Assembly: GCF_051622035.1 (NCBI RefSeq)
Contig: NC_135360.1
Span: 10,406,001-10,470,000 of the forward strand
Length of the DNA stretch: 64,000 nucleotides
DNA from: Arctopsyche grandis
Taxonomy: Eukaryota > Arthropoda > Insecta > Trichoptera > Hydropsychidae
Direction of reading: 5' to 3'
Of this stretch, positions 1 to 64,000 are shown in pieces. The notes below the pieces were generated by a model that was given only the letters and a program-made list of their open reading frames with translations, had not been told where the DNA came from and ran no database searches. The number at the start of each line of letters is the position of its first letter. Within the stretch, counting starts at the first letter, position 1. The position numbers and the translations under genes are program-made.

Positions 1-127
1 ATTGTTTTATGCAAACTTTTTAATGTCATTAGATAGGTTGAATATTCAAGATTAAAATTAAAAAAGAAAAATTAATGATAGCACAACAGTTTTTTATTTT
101 TTGCAAAAATAATAGAGACAAAAAAAT

Positions 128-186
128 TGTCCAAAGGTTCAACACTATATTGAACCTATCGACAGTGTATGTTGAACCTTTGGACA
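128..186. repeat. Perfect 17-bp inverted repeat
   Basis: TGTCCAAAGGTTCAACA at 128-144 is repeated as its exact reverse complement at 170-186, with a 25-base loop. It could be an end of a foldback element or a hairpin. Nothing else in 1-290 was recognised; the stretch is AT-rich. Confidence 0.6.
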
Positions 187-291
187 GATATGATAATTTA
201 TACAAAGTAAACTATTTCATCCAATGTTGAAATTCTCAAGGTCTACATTAAATTCCAACTGTGATTTGAGTCTCCCAGACTGGCTTGCCAC

Positions 292-546
292 TCAAGGAGG
301 AGGCAATTTCCTCTTGACAAATATATAAATTTTGTTATCGACCACAAGAAATCTGTTTGTCGATATTTTCTTGTAATACTTAATTTCAATATCATTTTGG
401 ATTGGATTATTCATAACTTCAGCAACATAATACTTGAAAGTCTTTTTGGTTGTTACTTTCACAAGAACCTCTAACCTTAACCTCTGGACGCGTCCAGAGG
501 TACAACCAAATAAATGTTCAAAGGTATAACAAAACGAAATATTCAA
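292..546 (-). pseudogene. Possible fragment of a transposon-linked protein
   Basis: An 84-residue open frame. Its middle and end (pattern YYVAEV, then DIEIKYYKK, then KLPPP) resemble a short chromatin-reader-like domain often seen in insect proteins linked to mobile elements. There is no clear start, partner exon or promoter. The resemblance is from memory of the pattern and weak; it may be a decayed fragment or chance. Confidence 0.2.
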
Positions 547-2580
547 CTAATATTAAAATACACTTCTTTGTGGTTACGTTTTAACACATATATCGTCGTT
601 ACCAAATAGTTGAATAGCCACTATACAAAACTAAATGTATATCTTGTATGAAAAGTTATTTTAATAAATATGAAAAAACAATCAGTTCGTTGGTAAATAT
701 TTACTTTTGGGTCCCAAATAACGAAATTCTCGAAAAAACTCGAATCTGGCAGTGCGCGGCACCAAAAGGTGGCTTGAATGTTGCCAATATTCGATGTTCA
801 TAATTCCCTAGAACATTGTGTAGCAAAAATATTTTCCCCGACCGAAGTAAAGTCATTGTCCACAGGTCCATTCGTCCATAGGTACACCACTCTCCCCTAC
901 ATATCTCGCGTCTTCCGACTGCATAAACCATCTGTTCATTGGTAGGTTTTGATTAACCAAGAATGCTTATTATTGCTAATTTTCTTCCAATAATCCACCC
1001 CTATTTAGCCCTTTATCATATGTATTGATTGATTTTATATTGATTTACATCTATGGCTTTATTTATTTTATAACTTCATGTGTCTAAAACCATATATTAT
1101 ATGTATGTGCATACATAATAAATTATTAAAATGATTTATGGTGGAATTAAAAGTTCATCTGAAAGATGATCGACCCCTGTGCTGTGTATTTACAGAAATA
1201 ATAATAATGGAGTAGAGGGGGAGGGCTTGAAAACAAACAACAAGCTGTTGCTTCCCTCCCCCTACCATCCCCCCATACCCCTCCTCCTGTACAGTATGGC
1301 ACTCATTTTACTGGGGACTAAAGTTATCATGCAAACTATGATTATGGTTGAGTTTTATTGATTACACGTCCAGTTGTAAAAATAATTAATGCCCAACACT
1401 TATTTAGAAACTACAATGTAAGCCAAAATGCTATTTTTTTTTTTACATACCTCCTTTACATTTCACATGTTTTTTATGTAAGTGGTAATTATATTACCAA
1501 TAAATTCGATTAAAAATATTTTTTTTAATTTACGACTTTTATTACGAAAATATTACTCTTTCAAGTAATTAATTTTTTGTACTTATTTTATTATAATTTA
1601 TTATTGATTATTGTTATTGATGTTCGTGAGAAAGTGTTTATAATATCGCTATAAACACAATAGCTATTGGATTATGGACGTAATTGAAATGGAAAATTTT
1701 CGTTCCAGTTTTATCAAACCATCGTCCGTTTTTATTTTAAGAATTAATTAATACACGTGTTTGCACACAAAACAACACCGAACTTGATAAAATCGTATAC
1801 AGAAATGCTCAAGGTCTTGAGTTTAAAAATAAATTAGTGTGGTATTTATTTATCATAGATGTGCTTACAAATAAAATACTTTACATAACGTTTTTACATA
1901 TGCAAGAAATAAGAAAAAATGCGGTTAAAGAAGTGATTGCATTTTTTTTGCATGCGTGAATTTTGTTTTTGCTAAAAATATCATTTTACATAAAAGGAAT
2001 TCCGAAAAGTTTCCTTATTCGAATAAAGAAAATAATAAAAACAATATTTGTATTTTAATTCATTCCATTTATTAACTTATCATTATGTTTCTTTTTTAAA
2101 CATGATTGCGTATTAAATAATATCTCGTTTCATTTCAAATATATATGAACTGAACAAAAATAATCTAAATAGCGAAAAATCATAATCCGCATCCAGCTGC
2201 GTCAACACAAGAACTGTCAAATAAATGTCAGTCAAAAGAGTCGCACAAACGACCATTACAAATTCATTATGAAAATGCTTGCAAAAGTGTAATTGTTTTC
2301 TTTGTTTGTAATTTTATGGATAAACTACATTTGAAAACTGACATAATTTTATGTTTTATGTATATCTTGCGCTAAGCATTTTTATTTAAAAAAAAAAATT
2401 CTCAAAGTAAAACTTAATTATTTTTTAAAAGCATAACTTTTACGAGTATTCAAATACTATCTGCGTCCGTTTTAAACTTACATATATATATAGAATAAAC
2501 GATTTGGTAAATTATATATATTAATTAAAAAGGGGTTGTGGGTATTTTTTACAGTTAATTATAATGGAGCAAGTCCTCCT
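547..2580. other. Gene-free AT-rich flank
   Basis: No coding region, RNA gene or clear mobile element was recognised here. The short open frames at 701-931 and 1179-1361 have no family resemblance. Only low-complexity A/T runs stand out. Confidence 0.5.
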
Positions 2581-3267
2581 ATTCATCTAATGGTTGGGAT
2601 ATGATGAGATTGTAGGTGCTGGAGGGTTTGGTGATTATATCCCAAATGTGAATCGCTACCAGGATAATCACCGCTACGAAAATCGCTCGTGCGGATTTTC
2701 TGTCGCACGAAAATTGCCACAGGAAAATTTCTGTATAAAAAACTGTCCAAATATTTCTCAGAAAATTCATTTTTTTTTTTTACGAGATTTTTGTTATTAT
2801 CGACTAGACATGGTACGTACTCGTATTTCTGTATCAACATTCGTGCGCGGATATCCCAGCGCATGAAAATTCGGCGTACAGAAAACTGCGCAAATATTAA
2901 ATTACGCCGTTTTCTATACGTTGCTTTGTCTTTGCCGGTAGATCCGCGCACGCGATTTTCATAGCGGTGGTTATCCTGGCAGCCAGGGGCGTCATTTCAG
3001 CTTTTCTCACGGGGGAGCAACACTTTTGACCAATAAGGAATGACTTTCTAGGGGGGGGGGGGGGATGAATTATATTAAAAAAATGATTGTATATGAATTT
3101 TAACTATTTCCTTTAGTCACTTTTTTATTTATGTATTTTGATTAATAAAATTAATAGTAAAATAATTTTTTAAGGGATAAACGAGTTTTACAAATATCTT
3201 TCGAAGCAAGATAAATAACAAAATAAAATACATTTTGGAGTTAATGGTAGCGTGTATGTTTAGCACC

Positions 3268-3606
3268 GCTTCGGTGATTACTAATCAAATGTGAACCAGC
3301 CACAGGACAACCGGTCGCTCTAGATCAGTCACACGTGATCACCCGTCACACTAAAACTGGTCACACCCGAAAATTGGTCATGAAAAAACTGGTCACACCC
3401 AACAATTAAAAATTGGTCGAATTTTTGGCTGTGACCAGTTTTTTCGTGACCAATTTTCGGGTGTGACCAGTTTTCTCGTGACCAGTTTTAAGGTGTGACC
3501 AGTTTTCTCGTGACCAGTTTTAGTGTGACGGGTGATCACGTGTGACCGATCTAGAGCGACCGGTTGTCCTGTGACCGGTTCACATTTGACTAGTAATCCG
3601 TTTACC
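3268..3606. mobile_element. Foldback MITE C, 339 bp, nested in element B
   Basis: A near-palindrome whose arms share ATTACTaaTCAAATGTGAACC, ACAGGACAACCGGTCGCTC and TCACACGTGATCACCCGTCA. The centre holds several copies of GTGACCAGTTTT and its complement. It is flanked by the 8-bp duplication TTAGCACC (3260-3267 and 3607-3614). It is non-coding. The 8-bp duplication fits hAT or P-type transposition; the ends (GCTTCGGTGATTACT / GGTAAACGGATTACT) match imperfectly. Confidence 0.75.
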
Positions 3607-3614
3607 TTAGCACC

Positions 3615-3955
3615 ATGTGATCAGATCTGATCATTGTTGAAACGGTTCCTCAAATTGGCAAAATAATCCTTTCCTGTTGTCACAAATCTTCTGTACTTAT
3701 TGTGTTTAATTTGTAAAAATTATGTACAAAATCTAAAATCAATAGATGTCTCAATGGATTAATTATGTATTAATAAATTAAAATTAATTGTTATTTCGTG
3801 CTCTTCAGCTTCTGGAAATACAGTGATTTATATAATAATTAAAAATTGCTGCATTGTTTCTAATTAATTGTCCAGGAAGGCGCATTGGAGTCGTCCTATC
3901 AAGCTTTCCTGGTATATATGTATCTATGTGAAAAATAAAATAAAATACATATGTA
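3615..3955 (+). mobile_element. 5'-truncated SINE copy
   Basis: This matches the reverse complement of 34306-34670 in order: ATTGTTGAAACGGTTCC, then ATAGATGTCTC, then the hairpin tail GTCCAGGAAGGCGCATTGG ... CTTTCCTGGTATATATG, then an AAAATAAAATAAAAT tail. The tRNA-like head is missing. It lies inside hAT element B. Confidence 0.65.
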
Positions 3956-4149
3956 AATTTTCAAAAAAAAATTTTTTTTTAAATTTGGAAACCCGTTGTT
4001 CCAAAATTGGGGTGACACCCCAGTTTCCAGTTTTCAATCCCCCCCCCCCTCCCCAAAAATGACTCCCCTGCTGGCAGCGATTCACTTTTGCGATATAATC
4101 ACCAAACAATAAAATAGGTATTAATTTAATTTATTCTTGGCCTACGAAC

Positions 4150-4692
4150 GGGTTTACCTCACGGGCCGGAATGTGAAATTACCGAAAACGCAAATATCGG
4201 AAGGCAAAGATCGAAAATCGAAAGATAAAAAAAAATGGTGCATGGTAAACGGTACATACTCACTTAATTTGCGCGAGCAAGGTACAACAGGAACAAAAGG
4301 AACAGGCTTTTCCTCCCGTATTAATGTTCGCGCGCAGAATACGGGAGGAAAAGCCTGTTCCTCTGGTTCCTTTTGTATCCTGCTCGCGCAAATTAAGTGA
4401 GTATGTACCGTTTACCATGCACCCTTTTTTATTTTATCTTTCGACTTAAGATCTTTCGATTTTCGATCTTTGTCTTCCGATATTTGCATTATGGGGGATG
4501 AACGAATGAGACGACTGGCATGTTAATGCACGTGTTTTATTTATGACAGCTGAAGGCAGAGTGAATAGCCGCTCTCCGAACCCAACCGAGTTGATCCCCA
4601 CTCGCAGCAAGGTAACCAAACTGGACCATGTTGTATAGCGAGCCGCCACAGCGTTTTCGATAATTTCACATTCCGGCCCGTTACGGAGACCG
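4150..4692. mobile_element. Palindromic MITE (MULE-like), copy 1, 543 bp
   Basis: Ends are GGGTTTACCTCACGGGCC and the reverse complement of CGGTCTCCGTAACGGGCC. The flanks carry the 9-bp duplication CCTACGAAC (4141-4149 and 4693-4701). The arms form a long palindrome centred near 4325. Unlike copy 3, the right half contains about 170 extra bases (about 4488-4660) with no counterpart in the left arm. A 9-bp duplication is characteristic of Mutator-like (MULE) elements; that assignment is inferred because no transposase is present. The element ends about 500 bp before the RSBN1-type start codon. Confidence 0.8.
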
Positions 4693-4799
4693 CCTACGAA
4701 CGTATTATGGACAGTGATATTACGTTGTAAATGTTGGTAGAAAAGGTGCATTTCAGGCTCAATAAGATTCGGGGGTCCAAGCGCGCACTTATTTTCCAT

Positions 4800-5202
4800 G
4801 TACGATAAACCGCTGCTGGAGACATGTCATGTTGGTAACGGCCGTGTATGCAGTTTAGCGAGGCGGAGTTAGGTTGGCAAGAGTGCCGTGTCGGTGGCGC
4901 TGCGTGCTGTTGCGGCAGCGGCAGTCTGGCGAGAGGCGAGAGGCGATAGGCGATTGGCGATTGGCGACCGGAGACTGCAGAGAGGCGAAGTGCAGGGCGA
5001 GGAGCAGGCATCAGCATCGGCATTGGCGTTGGCGTTGGCGTTGACGTCGGCGTTCGTCGGGCGAACGCGACTCGCCGGCACGCTGGACGACTCCCCGGTC
5101 GCGCTGGGGGCGGGGGCGGGGGCGGGAGTGGGAGTGGGAGCGGGAGCGGGAGGGGTGGTGTGCGGGGCGAAGGGGGAAGCCGGAAGCGGAAGCGGCGCCC
5201 CC
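4800..5202 (+). promoter_or_regulatory. GC-rich presumed promoter/5' leader of the RSBN1-type gene
   Basis: GC content jumps in an otherwise AT-rich window. The stretch has purine-rich simple repeats (GGCGATtGGCGA, GGGGCGGGGGC, GGGAGCGGGAG). No TATA box was seen. An open frame continues upstream of the chosen ATG with no in-frame ATG, so this is more likely untranslated leader than coding. Confidence 0.4.
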
Positions 5203-8200
5203 ATGTCGGCGTGCGACGGCGCCCCTAAGCGGCGACGCGTCACGCACGACTACCGCACTCTCTCGCTCAAGGGCTACACGTCGAGGGACGCTCATGCTCA
5301 CGCTCTGGCCAACTCCAACAACAACCACTCGCACGCCCACATCCCCACCCCCCAGGACATCCTCGCGTCTGACTATCACGGTGAGTGTGACCAATCTCTC
5401 CTACACCCATTCACACGAGCGACGCAAATGTGTCAAAACCCCTCTATCGTACGTATACGTATACGTGTACGTGCACATGTGAATGTGTATGTATGATAAT
5501 CACAAATATTACAAACGAGTGACATTTGTGTTGCAATGTTGATGGCGTCGATTCCGTTTGTTTCGGTCCGAATCAACATGGCGTCTCGTTATGTTAGGTT
5601 AGGTAATGTATTATGTTGCTGCAAAACAAAACAATCTCCATTTTGTACGTGCTCTCCCTTTTGATTGTATTTATTTATTATACAACATCGATTAATCAAG
5701 CACACTCGTCTAACAGATTGCTCCAAAGCGACGAGTGTGCTAAAAAGATTAAGAAAGGGTACATGAAATACAACTAAAATAAACAAATTATATATACAAA
5801 TATACAAATTAAATAAAGAAAAGATAATTAAATAAAACATGACATAGAAGAAAAAAAAAATTCTTAATAAATTCATAATTAAATAAACTCACTCAACCTT
5901 TCTAAATGGTCGCGACTTCCGTAACTTAGGAAGCGGTGCAGAGAATGAAGAGAGATGTGACAAATGTCAATGGCACCATGCAGTGAATGTAAGAAACGGA
6001 GGCCACGAGCAATGGGAGAATAACTAACAGCCACAGTTCTAGCCAGAGGTGTGTTTTAAAGGGGACGATGGCGGGTCCATATCACACTCTCCGGAGCATG
6101 AAGGCCCAACTCAGCCAGGATAGACGGACTGGAGATATAGCCTCTAAGTATGGAAAACAAGAACTTGATGAGGGCAACACTCCTCCTGTGGTCAAGAGAA
6201 GTGTAGCCGACTATACCCATGACGAATTGTGGAGGAAATGAGTATGGGTAAATCCAGTGGCGGCTCGTCCATATGGGCTGCAGGGCTGCAGTACCCCCCA
6301 GTACAGTACAAACGCATGCTATTTTTGTCGTTTACATAGGCTGCGGGCTGCAGCCTCCCAATATAGTACATATGCATGCTATTTTTGTTTTCATTCGATC
6401 ATCCGGTTTGGTTAACGAGTTACTACAGCCTGATTTATCTCTGCAGCCCCACCACTATGAATTTTCACGAGCCGCTACTGGGTAAATCCCATATTGCTCC
6501 TTATAAAGCAGTCTGAGAAATCGTCGTTGGATAAGTTCATGTTTCATAGATTGAGATTTACTGTAAGGATTCCAGATCATAGAGGCGTATTCCAGGATAC
6601 TCCTAACTAGAGCATTGTACGGCGATCTCAAAACAGCGGGATTATGGTATGCTTCGATTATTGTGCATTTGCTTTTATTATTCCCTAGCGAGTGGAAGAA
6701 TTCAGTTTGAACAATCAATGGCCTAATCGGTAGTGGTCTGTTCATATACCCGCCCAGTATGAAATTTATGTTTTCATTTGATTGTGTTTGAATTTTTAAA
6801 TTCTATGTGAGTGTTAGACAGAAGCACAAATCGAATGCACACTTCGATTGTTGTACTAATGATATCGTTTGTTGGGTGAGTGTTGACGGCGGCTATGCAC
6901 CGGACTCACTCAAAATCAAGTTTTATATCAGTTTGAGCAAACAGGTACAGATATTCCCAGGGCCGCCGAGACAGGGGGAACCGGGGCAAAGCTCCAGGGC
7001 CCTGTGTCGGTAATTGTACCTGTCAATTATTTTGCAAAATAACAACCAACATATAGGTATTTTTATAATACTTCTGATATTAAGCATATTAAAAATATAT
7101 CTACAAGATCTTTTTCGAAATTTATTATATGGCCCGGAGTTATTTTTCCCAGGGCTCGGGATTCCTCTCGGCGGCCCTGGGTATTCCTCGATTTACGACG
7201 AGGATATGTTCTTGTATCTCCTCGGTCGTAAGTCGAATTTCATGTAAAACGTCAAAATGTTCAATTTTATTCATGTCCATGTCTATTTTCTCGAAAATAA
7301 TGCGTCATTTAATTTCTCCCAACGGGCAGCAGCTATAGAGAACAGTGGCCCATTATTTAATAGTAACTTTTAAAAAAATAATATCCTGAAAATTGTTGAT
7401 TTTTTTTCAGTCGTAAGTCGAGGACTACCTGTATTGCTCTTAGTAAAGAGGAAAGGAAGTAAGCGTAATATATTTTTAGTGATTTTTCTTTGACCTCTGT
7501 CGGATAGGTAAAGTATATTCCAGCCGGAGGTGGCATTTTCTTAGTATGTATGGTTGTTATAATTCGCTTGTGGCGGTTTATCTCGTCTATATATGAATGT
7601 TATTTGTTTGATTTCAGTCAAAAAGTTACTGCAGCTTCACTAAGAATTCTCACGGGCATCTACTGTTTTTTTACATACATATATTACAAAAGTAAAAGAA
7701 CTTTTAGTCAAAAACTGTCGCACGATAGGAAAGGCGTCCTCTAATATGGTTAATTTTGCAAACTAATTTTAACCGATGGGCACTAGAAAAAGTCTTATAG
7801 AATTTTTATCATATAGAATAGAAATTGACAACCATTTTAGACTTTCAGGCCACATTCCATATTCAATCAAAACATAGAGTTAGCGGATGAAAAAATACGA
7901 ATGTAGGACATTATCGTATATTAATAAAAATATGAAATGAAAACAATGTCTTTCTATAGTTGTATGTACGTTGGCATTGTGGGCATAAATATAAAATGCA
8001 AATTGTTATATTTTTAGCAGTTATGAAACACAATTATGCTAGAGCAATTTTTATAAATAAAACAAGCAATATTCTTCATGCATATCTGATTAGTCTTGAG
8101 ATTTAACATCATGTATAATAATATTTCTCTCATTCTCACATACATACAATTCAGCTCATTATTTCAATCTCCTTCGAAAAGGTGGACATGAAAACTGTTC

Positions 8201-11200
8201 CTAAAATGGATGAAGGATATGTTTTCTTAAGTCAAATTGAAGGACATGTCCTCATTTTAATTACCACTTGGTAAGCCTAATCAAACAGTACTGGGAAATA
8301 AAGAGTAGGTAGCTATTTCAACAATTAAATGACTTAAATTGGGAAACTAATAGGAAATGATCGATTTGGTCATCTCAAATATCCTAATCTGACCAGCAGC
8401 ACTGTAGAAATATTAAAAATTATACAATGTATGAATATTTTCTAGCCAGAATTCAAATTCATGAACTTTAAGTTGCTACTCACTAAGGCTTCCAATCCTG
8501 GGATCCCGATGTTTTCTGGTACCGTGAATCCCGGTGCTGAAACTAGTCCGAATACCGGGATTACGGTGCTGGCAGAAATCTCTTTAAAAATAATATGGAA
8601 AAAAACATAAAACAACATTATATAATGAACAATGGTGGGATGAGCAATGACAGTCATAGTCCATTTGTTTGCCACCCGTTTCGACGCCGGCTTATAGTTT
8701 CCCCGAAATGGTATGAACGGCCTGTATCGTATCGCAGATATTGTGCTCAACTGCAATGATATTTGAAGCATAGTTTAACTGATTCGAACTCAGAATCGAC
8801 CACTGATCACGTTTTCATGATCTAGAAAAAATGTGTGTGTGTGTCTGTGTTTATGTGTGAGTGTCTGTATGTTTATTGTGTGTCAGTGTATTTTGGGGAT
8901 TTTTTGAACACTGTTCGTCCTATCGAACTGAAACTTAATATTGGTTACTGAAAAGATCTGAAGTCGAAAGATAAAAAAAAGGGTGCATGGTAAACGGTAT
9001 ATACTCACGTACATACTCACTTAATTTGCGCGAGCAGGATACAACAGGAACAAGAGGAACAGGCTTTTCCTCCCGTATTCTGCGCGCGCACATTAATACA
9101 GGAGGAAAAGCCTGTTCCTGTTGTATCCTGCTCGCGCAAATTAAGTGAGTATGTACCGTTTACCATGCACCCTTTTTTTTTTGATCTTTCGACTTAATAT
9201 CTTTCGATCTTTGCCTTCCGATATCTGCGTATTCGGGCGTTTCACATTCGGGCTCGTGACGAAGACCGAGTCGTTATGGTTATGATTATAATTCCTTATG
9301 TGTATTTTAATAAAAAAAAATGTGGTCTGCATATGATAATAGTATTTTCTGTTGCAGGACGCAAGCGGAAACGGGAAGTTGAAGACAATGAGGAAAGTCA
9401 TCGCATTCACATGTCCAGTTCCATTTCCAAGCTGCAGAAGAGGATTCCACTGTGGCCTGTCTTCGATTCGGGAGGTTTCGGAAAGAGAATCAAAACGACA
9501 AACTCCCATTCGAGCATTCTCCGTCTCCCAGTGACTATATCGAATCATCATAAACGAGAATTGAATATTTTATCTTTACCTAGACTAAGCGTAGAAAAAA
9601 TTGTGATATATTGGATTGCCAACTTAGACGTTGCAAAAAATCAGTACAAATTAAACAATATTATATTTGTAGATCATGTGTTGTTCAAAATTCTCGGTTC
9701 GGTGACTAAGCAAATAAGGATTATAAATAGTTTTTTGCAAAAAAATTTATTTAAATACAAGTACCCCAAAGTTTCAAGAACTAATGTATTGACGGCGCCT
9801 ACGGTCCTCGGACAGTACATTTGCATACACAGAAAATCGTCTTGTCTCGTCAGTCCGGTGAAATTCACCCCCATTCCTAAAATCAGACAATTGCCTTGCT
9901 ATGGCAACTTGGAATTGAATAACAAAGTGAAACAAGAGAGACTGTCGACATCGCATTTAGTTAACAGTAATTGTGTCAGAAGTAATAGGAAACGGCGCTT
10001 GGAAACGTCACACCCTACATCGAAAGACAACACCATAAGAAAAGACAACAAACAAACAAATCTTATCGAGAAACAAGGTATGAATATAGACCAATATAGA
10101 TGATTCTTTTTTTTTTTCGTTTATTTATTTAATTAAAAATATGTTTTATAGAATTTAAAACTTCCGAAATGGAAGTCAAAACAGTCATCAAAGTTGAACC
10201 TGATGCTGAGAAGTCCATCAAGGAAGATATCAACGGATCATCGACTTCGTGTCGCCGATGCAGACGAAGAGCACGAGTAAGACGATGCTCTATAGGCGTC
10301 CAATGCAGACGACAATCGGAAAATGCTGCTCCTGATAACTGGGGCCCAGTTTCTTCTTCTATCTCTGTCCACAATCTTAAATACCATCGGTATTATATCA
10401 TCCCACTCGTGATTTAATATTGAATTAAATCATTCATTTAACAAACTGTTTTGCTTTTTAGGTTGATATATATGGACACACATCCTAACGGCGGTGCCAC
10501 CGTGCTCTATTTACAACACAAAGATCTAGAAATGCTGTCGCCAAATCAGCAAAATTCCGTCGCTGAGGAGTTTTTGAAGGTATTGATATATTGTTCATTC
10601 AAAATTCATCTATTTTGTTGATTGATTCGTCTTTTTTTAAAAAATGCATTGTGTTTTGTAGCTCGTGTTCATCGAAGATTCCGACGGTTGGGCTCGCTTT
10701 ACCGCTGGTGTGGTTCGTGGAGCTGCCTCTGTATTACCGTGCCTTCTGCAATATTTAACTCGCACACATCCAAATCTCACTGTTAAATCTGGTGCTCTTG
10801 CACGGAATAGTGATATAGAAACGACCACGCTATTACAGTACAGTCAACAGGTAATTTACGCGTTATTAATGAAAAACATTGCAAATCAAATTTTTTTTAT
10901 GTGATTAAATCGTAATTCGATTCCGTTGTTTGTGCAAAAGTAGATCAATTGTTGAAGTAAGCACAAATTTATGTCTTCATTTTGCACAGGTAATGCAAAC
11001 GTACTCTGCGGGTACTTTCCGGTGTGGACCACTTCATCAAATATCCTTAGTCGGGACAGTGCACGAAGAAGTCGGTGGCTATTTTCCCGATATGCTCTCA
11101 CTATTGGAACTATCGCCGTTTTTACGACTGGTTAGTTATAATACAGAAGCAATACTCGTATTTATTTTGAAAATGGTAAATTTATATGCAAACATCTGTG

Positions 11201-13534
11201 CTTTCAGACCATGCCTTGGGGACCTATGTCGGCTGTGGAAATGGATCCTCGAGAGAGTAACGATGGTCCGATTTTGTGGATTCGGCCTGGTGAGCAATTG
11301 ATTCCTACCGCAGAATTAGGAAAAAGTCCAATAAAAAAGCGCAGGTAATAAAAGTATTACGTATGTCTGTTAAACTCTTGTAAATTAGGCTGTTTTATTT
11401 GCTTTATTAATAACTTGTGTCGTGTTTAATCAGAGCTGGGATCAACGAGCTAAGAAATCTGCAATATTTGCCTCGTTGGAGTGAGGCTCGCGAGACTTTG
11501 TTTGAAGATCGTACTCGGGCTCACGCCGATCACGTTGGACACGGTCTCGATCGAATCACAACTGCTGCCGTAGGTTTGTATATGACTCCAATTTGTTGTG
11601 CTGGTGATCTATGACGTGTGTTATGCGTGCGTTCATTTGTGATTCATTCATTTCATAGGCGTCTTGAAAGCAGTGGAAGGCAGTTCAACTGGAACTGGTC
11701 GTATCACTAAGGATGTTGTGGCTTTTCACGCTGGAGACTTCCCACAACTCGTCCAGTTACTGCAGTTGGATTTACATGAACCGCCCATCACACAATGTGT
11801 CAATTGGTTGGTTTATTTTTTATTGCATTTTTATTTTCATTGCATGATTTTTTTTACATAATTTTTACTTTATTTTTTTTACAGGCTTGAAGAAGCAAAA
11901 TTGAATCAGCTTCGTCGGGAAGGTGTACGCTATAGTCGATTTTCTCTCCGCGATAACGATATTTATTTTCTACCAAGAAATATCATACATCAGTTTAGAA
12001 CGGTATCTGCTGTCACTAGTGTTGGTAAGTTCAATGAAAAAACAATGCATTGAAGTTGCGCGTGTATTTGAATATATATATTATATATATTTTCCAATGT
12101 TCAAGATGTCTTTGTTTGTACAATCCAAACAACAGTTCTGGAATTCAATGCGAATACCTGGTTGCCAAATTGCATACAAGCATATTATATCAAAATACAT
12201 GCATTCACATTTTCTACATAATATGACCGTTAATGTATAAATGTACATATGTTTATAATTTTGAAATTCATTAATTTCGTTATTTTTTTTATAAACAATA
12301 CATACATGGAATTCAGATGTGTTATATTTGTATACATGCTTAAAATCTGTTGAAATATTAAGATGCATAACACCAGTATACTAATTTTAATTTTGTCTCT
12401 TAGCCTGGCATCTAAGATTAAAGCAATATTACCCTGAATCTGATAGTTCACCAAGTGAAGGTGTGCCAGAAGATATATCCACACCTGTAGATCCAGCGGC
12501 TGTCCAGGAAAACACGTCTGGTATATTTTTGATATTTATGTATTTTAATTATTTATATACTGTTTATGTAAGTATATAATTGTATTTATTCTTTTATTAC
12601 AGTGCCCAAGAAAACGCCAATATCTGCAAAACATAATGTAGATAAAATTGAAATGAGAGCAATGAGTACTATCCACCGGCATTCTGTGGAGAAGACGAAA
12701 TCTACAGACAAAAAAGTGCATTCAGAGTCTAGTTCAAAACAGACGTCCAAAGTGTCGCAAGAATCTCAAACCCCGAGTAAAACGAGTCATCATCCATCTA
12801 TTAAGAAACATCATAGCTCTAGCAGTTCATCTGGGTCGAGTAAAACGCACAGTCGGTCGTCGTCAGTCAATAAAGTACACGAGAAATATAAAGACTCATC
12901 CGTACACAAAAGTTCAAATAAACATTCTAATGACAAGAAATCGTCCGATCTGTTAATGTCTGATAAAAAAGAAAAAGTCCACGATGAAAATAAATTAAAG
13001 AAAACAAGTGACAATATTATAAGACCTATCAATTCCGAGAATGTGTCTGAAAAAGGCTGCGACTCTGTTCTCAAAATTCAGAACAACTATGAAACAAAGA
13101 AGTTTACCGATTCGAGAGTATCTGAAGGCAGAAAATCTAGCGGAGATTCAATGAAAAGTTCCGATGGGAAAAGAGATTACAGCGAAGTCTCAAAGAAAGC
13201 CGAATCAAAGAAATCATCTCCCAAAAGTTCAAGTCACTCATCGGATCGACATAGATCCAAACACTCGGATTCATCGAAACACCGGCATCGAACACACGAC
13301 TCCCATCATTCGACTTCACATAGTGATGGTCATCGTAGGCCTAGTTCCAGCTCAAAACATCAAGTTGTCGAATCTGACAAAACGAACATTCACGTCAGTT
13401 GTCATAAATCCGAATCAAATAATCACGATCTACCTATTCAAGACAATCATTTGCGCAAAGAAGTTGATGTGATTGACAAAGAGCACATTGTGATTCAAAG
13501 TCCACAGAATTGTGGTCATAAACCCCCCGATTGA
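5203..13534 (+). CDS. RSBN1: RSBN1/KDM9-type lysine demethylase, JmjC-like
   Basis: This is the insect homologue of round spermatid basic protein 1 (KDM9; DPY-21 in worms), a nuclear JmjC-like enzyme known to act on methylated H4K20. Twelve exons keep frame: 5203-5380, 9358-10077, 10152-10389, 10462-10579, 10662-10850, 10990-11130, 11208-11344, 11434-11573, 11659-11806, 11885-12024, 12404-12520, 12603-13534. The product is about 1065 aa. The start is the first ATG of the GC-rich frame, followed by a basic PKRRR motif. The conserved core begins near residue 380 (THPNGGATV) and continues through [24 protein letters not shown] and [17 protein letters not shown]. The HxD iron ligands fit H604 and D606, and the distal His fits H705 in [11 protein letters not shown]. 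The last exon is a Ser/Lys/His-rich disordered tail of about 310 aa. The family call is strong. The long exon-2 region (residues about 60-300) is less conserved and I do not recognise a domain in it. Confidence 0.9.
5890..6745 (-). mobile_element. Decayed non-LTR retrotransposon (RT C-terminal region)
   Basis: Reading the minus strand, 6745-6489 encodes a stretch with [16 protein letters not shown] and [13 protein letters not shown], the usual 'LEYAS..W.P' block after the LINE reverse transcriptase. After the hAT insertion (6255-6480) the homology resumes with stops and shifts: [11 protein letters not shown], then TRTVAV-like and [12 protein letters not shown] blocks, matching the typical C-terminal tail. 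It is 5'-truncated and dead. The clade (Jockey/I/R1-like) is inferred. Confidence 0.7.
6255..6480. mobile_element. hAT-type MITE, 226 bp, inserted in a LINE
   Basis: The TIRs CAGTGGCGGCTCGT and ACGAGCCGCTACTG match with one mismatch. The 8-bp duplication GGTAAATC lies at 6247-6254 and 6481-6488. It interrupts the LINE reading frame, so it is younger than that LINE. It contains repeated GGCTGCAG motifs and no ORF. Confidence 0.85.
6948..7431. mobile_element. pogo/Tc1-mariner-like MITE, split by a hAT MITE
   Basis: The left end reads CAGATATTCCTCGATTTACG once the inserted hAT MITE is removed. The right end is the reverse complement of CAGGTAGTCCTCGACTTACG. TA flanks both ends (6946-6947 and 7432-7433). 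These ends look like pogo-type TIRs, and the TA target fits. The unsplit element would be about 254 bp. It is non-coding. Confidence 0.7.
6958..7179. mobile_element. hAT-type MITE, 222 bp, nested in a pogo-like MITE
   Basis: The TIRs CAGGGCCGCCGAGA and TCTCGGCGGCCCTG are exact reverse complements. The 8-bp duplication is GATATTCC (6950-6957) against GGTATTCC (7180-7187), with one mismatch. It is inserted ten bases into the left TIR of the surrounding element. Confidence 0.8.
8340..8410 (-). mobile_element. SINE fragment
   Basis: On the minus strand this stretch (CTGCTGGTCAGATTAGGAT ... GATCATTTCCTATTAG) matches the body of the SINE at 34570-34650. The head and tail are missing. Confidence 0.45.
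8484..8950 (-). mobile_element. Truncated copy of hAT-type element D
   Basis: Starts TAAGGCTTCCAATCC and matches the reverse complement of 54730-55243 over its length, including the CATTTGTTTGCCACCCG and TTGGGGATTTTTTGAACACT segments. It stops at TTGGTTACTGAA, directly against a truncated palindromic MITE. The far end and target duplication are lost. Confidence 0.75.
8951..9268. mobile_element. Palindromic MITE (MULE-like), copy 2, left-truncated
   Basis: The palindrome core (ACTCACTTAATTTGCGCGAG ... CTCGCGCAAATTAAGTGAGT) and the right end (TTTCACATTCGGGCTCGTGA ... AGACCG) are intact. The left terminal 90 bp or so are missing, replaced by the hAT fragment ending at 8950. It lies about 90 bp before the exon 2 acceptor of the RSBN1-type gene. 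Confidence 0.75.
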
Positions 13535-14816
13535 AGGAATTTTGAGTGAGGTTGTATTATGGAATTGACTGTGATTCTTCTGACTTTGTTATGATTATAT
13601 CTATTTAAAAAGTGTTTTGGTCTATTACTAAATATTGCATTTTTATGTTGGAGTTGTTATTATTAATAATTTTATTTATTATGTATATTATGAGCCACGT
13701 TTTTCCTCTGTGTACAAATGTGTTACTATTTACTATTATATTTTTTGAATTAGTGATTGACATTATAAAGTGTGATACAAATACTGTTTCTGAAAAGTGA
13801 CATTAAAAACTTCATATTGTTTTCAATTTATGAACTTGGACTGGAAATTCAGTGTTTTTGTTTTGATTATTATTGATTTACTTTAGTAGAAAGTACAACA
13901 AAATTTTTCTCAAGAGTATCCATATAAGACAGAACTAAATATTAGTTACTCTCGTTGGTAAACAAATCTCTCAAAATATGACTGATGTGTAATGCTGCCA
14001 CATTAAAGTGTTATTTTCTACACTTAAGACGTAAAATAAAATTGAGAATATTTCTGATCTTATATTTACATAATGTTTTTTTTTTTTTGTGAGATTATAT
14101 TAGTAGAAAGATTGTGCAGTTAGATTAAAATATTGTTACTTAATGTGTGAATTATTTAATATTTCGATTATGAATATGTTTTATGATAATATACAAAGAA
14201 GCATTCAGTTCCTTTTTAGATTTTTTTTGTCTGATGGTGGAAAATTGATTTTTATATATTGTTTCATTTTTTGAACTTAGTAATAGTTTCGTTGATTAGT
14301 GTTAAAATTGTTACAGTGAAACTGGTATACATACTAGCCTTATCCTGAATACAATCATTGCTTTGATATTTTCAGTTGAATATTGTAAGCATATGGTATA
14401 TGCAATAACCACATTTGACTGATTTCGAGGGCAGTTTAAATTGAAATTTGCATACTTGCACTATGCCACTGGTAGCTCATTTATATTCAATCCCAAATTT
14501 GATTAATATTTTTTATGTAAATTCCATACAGTCACACTCGTTGTCGAACCCAAACACTTTTTAGACAGACAGCTTTTTAGTTTTTGTATTGGTAATTAGA
14601 CTACTTAATAACGTTGTTTATGTCATGTTTTTATATACATAATATATATTTAAAACTTGAGTATTTTTCCAAGCATGTAAAATATTGCTTTTTTTTTATT
14701 GTTTTGTAAATATCGATAGTCTTAAGTAATTGTATTTGTGCATAAAAAAATCTGCAAAAATATACACATTGTCAATCCCACACATATTACACATACTATT
14801 TTTTAGCAAAAAAAAA

Positions 14817-14884
<68 letters not shown>

Positions 14885-15760
14885 CACAATATACATATGT
14901 TGTATACATAATATAATAGTATTAAGTATGTTAGTGAATTAACTATATATTTTTTCGTTTTTATAATAGTATTACGTATTTCATAGTTTTAAAATTAGTA
15001 TAAAAGTTCGTAAAATTACTATTTATCGTATAAAATTCGCAGTACGTAGAATATTGATTATTTATTTTAAATTTTGATTTTTTTTATATATTTTTCTTAC
15101 ATTACATAGATTATACAAAAGGTATATGATGTAAATCGTATCTTTAAGGAAGAAAGCATTTTATTGTATATAGTTTTAACGTAACATTAAGCTAATTTTA
15201 ATGATGAAAATTCACTGACGTTTTGATTTATTTGTCTGAAATGAAATCTCAATGCACTGTTAATAATTTTAGTGTTTCAAAATTATTTCTTTCCGAAGTA
15301 CAATATTTGCTTGTAAAAAAGCGGCAATATTCAATAGCACCATTCAGTTTGATTTTTGAAATTATATTGTTATTATATTATATATCCTATTTGTTATAAA
15401 TTATTCTAAATTATGTTTCCAATTTATTTTTTATATAAAGTTTCAGTCGATATGAGCTATACCTTTTATACATTCAACTAGATAATTTTTGTATAAAAGT
15501 AAACTTCACGAAAGAAAAACAAAATAAACAATGATAGATTTTCACGTGTAAACATTGACGAAAATAAATTTTGGAACATCAGAATATATGTGTACACTTG
15601 TATATACAATGTGAATTTAAATATATTTAAATAACATATTTATTTAGTTTTTGCTTTTTCCTTTCAATACAACACTGCCCAAACTCCTAAATTTGATCAA
15701 TTTTTATTCAGGAAATATTTCACGGATAGATTTGAGTAATAAGAATCGTTTAATTTTTAA
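13535..15760 (+). other. 3' UTR and intergenic DNA after the RSBN1-type gene
   Basis: Very AT-rich, with no ORF of note. Part is probably the 3' untranslated region, but several candidate poly(A) signals (for example ATTAAA near 13803 and AATAAA near 14035) make the end uncertain. It contains a (TA)n microsatellite at about 14821-14876. Confidence 0.5.
14821..14876. repeat. (TA)n microsatellite
   Basis: An uninterrupted TA dinucleotide run of about 28 units follows a poly(A) tract. Confidence 0.9.
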
Positions 15761-15766
15761 TTGCTA

Positions 15767-15772
15767 TTTATT
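15767..15772 (-). terminator. Poly(A) signal of Vg1
   Basis: AATAAA on the minus strand, about 130 bases after the Vg1 stop codon; it is the first canonical hexamer found downstream. Confidence 0.5.
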
Positions 15773-15901
15773 TGATAAATAATATATCATATTTACACTG
15801 TAATTTATATGTGGATACATAACATATTCAAAAATAATTCATGAAATAATACAACTAGGAAGAAATCCTCGGTTTGCCGTTTCGGGGTTTATCGTATGGT
15901 A

Positions 15902-18900
15902 TTAATGGCCGCCACATTTTGTGGGTGCTGCAAAGTACACTTTTTTCGTTTCAGGATATTTCTTGGGGTCGATTTCTGGATTGTTGCCTTTCTTAATTTC
16001 TCGGGCGAGTTTGCTGAATTCCAAGTCAGTGCAAGGTCTGCAATGTACTGGAGTCTGAAAATATAAAAAATACATTTACATTAAATATACTACTTCTAAA
16101 TTGTTGCTACAAGAATTCTTATGTTTGTAGGTGGATTCAAACACTCACCGGCAATATCTGCAAGTTGTTTCTTCCTCCGCATTGCTTCGAGCAGGCCGGC
16201 AGGCGGGTGTATGTGATGCATAACTGTGTGAGGTCATCTACGAGTTGGACTTGTCTTTGCAGTTGGCAATTTCCTGGAGTGTGTTTCCTGTAAGTTTTGG
16301 TCAAGATGGCATTGGGCTTTCCATTTTCACCAGGGATGGTTTCTTCAGAAGATGAAATGATTTCAGAGTCGGATTTAGGATTGGTGGCTATTTTGTGAGT
16401 GTGTTCATCACTTCTGTCATTATTGTCACCGCTGCCGCTCGTGAATCTGTTTTGGTTGATTGAGGGTGGGACCCATTGTCTGCGGATGCATGTAGCTTGA
16501 TGGTATTCCTGTTGGCGTTGTTTAGTTTTAGCGTCACACTTGGGGTCGACCATAGCCCAAGAGTCTCCGAAGTGTTGATGTTCGCGAACGAAACAGCTTT
16601 GGGGTGTAGCAAGATCATAGAGCTGCTCTCCGCTCATTCCACCGCAAAGACCTTGGGTGTGTCCACTGAAGTAAACGCCTGGTTGCACCAGCACTCGTTT
16701 GACTCCATCGTAGACTACGCGCAGGTTATCGTCGTCAATCTTCACGACAAACTCGCCACTTGGGAGCACAAATGCTTCGAGGAGCAGAATCTGTCTGTCT
16801 TTGCTCCACAGTTCGTACGTGTGGGATTCAGTCAAGGCGACTGTCTTGCCGTTGACTTTGATACCCATATTTTCAATGTCGATGGTAATGAACTCGCCGG
16901 TTCCGGCTCTGTACCAGATAGACGTTTCTTGTTGGCCGTTGACTCTCCGGGTCCTTATGTTGACCTTTCTGGAGTGGTCATAACTTTGTCGTATTCCGTT
17001 TTGAGCCTCTCGGTCGCTCTGCATCAATACGCGGTCGCAGCCAGGTACTTGGTATTCATAGGAAACGTTGCTGAACGTATTGATCCTATTGCCATCAACG
17101 ACACAGGTTGCTGCAAAGAAACAAATAACATAAGAATCAATCAACCTATCATTAATTAATGAAATAATCATCACATTGTAGATACTAACGGTTGAATTGA
17201 CGTCCATAGAATTGTTTTAGAATGCGACGGTACATTGGGACAGATGGTTCTCTAGCAAAGACGCTCTTGACATACGGGCTGGTCACTGGTACATTCTTGT
17301 AGGTAATGCGTGCTGAAGGTAACTGCATTGAAATATTCATTGCGCTCAAGTCAGGTCTGAGATGCACATCCAACTCCATCTGTTGTTCCTTGCCTTTGTG
17401 GGTGATCCAGTCTTCTTCTATATACTGGTAGCCCATTTGGCGAGCTATGTTGTGGAAATTGGTGAGGATATGTTGTAATCTAGAGCTGATATTTCTGTAT
17501 GAAGCTCTCATGGTAACCCTATCGACGGTGCTCTGGAGAGTTACGGCCTTGCGGCAAGCTGGCATCATGAAGTCTCCCTTCTGCATTTCCTGTTCGCACT
17601 GTTTGATCATTGGGTGCTGTTTCAAGTATTCTTTCTGTTCGGGCGATTGGTTCATATTAGCTCCAATGCTAATCTGACATTCATTGAAGATTTTCCTGCC
17701 ATATATGATTTCCAATGTACCTTCAGGATACTTGTTGCACTTCTGAACCTTATTCAAGTTGGTAATAGGGGAGTTGGGGACTTTGGCGGCCATTACAGCA
17801 TTAAATAAGAATGAGGTGTCTCGGATAGAATTTTTGTTATAGTAGAGGATAGCCTGAACCTTCTCATCGACAGAGCTCTGGCAGTATGCGAAGGTCATGG
17901 CATATCTTCCAGTTTTATCCTTTCCGACGAATTTAAGTCCTAAATCAATAACAAATGCTCGTGGATTGCTGATACCAGATGATACAGTGTTCATCATCTT
18001 CTGTCGTCTATTTTGACTGTTCGGGTTGACATCTTGAGACATTTTAGTCACTTCTTCGGATGGAATCAATGGTTGTTTCCTTATTTTATCTTCCTTTTGA
18101 TTTTGTTGGTCTTGCTGATCTATAGTCGTAGTTTTTTTATGGCCATTTAGGTTATCTAAAAACCAAAATGATTTATTTATTAATACAAAATTTAATTTAA
18201 AAAAATATTTATGATATATCTTAAACTAACCGTAATTTACACTGAAGATGATTTTGCGAGCGGGGGATGCTTCAGCCAAGTAGGTGATGTCAGATCTATA
18301 GTACTCAGGATTTCTGACGTGCATATTGAAAATGGTTGGAATGATCTTTTCTTTCAATGGTAATCTGTATCCTGTACTTCCTTCAAATTTATCTGAAGAA
18401 CTTTTAACTTCAAAGACCATGCCCTCTTCGTATCCGTACCTTTCGTCCATTTGGAACTGAGGTTTTCTCTTAATCACGTGCGTGCTTTTTTGTTGTAACA
18501 CTGGCTTCATCACGTTCCTATCGGTGATGGCTGTGAATGGTGACACACTGTGGTGCACGATGAGAGTGTTCTTGTCGCCATTGAGAAGACTCATGGATAC
18601 AACAATGTTACTGTTGACGACGTCGATATCGGCATCAGCTCTGAGTGGCACATTCAATTGTTTCTTGATGATTACTCCAGCGGTGACGTGTTCGTTATGT
18701 TTGTTGACAGTGTTCACGAATCCAATTTTTCCTTCGACGTTTGTGGTGTACAAAAGATTGATGCTGCTGCTGATGTTGACGGTTCGTGGGATGAAGCTAC
18801 CTTCTGGTTTGATCTGGGCACGAACGTCACCTTGGATTTTCACCAAAGTTGGTGTGGTGTATCTGAAGTACAATGGGACTCCCATAACCAATGGGAACAT

Positions 18901-21900
18901 GATGACTGCATCTTCTGTTGTCAAAGTCTTAGTATAATCGTATTTCATTTCATTGTTATTTCCTTGGAACATTTTTGGGAATTCCATCAGTCTTTCTTTG
19001 TCGATCGAGAAGAATCTTTCCTGGCCGAAAAGTTTCAGGAAGAGATTGCCTTCGAATGGTTTCACATGTCGCCTTAGATAATCATTTTCAGGTCCGTTAA
19101 ATAACTTGACGATTTCATCAATACGTTGTCCTTGTCCTTGATGTTGTCCTTGTCCTTGATGTTGTCCTTGTCCTTGATGTTGTCCTTGTCCTTGATGTTG
19201 TCCTTGTCCTTGTCCTTGATGTTGTCCCTGTCCTTGTTGTCCTTGATGTTGTCCCTGTCCTTGTTGTCCTTGTCCTTGTCCATGAGGATATTGTCCGTGT
19301 TGTCCTTGTCCTTGTCCATGAGGATATTGTCCGTGTTTTTGTCCTTTCGATACGATTTCAGCATATATGATATCTAATAATTGGCTAACACTGGAAACAG
19401 AACTTTGCACCTAAAATTTATAAAAACATTTTCAGTTGTTAAATCTGCTCCATTCAACGGAATATAGTATATTAAAAAATATTCCTTAGTATGAAAATCT
19501 TGTGATGAATACCTTGAGTGGGCTGATCCAAGCTCCAAGCTTGCTCCTCCATTTCATTGCAATGGATTTAGGCAGAATGCTATCTTCACTTCCGATTTGG
19601 AAGTAGGACAGATCGTAACCGATATTTTGATCTTCAGATCTATAGCTCCTCAATACGACGTTGGAATATTTGTATCCATAGTGTTCTTTGCTCAACATAC
19701 TAGTAGCGGTACGAGCGTTTCTTGCCCTTAATTTGAAAACATGAAAAATATTGTATAAAATTTATCCGACAAATATATGTGTAACAGTTGATCAAAATAA
19801 ATATTTAAACACGTTAGTTGTACTTACAACTGCTCACATCCAGGCTGTCTCAATCGCGCAGCATCGCTAATCGCAGATTGAATTGCAGATCGAACGTTCC
19901 TGTTGCTATCTGTGTGGGTAGCTTTCGCCATCGACATCAACATGGAAATGGTGGGTCTAGCTTTAAGTAATTTGAAGATTGCAGCAACGCGAACTTCGTA
20001 GTCATCACCTTGGTTGTTGTAAATGTTGAATAAGGTATATCTGACTTTTTTGGGGAATTGTTTTGCGACTTTTTCAAGGTTTTGAACCATGTGGGTGCGC
20101 AAGAATTTGGTCGTACGTTCATTGCTTTCCAAGTATGGTGCAAAGACTTCTAAGATTTTAGGGTGAGCCAAATTTCCGATGGCTTCGATATAGACTTGAG
20201 CTTTGCGAGTGTCTCCTTTAGCGACAGCCGCTTCTAATTTCGGTTTCAAAACGGACAAAACGTTAGATAAGATTTGTTGTTGGTCTCTGGGCACGAGGCG
20301 GCCGAAGATGTGTTGTGGGTAGAGATCGTGCGCTATTCTATCATTAACGTAAACCTTATTAATAAGAGCTGTCGAAGCCAATAAAGCGGTGGTATTCAAA
20401 TGTTCCTGATTTCTAACATCGTTAGAAGCTGCGAAAGCGAAGAAATCAGAAACTATTTTTTTGGTTGGTTGACGAAGCGTCTTTGGGAGAATTGCTACCA
20501 ATTCAGCGGCTTCTTCATTTTGGACCTTTTTCGATTCAATCATTTTTCTGACTTGATTGAAGGCTGGACCAGTTCCGGCCAGAGCCAATGCATCGCGGTA
20601 AAGCTTCCAGGCAGTACGGGCAAGTGGATCTTGGACATTGTACATTTTATCGGTGGTTTGTTGTAAATGTTTGGAATCCATTTGAGATACAGCATTGACG
20701 AGTAAACCTAGCTTACTGGTTGTATCAACATCAGGCATTTGACCAGGTCGTTGGAGTTCCGTTGCGATTTCTTTAGCAATGTTAATTGTGTTTTGTACTT
20801 GAGCTGGTTGTTGTTGTTTGTGTTCTTCGGGCTGCAAGTAAAGTTTATTGGTGATGAGTTCTCTATCATCAGGCACACTATCCCATTTATCGCTGCTCTC
20901 AGAACTGCTGTATGAGCTACTGGATGAGCTGGAGGATGAACTAGAACCGCCTGAAGTCTTCCTTGGTCGTTTTCCGTCTTGCCACTTCTGACTTGGACGA
21001 TAATGATGATTTCCATGTCCTGAATGGTGACCCGATTGTGGGAATTGTTCGTGTCCAGGTATATGCCCACCGTTCTGCCCTGGTTTATTTCCATGGTCGT
21101 GTCCATGAACTTGTCCTGACTCATGACTTCGTCCAGATTGACCGTGTCCGTGATATTTTCCAGGTCGTTGACCTTGTCCTTGTCCGTTTCCATGTCCCTG
21201 TCCGTTTCCATTTCCATGGCCCTGTCCATTTCCATGGCTCTGTCCATTTCCATGTTCTTGGCTATTTCCATGTCCCTGTCCGTTTCCTTGTCCTTGACCG
21301 TTTCCTTGTCCATGGCCATTTCCATGTCCTTGTCCCTGGCCATTTCCGTTTCCTTGTCCTTGGCCATTTCCGTGTCCTTGTCCCTGGCCGTTTCCTTGTC
21401 CTTGACCATTTCCATGCCCTTGTCCCTGGCCATTTCCGTGCCATTGTCCCTGGCCGTTTTCGTTTCCTTGCCCTTGGCCATTTCCGTGTCCTTGTCCCTG
21501 GCCATTCCCGTGTCCGTGTCCTTGGCCATTTCCATGTCCTTGTCCCTGGCCATTTCCGTGTCCTTGTCCCTGGCCATTCCCGTGTCCGTGTCCTTGGCCA
21601 TTTCCATGTCCTTGTCCCTGGCCATTTCCTTGTCCTTGTCCTTGTCCTTGACCATTTCCGTGCCATTGTCCCTGGCCGTTTCCATGCCCTTGTCCCTGGC
21701 CATTTCCGTGTCCTTGGTGATAACCTGGTCCCCATTGTTGTGCATGTCCTTGTCCCTGTTCTTGTCCTGGTTTTTGGGCTTGGCCTGGACGGTGTTCATG
21801 ACCTGGACGTTGATTTTCGTGGATCAAGTGACCATGTCCTGTACCTTGCCATTGCCATTGTCCCTGTCCTTGTTCATCTCCATGTCCCTGTCCTTGTCCA

Positions 21901-23874
21901 TGTCCCTGTCCTTGTCCATGTCCCTGTCCTTGTCCATGTCCCTGTCCTTGTCCATGTCCCTGTCCCTGTCCATGTCCCTGTCCCTGTCCATGTCCCTCTC
22001 CCTGTCCTTGACCGAATCCCCATTTAAAGTCATGTCCGTGACTATTATTGGGCCTATTAATGTCCCACCCAAAGGAACCATTCACCTTTGGTATCAAACC
22101 TGGAAGTGTTATATTTTCTATATGCCAGTTTTCTGGTTGCGCAACATCTAATCCCCAGTGAACAGACGAATTTTTTTTGTTTTGTTTATCTCCGAAAAGG
22201 TTAACTTCATGTGCGTTGTGTATAAGTGGAGAGTCGTTTTGAGGATGCTTTTTGTGGTTATGTTCTTTGTTATCACAATCCTCTTCACGGTGATTTGGGT
22301 CAACAGATCTGAAAATATTTGAAGTAAAAATTTGCGAAACTCTGACATACCTATTATTATTTTGTTTCTGCATTTGAAAATATTGTGACTTACCTGCGGC
22401 TTCTGCTTTTAGCTCCCTGGTTATGCTGTTGATTTTTGATAGGATCCGATGTTTTTTGGTCCTGGGAGCCTTTGTTTTGGCTCGAGGCAATGCTGTACAT
22501 GAGATCTCCAGCTGAACGTGGTGACGATGGTTCTCGAACGGTTCCACTACCGTCATTGATCGATGTCAAAGTCATGTTGACGCTGCTGATAACCATTCCA
22601 TTATTACCATAGAACAGAGGTCGAGCGGCCACGCGATTGGTGAAAGAAGCTGAATAGATGACATCGCTGAATCTGTCAACGACGATGCGTTGGAATGAAG
22701 CACGCTGAAACAACAAAATACATTTAACGTTTTAATTTTCCGCCACAACAGTCTACATGTATTACAATATATCACTTACAGTCATAAAGTTATCTTCTAC
22801 GTTGGCAGTGCGTTCCCAATCAGAACCTTGAGGCACTCCGGAACTATATTCCACTCGTCGTTTACAGTCGCTATAGCTTCTGGTCTTAGTGATATCCAAA
22901 AATTGTCGGTTATTTTTCTTGGCGAGTTTGTCCAATTGGACCAACGGGGCAAGTTTGACATCCTTCATCATGACTATTTGAGGTAATGGTGAGACAGTAT
23001 AGAGAGTCTATGTAACAAATTAGCACAAGTTTAAAATTATATCCATTCATAGCAAAAATAATCAAACGAATACAAAACTCACGTTACACTTTCCAGTGAC
23101 GTCAGTTTCCATTTTGCGGTAAACTCCATTGGTTTTGTCGTCGTTGACGAAAGTGTTACTCTTGTCGACTAAGTTGCTGTTGCTGATGTCGTATTGGATT
23201 GCGCTCAACATACCCTTGAGAAGATTCTCCTCTTGGACTCTCATATCCTTAGGTACAAGTAGCTCTTTTACGAGTCCATTGTTCATTAGAACAGTGAACG
23301 GGTGTTCGATAGCTGGGTATGGTTGATATTTGACGTCCTTTAAGTTGAATATAAAAATTAGTTCAATTATTTTTGGTTAATTGATGGAAAGTTTGCTTTT
23401 TCTGGTTCATCTCACCTGTGGCATTGGTCCGCCCCAGCCGCCAGACAAGTGATGGTTCACTTCTCCATAGGAGGCTTGGGTGAATTGTCCCAGAATACGG
23501 TTTTTATTCGATCCAAACTCCAGCACTAATTTTCCTTTCAGTTGAACTCCGGCCCATTTTCCTTGGGCACTTTCTCCCCCTCCAGACACGCCGAAAGCTG
23601 TCAAGGTGCGAGCATCCACCTGGTAAGTCCTTCTAAATTGTGCTATAATTAAAAATAAATATTTTCAATTTAAATCAACTATTTATATGCTATATAAAAT
23701 AAAAGTAAATGTTATCTCTAAGTACTTACATTCAGAGGTAGCAAAAGTGACTGCGACTAAAGTGATAAAAAAAATAAAGAAAGAATAAGTTATTACAATG
23801 AAACTAAATACTTATATGTATATTTAATGTTATTTTAATTTACCGAGCGCCAACAATACGAAGGCGACCCTCAT
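15902..23874 (-). CDS. Vg1: Vitellogenin 1 with Gly-Gln repeat insertions
   Basis: A yolk-protein precursor: a secreted large lipid-transfer protein, in insects normally made in fat body and taken up by oocytes. Exons in transcript order: 23844-23874, 23730-23756, 23416-23642, 23083-23337, 22780-23007, 22394-22704, 19828-22308, 19513-19726, 18231-19410, 17190-18155, 16149-17110, 15902-16054. The product is about 2344 aa against about 1800 usual. Signal peptide is residues 1-16. The lipoprotein N domain includes LLKGMLSAIQYD, YRKMETDVTGKC and SAGDLMYS. A furin-type RSRR lies at the exon 6/7 junction (residues about 357-360). A (GHGNGQGQ)n linker spans residues about 460-740, then a run of 11 serines. 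The helical domain follows (TRKAQVYIEAIGNLAHP). A second GQGQHQ run spans residues about 1281-1350. The von Willebrand D domain has TQGLCGG. The usual DGXR motif reads DGVKR. Frame is kept across all introns. Confidence 0.95.
19122..19350 (-). repeat. GQGQHQ-coding tandem repeat in Vg1 exon 9
   Basis: About 75 codons built from GGACAA and CATCAA units encode alternating GQGQHQ, with two copies of HGQYPHGQ at the start. It sits between a helical segment (SQLLDIIYAEIV) and IDEIVKLFNG. At the same place Vg2 has a short ordinary linker (KINDKKDNSK). Confidence 0.9.
20895..20958 (-). repeat. Polyserine tract of Vg1
   Basis: Minus-strand AGC/TCN codons encode GGS(11)YSSSESS. Serine runs near the N-terminal third are typical of insect vitellogenins and are phosphorylation sites in known members. 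Mixed serine codons point to selection on the protein and not to slippage alone. Confidence 0.85.
21172..22013 (-). repeat. (GHGNGQGQ)n-coding repeat in Vg1 exon 7
   Basis: About 280 codons. It opens with repeated GQGQGH units (about 22013-21870). A less regular GTGHGH / PGQEQGQ section follows, then a long GHGNGQGQ array to about 21172, ending GQRPGKYHGHGQ. Composition is almost only Gly, Gln, His and Asn. The frame is open and carries on into conserved vitellogenin sequence on both sides, so it is translated. The repeat period is a multiple of three, which also makes long false frames on the other strand. Confidence 0.92.
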
Positions 23875-23938
23875 TGTGAGGAGCTCCTCTGGCTTCTTCT
23901 CACCAGTTGGAGTCTGAGGATCTGTTGCCTTTGCGGCG

Positions 23939-23944
23939 CTTATA
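23939..23944 (-). promoter_or_regulatory. TATA box of Vg1
   Basis: GGAATATAAGCGC on the minus strand, about 65-70 bases before the start codon. Vg2 has TATATAAG at a similar distance (about 70 bases), which supports both calls. Confidence 0.65.
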
Positions 23945-24356
23945 TTCCATCGATTCGCTGAATAAGCTTTACACATTCGCCAGCAATAGACAACATTTTC
24001 ATTCCAGTCAGATATTGTATAATTAACATACTTGGATATAAATTTAATTTTAATTAATCCAAGTAATATATTATATTATATACCATGTATCATTATCCAA
24101 GTGTTCTTAAATATTTTTAACATCGCGACATTTGATTAAAAAATAGTTTTTTCTATAATATGTATACTTACATACATTGAAGATGTTTAATAGTTGGTTC
24201 GTCCATACCTATACATAAGTACATAGATGACACTTTTTTTTCTTATTTATTATTTATGAAAACTCAAATTATTCCAGCTAACGTCTGAAAATACCAGGAG
24301 AATATTATATACATACAGGTGTACAATAATTTATACAATTTCACTAAATCTCGATC

Positions 24357-24447
24357 ACGGAATATCTGGCAGTCAAAAATTCCATCCATCGAATGTTAAC
24401 CACGTGAACTAATACACTAACGAGAATTCGAGTGCCAGATATTCCGT
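24357..24447. repeat. 15-bp perfect inverted repeat upstream of Vg1
   Basis: ACGGAATATCTGGCA (24357-24371) and TGCCAGATATTCCGT (24433-24447) are exact reverse complements with a 61-base spacer. It lies about 480 bp upstream of the Vg1 start. It could be a tiny MITE or a paired regulatory site; no target duplication was seen. Confidence 0.6.
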
Positions 24448-24803
24448 ATTCGCAATTTTTGCGGCAATGATTATCGTACGCGCGATCGCAATGTGCGAAA
24501 TAATCCGATTACCAATTTATACATACATACATACATACATACATACAAATAATAAAATATTTTCTAGAACTATTTTGATTTTCAGAAATATTTAAAGCAA
24601 AAATCTTTTACGGGTTTTAACTTAAGTAATTATTAGTTTTTAATCAAAATTATTTTATTACTGATTAATCTATTTGGTAAATTTACACAAATGTATTTAT
24701 GTATTTCGATTGGTGATATTTGCTATCCAATAATTTTAAGTTAATAGGTATAATATAAAGAAATCTAAAATGCCTGAAGTAAAATATCTTCGATTAGTTT
24801 CTT

Positions 24804-25200
24804 TCGAGTGATGACGTATCGGTGCGAAACTTGGATATTGAACAACAGAATGCTGCATAATGTCCAGTGCAGTCAAAGAAGTATGCGACGTTGTATTCTT
24901 GGCATAACAAGGAGAGATAGAAAACGGAAACGTGAGTTAAAATTATGATGGTAACGAGATTGAAATGGCAGTGAGTAGGTCACGTAGTTATGCAGAAGAG
25001 CGGACGATAGATAGACGAAAGAAGTGCTCGAATGGTACCCGAAAGAATGTAAAATGGTGCAAGGAAGGACGCAGGGGAAATGGGTGGATGAACGCGGAAA
25101 AATGTGTGGGAGATGGATGAGAGTTGCCCAAAACCGAGACGAATGAAAGCATGTTGGAGAGGCCTTCATCCAGCAGTGGCTAATGGCTTATTATTGTAAT
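24804..25200 (+). mobile_element. RTE-clade LINE 3' fragment
   Basis: Translating with frame shifts gives MTYRCETWILNN, then RRCILGITRRDRKRK, then LKWQ-VGHVV, WVDE and FIQQWLMA-like blocks. These match the C-terminal end of RTE-type reverse transcriptases ('CETW', 'RDRK', 'W.GH..R'). It is 5'-truncated with stops. Downstream is ordinary AT-rich DNA. Confidence 0.7.
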
Positions 25201-27040
25201 TATGATACAAAAAAGTGTACAGAAAAATTTAGTGGTCAAATAAAAATACATTGTAAATATAAAATGCGGTTTTATTTTATATTATATTCTGAATTTGGAA
25301 TATTTTTCATTATATTTAATATTTTGCAACAGTAATAAAATGCTTCTTTTCAAAAAATTAAGTATATCTATGTTTATAGAGATTCTGCACCAAATTTCAT
25401 GATATAATTTTACAAAATCTATGCTTTAATCATTTATAATGTCAAATTTTCAATTTTCAATCATCAGATTTTGATTATAGGCGGATGCTTTTTAATTATT
25501 ATGTATTTATAATGTTACAAAGCATAAAAAAAATATTGAACCTAATAAATAATCCAAAAACCAATGAAAACCCAATTAAAATTTTTTTAACTGATAAATA
25601 AATATAAATTATTAGAATGTATTCAAAATAAAACTCGATGAAATACTTTTTACTGGAATTTATTATCAATATGTACACTAAATATAATTAGAATATCTTA
25701 GTTTATATAATGCCGAAGAAAAAGGTTTACGATACCTCATTTTCCACATGTTTTGAACTTCACTTTACATGCGGTGGAGAAAATGCAAAGGCAATAGAAA
25801 TATTTGTTATCTGTCTTTACCATTCATAAGCTCTATGTATTAGCTAAAACTGTGTGCTATTTTTTTTTATTAAAATTAAAAAATACACATTGTTTTATTT
25901 CCATTAATTAGATTCATTTGATATGTACATAGAAGCATCACAAACTTATGTATAATAATATGTTAAAAAAGCCGAATTCAATATCAAATTAAATTCAATT
26001 TAATTCGATTTGGGAAATTAAATTTGAGAAAATGATTCTAAATATCGCATTCTTAAAGGTTAAATTATTCGAATTGCCTGTTATACATAATATGACTTTC
26101 CTGTTGCATAGTATTTTTTAGATTTATATTTGCAATATGAAGTAATCAATGTTTTCTTCACATAATTTCCATACTTTATAACCTTTTTTATTTGTTTGAG
26201 TGCGACAATACGTACTTGAAAATATATTGAATAATATATAAAAGGAAGCTTTCATTTTTTTATATATAAAAATGAATTTTTATTCAAATATGTTTTGCAG
26301 TTCTAATCAATTATGCAAAGCCATGACGTTGAAAAATGAATTGATGTTAATTAACAAGTTGATGTGACCTGATTCAGGTCAAATAACTATTTATTATGTT
26401 TCAGATCTAATAAATATGTTTAAACAAATCGAACATTAAATTGATAACTTGATACATTTTAACTAATATACGTGTTATGATTAGTTTCGATGTTATTCAA
26501 AACATGAATAAATGTATACAATAATTATTATTATTAATTAATTTATTTATATAGTCATTATAACATTTAAAGAATTAACAAAAGAAAAACGACAAAAAAT
26601 ATTATTTTGTTTTTATTATCTTCAAAAAATAATTTTATAAGAGATCTTGTATATCATTTACTTAGAAGTTACCTTATATATAAAAATATAACATGACATT
26701 AATTCACAACTGAGATCAAATATAGAATTTGCAATATAAAATATGTACATATGTATGTATAAAACAAAATATTTATTCAATTTACGTTAAAAATAATATA
26801 TTTTTTTAATTCATTTAAGTAGTTTGTAAATTTATTTAATATTAATTTCATATAAATTCGCCTAAACAATTTTTGTATAAAATTTGTCATATATGTATGT
26901 GTGTATGTGCATATTAAGTACTTTTTAAATTTAAAATTACATAATTATGTATACCTAATTATCACGAACATTTGGTCCCTTTAAGTACTATACATATACA
27001 TAAATACAATTATAATTGAACAATTGCATGACTGTACAAT
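25201..27040. other. Gene-free AT-rich intergenic DNA
   Basis: Between the LINE fragment and the 3' end of the zinc-finger gene there is no supported gene, RNA or element. Only A/T runs and short ACAT-type repeats are visible. Confidence 0.5.
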
Positions 27041-27060
27041 ATTAAGACTATTTTTTATTG

Positions 27061-27066
27061 TTTATT
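27061..27066 (-). terminator. Poly(A) signal of the GLIS-type gene
   Basis: AATAAA on the minus strand about 30 bases after the stop codon; another overlaps 27054-27059. Confidence 0.5.
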
Positions 27067-27092
27067 TCTTTAGTAAAAGCATGTTCACAACA

Positions 27093-29669
27093 TTACATAA
27101 AGCTATCATTAAAATATGCAATATTAAGTTCTTTATTTGCATATTCTTCTACGGTGACATTATTTAGGTAACTTTGTACATTAGGTTCATTTGGAATATT
27201 TATATAATTGACATTTGGACGACTGACATCCACCTCCCAAATGTTCATCAAACCGAAACTATTCTCTTCAAATTTTCTGGTTACGACGGTCGAATTAGAA
27301 ATGTCTAAAATTGAAGAACGAGTATTACTCTCCGCTATATTGTTTACTATCTTTTCTTTCATTCTTCTTTTGGTATCTGGTGACAGAGTGCTTTCGATAG
27401 ATCTCTTTTTACTCTCTTCATGGATAGTTCTACCGTTGGCTCTGCAACTTCTGTACAATCTTTTCTCCGCATCTGGTGTTTGTTTCACATAATTCTGCCC
27501 ACACGTTTCCAAGCCAATTTTTTCATCTGATCTTTGTATTAACTGTTGGAGCACCATTTTGGAAGTGGACTTACAATCACCAGACGTGTGGTTCTTTACG
27601 TGTTTTCTTAAGCTCGACGGATCCGTGTATCTTTTTGTGCATCCGTCTACTTGACAGGCATACGGTCTCTGTAATCAACATATCCACTTGAAGAAAATTT
27701 CATTTATTTTTAATTTAGACGTGAATTGCAACACTTACGGCATTAAAATGTGTCCTTTGATGTTTTGCACGATCGGAGCTGTTCGAAAACACTTTGGTGC
27801 AACGGGACACTTGACATCTGTACGGTCGCTCACCGGTGTGAGATCTTCGGTGAATTTTCAGATTCTCCAAACGGGAAAAAGCTTTTCCACAACCTGGAAA
27901 CTGTTGATTTCAATTAATACTAAAATTCATCAAACTAATTCGAAAATGGGCACATTTGCTGGTACTCACCGAGCATTTATTAGGTTTGTGTCCCGTGTGA
28001 ACCCTCATATGAATCAGCAGCTTATATCTTGCATTAAAGGGACGCTGTTTTCTAGGACATTCGATCCAAAGACACCCAAATTCTTCTCCTGAAATTAAAT
28101 TAAGTATATTGAAATTTTCTGTAGATATTTCATCATTGCCGATATTGCAAAACTATTTTGCGATGAACTTTCAAAATTGTAATCTATGAACATAAACTGC
28201 GTTCTATTTTATTTGTAATGATGTACCTCAATTGATAGCCTTTTAACTTTCATTGAAAAGGAAAAAGTTCCAAGTGAACTTTTGCGATAAATCATAATAT
28301 GTATGTATAATGATGACTATCAAAACATAAACTGTAAATATATTATGCATGCAATCATTTTAAACGATGTTTTTCACATATTCGTTAGTTTGTAACTATG
28401 CAAATATGTAATAATTATGTATAAAATGTGTTACAATTTATTTAAAAATATTTAGAATCGTAATATATAAAAAAAATCTACTTTAAATAGGAATATTTTA
28501 TTTGATACGATAGATCAGAGATATTTTACATACCTTTGAATGAGTTCACATGAATTTTTTCAATATGTTCAACAAGAGACGTTTGATTATGAAAGGTCAT
28601 ATTACAAGTCCTCCACAGACAAGTTCTGTTACCTATAAAAGAAAAATATTAATTAAATATTCATATTATTCAAAATTTGTTATAATCATTTTTAAAGTAT
28701 TAAATATTAACCTTCTGGATCCATTTGATTAGTACTGCTAACATCTTCTGATGTTTCTTCTGCAACGCTCTCTCCCATAGTTTCCAAATTAGACGAATCA
28801 TTAGTCCAGTATTCTTCAAAACCGATCATATCATCGTCATCTTCATCTTGAAAGTAATTCAGTGAATCTAGATCTGTGATCAGATCGCCTTCAACATCCT
28901 CGGGTTTATTATTATCGAACGTTATACTGTCAAAAAGTTCTGCAAATTCGATACTTTTGCTATCGACGTTTTTTGTATCGTCTTCTAAATTGAGATTTTT
29001 CGGATATATGTATCCGTCTAGGTTGTTCACATCCAACGGCTTATTTTTACTCGAATTTGGATACAAATCCAAATTGTTACAGGTTTGCATGCCAATTTGA
29101 GGCACGGACGCATCTCTGCCTGATGAGAACTTACTGAAGTGCTTAGAGAAAGCGGTTTCTAGAGGAGGCAAAGGACACTTTTCTGATTCTGGGGACAAGC
29201 GATCGGTGAAATTAGAGGAATACTCGCTGAACAGTTCCTTTTCAGCGTACCACAAATTGTCCAAGTCGCAAGATTCATTTTGAGCAGTTTGATTCCATTG
29301 ACACGCTTCCGAAGAAGACGTAACCAACGAGCCATAGTCTGATAGTGTAGTTAAATTATTCTCACTACAGGTGGATTGTTCAGAGCACGAGAAGCTTTCG
29401 TGTCTTCTCATATCGGTTTTGATAGGCGATTCTTCAGCAGGCCAGTAGTTCTGTTCTATCTGGTCGTACTTTGAAGTTTCACAGCTTTCGCTCGCATTTC
29501 TGCCCTTTTCCGATTCCAGCATGAAAAGAGTGTTGAAGTGTAGTTCTAAATCTGATATAGTTTGATATTTCTCATCGTCTATCGACTTATCTTGATTAGA
29601 GACGGTTGGAGAGGAGAAGGGAGCGAACGGGGGTGGTACGAAGAAAGGATAACCAGTTTCGGCGTCCAT
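27093..29669 (-). CDS. GLIS/GLI-similar five-zinc-finger transcription factor
   Basis: A nuclear C2H2 factor of the GLI-similar group (vertebrate GLIS1/3; fly sugarbabe and lame duck are relatives). Exons in transcript order: 28712-29669, 28534-28632, 27970-28088, 27739-27900, 27093-27668; the product is about 637 aa. Residues 1-319 are acidic, Ser/Asn-rich and without a known domain ([13 protein letters not shown] near the end). Five fingers then follow: [74 protein letters not shown] and [19 protein letters not shown]. The linkers HTGHKPNKC and HTGERPYRC and the [14 protein letters not shown] block are diagnostic of GLIS. A C-terminal tail of about 160 aa is unrecognised. The family is sure; which insect orthologue it is is not. 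It sits between the two vitellogenin genes. Confidence 0.92.
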
Positions 29670-30780
29670 GTCCTTTGGTTTTACAATGAATCAGTGCATC
29701 AATGGCTCGTGTCGTCTCATCTGATCTCGTATTGTTTTGGTCGAGTGGGGTTTTTTTAGGGCATGCGTCGTTTCGACCCCCGCGCATTGGCACATGTGCT
29801 ACAGGTTCTATTCTCGGACGCGCAAGCTCATCGACGTTATTGTACTTGAGAGATGTAGCACATGGGCAAGAAGTCCACACTATTTTTTAGGTGAAAGAAG
29901 CAGAAGAGTGAATTGAAGCAAAAAAAACCCGAACGATGAGCGAAGATCTTCAATGAAAACGCTGCTGGCGAACGGCCATCTGTAATGCCAAAAAAAACGG
30001 TTGTCATTAAAACCAATTACGTTTATATTACGTACATGCGAATATGGCGTAAGCATCCCTTTACGATCGCTATAAAATTTTGCCATATATGTATGTATGT
30101 AATAATTTATATGCAGATCATAAAGTCCACGAGTAAAGCAGATCGTTAGGTGGCCCTTACTGGATCTGAATGGAATATTATTTATATACATATATCATGG
30201 AGACAGTCATTAAACCATTACATTAATTGTGCTTCAGGGAAAATGTTAAGTGTATTATAAAAAAAGCGTCCATTAAAAAATTGCATTGATGGGACCTCCC
30301 AAGATTTTTCTTGTTTTACAAATTATTATCAACTTGAGAAATCCATTGTGTTTTTCAAAACTTTAATTAAAATTGAAATATAATATATGTATATGCATAT
30401 GTATGTATGTAACTTAAAAGTTAATTTAACAAATTGAGAATTGTACTTTGTTACAAAAAAAAAGGTTAAATACCTAATATCCTTTCTACCCTAGGTTTAT
30501 CTTAAATTAAAAAAAATAGAAAGTTTTTTGTAATATAATATAAGCTCAGCTCAAACAAAATCGACATTTTATTACTTTTGAGATTTAATTCAAGTCTTCC
30601 TAAAAAACTACATAGAAAGAGAAATAAGATTTAAATGGCGTTTGAAAGTGTTTGTGGAGAATTTATGACAATTTTTTTTTATTTTGACAACTTTTTTAAT
30701 ATACATATTGGGTCAAAGATTCCTATATAAATATAACTTTCATCAAATTTTATTATTATACAAAATAAGCAGATAAACAT
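29670..30780 (-). other. Upstream region of the GLIS-type gene
   Basis: Probably 5' UTR and promoter. A 94-codon open frame (29596-29880, minus) overlaps the start in another frame and looks like leader, not a gene. No TATA box or upstream exon could be fixed. Beyond about 30200 the DNA is plain AT-rich. Confidence 0.35.
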
Positions 30781-30824
30781 TTTGATGTGTATTTCAACGG
30801 ATTTCATGTTCGTATCAATTATAC

Positions 30825-31225
30825 GGGTCTACCTCACGGGCCCGAATGTGAAACGCCGGAAAACGCAAATATCGGAAGGCAAAGATCGAAAATCGAAAGA
30901 TCTTAAGTCGAAAGATAAAAAAAGGGTGCATGGTAAACGGTACATACTCACGCACATACTCACTTAATTTGCGCGAGCAAGATACAACAGGAACAAGAGG
31001 AACAGGCTTTTCCTCCCGTATTAATGTGCGTGCGCAGAATACGGGAGGAAAAGCCTGTTCCTCTTGTTCCTGTTGTATCCTGCTCGCGCAAATTAAGTGA
31101 GTATGCACCGTTTACCATGCATCCTTTTTTTTGATCTTTCGACTTAAGATCATTCGATTTTTGATCTTTGCCTTCCGATATTTGCGTTTTCCGGCGTTTC
31201 ACATTCGGGCTCGTCACGGAGACCG
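30825..31225. mobile_element. Palindromic MITE (MULE-like), copy 3, complete, 401 bp
   Basis: The cleanest copy. The 9-bp duplication CAATTATAC lies at 30816-30824 and 31226-31234. Ends are GGGTCTACCTCACGGGCCCG and the reverse complement of CGGTCTCCGTGACGAGCCCG. The two arms pair over almost the whole length around a short centre at about 31025 (TATTAATGTGCGTGCGCAG). It is non-coding. The ends align without gaps only if the duplication is 9 bp, which favours a MULE origin. Confidence 0.88.
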
Positions 31226-31235
31226 CAATTATACA

Positions 31236-31421
31236 TACATATGAGCCGTTATTTGAAAATACTGATGGCCTATAATACGTTTATTTTGCTTTTCCTAGAT
31301 TATGGACATATCGAATTAAAATAAATGATAATAATTTGTTAATCAAATCAAACAGGAATTGTGTTTTTGAAACTGAATATTGAACTTCCGCCACTCTCAA
31401 ATAAAACAGCTCCTATGTATA
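31236..31421. mobile_element. MITE family F copy
   Basis: Left end ATATGAGCCGTTATTTGAAA; right end CCGCCACTCTCAAATAAAAC. It shares AGGAATTGTGTTTTTGAAACTGAA-type internal sequence with 33390-33610 (reverse) and 56365-56530. It touches the right duplication of palindromic MITE copy 3, so that MITE landed at or next to its edge. Confidence 0.5.
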
Positions 31422-31439
31422 TAAATTTGTCGTCATTTA

Positions 31440-32420
31440 TTTAGTTTCGGATTGACCAATATTATAAATATCCATAAGAAGTTTCATCTTTCATTTTTCT
31501 TCGTATATATATATGTATGTATAATGCTTACATACGTATAGATGATAGAGTTCGACTTTGAATGCAAGAACTGGTTATTCGAATAAACGTCGTGACATTT
31601 TCCGGGAGTTTTCCGGAGCGGACTTAGTACTCAGTATCTTACAGCACGAGCCGATACTAATTTTAAAAGTTTCCACTAGGATAATGTGAATCGCGAAGTT
31701 GTTCCGACTTGTCTAGCATAAGGTTGACGGCCTCATATTTAGTGTATATAAAAACAAGCCGGCTAAATTATCGTGCAGATGTTGAAAATTGTGAAAAAGT
31801 CAGCCTTGGGCAATTTCATAAATATTCGCAGTTGAAAATTTAACGTAAATATTTGCTTAATTATTTCAAAGCTAGCTGTAGGAAAAATAAACTGTTTGGC
31901 GCCCACCGATATGTCAATGAAACTTCTAAATTCATGAACCAAGCAAATACTAACACTTTGTCATACGAACATATGTATTTATGTACATATATCTAAAACA
32001 TCAGAGACACTTAAATTGAAAGCAATATAATGATTAGATAACATCTAAATTGAAATCGGGACACCCATAAGTGAGTAACACCTATAAACGGGACACCTAT
32101 AAGTAACTTTTTAACTAGGGTTGTCAGACGTCCCGATTAATCTAGATTGTCCCCGTTTTTACTAAATATATGTAGTGTCCCGGTGTCCCGAACAAACCTT
32201 TCAGGACGCCCAAAAGTTCCGACTCACAAATTTTTAGATACCTACCAACGTTTAACCCGGAATTCAAAAATGTATAAGCAATTTTCGCGAAATATTTGCA
32301 ACAGACGCTTTTTTTTTCATTCACTAGCCGTTTCAACCAAACCCCCCTGCAACAGTTTTATTTAGTTATGCGCTAGTGAGTTTTTTTATACTATTTCTTA
32401 CTAAAATTATAATAGTTGTT
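31440..32420. other. Gene-free stretch
   Basis: AT-rich with no recognised gene or element. Around 32050-32190 there are repeats of GGGACACCTATAAG and GTCCCG-type motifs of unknown nature. Confidence 0.4.
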
Positions 32421-32425
32421 AATAT

Positions 32426-32851
32426 TGTTACGTATACTAAAATAAGAGGTTAGTAAAGAGCCGTCGGTTAAGTGCAATCGGATTAAGCCGAGGCGCATCC
32501 CTGACACCGTGTGACCGTTATAATTGGTTTCGAGGATTATCTGCAAACTAAGTGCAAGTAAGCTAAACAATGGCGTAGTAGCGGTACTCGGTCGCATTCC
32601 CGTGAAGTTCTCAGAAGTGACCGATACCTTGGTACCGTGGGACCGAATGTCGTGGGAATACATATCCGAATACGTGACCATAACAATAGGAAGATGTCCT
32701 GAGAGATCTACCCCTTATAAGGCGGTACTTAGGCGATATCAAGACATTCTGGACTGAGCACTGGCAGTGCGTGTATCTCCTTAATCATCAATAAATGCTT
32801 TGACAAGACGTTGGCCTTTTACTTGGATCATCCACCCACCCCTACGCAACA
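32426..32851 (+). mobile_element. Solo LTR, 426 bp
   Basis: Begins TGTTACG and ends CGCAACA (5'-TG...CA-3'). It is flanked by the 4-bp duplication ATAT and contains CAATAAATGC as a likely poly(A) signal near the 3' end. No internal retroelement sequence follows, so it looks like a solo LTR left by recombination. A Ty3-type origin is inferred from the 4-bp duplication. A related 3' end (ACCCACCCCTAACGCAACA) lies at about 36435-36453. Confidence 0.65.
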
Positions 32852-33389
32852 ATATGTTTAAAATTTATAAAATATTATTTTATTAGTTTTGTAGTAAATA
32901 AATATTTCTTTTTAATAAATAATTAATATCAAAATTTATAAATTTTATTATTTAATATAAATTAAATGGTTGAATGTTATTATAAAAAATCTAGCCCCGT
33001 TTTTAGTATATACAAATATAGATCGTCTTTGTACAATATCAAAGCAAATCTGTAAAAAAAAGGAGGGAACTGCAATAAAAAAACACTGTTGTTTATTATT
33101 ATTAAACCAGGTGCACGCATTCGTGCTTGATTAAAATTAAGCACGTTGTGACGTCTATACGAACAATCCATGTGATATCTAGACATCGGATAGTCGCAGG
33201 AGCAATTGTAAATAACAATAGCCCATTGAATCAGTGTTCAGAGCAAAAAAGCTTGTTACAAAATGGTTTTCCTACAAAATAAATAATAGCAAAAATATGC
33301 CAGTTGACTGAATGCGCATACGCATTATCGGCGAAACGTCTGTACGAACAATCAGTGTGACGAAATAAGCGTTTTATATATAAGCCGCT

Positions 33390-33610
33390 ATATTTGCAAG
33401 TCCAATTTTCAGTTCCAAAAATACAATTTCAGTTTGACTTAATTCACAAATTGTTATCATTACTTTTAATTTGATATGTTCAAAATCTCGGAAAAGCAGA
33501 ATTAATTTGTTACAATCCACCCGTATTTTTAAAGATTGAAAACTTTAAGAATTTCTCGAAATGAAGAAAAGTGGACAACCGCCACTTACAAATATAACGG
33601 CTCATATAAT
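33390..33610. mobile_element. MITE family F copy, opposite orientation
   Basis: Ends AGCCGCTATATTTGCAAG and ACAAATATAACGGCT are inverted. The inside is the reverse complement of the family seen at 31236 and 56365 (AAATTGTGAATTAAGTCAAA and neighbours). Flanking TATATA makes the target site uncertain. Confidence 0.55.
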
Positions 33611-33769
33611 ATATGTATATATTTTACAGTTATTTCCTTTCAACAAAACTAAGTCAGTAGTGGCTTAAGTAAATTGTTAATTATGATAATTAAAATAATA
33701 CATTATTAAAAATAAAATATTATATTAGATTACCTTAGAAGGTGAATGAATGTATGTACAAGTTGGCGT

Positions 33770-34075
33770 GTGAAATTTTGACAGGCTAATGAAAAAGTGA
33801 CAGGTGTGCCCGTTTGACACTAGAGGTGTGAAACGTCACTTGAAACCGGGAACGCGAGGTGTTGCAATGGTAACGGGTCGCGGTAAACTGGTAATTTGTT
33901 TACCCGTTTGCGGCGGGAGTGTCGGGAATCACTCCTGCCGCCATATTGGAAGACGGCCGCCATGTTTCAGCCACATGGTCTGGATTCGCGCTGCCCGCAC
34001 GGTATTTTTTTCAACCTTCGTAAGATCATTGTTTACCCCCACCACCAAATAAAGGACTTCAGCACATGGTGAAAC
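33770..34075. other. GC-richer block of unknown nature
   Basis: The stretch runs from TGTGAAATTTTGACAGG to a CCAAATAAAGGACTTC segment and is clearly richer in GC than its surroundings. It includes GCCGCCATATTGG and GGCCGCCATGTTTCAG. The 82-codon frame in it has no family resemblance. A solo LTR is possible (TG start, AATAAA near the end), but no flanking duplication was confirmed. Confidence 0.3.
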
Positions 34076-34305
34076 AGTTTTTTTTTTGTATTATTTATTC
34101 ATAAGACCGTTTATGTAAGGGGAAGCAGTTCCAAACATTTCAAAACGATTTTCTTTTTATATACTACCTATACATTCAACATATACAATGTGATTAGAGT
34201 CAAGTAAGCTATGCTTTCTTCTTATTTTTCTCATTTGATATCAATTAAGAGGGCTGCACACCAGAAACCTTAATTTTGTTGCCGTTGCTTTCTTCGATAT
34301 ATTTT

Positions 34306-34738
34306 TTATTTTATTTTTTTATTTTACATATATACCAGGAAGGCCTTACAGGTAAATCCCAATACGCCTTCCTGGCCAATTACAAATACAAATGCAGCAT
34401 TTTTTTATTATAAGTCGTTGAATTGCGAGACACTGAAAAAACTCGCAAATTAACGAGACATCTATGAATTGTACATAAATTTTTATTGTACATCCATCAA
34501 ATTTCAAATAGTGGTGACATAGTAGGTAGGAAGGATTTTTAGCCAATTTTTTTTTCCGGGAACCGTTTCAACAATGAAATCAGAGAAAATTGGCAAACTC
34601 TGATAGGAAACGATCAACCTGGAGTCACAAATCCAGGTCTGACCAACAGCATACTCTGAAAAATTCATTTTCATTCAGGGATAGAACCCGGCACCTTCTT
34701 GACGGTAAGCAGAAGCTTAACGTCCGAGCTATGCTGCT
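34306..34738 (-). mobile_element. tRNA-derived SINE, near complete
   Basis: On the minus strand the head reads CAGCAGCATAGCTCGGACGT and, further on, GGGTTCTATCCC, which fit pol III A and B boxes. The body follows, then a hairpin tail (GGCCAGGAAGGCGTATTGGG ... AAGGCCTTCCTGG) and a TAAAATAAAAAAATAAAAT tail. Its 5' end abuts palindromic MITE copy 4. Two other pieces lie at 3615-3955 and 8340-8410. Confidence 0.7.
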
Positions 34739-34742
34739 GGCT

Positions 34743-34954
34743 GGCTTTTCCTCCCGTATTAATGTGCGCGCGCAGAATAAGCCTGTTCCTCTTGTTCCTG
34801 TTGTATCCTGCTCGCGCAAATTAAGTGAGTATGTACCGTTTACCATGCACCATTTTTTTTTGATCTATCGACTTAAGATCTTTCGATTTTCGATCTTTGC
34901 CTTCCGATATTTGCGTTTTCTGTCGTTTAACATTCTGTCTCGTCACGGAGACCG
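34743..34954. mobile_element. Palindromic MITE (MULE-like), copy 4, half element
   Basis: Only the centre and right arm remain (GGCTTTTCCTCCCGTATT to CGTCACGGAGACCG). About ten bases of the centre are also missing. The left arm is gone, and the SINE starts where it should be. Confidence 0.75.
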
Positions 34955-34959
34955 ATCAA

Positions 34960-35740
34960 TATATATATTAAGTGAATGCGACAGTTTCGCTTCGACCAGA
35001 TAATACGTATTTTAAATCGACAAAATCGAGGTTTCGTATTCTCCTATTTTCTCCTCCGAAACTGGACCAATTTAAAAAAAAATCATCATCGGTATGAGAA
35101 AGATATTTTCTGTGCAACTATGCGCGTATTTTTTTTTAAATCGACCGTTAAATAAGCACGCTGGACTCTTTTCGTGGGTGTAAAAAAGATGCGATTTTAT
35201 AGATGTTTGGCGGCTCCTAACTCCTATAAAAAATAACTAATCAAAAAAATAAAACGATAGATGCATCCCAATGGTGGATATTCGTAGCATATTAAAAAAT
35301 AATTTCTCTAGTGCCATAATTGAGGAAGGGAGAAGTGTAATACGTTTGTATGGACAAGGCGCTGGTGTCCAGCCCTCTTAAGGGATGCACGCTTTTTATT
35401 ACAAACCTCCTTTACGTTTCACTTACGATTACAATTCAGGAAAATATTTGCCTCTTATCCGATCGTTTTCATACTTTGCGATATTGCTCATTTTGGTCAT
35501 CAATATAAGTAAATGGATCCTCTGCCATTACGATAGAGATAAAATATCGTTTAAGACGCGTTTGAATTTTGCAAATTTTAAATCTGGGTGACGTCTATGT
35601 AGTCTTTAGTTTTATACATATGTAGATGGCGGTAGTAAAATAAAATTATTGGTATTTTTTATTCAAAATAATAATTTATTAAGATCGTATTCAATTCTCA
35701 AGATAGCTCCATATACATTTCATTGGAAACAAATTAACGC
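34960..35740. other. Gene-free stretch
   Basis: No gene, RNA or clear element was seen. The 68-codon frame at 35385-35591 is not supported by any motif. Confidence 0.4.
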
Positions 35741-35742
35741 CT

Positions 35743-36453
35743 TTATTGTAATGTGGGAACATGGGAGAGAGTATCCACTGTCTAAGTGCGTTCGTGGGTG
35801 AACAATAGACATCCCGAATTAAGCGAACGGGACTCAGTAAGTGCCCGAACAACGAATACGCTGGAGTTCTCACAGGACAATAGACTCACCACGGTAGAAC
35901 TCTACGTGCCTAATAATGGATACACAAATTTTATTTTATTTTATTTTTACATATTAGCCATAGTGACATTACAGAGAGCTCCAACGCGTCACTGTGGCCA
36001 GACATTCAATTATCACAATATAATTATAATATTGGCGTTCCTCAACAACCACTCAACCAGATTAGCATAGTTTATATTGAAGAGGTCAATTTCACCAGCA
36101 ATCCGGTTGAGCAGATATATCTCCCTAGATATAGGAGCCTTTGCCAACATATTTGTTCGAGTAGATTAAATTAAAATCCCCAATCAACATTGCACGCCCT
36201 TTGGATAAATCTAAAACATTTGAAACAATCAAATTAAAAAAATCCCTATAAGATTCAGGCGTTGATCTAGGTGGAAAGTATACTACACATATATATAATA
36301 AGAATGGAATACTGGGTATGCAACTTGACCTTTATAAGGAGGTAAGTCAGCGATGGTTACGTGTGGAACTCCTGAATCGTTGAATAAATGCTGTGAAGCG
36401 ACTTTGGTCTTTCATATGAATCTGAACCCACCCCTAACGCAACAATATCTTGT
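35743..36453 (+). mobile_element. Probable second LTR, interrupted by a LINE insertion
   Basis: The right end (ATAAATGCTGTGAAGCGACT ... CCCTAACGCAACA) resembles the end of the solo LTR at 32426-32851. The left part (from TGTAATGTGGGAAC) reads like LTR sequence but is not clearly homologous. The two parts are separated by the LINE-derived insert at about 35925-36315. The similar words ATGGATAC and ATGGAATAC lie at the two junctions, consistent with a target duplication. The left boundary is uncertain. Confidence 0.4.
35925..36315 (-). mobile_element. LINE-derived insert: endonuclease piece joined to 3' tail
   Basis: Minus-strand translation from about 36290 gives VYFPPRSTPESYRDFF and GRAMLIGDFNLIYSNKY. 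This is the region around the GDFN motif of a LINE apurinic-type endonuclease. After a stop it runs into a hairpin tail (GGCCACAGTGACGCG ... GTCACTATGGC) and an AAAATAAAATAAAAT tail. The reverse transcriptase is absent, so the copy is internally deleted. Confidence 0.6.
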
Positions 36454-36625
36454 CTTCAGAAAGCAAATTTTAAAATAAGTAATTTCAAGTATAAACATAG
36501 ATTACTCAAACACAATTTATTCGTCGTTTTTAATTAAAAATATTCTATGTGTAAAATATATTATGAACATTTATGAGCATTGTATAACAAATGGGTTTTC
36601 AAGTTTATTTTTACATATAGGTATG

Positions 36626-36822
36626 TTACAGTTGAAGTGTAGTTTCCAGTTGTAATATAATTTGACTACTTGGAATATATTCCATTTAGCCTGGTATGTA
36701 CAACTACCGCTATAGTTGAAGTGTATTTTCAACCTAACCTAACCTACGTAAGCTGATTCATATGGCGAATTACATTCCAACTGGTCAAAATATATTACAA
36801 CTGAAAATACAGTTCAACTATA
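36626..36822. repeat. Foldback repeat
   Basis: ACAGTTGAAGTGTAGTTTCC with TTGTAATATA on the left is mirrored by TATATTACAACTGAAAATAC with AGTTCAAC on the right. A further copy of AGTTGAAGTGTATTTTCAAC sits inside. ACCTAACCTAACC and GGTTAGGTT motifs lie within and just beyond it; these are too short to be called telomeric. Confidence 0.5.
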
Positions 36823-36849
36823 AATTGGTCCAATATAGATTAGGTTAGG

Positions 36850-39800
36850 TTTTCGTGAAATCGTCACTCGACTAGTAAATTGAGTTGGAAAGTCACATTT
36901 TTGTTTTGAACACATTCTTAGACATATTGAAAGACAATGCTCATTACCTTTATTCAAATATTAACGCATTATTGTAAACATTTATTACACGATTGTTTAT
37001 TCCATAGGGCATTATGTAAACTCCTGTTTCAATAAAATTTTAAAGTCACCTGTCTTCTCCATTATAAATCAAATGAAATAAATTTCTTTAGAATTTTTGT
37101 AATTTGAAATCATAGCCTGATTACTATGGATGATAAATAAATAAAATTAATATGTATGTGGATGATAATATTAGAAAAATGTTTTCGACTTCTGATCGTA
37201 CGTTCTTCTTCATTACCGAGCTAAATACAAAAGTATATTCCGTTCATAAAAAGATCTCTAAAGTTTTCTTTTTTTAAATGCACACACACGCACACGTGAT
37301 CAATTAAAGAAACTCTATATGACATTGCCACAGGGACTATTTTAGCGTAGCACGGTTAAACACACTTTTGTTGTGTGACAAAAGGGTTCGAAAGGAATGG
37401 AACAAGTGCACAAGCGTTCAGAAATATTCAATTTTCATTTTTACTATACCCAATATTGCAAAAATGCAAATTCAATAAAAAATAAAAAAAATATATACCA
37501 ACAAACACTTACAGATTGTATACGATTGAATATTATAAATATAATACTCATGTAACTATGTAAATACATATAACTATTTTTTATTTGTAATACCACATAT
37601 CTTTCAAAGATAGTTTTTAAATTGTGAAAAAATTTGTTTCATATTTTCTAATAATATTTCATCTAAACTTTCATTTGTAAGGCCTGCGATAGCGCATTTA
37701 CAGATGCTTGGAGAAGAAACCGTGTGATGTATTGCTTAAGAACGTGTATACCATTACCATTAATTGGATATTTCTTAACCTTAGCATAATATACAATTAA
37801 AATTTTAAATATTACATTAAAACAAAAGACAATTTGAATTATTATACTAATATAAGAAAACAAATGTTTTAAATTTTACAGGCTCAAATTTCAGGTATGA
37901 TTTCTAATTCTTTAATAGGATATTGTTTACTTTGAAATATGCTATAGCATTAAGATTATTTACAAATTAACACCTACATGTGTACGTATAACATTTTCAC
38001 GAAAGGGAACATTTCATCGTATGTGCCTTTAATATTTTGAAAATCTAGACATCTTGTGCGCTACAAATCAAATAAAATGTCCAACTGCGTGTGTTTACAG
38101 AACAATCGCATTTCCACAAATACATAAATACGAGGTATGAAATAAAACAGATTAGAGTTTACTTGCACATGTGTTACTTTTTTTGAAGTGAACGTGTATT
38201 CCTTATTGTTTTTTACAGTTCATGGGTTACACATTGTACAAGTACATGTGCATGAGGGGAATACTAGGACAACCGAACATCAATTTTATTATATATGTAT
38301 ATTAAATATACAATATTATTTTGATATAATGTCACTCGAATACATGTATTTAGATTTAATTACATTTGTGATGAAATGCATATCCATACATATGTATGTA
38401 CATATATGTAGTTTATTATTATTATAGACTTGAACTACTTTTTCATTTAAATATGACTAACATACATAATTCCAAAGACATTAGCAATGATTTTTTCGTT
38501 AATGAATTAAGAACTTGCGAGACATGATATATGAAACCTGTAATATACATAATATAAAGTTTTCATACGATATTTTTTAAGGATTTAATAACTTCTTACA
38601 ATGTAGTAATTTAAAATCGTAACGACTGTCTTCTTAAATAAGGATATAATGGTCTGAATTTGTTATATGAAAAAATAAAATTGTTTTTAATTTTTCGGCT
38701 CCATATTTCATATTATAATTTAGGTGCGTATTACCGTATTACCTGGCTGTTTTCAGGTAATTTCAGCTAATTGATTTAATAAATCTATGTGTCTCTTGTG
38801 TATAGTTTCCCCTTTGCTACAAAAAGAGTTCATCTCGCGCGTATATCAGTTAACGCGGCTTTTGCTGAATAAAAATAACTGAAGGGTTCACCAGACACAT
38901 GTCACCGACTAATGGCGTCAAATATGGAACCGTTGATCTTTTTTACTTCAATTATATTTTCATCTTTCGTTCGGGGTTTTTTTTTTCTATTTTTATTCAT
39001 TTTTTAATTTCTTCCAAGAGAGATGGAAACAATGCGTTCGTCAGTGACAGATTTTCTTGATTTATTGCAGCGAAAGTTTTCGTTCATATTTCAAATCTTA
39101 TCTTCAACACGTGTTTGATAATATTTCTGCATCATGCGACCTTTGCTACGGCTTATATTTATTCTATATTGAAAAACTTAAGATTATCAAACATGCGACC
39201 CGACCCGATCATTTACATATGTTGCAATTTTAAATCAAATATATAAAAAAAATTACAAAGTATGCTTACATACATATAATATATAGACTTTTACATGTTC
39301 ACTATAATATTCCCATCTCCCCTTGACAATATTTGACCCTCAACAAAGTAAATTAAAAAAAATCAGTAACAGTTTCTACCGTTTAAGACAAAATAAATCC
39401 GTCGAGTGTCGCGTTTCGTCGCACCCTTTCTTTTTTTTTTTGATCCTTCGTTAGACCATTTTTCAACATCGTTCAACCCCTATAAAAACCGAAACGTAAT
39501 TATCTTAGAGTTGCGCGATTTGACACTGAAAAAATGCGCCTAAAAAACATTAGGTATCATGGGAAAAAGTCACCGAATAGAAAAAGGATCAAAATTTTAA
39601 GTAGTTTCGTATTTTGATTGACGTTGTACAGCTCGTTGACGTTACTCGGAATAACTATGAGCTTTGGTTTTTTTATGTCAAAAAGAAAAACATTTTACCC
39701 AAAATATATTTTTTTAAGGTTTGAACTTGAACATAACAAATTAAAACTATGAATATCTCTATTCGTGTCTTCTTGGTATAATTCAAAATAAAATAAAAAA

Positions 39801-39985
39801 TACTACATATGTAAACACTTGTATATAAATACGTATGTAGATGAAAGTTGAAGTATACTTTTATATAATGGATTTAAATTTATTTTGCAGCACCAGATAT
39901 TTTTAGCTATTTCAATAAAATATTAATGTAATTCAATAATACAATGTAAATATTGTAATGACGATTTTCATACATTTCACACTTT
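36850..39985. other. Gene-free AT-rich DNA
   Basis: More than 3 kb with no supported gene. Open frames here (37663-37863, 38188-38427) are short and lack motifs. No element ends were identified. Confidence 0.45.
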
Positions 39986-39989
39986 TCAA

Positions 39990-40200
39990 GTTGCCTAGGT
40001 TTTTGAGCTATTTTTCCTATTATGCTGTACATTAACATTGGAATAATATAATACTATGATAACTAACAAAATTAAATTGATATTGTAAAATAGAAAATGA
40101 TCAGTAGATCAGTAGCTATTAAAATAGATATAAGATGTATTGTGAAATTTAGTAACAATAAAAAGCATTTAAAAATCAAAATCAAAGTTGCTTAGTAATT
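39990..40200 (+). repeat. Dispersed repeat E, copy 1
   Basis: The stretch from GTTTTTGAGCTATTTTTCC through GATCAGTAGATCAGTAGC to AATAAAAAGCATTTAAAAAT matches 61150-61350 (same strand) and 56960-57115 (opposite strand). The shared 3' end (AATAAAAAGCATTT) suggests the tail of a retroelement. Confidence 0.65.
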
Positions 40201-40209
40201 ACCTAATTA

Positions 40210-42990
40210 AATGTATTATATATTGCTTCTACATACATTTATGTTTCATAACAGCAATTAAAATGTATTTACCATACGCATGCATGTAGATAAATAACTA
40301 TGACTGTTGCAAACAAATCTATCTGGGGTGTAAGTGCATTAAAATGTTAATAATGAAATCAACAGTGTTATGTACACCTACTGAACTTTGAAAGGGTTAG
40401 AGGCCACGTGTAAACATTTATACTGGCATTTTATAAAAATGTAATGTATCAACTTGTGAATGAATATGACATCCTGACATAATTTAATTGAATTCTCTTT
40501 TTTTTCGTGTTGAAGTCGGCCATCTGTGCCGAAAACTTACATCACTTGTATCAATTCTACTTCCTCGGAATACTATTTTAGCATGTCCTTTGTCCAGTAG
40601 AGCTAAATCTATTAATGAAACTAAAAGCCGAGAAACGAGTAATATAAAATTTGATGCACTGTAGAGAACGTTGAAATACTTTATTTAGATAAATAAAATA
40701 CATACCATTTTTTTGTAATAGTTTTTTTTTGTTTTCATTTATTACCCTAGAATATTACAAATTTATTTTGTATTTATATCATTACTACATTACTTTAACT
40801 TCATCAGGAATCATTTAACGTATATATTTATATACATTAAAATATAATGCATCTCCTTGTATACTCAAGAAAACCCGACACATAAAAAAATCACAGTAGA
40901 ATAAATTTATGCAGATAATTTTCCATCTGAAATTCGCTTATCAATCACCACACTTATACATATGCACATATCATGCAATTCTCAATCTTTATTAAATTAC
41001 CAATTTTTAGATAGATTTTATTTTAGAAATTTCGTTTTTTTATCATGGTTGAAGTTTTTCAGCTTACTCTGTAACGAAGTGTTCATCGATTTTCAAGTGG
41101 TTTTTTGTTGCCTTCACAAGTAGATTTTCCTTGCATTCTAGAATATTATATGTACATATGTATGTACATAGATGAAGATAAGAACATAGTTTGGCTTAAT
41201 AAATAGAGATGTCGATTTTGTATTCGACTTTTTCGAATATCATAATATTATATATGCTATCTAAATATTGACACTAAATCTGTATATGACTATGTACTCT
41301 AAATTAGGTATCCCTACTTTGAATATTCCAATACTTTTTATACGGACTTTTTTTATTTTCAATCTTTTGTTATTAATTCTTGTGGATTAATAACAAAAAT
41401 TCTATTGATAACAGGCTTATCTCGATAAAATAAACGAATAGTCGAAATATGATTTTTCTAAGTGGAATTTTATTTAATTCTCATATAAAGACAATTTAAT
41501 ATATTATCCCTATAAATTCAATTCAGATTCGTGTAAATACAAGTAAATACTAGTACGAGCTTTTAGCTCGCAATTTTACCGATTTAAAATTCAGCACACA
41601 ATTCCAATTAACCCTTTTAAACGAAAACAAAAATAGTGTGGCCAGAACACTATCCCAATAAACATGTTTCAATATAAAATAGTATTAACAGTGGGAAAAA
41701 ATCCCAAGTGAAAATACGTACTTTTGACTTTTGATTTGAACTGGACGACTACTTAGAGAGATTTGAAGGCTGAAAAGTACTACAAATGAAAGATAAAATA
41801 CCCGACTATAGATTCCAATATTCATTTTAAACAGGAAATTGACAGATTTTGAGACATCGACTGAACGACACTAAGATATAGAAACATCGCGCGATTTAAA
41901 AAACACATATCTCCGAATCTCGATCTAATCAACATTTTTTATTACCAGATTAGTGTTCATTGGGCATAGATCTATAAGAAAAGTCATATCTCGTCTCTGA
42001 ACTTAAAAAAGTCGTCATTTGTCGAACAGTGTTACATATGTATGTACATACATATTATTGACAATTCAAAACACAACACGAACGTACTTTTGCCACATGA
42101 AAGCAATTCACTTAATATATTTAAATATTTTGACAACGTTATGTATCTGTGGGTACGATATAAAAACAGACATAAAAGGCTTAGATATTAGTCGCCAACA
42201 ACATAATGATTTTTTGAATTTTATTAACTTATTTTATTTTAATTTCATTCAACAAAGAAAGTTTCACAAATTAAAAAAATATTCACGCGAGTTTTTCTGT
42301 TCAGCGTCCAAATTAGAGGTTTTAATACCAAATTTAAAATTTAATTATAAATATTCTTACGCATTTCAGCCACAAAATTTGATATTCTTCTTCTTGTTGT
42401 TGCATTATCCGCTCACTAAATATTTGCGATTATCCTGACAACAATTATTTTATAAAAAGCAATATAAAAAAACTAAAGCTTTCCCATTTTGAAGCTTTTG
42501 ATCTGAGATACTTCTTCTACCTGGTCTTCTGTTGCCGACTATCTTACATTGCATTATGAGATACATATAATATGTGACATTTCGAGTTGCACATGTTGCG
42601 TCCTAGACAGCAAAACTTGATGTTCAATCTAAAAAAATATGGAGATAAGTATAATATTGGTATTAATATTCATATAAAAATCAAAAATTAAAGTAACATA
42701 AATAAATTATGGAGTTTGTTGGCCTTGCTAAGATCATTGGCCACTTTGATTTGTAAGTTATAATAAAATAATCCAAAACATACCTAATATTAATATGATC
42801 AGAGTAAGTGATGTAGAAATATAAAAGGAATACATCTGACATCCACTATTTCAAAAACTTCAATTATATGTACGAATGTATTGATATAGCCATTATCTAC
42901 ATATGACGCTTTTAACGATGACATATCGTTTGTCGCGACCACCACATTGAGAATCGCTGAAAACAGCCACCGTTGAGCAATAATCTATGA
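40210..42990. other. Gene-free AT-rich DNA upstream of Vg2
   Basis: No supported gene. A 139-codon frame at 42019-42438 lacks any recognised motif and has strongly AT-biased residue use. Some regulatory DNA for Vg2 may lie near its end. Confidence 0.4.
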
Positions 42991-43020
42991 AATGATGATC
43001 GAAGCAAATTTTCAAATCTG

Positions 43021-43028
43021 TATATAAG
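43021..43028 (+). promoter_or_regulatory. TATA box of Vg2
   Basis: TATATAAG about 70 bases before the Vg2 start codon, matching the arrangement at Vg1. Confidence 0.65.
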
Positions 43029-43097
43029 CCGTACAATAGATTATCACAAGCAGACTCCGGCTGGTGAAGCTGTGTGGCCAGTGGAGCTTCTCTCATC

Positions 43098-46000
43098 ATG
43101 AAGTTCGTTTTCGTGATAACTTTGCTGTGTAAGTCCACACAAAAATCACCATCGGCTGATAATTATTTATTGATTGATCTTGTGCTCACATAATTTCTGT
43201 TATAATAAACAGTAGCGGCAGCATTCGCGAACGATGCAGACGACAGGAAAACAAAGGAAGCCCAGCCTGTTTTTCAAGGTGTGGTGCCTATATCAATCGT
43301 CTTAAATTCGACCACTGGCTTCCATCCTTCAAATCGACGTACGTAACAACTTTTAACCAAATTCCTATGCTGAAAGCTCTTTTCGAATTTAATTTGATTT
43401 AAATACTCTTTGTAGATCTTCTAATAAAACCTAGTCCTATCGACAACGGTCATTTAGTAGATCCTCAAAGTTTATAGTGTTGTATTAAAGCCATTTTAAT
43501 TTATGTTAGATAACGTAATTTTTAAATACATATGTAGATCAAGGAAATCAATGGCACAGTGATCAGGTTGACAAATCGCACCAGTCATCGAAATGCATTT
43601 TTTGCAGACGTCCCTCAGATACGTACAGTAGTAAGTCTTTTAAGTTGATTTAATTTTAGGTTTCTAAATGTACACGTGTATATTACATATTACCTTTTTT
43701 TCAGATTGGCATGCCAATAAGAAGTACTCGTACAATGTCGAATTACGTACCTTGACTTCCATGAACACGCACGAAGAGGGTGTCTCCAGCAACTGGGCTG
43801 GCGTCCAAATCAAAGCTAGACTAAGCCTTCACTGCCTCAAAGCCGACAGACTCCGAGGAGAATTCCAAGGGTTTGTTTACGGACATGTGCACCATCAACT
43901 TCCAGGAGGTTGGAATTCCAACTTGCCCGTCCTGCAATATAAGCCATACCCAGGAATGCAAAAACCATTCGAAGTCATCATGAGCGGTGGATTGGTCAAG
44001 GAAGTGTTGGTGAGCAAGGATACCACCCCGGAAGAAGAAAATTTGCTTAAAGGCATTTTGGGCAATTTCCAATATGATACCAGCGAAAGGAGCAATTCTC
44101 GCCACGAAGATAAAAGCAATGGTGTCTTCAGAAAAATGGAACGTGAAGTTAGCGGCAAGTGCGAGGTATTGATATTTCTTAATATGTTGATTATATTAGA
44201 TTTATACACAAATATACTTAAATATATTATATTTTTACAGACGCTGTACGCTGTCAATCCTTTGGGATTGGACATTTTGCAGAGCTCTCCCTACTTGGCA
44301 CCATTCGTTAATGTCAAGAAAATGAAGCAAGAAAATAAAAAATACGTAGTCGATATAAGGAAAACCAAAAACTACGGCAAATGTAATAAACGCGTGGCAT
44401 ACCACTTCGGTGTTCCAGAAGAATCTAGCTGGGAAAACTCCGCTGGCAATTTGATGAAGGTGAAAAAGTGATTGATTTATTAAGAATAATTTGTAAATAT
44501 AATGCCAAAGTGTCAACTCAGACAATTTTGATATTTTAGAGGTCTACTGTTAGTCGCATTATCGCTGATCTGAATAACAACACCATCTACTCGTCGTACA
44601 CGACCGATCAAATCAGAGCCACTCCTTTGATTGGCCAACAATACGCAAATGAAGCCGAAGTTATGAGCAGTGCTAACGTGACTCTGATCGCTGTTGAACA
44701 AAGCATGGAAAATCCCAAACCTCTTGAACTTCGTTCTGCCGGTGATCTCATTTACAGCATCGGATCTAAAAAACAAAGAAACCAACGCGTCGGTGGATCA
44801 TCATCCAGCAGTTCTTCTTCCTCAGAAGAAGATCGCCATGGAAACAATAAAGGTGGCGATCAAGCATCCCATCCCAACTCCATTAGCAAGCATGGAGAGC
44901 AAAACCATAAAGACCAAGGAGATGAACAAAAACCAGCTCGTCGCCAACGACGGTATTGAATTATATAACTTCAAAAAATTATATTTTACGTTGTACTAGA
45001 TATTAATAAGATATTTGAATTATCTCAATACAGATCGGTAATACAGCGTGTGAATACCGAAGACCTTTTGCGATCAAATTTGGATGAGAATATCAAGCGA
45101 ATCCAGGAAGGCAGCAATAGACAGCAAGGCTCCGGCTCAATTCGAGGCTTTAATACGCACTATCCTTCTTCTCGTTCTAGCTCAAGCCATTCATCTTCCT
45201 CCTCGTCTTGTGACTCTGATGATGATGACAGTGGTGATTCATGGCTCGATCTACCCAATATGCAATCACCTTCCATGTCAATTATCAGAAACTCACACGG
45301 CAAACAACCACGCAAGACCCCAGCGGAAATCGCCAAAATCGCACAGAACATTGCTACGGAACTCCAGCACCCGAGTAATATGCCCAATGAGAGCACGTTG
45401 TCAAAAATGAATGGCCTCGTCAACTGGCTGTCAACCATGAATCTTCAAGAATTGGAACAAACTGCCAAGTTGATCGGTCCCCAGGAAAATCGCGCCGACA
45501 ATGTAAAACTGTACGCCTGGAGAGTGTACTTGGATGCTGTTGCTCAAGCTGGAACCAACGCAGCCTTCACCCACATCAAAAACATGATTTTTAAAAATAC
45601 CATCAGGGGTGAAGAAGCAGCTCAATTAGTCGCAGTTATGCCCAGAACCTTGCGCTATCCTACGAAACGATTGCTTTTGGACTTCTTCAAAATGACTTTC
45701 GACACCAGGGTGAAAAACCAATTGCACTTGAATAGTTCGTTGCTGATGGCTTCCACAATCATGATCAACAAAGCTCATGTGAATAGGCACACTGCTCACA
45801 AAAACTTCCCAACTCACATCTTCGGCAGAATGTTGTCCAGCAAGGACGATCTCGTAACCAGCTTTGTTATACCTGAGTTGGAACGAGAACTTAAAACAGC
45901 CGTTCAAAATAGGGATACTCACCGAGTTCAAGTATTCGTGAGAGCTATCGGAAACTTGGGTCATCCTGATATCTTGAGAGTATTCTCACCTTATATCGAA

Positions 46001-49000
46001 AGACGTGTCAAGGTTACCAACTACCAACGCATGTTCATGGTCATGTGTATGGACGAACTTGCTAAACTTTTCCCAAAACAAGCCAGATACACTCTATTCA
46101 ACATTTACAACAACGAAGGTGACAACTATGAAGTGAGAGTCGCCGCTATTTTCGAACTTTTGAAAGCTCGTCCAACTCTCAACATGCTCCAACAAATGGC
46201 TGAAGCTACCCACACTGACTCCAGTATCCAAGTTCGCGCCGCCATCAAATCGGCCATCAAATACGCAGCCAATTTAGGAACACAAGAGAAGAAATTTGAA
46301 AGACTGTTAGTAAATTTTTCTATGGTTACGTTTTTGATTTCACACATGTCAAGAAACTTTAATTTTTTTTCATTTTAGATCGAGATACGCCAAAGCAGCT
46401 GAAAAAATGCTTTCTGAAAAAGAATATGGATTCCAATATTCTGCTAAATACTTACAGTATTACTACTCCAAGAATTTAGGCACAGGACTATTCCAATCTC
46501 TTGGTCTTATCGGAAGTGAAGATAGCATAATACACAAATATTTCACTTACAATTCCAGAGTTAAATTCGGCGGATGGTTGTCACCCAATAGGGTAATTTA
46601 AGAGTTTTTTAACCATCCAATCCTTCAAAAGAACTCTTATTGATATTTATTAATTCACAGGTTCAAGGTGGTGTTTCAAGCATTAGCAAGTTGATTGAAC
46701 TTATCAAGAGTACATTGGATAGAGTAGTCACTAAAATAAATGACAAAAAAGACAATTCAAAACTAACTGCTGATGATATCGCTAAAGTTTTCAACATCAA
46801 GGGAGATCTTCAAGAAGAGCTTCAAGCAAGCTTATTCTTGAAACTGTTTAGCCAAGATCGCATTTTCGCATTCGGAGAACAAAGCTTCCACAATCTTCCG
46901 CGCTATGTTAAGTCCATAGTGCAAAAACTCGAAAATGGTGTCGAATACAACTACAACAAATTCTACAATCAAGAAAATGTTGATATCAGTTTCCCAACAA
47001 TCACTGGCATGCCATTCTTCCTGAAATCCAGAAGCCCAGTATACATCCAGCTTAAAGGCAAGGTTCAAGCTAAAATCAACCCCAAAAACAACAAGGAAGA
47101 CAAACTGAACATACCTAATACAGTGAACGTCACCGGAGATCTTCAACTCGTATTGGCTCGTGACAGCGAAGGAAGAGTTGGCTTCTATTGCCCTATGGGA
47201 GACAAATATATGACATCTGGAGTCATCAGAAAATCCCAAATCAATATTCCACTCAGATCTAAAGTCAATGTTGATGTGATCAATTCTGACGTCTCCGTCG
47301 AAGTCAGCCCCCTGAATCCTTCAGAAGAGTCCAGGTTGTACCACGATAGCATGGACTCTTATACATCGGTTCGAGAAAGAGACTCTACTATCGTTCCAAC
47401 ACAACACAAAGAAACCAAATTCAACCTACCACAACATCCAAAATACGACTTCAACACAATCTACGGAAAAGACACTTTCGGAATGGCCCTCGAAGTAAGA
47501 CAAGTTTATAATTCGCTTCCCCCACAACGATCTCTAAGAGATCAAATTATGGACACCTTTATCGTCATGATCAAACCTCAATCCAAGACATTATACAAAA
47601 ACCGATTAACCACAATCAAATACCAACCACAACAGTCTCAAAATCAACAGATCGTCTTTTCGCTTGGTTACAGTGAGTATTTTTTCGATGATAGTGTCTT
47701 ATTACATATTAAAACAAAACGATAATCATTTTTTTCCTTTAGACACCCAAGAACCACATCCCGTTAAAGGTGCTTGGTCGCCATCAGACAAAGTAATTTC
47801 TCAATACCCCTCTGATGTCAGCTGTGGTAGCAAAGCTCGCCAACAACAGTTGTTGGAAACAGCCGTATTTGGAATCCCAGAAGGACAAGGATACATTCTG
47901 GATGTTGGAGTTCAATGCCTTGGAAAAGCTAATGCTCAATTCTCTGCCTCGATCGCACGAGGCAACAGCAAATTGGACGAGAGATCCCGACTGATCTTCT
48001 TCTATAACCATCAAACCGCCAGCGGCAAACCATTCCAAGCCTACTCCGTGATCTCCGCCAAGATGCCCACAGTACCCACCTTGGACTTTGTGAAGGCACT
48101 CGAATTTAACTCGAGCCTTGACTTCGATATGATTTTGAAATACGGAGAATCCGTGAACAACGGAGCTGTAGTCACCATGAAAGGACAAATGAGCCAGACC
48201 CCCGATAGAAAGGAATACTTGAAAAACGCACCCATGGCTAAGCTTTGCGAGTTGGAAATGGCCAGTGGAAACTTCTTGATGCCCGCATGCCAAAATGTCA
48301 CTATTCGCGCCAATGTAATGAACGCTCTGTCCGCCGACGTTCAATACAACAACATTGGTGATGGAACCAGACGATTGGCCTACTTAGCTCACCATCTGAT
48401 CAGACACCACTTATACTATAATATCAGAGACGACTGGTTAAAACAAACCAAACCTGGAACTATCCAATTCCAGGCCGATTTCGGTCCTGCAATGAACGGA
48501 CTAGTTTCGGTTATGAGTACTCCCATCGTTGAAGTTCAATACATCAATTTCCATCTGAGCCAATGGGGCAAGGCGATCGCTGGAATCGTCATGAACCCCA
48601 CCGTTCCCATGTTCAAACAATACGCCGATCGAGTCTATGGATACCAATATCAACGTAAGTTTCAAGATCAATGATGTTAACTTGTTTAAATTGAAGCTTA
48701 ACTTTTTCTTTTTTTAATAGCAACTTGTGCTATTGATGGAAAGTCTGTCAACACGTTCTCTAACCAGACTTACAAGTACGCCGTCGGAAATTGTTGGCAC
48801 GTAGCTATGCAAAATGGATCTCATGTCGTAGACGCCGCTGGACAATCTTCAGGCGTCTTCTCCGCTCTTCAACAAAGTTCTGTTTTAGTAAAGGGAAATA
48901 ACGGCAAAAAAGACTTCTTGGTCACCTACAGGTGCTTACCATACCATACACCTAACCTTTACATTTTAGATTTTTGCTAGCTGTTTTACTTATAGATATA

Positions 49001-49960
49001 CGCATTTTCAGATCACTTTCGGGAGATGATATAACCATCGAATACTATCAAGGCGATAACATACTGGTGAATAAGAAACAAGTTCAACTCACCCATGGAA
49101 AATCCGTGTATGAATGGACCAAGGACAAGAAATCTAAGCTCATGGAAGCTTACATGATCAATGGCGAATTAACCATCAACGTTGACAACGAGAAATTGAC
49201 CATCATTTCCAATGGAGATCGTATGCTCATCTCAGTCAGCGATTCTTATCGCAACACGACCAGTGGTTTATGCGGAGATAACTCAGGCGATTCCAAATTC
49301 GATCTGGCAACTCCATCCAATTGCTACATGTGCGACAACACCTTGTTCGGTGCCACCTGGGCTATGACTAACGATCAATGCGATCCTCAAGTTAAAGAAT
49401 TACAACAACAAGCCAATGCCGTACCTACCGTGTGTCATGAACAGATCACTCCGTCTGTCCAACCACCGAACATGGACAACGGTGAGTCCCACACTGATTC
49501 ATCTCATGACCACCAAGAAGGATCCCACCAAGAAGGATCCCACCAAGGAGAAAGCCAAGATCAGAAGAAAAAGGAAGCAGAACGAAAGAAGATCCGCCAA
49601 AGCCACACTGTCTGCCAAGTTCGCTCCACCGTACAACTATACGAAGAGAACAGTGAAATTTGCATTACTGAACAACCCATACCAGCATGCAGCAACAAAT
49701 GCCAAGAAGGTGATCTTTACGAGATGACTGTAAGTACAATAAATAAAACTTTAAGTAAAATACCTTTAACAGTACATGAATTAATTGACTAATCCAAACG
49801 TTTCAATTTAAAGGTTGGAGTCGTCTGCCAACCGAATACCAATCAAGAATTCCAGGCCATGAAGAAGGCGGTTGAATTGGGTGAGGATATCCAGTTAGAC
49901 AAAACTAAGTACAAGGCAACCCGAGAAGATTACTACATGGTTCCCAAAACGTGCAAATGA
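43098..49960 (+). CDS. Vg2: Vitellogenin 2
   Basis: A second yolk-protein precursor of about 1920 aa, near normal family length. Exons: 43098-43128, 43213-43342, 43608-43630, 43705-44165, 44241-44459, 44540-44952, 45034-46305, 46379-46592, 46661-47672, 47743-48654, 48721-48931, 49012-49729, 49814-49960; all junctions keep frame. Signal peptide MKFVFVITLLLAAAFA. The N domain has YSYNVELRTLT, ENLLKGILGNFQYD and FRKMEREVSGKCE. Two serine tracts flank a furin-type RQRR at the exon 6/7 junction. The helical domain has HRVQVFVRAIGNLGHP and ARYTLFNIYNN. The von Willebrand D domain is split by an intron and has TTSGLCGD; the DGXR position reads NGDR. Exon 1 (31 nt) and exon 8 (214 nt) have the same length as in Vg1. 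Vg2 lacks the Gly-Gln repeats. Confidence 0.95.
43608..43630 (+). other. 23-nt micro-exon of Vg2
   Basis: Preceded by ttttttgcag and followed by gtaagt. It is the only way found to join exon 2 (ending at 43342) to the exon starting ATTGGCATGC in frame; the product around it reads RPSDTYSNWHANKK. Skipping it, or using the donor at 43338, breaks frame. Confidence 0.7.
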
Positions 49961-50149
49961 ATCAAAAACCGATAAATCTCGTCACACGTGAAATGTGCTT
50001 GAAGTATCGGGTACTATGACCACGGCACCTGTAATGATATTGTTTTTATTTAAAAAAATACCTTAGAAATTAAGTCAACTTTTGTAACTCACATTTTGGC
50101 AATTTAATTGGATGTATGTATATACTATTCAAAATAATAACCGCTACAC

Positions 50150-50155
50150 AATAAA
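50150..50155 (+). terminator. Poly(A) signal of Vg2
   Basis: AATAAA about 190 bases after the stop codon (context CACAATAAAGT). Confidence 0.5.
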
Positions 50156-50256
50156 GTATTTATTCAAGATTGTATATAAAAACTATTTTTGATTTTTATT
50201 TTCATAATATTAAAATAATTAATAATGAACACAAAGACAATAAAACAGTAAATATA

Positions 50257-50454
50257 TATAGGATCCGGATGTGAAGGATTCCAAGTGAAACGCAGATTAA
50301 GTCAGAACTATGTATTTATTAACACATATCTTCGGGCTTGTTCTCCAACAAGTGACCATAACAACACGCATCCGGTCTTTCCCATGCATACCACACACAC
50401 TTTATCCCAGCTTGACCAACTATACCTACGGCTCGTTTAAAAATCAATTCTACA
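50257..50454 (-). repeat. 3' LTR
   Basis: The left copy of the 198-bp LTR. In element orientation it follows ...GGAATGACCGAA, a weak polypurine tract, and starts TGTAGAATTG. TTAATAAATAC inside it may act as poly(A) signal. Confidence 0.85.
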
Positions 50455-50970
50455 TTCGGTCATTCCTGACTGTCATTCGCCCTCGGATGACATTCTTCGT
50501 CTTTTATATTTTTACAGCATTTCATCTCACATTCTTTTACATTTCATCTTCTACTCTATACAATGTATCATCTTACATTCTTTTAAAACATTTCCTCTAT
50601 CATCCTCAACAATGTTTAATCTTCCATTCCATAAAATCATCTTATATTCTTCTAAACATGCTTTCAATTGTCACAATTACAATTTAAATCACAATTACAA
50701 TCATCATCACAACTACATTTCAATACACTTATACATCAATCATTTTACAATTTACATAACAATTACAATTATAACAAATTAATCGTTGCACATTTCACTA
50801 CAAATCAATTTTTCATTTCAACACAATTCAATCTTCAATAAAGTTACACATAAATCATCACAATTAAAGTTACACATAAATCATCACAATTACAATTTAA
50901 AATTATTTCAAGCAATACAAAACAGAAAGGTATCACAATTACAATTTAAAATTATTACAAGCAATACAAA

Positions 50971-51145
50971 ACATTAGAATCAATACCTTTACAATGACAA
51001 GTTAAATCTTTACATCGGAAACAATCACATTTCAAAACATTACTAGAATTAGCAATAAAACATTAAAATCAATACCATTACAATGACAGGTTAAATCTTT
51101 ACATCGGAAACAATCACATTTTAAAACATTACTAGAATTACATTT
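50971..51145. repeat. ~85-bp tandem duplication in the retroelement
   Basis: TTACAATGACA-GTTAAATC and CGGAAACAATCACATTT through ACATTACTAGAATTA occur twice in direct order with few differences. They lie in the non-coding 3' part of the LTR element. Confidence 0.7.
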
Positions 51146-51360
51146 CAATACAGTTATATTATATTCTTCTAAGCATGTAACCAAATTAAAACATTATTCA
51201 ATGTACCAAGCACTTCCCAAAAATACTAGAATAAGCAATAAAACATTACACTTTTCAATCATCAAATTACAAGTAAGGCTTAACTAAAAACCCTCCAGGT
51301 ATTTCACTTATTCTCTAATTCACAAACGCACACTTCACTTCTATCGGTACAACTTAAATA

Positions 51361-52785
51361 CTATCCAATGCCCGTGGCGATTCTCCGTGACCATCCGATG
51401 AATCTGCCGTCACCCCACAGATTTTCTGCTAGTAATTTACCATAAATGAAGTCAACACATATTGGTTCTGGCTCACTGATACATCCAGTAAGTCTTTTCT
51501 CAATCCATGGTTCTATTTTCTTTTCCATTGAATTAACATCAATCCGACTACGACCGAGCTTGAAAGTGAATACAGTGTCTTTTGGTGTTGAAATTTTGAC
51601 TGGGTCCCTTAATCCTTCTTGTGATATAGCCATATCTTTCTCTTTGTCTTTATGTTTCTCCTTTTCTTTATTCTCATCTTCAGAATTCTTCAAATGACTA
51701 TAATCCTTAGATCCTTTTTTAAATTGATCATCGGGTGGTTCATCTGTATTTGAAGACGGTATGTCTCCGTAGTCCCAAAGTCTTCCTCTTTGCAAACCAT
51801 CACTGTTCACACTTACATCAGCTATGTTTACATCTCCATCAGCCATGTTCGCATCGTCCTCTTCATTATTGGAAACAATGAGTTCTGCTTGAGCAGACAT
51901 CTCTCGTGAAGCCCGTTGCTGCAAAGGTCTTTTACATGCCTGTTGCCACACTTCCTTACGATCCCTCATCTCTTGCTCTTTTTTTCTCCTCGGCAGACTC
52001 CGTTCTAAGTTAACCTCCATCAAAACACACGGTTTATTAACAAATTTCACAACGGATTCTGTTATGGGGCTACCCAACAGGGCGGCACCCGGGATACTGA
52101 CTTCTTTTCTTATTTCTTCTTGTATTGGAATACCGACTGGTTCTCTTATTTCTTCCGTGTCTAGTCGCACTGAAGAAGCGTCTAAAGTAGTTTGAGACGG
52201 CGATGCTGCAGGCCGTGTACCATTTGACATCTTTGGTGTTTCACCGGCCCCACTTGAATCGGAGTCAATGGGCTCTGCTTGAGCAAGCATTTCTCGTTCT
52301 TCAAAGACGAGCTCTTCGTCATCCCACTGGAACTCTTCTATCAGCTTCTGCTTAAGGATAGTCCATGATCTAATTATCCCTTCTGAATCCAGGAACATTC
52401 TCGCTGTTCCTACGCAATATACTCTCCCGTAGACCAGTTGCTGCAGGGGCGTCCAGTGGAAGAACTTCGCAAATTCTTCCATGTGCTCAATCCACTGGCT
52501 GATTGGCACACCGCCGATCCCCTTAAACCGTGGCGCGTAAGTCTCGAATTTGTCTCTGTCAAAATATGGCACTTCGTCTTCTTCTTCCTCTTCATCCTCG
52601 TCGTCATCATCTTCGTCTAAGTCCGCGAACCTCTGCATCTCCACGACAGTTAGCCGACGTACAACTGACGCTGACAATGGCGTTATCGTCTTGGATATCA
52701 TCATCGTTGTGTGGCGTGTTCGCTGACGTGACGCCACCGGCGTCGTCTTTATGCTCGTACGCGTCATCGCGCGTTCTAACCTCAA
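51361..52785 (-). CDS. Gag-like protein of the LTR retrotransposon
   Basis: 474 aa. The basic N-terminus is followed by a run of Asp/Glu (about residues 55-70), then a capsid-like block: GVPISQWIEHMEEFAKFF, LVYGRVYCVGTARMFL and SWTILKQKLIEEFQWDDEE. That order (W near the start, a G.A.. middle, then 'W..LK..L...F') is the retrotransposon gag pattern of Ty3-type elements. The C-terminal half is Glu/Lys/Ser-rich with no CCHC zinc knuckle and no protease motif (DTG/DSG) in context. The start lies about 80 nt after the 5' LTR. The frame is intact. Confidence 0.75.
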   Translation of the reverse strand: MRLERAMTRTSIKTTPVASRQRTRHTTMMISKTITPLSASVVRRLTVVEMQRFADLDEDDDDEDEEEEEDEVPYFDRDKFETYAPRFKGIGGVPISQWIEHMEEFAKFFHWTPLQQLVYGRVYCVGTARMFLDSEGIIRSWTILKQKLIEEFQWDDEELVFEEREMLAQAEPIDSDSSGAGETPKMSNGTRPAASPSQTTLDASSVRLDTEEIREPVGIPIQEEIRKEVSIPGAALLGSPITESVVKFVNKPCVLMEVNLERSLPRRKKEQEMRDRKEVWQQACKRPLQQRASREMSAQAELIVSNNEEDDANMADGDVNIADVSVNSDGLQRGRLWDYGDIPSSNTDEPPDDQFKKGSKDYSHLKNSEDENKEKEKHKDKEKDMAISQEGLRDPVKISTPKDTVFTFKLGRSRIDVNSMEKKIEPWIEKRLTGCISEPEPICVDFIYGKLLAENLWGDGRFIGWSRRIATGIG

Positions 52786-52845
52786 CTGTCAAAACTCCGC
52801 GTCGTCGTCTGACCGCTTCTGGCTGTCACTGGAATGTCTTCGGGC

Positions 52846-52863
52846 ATCCCGGACGAGCCCCCA
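52846..52863 (-). promoter_or_regulatory. Primer-binding site matching tRNA-Pro
   Basis: Minus strand TGGGGGCTCGTCCGGGAT, directly inside the 5' LTR. It is the complement of the conserved 3' end of eukaryotic tRNA-Pro including CCA, and is also the classic primer site of gammaretroviruses such as murine leukaemia virus. All 18 bases match. Confidence 0.88.
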
Positions 52864-52865
52864 AA

Positions 52866-53059
52866 TATAGGATCCGGATGTGAAGGATTCCAAGTGAAAC
52901 GCAGATTAAGTCAGAACTATGTATTTATTAACACATATCTTCGGGCTTGTTCTCCAACAAGTGACCATAACAACACGCATCCGGTCTTTCCCATGCATAC
53001 CACACACACTTTATCCCAGCTTGACCAACTATACCTACGGCTCGTTTAAAAATCAATTC

Positions 53060-53063
<4 letters not shown>
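52866..53063 (-). repeat. 5' LTR
   Basis: The right copy of the LTR, identical to 50257-50454. It is followed on the plus strand by a (TA)n run (53064-53126). Confidence 0.85.

Positions 53064-53126
<63 letters not shown>
53064..53126. repeat. (TA)n microsatellite
   Basis: About 30 TA units directly against the LTR element. The target duplication of the element is hidden in this run. Confidence 0.9.
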
Positions 53127-53133
<7 letters not shown>

Positions 53134-53539
53134 TTCACTGCGTTTTATCTAATTCCTTTCCTTTATTTTATCTTCTGGCAACACTGGTCCGACCCAACGC
53201 TTCATCTTCGATTTACACACAAACAAGGAAGATGTAATAAATCCGTTTCTGATTCCGATGATGATATTATAGAAGTAGCAACTACGACTAAATATATGTT
53301 ATCAGTAAAAGAAAGGCATCAATTAGCTTTTAGAAATAAAACTGAAATCAATTTGAGAAAGGAGCCTACCCAGATAAAAAAAATCGGATATGACCAACCC
53401 ATGACTTTATTTGAGGAATATAAGAAGGTCACAAAATAAAATTTGATATTGAACCATACAGACACATTCACACATTCCGGCTATGAGAGCATTGACGATA
53501 CAAATTGAGCGCAAATGTAAGGAAACTTGCACAAGACAA

Positions 53540-54030
53540 AAGTTCTCATTCCGGTTGTCGGATTATCAAATTTTTTGTTATTACTTAAAATCACTATTAT
53601 ATATCATGAATATTGTTTTAAAAAAAAATACTTCTTCCGGTTTACGAATTCTGACCAAAACCTTATCAATGCTAAATTAGTACATAAAGAATAAAATATA
53701 AATTTTCAGCTTAGTAAGACCTCGATTCTCTAGAGTAAAAGTATTACTTCCGGTTTTTACATAACATTTATATTATATATATGTAAAAAAATTTCAATCC
53801 GATTTGATTAGCGGTTTGGGAGATAATTGAATTCAAAAACTTAAATAAAAGAGTTAAATTAAATAAAACCGTTACTAAGTTTCAGTTCGATAGGACTCAC
53901 GGTGTTCAAAAAATCCCCAAAATACACAGACAAACACACACAGTCACACACACCTTTTTTCTAAATCATGAAAACGTGATCAGTGGTCGATTCAGAGTTC
54001 GAATCAGTCAAAATCTTGTGTTCGAATTTT
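53540..54030 (+). repeat. Dispersed repeat shared with hAT element D
   Basis: It holds, in order, ACTTCCGGTTT-type words, AATCCGATTTGATTAGCGGT, GTTTCAGTTCGATAGGAC, CCCCAAAATACAC with a CACACA run, and AAACGTGATCAGTGGTCGAT. The same series recurs inside element D at about 54380-54905 and, in part, at 8790-8950. Function is unknown; it may be the 3' part of an old retroelement. Confidence 0.6.
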
Positions 54031-54140
54031 GGCATGATCAAGTAATAAAGAAATCGTGAGAAGGGAATTGACTTTTTTGATAAAAAGAAATACATAAAAC
54101 CGATATAATCTAATATATAATTTCGAAAGAGACTTTGTAT

Positions 54141-55243
54141 TAATGCTTCCAATCCCGGAAGGTTACTTCAACACCGGGATTGCGGTGCCGGGAATTTCCG
54201 ATCCCGGGATCCCGGTGCTAGCACCGGTATTTCAAATGTATAAGAGAAACAAGTTCAATTTCATGTTTTCATATTTCAAAAAAGTTCAATTGAATTTTGC
54301 AACCTCTCCCGATGTTTCACGCAAAAAATACTCCCATTTGGCGTACTAATTTTGAGAGTTAAGCTACATTTTTTAATTTTCGGTTCGCATCCATAAAATT
54401 CTAAGATTAAATAAAACACATCCGAAAATGTAATTAAATAAAGTACTTCTGGTTGACGGATGCTTACCAACTTTTATACATAACTTGGTAAAATTTCAGT
54501 TCAATAAATTAAAGAATTTCTTAGAAAAACACAAAAAAACCTTGATTCTCCAAACTAAAAGTACTACTTTCGGGTTAGGAAAAAATATTGGGGTATAATA
54601 TTAATAATTTCTATTATAAGTAAGAAATTTCAGTCCGATTTGATGAGTGGTTTGGGAGATAATTTTATTCAAAAACTTAAAAAGAAAGAGGACACCTATA
54701 AGAGGAGGTACCAACTTAAAAATTTGAAAATCGTGTATCGATAAAAATTTCAGTAACCAATACTAAGTTTCAGTTCGATAGGACGAACAGTGTTATCACT
54801 GTATCCCCAAAATACACTGACACACAATAAACATACAGACACTCACACATAAATTTTTTCTAGATCATGAAACGTGATCAGTGGTCGATTCTGAGTTCGA
54901 ATCAGTTAAACAATGCTTCAAATATCATTGCAGTAGAGCACAATATCTGCGATACGATACAGGCCGTTCATACCATTTCGGGGATACCACTATACCACTA
55001 TAAGCTGGCGTCGAAACGGGTGGCAAACAAATGGACTATGACTGTCATTGCTCATCCCACCATTGTTCATTATATAATGTTGTTTTATGTTTTTTTCCAT
55101 ATTATTTTTGGAAAATTAATATTTTTAAAGAGATTTCTGCCAGCACCGTAATCCCGGTATTCGGACTAGTTTCAGCACCGGGATTCACGGTACCAGAAAA
55201 CATCGGCATCCCGAGCACCGGGATCCCGGGATTGGAAGCCTTA
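54141..55243. mobile_element. hAT-type element D, 1103 bp, non-autonomous
   Basis: Ends are TAATGCTTCCAATCCCGG and the reverse complement of TAAGGCTTCCAATCCCGGG. The 8-bp duplication CTTTGTAT is exact (54133-54140 and 55244-55251). Both subterminal regions carry repeated CACCGGGATNNCGGTGC-type palindromic words, as expected for transposase sites. There is no transposase ORF. A truncated copy lies at 8484-8950. Confidence 0.85.
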
Positions 55244-55387
55244 CTTTGTATGTATGTAAGTACATATGTATGTTAGTATATTTGGTTGGGAACTTCATAA
55301 ACAATACAAATTTTCTATGACGACAATTCAATTGGTTGAATCAATATTTACTATTAGATTCTCCATATTTACGTTGTTTATATTACA

Positions 55388-55421
55388 AATACTAAGCGAA
55401 GCCGGGTAAAACAACTAGAAC
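55388..55421 (+). mobile_element. Possible Helitron 3' terminus
   Basis: AAGCGAAGCCGGGTAAAACAACTAG has the GCGAAGCCGGG word before a CTAG end that is common at insect Helitron 3' ends. A full stem-loop and the matching 5' end were not found. Confidence 0.35.
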
Positions 55422-55439
55422 TTGATAAATTAGATCACA

Positions 55440-55763
55440 ACTATCGTACGATAGTGTGAATGCATACATGTTTTCTACGCTGTTAAAAAATTTATATTCT
55501 TTTAGACCATTATAAAATATTAATTCATAAAGAATTCACTACCACTCATACATATTTTTGGGCATTATATATAATATGATTTTATTAATACATAATGTTT
55601 AGATTTAAATTTAATAATGAATAATGTTTACAGGCGTTAGGCTAAATATATTTAGTACAAAAAAAGAATAGTTTATTTTTGAGATTTAAAAATCCGGCTA
55701 TTAACCAGTAAACCGGTAATTGGTTGCTTATTGGATTGCTGCTAAGTGGAAATCTCCATATAA

Positions 55764-55823
<60 letters not shown>

Positions 55824-56350
55824 GTACATATGTGTGTACATATGTATACATATTTCATTTCTGCCATCTATTGTAAGAATATAAAAGCTTTATTTGAAAT
55901 TAATCTTAAATGTGATTTAGTTAATTCGCAATTCACTTCTCAAAGTCTTGATATAGCATTGGATGATAGATAATTTAAATTACTGTAGATTTCAAATTTA
56001 AATCAATGTCTTAAACTGTTGCTGTAAATACACATGTAGCTCATAAGACTATGATATTATGTATAAAATATTTTTTTCTACAGACAACTACTGGATTCTT
56101 TTAAAATTGTTGATAATATGATTGATAAAATTTAAATAAAATAATTATCAGCCCACAAATTGGCTATTGAAATTACAAAATCTAAAGCTTTTTGGTTTAT
56201 ACCTACATATATATGTACAAAAAAAAAATTGTTTTATATACGACGAATTTTTGATTTATATATAAAAAAAAACCAAACCAAATAATTTTGTTCACTAAAA
56301 ATGTTTTTTTTTAATTCGAGAAAATTCTCGCAAAACATTTATAATTATGT
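55440..56350. other. Gene-free AT-rich DNA
   Basis: No gene recognised. It contains a (TA)n run at about 55770-55816 and ACAT/ATGT simple repeats. Confidence 0.5.
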
Positions 56351-56364
56351 TTTGCGTTTTACAA

Positions 56365-56545
56365 TATTTAAAAATACTGGTGGTTTGTAATAAGCTTATT
56401 CTGCTTTTTCGAAATTCGGAACATATAAAATAAAAGTAGTAATAAAAATTTGTGAATTAAGTCAAACTGAAATTGTGTTTCTGGAACTGAAAATTGGACT
56501 TCCGCCAATTTTCAAATACAATGGTTCATATGTATGTATGTATGT
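56365..56545. mobile_element. MITE family F copy
   Basis: The segment AATACTGGTGGTTTGTAATA through GAATTAAGTCAAACTGAAAT to TTGGACTTCCGCC and CAAATACAATGGTTCATATG parallels the copies at 31236 and 33390. The left end is degraded. Confidence 0.5.
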
Positions 56546-56959
56546 ATATATTATCCCGGAGCGAAAAACGTGAATTTTTAATCTTCATCTATGGATCTAG
56601 TAAAAAAATTTCGTCGTATCAATGGAACGTTAAATAAAAAAATCGTTAATTTTAAACAATGTCCTGTGCATCCAACCAATGGATTTTGGTTTAAATGAGT
56701 AATTTATTATTAGTTTTGGCTGATTAATGAGAATCCGAAGTCACCATTTGCTCACAATTCCCCATACAAAGCGTGTGAGTGTTTGTATGAAAGGACCGTT
56801 TTTCAGAAAATCACCAATCGAAAATATATGCCAATATTGATTGACTAAAATCCTTTACATTTCAATTCCGCCAAAGGCGTCAATCTGTAGCGGAAAACCA
56901 TTTAAATTATTGTTTTTTTAACAAATTCCATTCAATTCGAGGGTTGTATTTTATTTTTT

Positions 56960-57115
56960 GATTTTTAAATGCTTTTTATTATTACTAAATTAGGTTTACA
57001 ATAGCTTTTATGTATATTTTAATAGCTACTGATCTACTTATCATTTTCGATTTTACAATTTTATTTTATTTTTATTAGTAGTTATAGTATTATATTATTC
57101 TAATGTTAATGTTAC
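56960..57115 (-). repeat. Dispersed repeat E, copy 2
   Basis: The reverse complement of the repeat at 39990-40200; it retains AGTAGATCAGTAGCTATTAA and AATAAAAAGCATTTAAAAAT. Confidence 0.6.
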
Positions 57116-57582
57116 ATGTATTTATATCGGCTTTGAGCAAAAACCTTCAGTTTTGAGGCTGACAAGCGGCATTCCTATGAACTTGCAACAAGACTGTCAC
57201 CTGTCTTTTAAATTGTCGGCTTTCTTATTTGAATTAAATCACCAAAGAATCAAAATCAAAGTACTTAGTCTTGAAAGTATCTCTAATGAAAAATACATGA
57301 ATTTAGCGAACGTAAATCAATAATAATTAATTTGAGAAATCCTGACTCATCACAAACAAAAATATCAATCAATTATGAATACTTACATACATATATACAC
57401 TGGTGTAGTGCTAAATAAAAAAGAACCAGGTTGGTGTTTAATTTTTACGACCCCCCCCCCCCCCACTTTTTTCCTTACTAAAAATGATTTTTTTTATATA
57501 TTTATAAAAAAAAAAACAAATAATAATTAACAAATATTCTTACTTGCTGAAATTATGATGTATTTTTTATCTATGTATATAC

Positions 57583-58290
57583 ATATATAAAAATCAATGT
57601 TTGTCCGTCTGTCTGTCTCGAATAGGCTCCTAAACCAAAGAACCGATTACGATGGAACTTTCAGGATTTGTTGTATACATGTCCGGAAAGATTACTGTGA
57701 AAAAATAAGGAAAAAAACCTCTTAATATTCGTAATTACGATTTTATCGACGCGTAAGTATGAAGCGCAAGTGTGTAGTTAAGGAAATATTTACGTTGGTA
57801 ATCAACTTACCAACGCTTACATTGCGTACCACTCATACCAACCTTTCATTATGTACCACTCATAACAATCTTATATATACATATACAAAAATCAATGTTT
57901 GTCTGTCTGTCACGTATACTTTACTATAATTTAATTTGATTATTAAGTATTAATTTGAAACTGAAACATTCACTTATCGAAACGCATCTAGAAACGGGAA
58001 CGGGAACGGGAATTGCATGCGTTATTGTACGATGGAACAATGGAACTTTCAGGATTTATTGTATGCATGTCCGGGAAGCTTACTGTGAAAAAAATCAGCA
58101 AAAAACGGGAACGAGTGGCGTGCGTTGTTAGGGTAAAATAAACAAATAATTGAATAATTTCAAATGTGTTCGCTGCCTGCGTTTTTCCGACAAATGGGAA
58201 CGGGAACGAGAACGAGAACGGGAATGGGAACGGAAACGGGAATTGTATGCGTTATGGTGGTATTGCAACGCATGCTGGGCTCAGCCAATA
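57583..58290 (+). repeat. Helitron-like or related dispersed repeat cluster
   Basis: Two starts of the type AAAATCAATGTTTGTCYGTC (about 57590 and 57888) and two copies of GGAACTTTCAGGATTTRTTG ... TTACTGTGAAAAA (57654-57702 and 58040-58091). GGGAAC repeat runs lie near 57993 and 58196. Similar 'ATGTTTGTCTGTCTGTC' starts are common in insect rolling-circle repeats, but the class is not proven here. Confidence 0.4.
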
Positions 58291-58471
58291 TTTTATAAAA
58301 ACTGCCATAATGCATCCTCTTCAACATTTATGATTTTGCAAAAACCGTGTTTGTGAGTCAACAGCAACATTTGCTTTTACCAATGCCAAAACCATGTACA
58401 TATGTATACATATATATGTTAAAAAACTATGAAATTTTAACATGTGAATTTAGAGATGACTATTAATTTAA

Positions 58472-58797
58472 CACGTTCAACCCAGCGTCAAAAACCACCG
58501 GTGGTCACACTCCCGTATAACGCTCATACTCGAATTAAATACGCCGCCACATGGAAAAATATTAAGTTAAATATGCCGCCTGATAATTTTTTTTTTTCAC
58601 TTTTTTTTGGGTACCCTGATGCATTATAATTTTACGGTTCCACTTCATATAGCACCCCAAAACTGAAGTTCATATGAAGCTCTAAAGATTTAGGCATAAC
58701 TCATGTGATTTAATGCCGCACGCGTAATTGGGTTCCCTACGCGCGATAGTGCCGCCACACGGAATAGTATATGAAATTACGCGCCGGGCTGAATGTG
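58472..58797. mobile_element. piggyBac-like MITE, 326 bp
   Basis: Both sides carry TTAA (58468-58471 and 58798-58801). The inner ends are CACGTTCAACCCAGCG and the reverse complement of CACATTCAGCCCGGCG, matching at 13 of 16. Duplicated TTAA and CAC-starting ends fit the piggyBac superfamily. It is non-coding. Confidence 0.7.
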
Positions 58798-59162
58798 TTA
58801 AGCTGAGATCCCTCATTTTATCTCTCATCAAGTACATATGGAAAATAGTTCGAAGTTTTGGGTGGTTTTAGATAAATAAACCAATAAATTTCATTAAATG
58901 TCTTTTAAGTTTTGAATGTGCTCAAATTACTATTCTATTGTGGCCATCGAATGTTGCTCACAATATTTGGAATACAAAATTTTATATGAAATTTTAGTCA
59001 AATATTTTTTAATTGTACTACAAAAATAATGTTGAAAATAAAGTGCCAGAGCGGCGACCTGGCCCGACTACATGACTGCATTTTTCCGATGTTTGAGAAA
59101 GCCTGGTGTAAAATTATGGGCCATTGTTCGAAGAAGAGTATCTTCAAAAATGTGCATATGTG

Positions 59163-59167
<5 letters not shown>

Positions 59168-59213
<46 letters not shown>
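59168..59213. repeat. (TA)n microsatellite
   Basis: An uninterrupted TA run of about 23 units. Confidence 0.9.
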
Positions 59214-59217
<4 letters not shown>

Positions 59218-59273
59218 TGAAAATAAAAAAAAAAATTACATAGGGGTGCAAATTTTTGCTTTTGACTCAGATG

Positions 59274-60159
59274 CAGTGGCGTAGCTACCATTGCGCAGAG
59301 TGATGAAAAGCATCACGGCCCATGCTCGACAAGGGGCCCAAATTACTATCTAATGTAGAAAAAATTGACCAATGATTGTAAAAATGAAGAATAAATACGA
59401 TATGAAGCTTAGTTTTGGAACATGGTTTTGGAGCGACTGTTTCGCATAACATTAATGTTAGTCAAAAATTCATTGGGATTTCGAGGTCACAGAGAAAAAC
59501 TTTTGGATGATTACAATGGAAATTTTTTATCCCAAGTTCAATTAATTGCGAATTTCGATGATGTTATGAAGCAAGTAAAAGATATGCCACCCGGATCAGT
59601 AAATTATCTTAGTCCAACAATACAGAATGTGTTGATAGAATTGTTGGGAAATAAGTTACTTAATAAATTAATCCTAAATATTAATTCATCGCCTTTTTAT
59701 GCCATAATGTTGGATACGACCCAAGATATCACCAAAAAAGACCAATTAAGTATGAAAATCAACAACCCACAAACTTCAATTTTAGCGAAAAATTTTTGGG
59801 ATTTTTTTCATTATTGAAAAACGATTTCACTGAAAACATGACCATAAGACAATTTTCGCAATTGCTTTTCACAAAATACAGTTGTTTAGAAAGTGAATTT
59901 TCGGAAGTTTATGTCGTGTTTAAAACGTGATCAGTGATCAATATCGAGTTCAAATTTTCGCATGAACACAAAACACATAAAGTAAAAATTTATAATTGGT
60001 GAGCTTATTTCTAAATTATTTGATTGTTTTATCTATTGTATGAGTAATTATTATGTCAAATATGCACATAAAGTTATTTCATTTCGTATTTAAAAACAAA
60101 TATCAAGGGCCCTTACGTAATTTTTGCATCAGGGCCCAAAATTTCTAGCTACGCCACTG
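59274..60159 (+). mobile_element. hAT element with transposase remnant, 886 bp
   Basis: The TIRs CAGTGGCGTAGCTA and TAGCTACGCCACTG are exact. The 8-bp duplication CTCAGATG is exact (59266-59273 and 60160-60167). GGGCCCAAA words sit near both ends. Inside is a 131-codon frame from a transposase. The rest of the transposase is deleted, so the element is not autonomous. Confidence 0.88.
59422..59817 (+). pseudogene. hAT transposase fragment (ZMYM1/DUF4371-like)
   Basis: 131 codons. LGFRGHREKLLDDYNGNFLS, SPTIQNVLIELLGNKL and YAIMLDTTQDITKKDQLSM match the N-terminal part of the DUF4371 region found in ZMYM1-like hAT transposases, including the first catalytic Asp context (D-T-T-D type, here DTTQD). 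The C-terminal catalytic region and dimerisation domain are missing. Confidence 0.75.
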
Positions 60160-60169
60160 CTCAGATGAC

Positions 60170-61145
60170 AAAATGTCTAGTTCCAGCTTTGATATAAATT
60201 TGTATAATGTTACAATACAATAAAACAAAATCAATAAACTAAAAAAAATTAGCATTAACTTGATTGTATATGTACATTAAATTCATATTTCATGTAATGA
60301 AAACTAAAGAAGATCTTATAGAAGTAAACACTTATAAATATGTCTAGAATTTGGAATAAAACCACAATAATTAATTAATGAACATAAAAATATAGTTAAT
60401 AATAAAAGGTTATCTTGGAGATATGCTTTGAATGTTTTTCACAACAACGTATGTATGTATTATAAAATCTCTATTTAAATGAACAAAGGCATAACTTTGA
60501 CACTAAGCATTAACTGAGTAGCCTCAGGTATTATAGAAATATGTACATATATTTATAGTGATGTATGGTAATGAAGTAAAAATATATCATAGTGATGAAC
60601 ATGTGTAAAATTATATATTGCTAAAATGTTCTCATTGTATTACTTGGTATAAGGGAACTGATGATTATATGTAATGCAACAAGATGCAACAAAAACGATT
60701 ATCTGTGATACAACAGGAAAATATTATCCAAAAATTAAAGAAAATCACATTCACATCGCAAAGGTCATGTATGATAAGAAAACAAACGCATTCACACAAT
60801 ATTGAAAACACATCAATCTAGAATTTGATCAGGATATGCTAATGACGATAGCATATTTATTTAATTTTTATTTGATCTGCGTACACAAATATACGAAGTG
60901 GGAAATTTGATTGATTTGCATTTAGTACTTTTTCCCAATCATATTTTCTATAATAAAGCACATACATACTCCCACCAAGGTTGCCAGATTTCCAAAATCA
61001 CAGATCGGGTCATTCACTATTTCGAACGATCAAAGAAAAGAAGCTTAAGAATTAATGAAGAAATCAAGAAAAAATATTTTTAATAAAATTATTATTATGT
61101 ATAAGTACATACATATACATATACATAAGTATTTATGTATATGTA
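60170..61145. other. Gene-free AT-rich DNA
   Basis: No supported gene or element. The 61-codon frame at 60898-61083 has no motif. Confidence 0.45.
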
Positions 61146-61149
61146 TATT

Positions 61150-61350
61150 TGTAAATAGGTTTTTGAGCTCTTTTTCCTATTATGCTGTACATTGACATTA
61201 GAATAATATAATACTATGATTACTAACAAAATTAAATTTAAATTGTAAAATAGAAAATGATCAGTAGATCAGTAGCTATTAAAATAGATATTAGATGTAT
61301 TGTGAACGTAATTTCGTAATAATAAAAAGCATTTGAAAATCAAATGTATA
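61150..61350 (+). repeat. Dispersed repeat E, copy 3
   Basis: Same order as 39990-40200 (TTTTTGAGCTCTTTTTCC, AGTAGATCAGTAGCTATTAA, AATAAAAAGCATTTGAAAAT), diverged by a few percent. Confidence 0.65.
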
Positions 61351-61776
61351 TGAATACGTATGTAGATGAGAACATATAAAAAGTAGTCACTTAATGATCC
61401 ACAGAAATCACAGTTATTGAAATATATTGGATATAATTACAGGAATTACATTTTGGTCTAAATGCAAAAATTTATATAATCAAAACAGTTTTATTAAAAA
61501 TTTTTTTAGCTTTTAGATTATTTCAAAATATGTTCGCCAACCTTGCTTGATAAAAATCTTCTTGTCATTACAATTAATTGAGATTCTACGGTTTTTAATC
61601 ATAATCTTTCTCCAGGTGGCATTCATTAGACTAAATATTCTTCCGCAAATTGCAATGGAATGTAGAATTGAAAGGATGTGGGCTAATGTTATACAAATTA
61701 TTGCAAGCCGAATGATCTTTAAAAAAATATTGTCCATTTCTCATACATTGTTTTAAACAGACATCTTCGTATAGAT

Positions 61777-62461
61777 CTGCGTTCCCCAACCTGTGGTACG
61801 CGGTTGATGGTTGAAATATTTTTTAAATAATTAATAAACATTAGCTTAATTAATCATTAATCATAGTCGACGTCAACATTTACAGTCGATGATCGAAAAT
61901 CCGGCATATACATATGTATGTACTATTTGCATGGTAAGGAATTATTAAGAAATTTTATGGATAAAAAGCTATTTGCATAGTCACAATTATAAAATGCTCA
62001 AAGTTTAATATATTCATCTACTATTTCATCATACTTCTACTACTGATAAATGGTTTTAATAAAAACACAAATTTACAAAGTAGATATAATATATTTTATT
62101 TTTTAGCTAAATCTATATTACAAAATAAATTTAATGAGATCCTTGTGCTTGTTTAAGAGGAACATAGTTTTTTAAAATTTGATTAAAATGATGCGAGATA
62201 TACCATTAAGTGCGCAATTAATAATTGTGACTCCGCAAATTACATTTTTTTCACAAAATTTCTTAACAAAACAGATTCATTGCGCGTCTACGGTTCTACC
62301 CTATCTTCAAATTCCTTACAATTCAAATACTACCTATATATTTATGTAATTACACTTGCAATAACAAATTTCATGAAATACAATAGATTTTATATGGTGG
62401 TACAATTGAGCGTTATATACTACCAAGTGGTACGCGAGTCAAAAAGGGTTGGGAAACGCTG
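61777..62461. mobile_element. hAT-type element, 685 bp, non-autonomous
   Basis: The ends CTGCGTTCCCCAACC and GGTTGGGAAACGCTG are inverted with two mismatches. GTGGTACGCG sits just inside both. The 8-bp duplication GTATAGAT is exact (61769-61776 and 62462-62469). 'CAGcGTTTCCCAACC' is a familiar hAT terminus. No transposase. Confidence 0.85.
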
Positions 62462-63202
62462 GTATAGATGGTCAATATTGTAAATAATAATTAATTAATT
62501 CTCCAATTGAAGAAAATTCGATTTTCAATTCTTCTGAAAGTCGGGATTTTCAGAGGCAATGTCTGTTGAACTCGGGACAGTGCCGCTCAAATATGGACCT
62601 CTGGCAACCCTGGACTCGCATCAAAAAAGATCGGGGATGCGTTTAAAACCGAAAACGATCAAGACAATGTCTCGATTTTAACGTGCATTAAAATTGTTCG
62701 TGGTACGGATTTATTTTGTAGGTGAAAATATTCCACGGTGATTTCACTCTGATCACCGTGGATCAGAGTGGAGATTTCAAACGAAACACTTATGTGATAT
62801 TGAGATGGTCATTGTGTGATGAACTTGGCCTTTCTACATATGTATACATATAACGCAGATAGAATGTAATCAATAATGAACACTCGCCCTGGATGACAAG
62901 AGCAACAGTTATCGTTGTAAAGGTGACCCCTGAACGTGGATTGACCCATAACAATGTCGATAAAAGTCTCCGGCATTGTAGAATAGTTTCGCGAACCCGT
63001 CACCATGATACTGCCAAACATTGATGAAAATTTTTTACACATAAAATAACATATGAATAACGCTTTTGTAAATTTAAAGTATTTTAATATTATGCTTAAG
63101 ATTATAAAATTTTAGATTTGATTTTTAGAATACATATATAAGAAACACCATTAAACAATTTTTATTTACATACGAACATTAAATAAACAAAACTATTTTT
63201 AT

Positions 63203-63911
63203 TTATCTTTATTTTTCCTTTGTAAGATCTCACCTTGAATTTGCCTCAATTATCTGGTCACCTTTTTATTTTATTTTTTATTTATCCCATATTAATTGTA
63301 TTGAGAAAGTTCAACTTAAATTTATTAAATCTTTACGCTACCTTTTTCCTACCTATACCCATTCTACTGTTTCCGACATTTTAAAAATCCTTTCTTTTAA
63401 CAATCTTTCTGTCAGGCGACGACATACTGATGCTATATTCTTCTTTAAGCTCATTAATGGTTTCCTTGATTGTTCTGATTTACTGAATAAGGTTAATTTC
63501 AGAATCCCAGTTCGGTACTCTAGATGCGTTGCACTCTTTTCACTTGATCCTTTCAATACTAATTCCCAAAAATATTCTTATCTGCAGCGCGTTTATCGTA
63601 TGTTTAACGGAGAGCTGAATGAGGTTGATCTATTTGGTATTTCCCTACATCAATTCAGGTCTAATATCAAGAGAATCGTGACCGATCGATTCATTTCTTC
63701 TCCTATTCTATTTTTCCAATATTTCCAATATTTTTATACTTTAGTTTATTTATGTAATGTGCTATTTAATCATATTATAGCTTTCATTCTTTTCCTTTTC
63801 ATTTGTTTATTTTGTATTTACCTTTTTCATTTGTTTTATATTTGTAAATTTCAATTTCTTCTTATATTCTATTTTATAACCTTTTCCCAATATTTTAATA
63901 CTATAGTTTAA
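63203..63911 (+). mobile_element. LINE reverse-transcriptase C-terminal fragment
   Basis: One open frame reads VRSHLEFASIIWSPF, then IEKVQLKFIKSLRYLFP, LSVRRRHTDAIFFFKLINGF and later VRYSRCVALFSLDPF. This is the region after the LINE reverse transcriptase ('LEFAS..WSP..' block). About 235 codons without a stop, but the start and catalytic domain are missing; it is a 5'-truncated copy. The T-rich stretch after about 63700 is probably its 3' end. Jockey/I-type is likely but not certain. Confidence 0.7.
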
Positions 63912-64000
63912 TTATGCAATGTTCTACATATTTTGTCACGCCTTTATTCTTTACTTTTTAATTTGATTTCCTTATATTTATCTTTTTCATTTTTGTAAAA

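What the first reader, a model, noticed from the sequence alone, without database searches (positions are those of the whole stretch)
21172..22013. Silk-like (GHGNGQGQ)n linker of about 280 residues inside vitellogenin 1
Vg1 exon 7 carries a long Gly/Gln/His/Asn array between the furin-type site and the polyserine tract. Known insect vitellogenins have polyserine there, and Vg2 in this window has only about 60 residues. The frame stays open and conserved sequence follows, so it is translated. Such a His-rich, low-complexity linker could bind metal, phase-separate or form a fibrous or adhesive yolk or egg-coat component. That role is inference.
Basis: partly seen in the sequence, partly recalled or inferred. 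Interest (0 to 1): 0.82.

Follow-up and report, generated by a model that had tools for sequence, protein, structure and literature searches.

The report
Caddisfly yolk protein with glycine-glutamine arms
One of two yolk-precursor genes of a net-spinning caddisfly carries two long glycine-glutamine-histidine repeat stretches where the relatives compared have much shorter linkers; the repeats look protein-coding, but their role is untested.

Summary
On the minus strand a complete 12-exon vitellogenin gene (Vg1, 23874-15902, 2344 aa) carries a 287-residue Gly/Gln/His/Asn array (A, 22019-21159) between a furin-type site (RSRR) and the polyserine tract. All 36 GGACAA-like 12-mers found in the window lie in these arrays, in the Gly-Gln frame. 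The window is very probably Arctopsyche grandis (Trichoptera): the NCBI Vg2 protein of that species is encoded here. The linker is 540 aa in Vg1, 161 in Vg2 and 16-164 in 39 homologues; the loop holding B is 85 aa against 21-36 in 28. In A glycine never leaves its alternate register, and in its oldest block third codon positions vary most, which suggests selection on composition; B shows no such sign. "Silk-like" is not supported. Best reading: a real, disordered, nearly uncharged, His-bearing expansion that becomes an N-terminal arm of the large yolk subunit. Composition resembles the antifungal tenecin 3, and charge would rise at yolk-granule pH; both roles are inference. Transcript, protein and orthologue evidence could not be obtained.

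The parts
15902..23874 (-). Vg1 vitellogenin gene, 12 exons, 2344 aa, coding part
   Evidence: All 11 introns GT-AG, one open frame ending in TAA (model built by hand); Pfam matches on exons; exon 7 matches honey bee Vg 9enr by sequence, E 1.7e-60
19828..22308 (-). Vg1 exon 7 (2481 bp): end of furin-type site, array A, polyserine, alpha-helical subdomain
22308..22404 (-). Furin-type site RSRR (residues 357-360), last Arg codon split over the exon 6/7 junction (intron included in these coordinates)
22020..22307 (-). Pre-array segment (residues 361-456) with N-glycosylation sequons at residues 384, 406, 425, 436 and 447
21159..22019 (-). Array A, residues 457-743, alternating Gly-x (x mostly Gln, His, Asn)
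21879..22019 (-). Sub-array A1, (GHGQGQ)n, 18-bp unit; limits approximate
21159..21713 (-). Sub-array A2, (GHGNGQGQ)n, 24-bp unit, more diverged; array A holds an 83-bp exact match at a lag of 72 bp
20892..20945 (-). Polyserine tract kept in Vg1, residues 815-832
19126..19335 (-). Array B, residues 1284-1353, Gln/Gly/His-rich, in exon 9, ahead of the open beta-sheet
   Evidence: AlphaFold2 pLDDT 27-42 in the 10-residue blocks that cover it
43705..49960 (+). Vg2, the neighbouring vitellogenin without such arrays (first exon not determined)

Best explanation
Shown: Vg1 is an intact vitellogenin gene with two in-frame Gly-Gln/His arrays, of 287 and 70 residues, at two sites that are much shorter in the homologues measured. 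Inferred: both are translated and intrinsically disordered. The hexamer GGACAA expanded by slippage and duplication in the inter-subdomain linker and again in a loop ahead of the beta-sheet, and composition (Gly at every second place, uncharged Gln/His/Asn between) has been kept by selection in the older part of A. After cleavage at RSRR the small subunit (calculated 40 kDa with signal peptide) is separated, and array A becomes part of a long N-terminal arm on the large subunit (calculated 220 kDa), with array B as a second arm on the same subunit. Most likely work: a soluble, nitrogen-rich, easily digested spacer in addition to the polyserine, near neutral in haemolymph and cationic when the yolk granule acidifies (calculated -1.4 at pH 7.4, +26.6 at pH 5.5 for A), which would loosen packed vitellin for degradation.
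For: Gene model complete, 11 of 11 introns GT-AG, 0 internal stops. Pfam and honey bee Vg matches; the exon 9 model matches 9ens, 9enr and 1lsh by fold. Gly at 122 of 144 even and 0 of 143 odd places over 861 bp, so no indel has left the dipeptide register shifted. Non-modal bases per column of the 143 hexamers: 15, 13, 44, 35, 9, 92; within each codon the third position is highest. Unit-to-unit pN/pS of A2 0.31-0.68 at the 7 lags tried, 0.31 at the 24-bp unit; the same DNA in the other two sense frames 1.9-4.6 at the 3 lags tried. Linker 540 aa against 16-164 in the 39 of 42 homologues measurable, loop 85 against 21-36 in the 28 of 42 measurable, Vg2 linker 161. Low AlphaFold2 confidence and no secondary structure over both arrays. 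Only 12 charged residues other than His (K 1, R 3, D 1, E 7) in A and 0 in B. Nitrogen atoms per residue 1.64 and 1.74 against 1.44 in the rest of Vg1. Cleavage at R-X-R/K-R into small and large subunits is described for insects outside Apocrita (PMC5849359, passages); yolk-granule acidification is a checkpoint before vitellin breakdown in Rhodnius (PMC10008894, passages).
Against: No transcript or protein evidence. No orthologue of Vg1 was found in the protein database, from this species or any other, so conservation of the arrays is unknown; these searches are limited (see Tried and rejected). Array B shows no sign of purifying selection (pN/pS 1.0-1.8) and almost no synonymous variation (GGA 24 of 24 Gly codons, CAA 30 of 32 Gln codons), so it looks young and may be neutral. 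Over the whole of A, degraded middle included, pN/pS is 0.46-0.78. Repeat units are not independent and no significance test was made for pN/pS. AlphaFold2 had few or no homologous residues over the arrays, so low confidence is weak evidence of disorder. An in-frame splice-site-like pair that would remove A and the polyserine exists. The pH role is computed charge only.
Confidence: 0.5

Rival explanations
1. Neutral slippage. The linker and the loop tolerate any soluble disordered filler; GGACAA hexamers expanded by replication slippage and unequal exchange, and the arrays do nothing beyond adding digestible mass.
For: Array B is nearly pure at DNA level and shows no constraint; A1 is 93% pure; an 83-bp exact match at a lag of 72 bp within A shows recent duplication; linkers vary in length among homologues, 16-164 aa.
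Against: Register of A never left shifted in 861 bp; A2 pN/pS 0.31 at its unit length against 4.6 and 2.2 in the other sense frames; Lys, one step from Gln codons, occurs once in 287 residues of A while Asn, one step from His codons, occurs 28 times, though duplication of units inflates the Asn count; same repeat type gained twice in one gene, all 36 of 36 such matches of the 64-kb window.
Confidence: 0.3
2. Cryptic antifungal or metal-binding arm. The arrays work like the Gly/His/Gln-rich antifungal peptides of insect haemolymph (tenecin 3, holotricin 3) or the Zn-binding shepherins, protecting eggs against moulds, or carrying zinc or copper to the egg.
For: Composition cosine of array A with tenecin 3 0.95 and with holotricin 3 0.87 (sequences as printed in a table passage of PMC5715947); 35 His in A and 10 in B; shepherin I binds Zn(II), forms fibrils and becomes antifungal (PMC10698721, abstract and section list); honey bee Vg carries zinc (PMC9804912, abstract in search listing and passages).
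Against: Similar composition is easily convergent; array B is less similar (cosine 0.84 and 0.65). Tenecin 3 and holotricin 3 are full of Gly-Gly (13 and 29), arrays A and B have none. No sequence alignment with them was made. No second furin-type site frees the arm as a peptide (RX[KR]R only at 357 and 2026). No binding or growth assay.
Confidence: 0.1
3. Phase-separating arm, as in squid-beak histidine-rich proteins: His deprotonation drives condensation of vitellin into yolk bodies.
For: GHG occurs 25 times inside array A, 27 times in Vg1; His switches charge in the relevant range; the beak proteins are His-rich and disordered and use His as a pH switch (PMC6884462, passages).
Against: The motif shown to be needed there, GHGxY with two Tyr, occurs 0 times; array A has 1 Tyr in 287, B has 2, both in HG-x-Y. 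Replacing one of two Tyr abolished phase separation in a beak peptide.
Confidence: 0.07
4. Exitron: the array-containing piece is removed in frame from some or all mRNAs, so that the mature protein has an ordinary linker.
For: In exon 7 a donor at nt 223 (score 8.2) and an acceptor at nt 1477 (4.6) lie 1254 bp apart, a multiple of 3, on either side of array and polyserine. When each of the 15 real sites is left out of its matrix, 4 of 15 acceptors score 4.6 or lower and 10 of 15 donors score below 8.2.
Against: With the full matrix the 15 real acceptors score 6.1 or more. Exon 9, the only control exon scored, has comparable acceptor-like sites (5.8, 4.4) and weaker donor-like sites (6.4), so the pair is not clearly above cryptic level. 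Inside array A the best acceptor scores -3.1. Coding constraint inside A2 would not be expected in an always-spliced piece.
Confidence: 0.05

Closest known systems
Insect vitellogenins with polyserine linker (honey bee Vg, PDB 9enr/9ens; lepidopteran Vgs)
   Same: Same domains, linker between beta-barrel and alpha-helical subdomains at the same place, same fold of the array B domain
   Different: Linker 540 instead of 16-164 aa (39 measured) and filled with Gly-x repeats; a second array in a loop that is 21-36 aa in 28 measured
Tenecin 3 and holotricin 3 (Gly/His-rich insect antifungal peptides)
   Same: Gly 43.6 and 63.1%, His 19.2 and 15.5%, Gln in tenecin 3 16.7%
   Different: Free peptides of 78 and 84 aa, Gly-Gly rich; array A is Gly-x without Gly-Gly and embedded in a yolk protein
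Shepherin I (plant Gly/His-rich peptide)
   Same: Gly/His-rich; metal binding plausible by analogy
   Different: GGH repeats (from a reference title); GGH occurs twice in Vg1 and in neither array
Squid histidine-rich beak proteins (GHGxY repeats)
   Same: GHG motif, probable disorder, His as possible pH switch
   Different: No GHGxY, 1 Tyr in A and 2 in B

Membership tests
Vitellogenin (large lipid transfer protein) | Vitellogenin_N, open beta-sheet and VWD domains in order | tested here: met
   Pfam E 2.4e-85, 1.7e-24, 7.2e-13 on exons 7, 9 and 11; fold of exon 9 like 9ens, 9enr, 1lsh
Vitellogenin (large lipid transfer protein) | R-X-R/K-R site near the N-terminus | tested here: met
   RSRR 357-360; whether it is cut is not known
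Vitellogenin (large lipid transfer protein) | Polyserine tract(s) flanking that site (common, not universal) | tested here: inconclusive
   One tract after array A, residues 815-832, 454 residues from the site; none before the site in the sequence
Vitellogenin (large lipid transfer protein) | Fat-body synthesis and deposition in eggs | not testable with these tools
   No expression data
Silk fibroin-like repeat | GAGAG or SXSX phosphoserine motifs | tested here: not met
   No GAGAG; S-x-S-x-S-x only in the polyserine. Motifs named from recall; caddisfly fibroin not compared
Tenecin 3 / holotricin 3 type antifungal peptide | Gly/His-rich with many Gly-Gly | tested here: not met
   Composition of A similar (cosine 0.95 / 0.87) but 0 Gly-Gly in the arrays against 13 and 29
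Tenecin 3 / holotricin 3 type antifungal peptide | Inhibits yeast | not testable with these tools
   Needs a bench assay
Squid-beak histidine-rich protein | Repeated GHGxY with at least two Tyr | tested here: not met
   0 GHGxY in Vg1

The most novel reading that the evidence does not exclude
Vg1 of Arctopsyche is a bifunctional yolk precursor: the same pH-responsive, metal-binding Gly-Gln/His polymer was gained at two separate sites of one vitellogenin and selected for, giving the large vitellin subunit two defensive or packing arms that work beside or in place of polyserine, a linker chemistry that no paper in my search listings reports for a vitellogenin by title or abstract start.
Probability: 0.15. 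Interest if true: 0.75.

Novelty: new variant of a known kind. Interest (0 to 1): 0.5.

Why it matters
Insect vitellogenin linkers are known for polyserine. A yolk protein with two Gly-Gln/His arms, beside a paralogue without them about 20 kb away, is a natural test of what the linker does, and of whether low-complexity filler in an abundant secreted protein is selected for composition or merely tolerated. It also shows two separate sites of one protein gaining the same kind of repeat.

Tried and rejected
Homologue searches for a Vg1 orthologue: exon 7 with its conserved part (17 hits, only the 7995 candidates sharing most words scored), whole Vg1 with region 850-1282 (27 hits among 5497 candidates), post-array piece for fragments of broken assemblies (1 hit among 7790 candidates). 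No hit was Vg1 and none had the array; besides A. grandis Vg2 (P0003) and a piece that by eye resembles Vg2 (P0002) they were other named insects and unnamed sequences. The negatives are limited: candidates must share 5-residue words and lie within 0.55-1.75 of the query's length, and one search missed relatives in its own length range that one search had found (P0002, P0010, P0011 and others), so it was insensitive. No annotated Vg1 of this species appeared.

Assembly artefact: not testable without reads. The earlier assembly of the species is listed with contig N50 6.47 Mb (PMC12576367, passages), while the contig behind the NCBI Vg2 record is 34.75 Mb, so the window is probably from a later assembly whose read type I did not see.

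Splice-out: see rivals. Silk: rejected by motifs. Pfam: TrAA12 matches the A1 part of exon 7 above its curated cut-off (37.8 against 30.9 bits, E 9.4e-10), but no single stretch passes; SR-25 matches the polyserine region below its cut-off. I take both as low-complexity matches; not followed. Literature: five searches with vitellogenin and terms for Gly-, Gln- or His-rich repeats, caddisfly or polyserine; seen were 1 of 1, 20 of 28, 20 of 216, 30 of 111 and 15 of 48 papers as listings; most subscription journals are not held.
Full report
WHAT IS THERE. The minus strand from 23874 to 15902 holds a complete vitellogenin gene, here Vg1: 12 exons, 11 of 11 introns GT-AG, 2344 codons without internal stop (model built by hand). 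Pfam finds Vitellogenin_N, Vit_open_b-sht and VWD on its exons; the only solved structure matched by sequence with exon 7 is honey bee Vg 9enr (also 9ens), E 1.7e-60. Exon 7 (22308-19828) holds the array that was reported. I set its limits at residues 457-743 (22019-21159), 287 residues: Gly 42.5, Gln 24.7, His 12.2, Asn 9.8%. It consists of (GHGQGQ)n with an 18-bp unit, a degraded middle, and (GHGNGQGQ)n with a 24-bp unit.

A SECOND ARRAY. Exon 9 holds 70 residues, 45.7% Gln, 34.3% Gly, 14.3% His (1284-1353; 19335-19126), not in the finding. A scan for GGACAAGGACAA with up to 1 mismatch gives 36 hits in the window, mean 0.18 in shuffles; all 36 are on the minus strand inside the two arrays, 24 in A and 12 in B. 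From their coordinates all 36 are in the Gly-Gln frame. In A histidine stands at the x places of Gly-x; in B it often takes the place of a glycine, so B is not a simple copy of A; they share words of 22 but not 24 bp (even lengths tested).

THE ORGANISM. The NCBI protein P0003, 'vitellogenin-like [Arctopsyche grandis]', is Vg2 of this window: 30 of 35 sampled 30-residue words are found in the + strand translation from 45260 on; the other 5 are not found as one piece, as expected where words cross introns. A. grandis is a caddisfly of the Hydropsychidae. P0003 as held begins within the window's exon 45034-46305 and lacks the upstream coding exons found here.

IS IT UNUSUAL? Against 42 homologues, aligned with Vg1, the stretch between the conserved 'SAGDLMYS' and the first helix of the alpha-helical subdomain is 540 aa in Vg1 and 16-164 aa in the 39 where both ends are present (dropped: P0002, P0003, P0029, cut at that place). 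In Vg2, assembled by hand, it is 161. The loop with B is 85 aa against 21-36 in the 28 measurable (the other 14 do not reach it or are cut there). The 39 linkers have 0-11% Gly against 27% in Vg1. All homologues with an organism name are insects; a good part are unnamed. The only caddisfly sequence among the named ones is Vg2 of this species.

IS IT TRANSLATED? The conserved sequence before and after array A is in one frame, and the dipeptide register is never left shifted over 861 bp: glycine at 122 of 144 even and 0 of 143 odd places. An open frame alone says little, since three of six frames have no stop over the array. Variation among the 143 hexamers is concentrated at third codon positions: non-modal bases per column 15, 13, 44, 35, 9, 92. 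In A2 the unit-to-unit pN/pS is 0.31 at the 24-bp unit, 0.31-0.68 over the seven lags tried; the same DNA read in the other two sense frames gives 1.9-4.6 at three lags. A1 gives 0.29-0.77 on few differences, the whole of A 0.46-0.78. Array B gives 1.0-1.8: no constraint visible. Units share history and I made no significance test, so this is support, not proof. A scan with a small matrix from 15 introns finds no good acceptor inside array A (best -3.1), but one in-frame pair around it (8.2 and 4.6) that is not clearly above cryptic level.

HOW IT MAY WORK. AlphaFold2 gives no secondary structure and pLDDT of 22-43 in the 10-residue blocks over the stretch before the alpha-helical domain, and 27-42 over B; the helical domain is modelled well and the beta-sheet mostly so. 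B lies between two short helices (residues 14-25 and 97-105 of exon 9) that are themselves of low confidence, ahead of the sheet; the domain matches 9ens, 9enr and lamprey 1lsh. Insect Vgs outside Apocrita are said to be cut at R-X-R/K-R into a small and a large subunit (PMC5849359, passages). For Vg1 this would give calculated 40 kDa (signal peptide included) and 220 kDa, with array A in the N-terminal arm of the large one and B on the same subunit. Array A is nearly uncharged at pH 7.4 (-1.4) and +26.6 at pH 5.5 by simple pKa values. Yolk granules acidify before vitellin is broken down in Rhodnius (PMC10008894, passages). My best guess is therefore a soluble nitrogen-rich spacer that turns cationic in the acidifying granule and opens the packed protein to acid hydrolases. 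The steps from translation onward are inferred.

RIVALS. Neutral slippage remains strong, above all for B. A defensive or metal-binding role rests on composition: cosine 0.95 of A with tenecin 3, 0.87 with holotricin 3, but these are rich in Gly-Gly, of which A and B have none, and B is less similar (0.84, 0.65). Shepherin I shows that Gly/His chemistry can bind Zn(II), form fibrils and act on yeast (PMC10698721, abstract). Arctopsyche and Hydropsyche are used as metal monitors (PMC10883540, abstract start in the search listing), which sets the metal test in context but is no evidence. Phase separation as in squid beak needs GHGxY (PMC6884462, passages); Vg1 has none.

VERDICT. Real, probably coding, a new variant of a known kind, and clearly unusual among the vitellogenins compared; function open. 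The 'silk' label should be dropped, and the second array added.

Noticed in passing
window 19126-19335 (-): Second Gln/Gly/His array in exon 9 of Vg1, nearly pure at DNA level (GGA in 24 of 24 Gly codons), not in the finding.
   Followed up: yes
window 49510-49547 (+): Vg2 carries a pure 15-bp repeat (2.5 copies) that codes for Gln-Glu-Gly-Ser-His words near its C-terminus (sequence).
   Followed up: no
window 22020-22307 (-): Five N-glycosylation sequons (residues 384, 406, 425, 436, 447) in the 96 residues between furin-type site and array A.
   Followed up: no
window 15902-49960: Vg1 and Vg2 are divergently arranged, about 20 kb apart. An ORF between them (27093-27674, minus strand) has a weak C2H2 zinc-finger match, 21.1 bits, below the Pfam cut-off of 25.2.
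   Followed up: no
window 43705-46305 (+): The NCBI Vg2 protein as held (P0003, 1419 aa) starts at 45260 and misses upstream coding exons that are present in the window.
   Followed up: partly
window 21159-22019 and 19126-19335 (-): The sense strand of both arrays is purine-rich (A+G about 73% in A, 70% in B) with GG in many hexamers, a pattern that might form two-quartet G-quadruplexes in the mRNA (inference, not tested).
   Followed up: no
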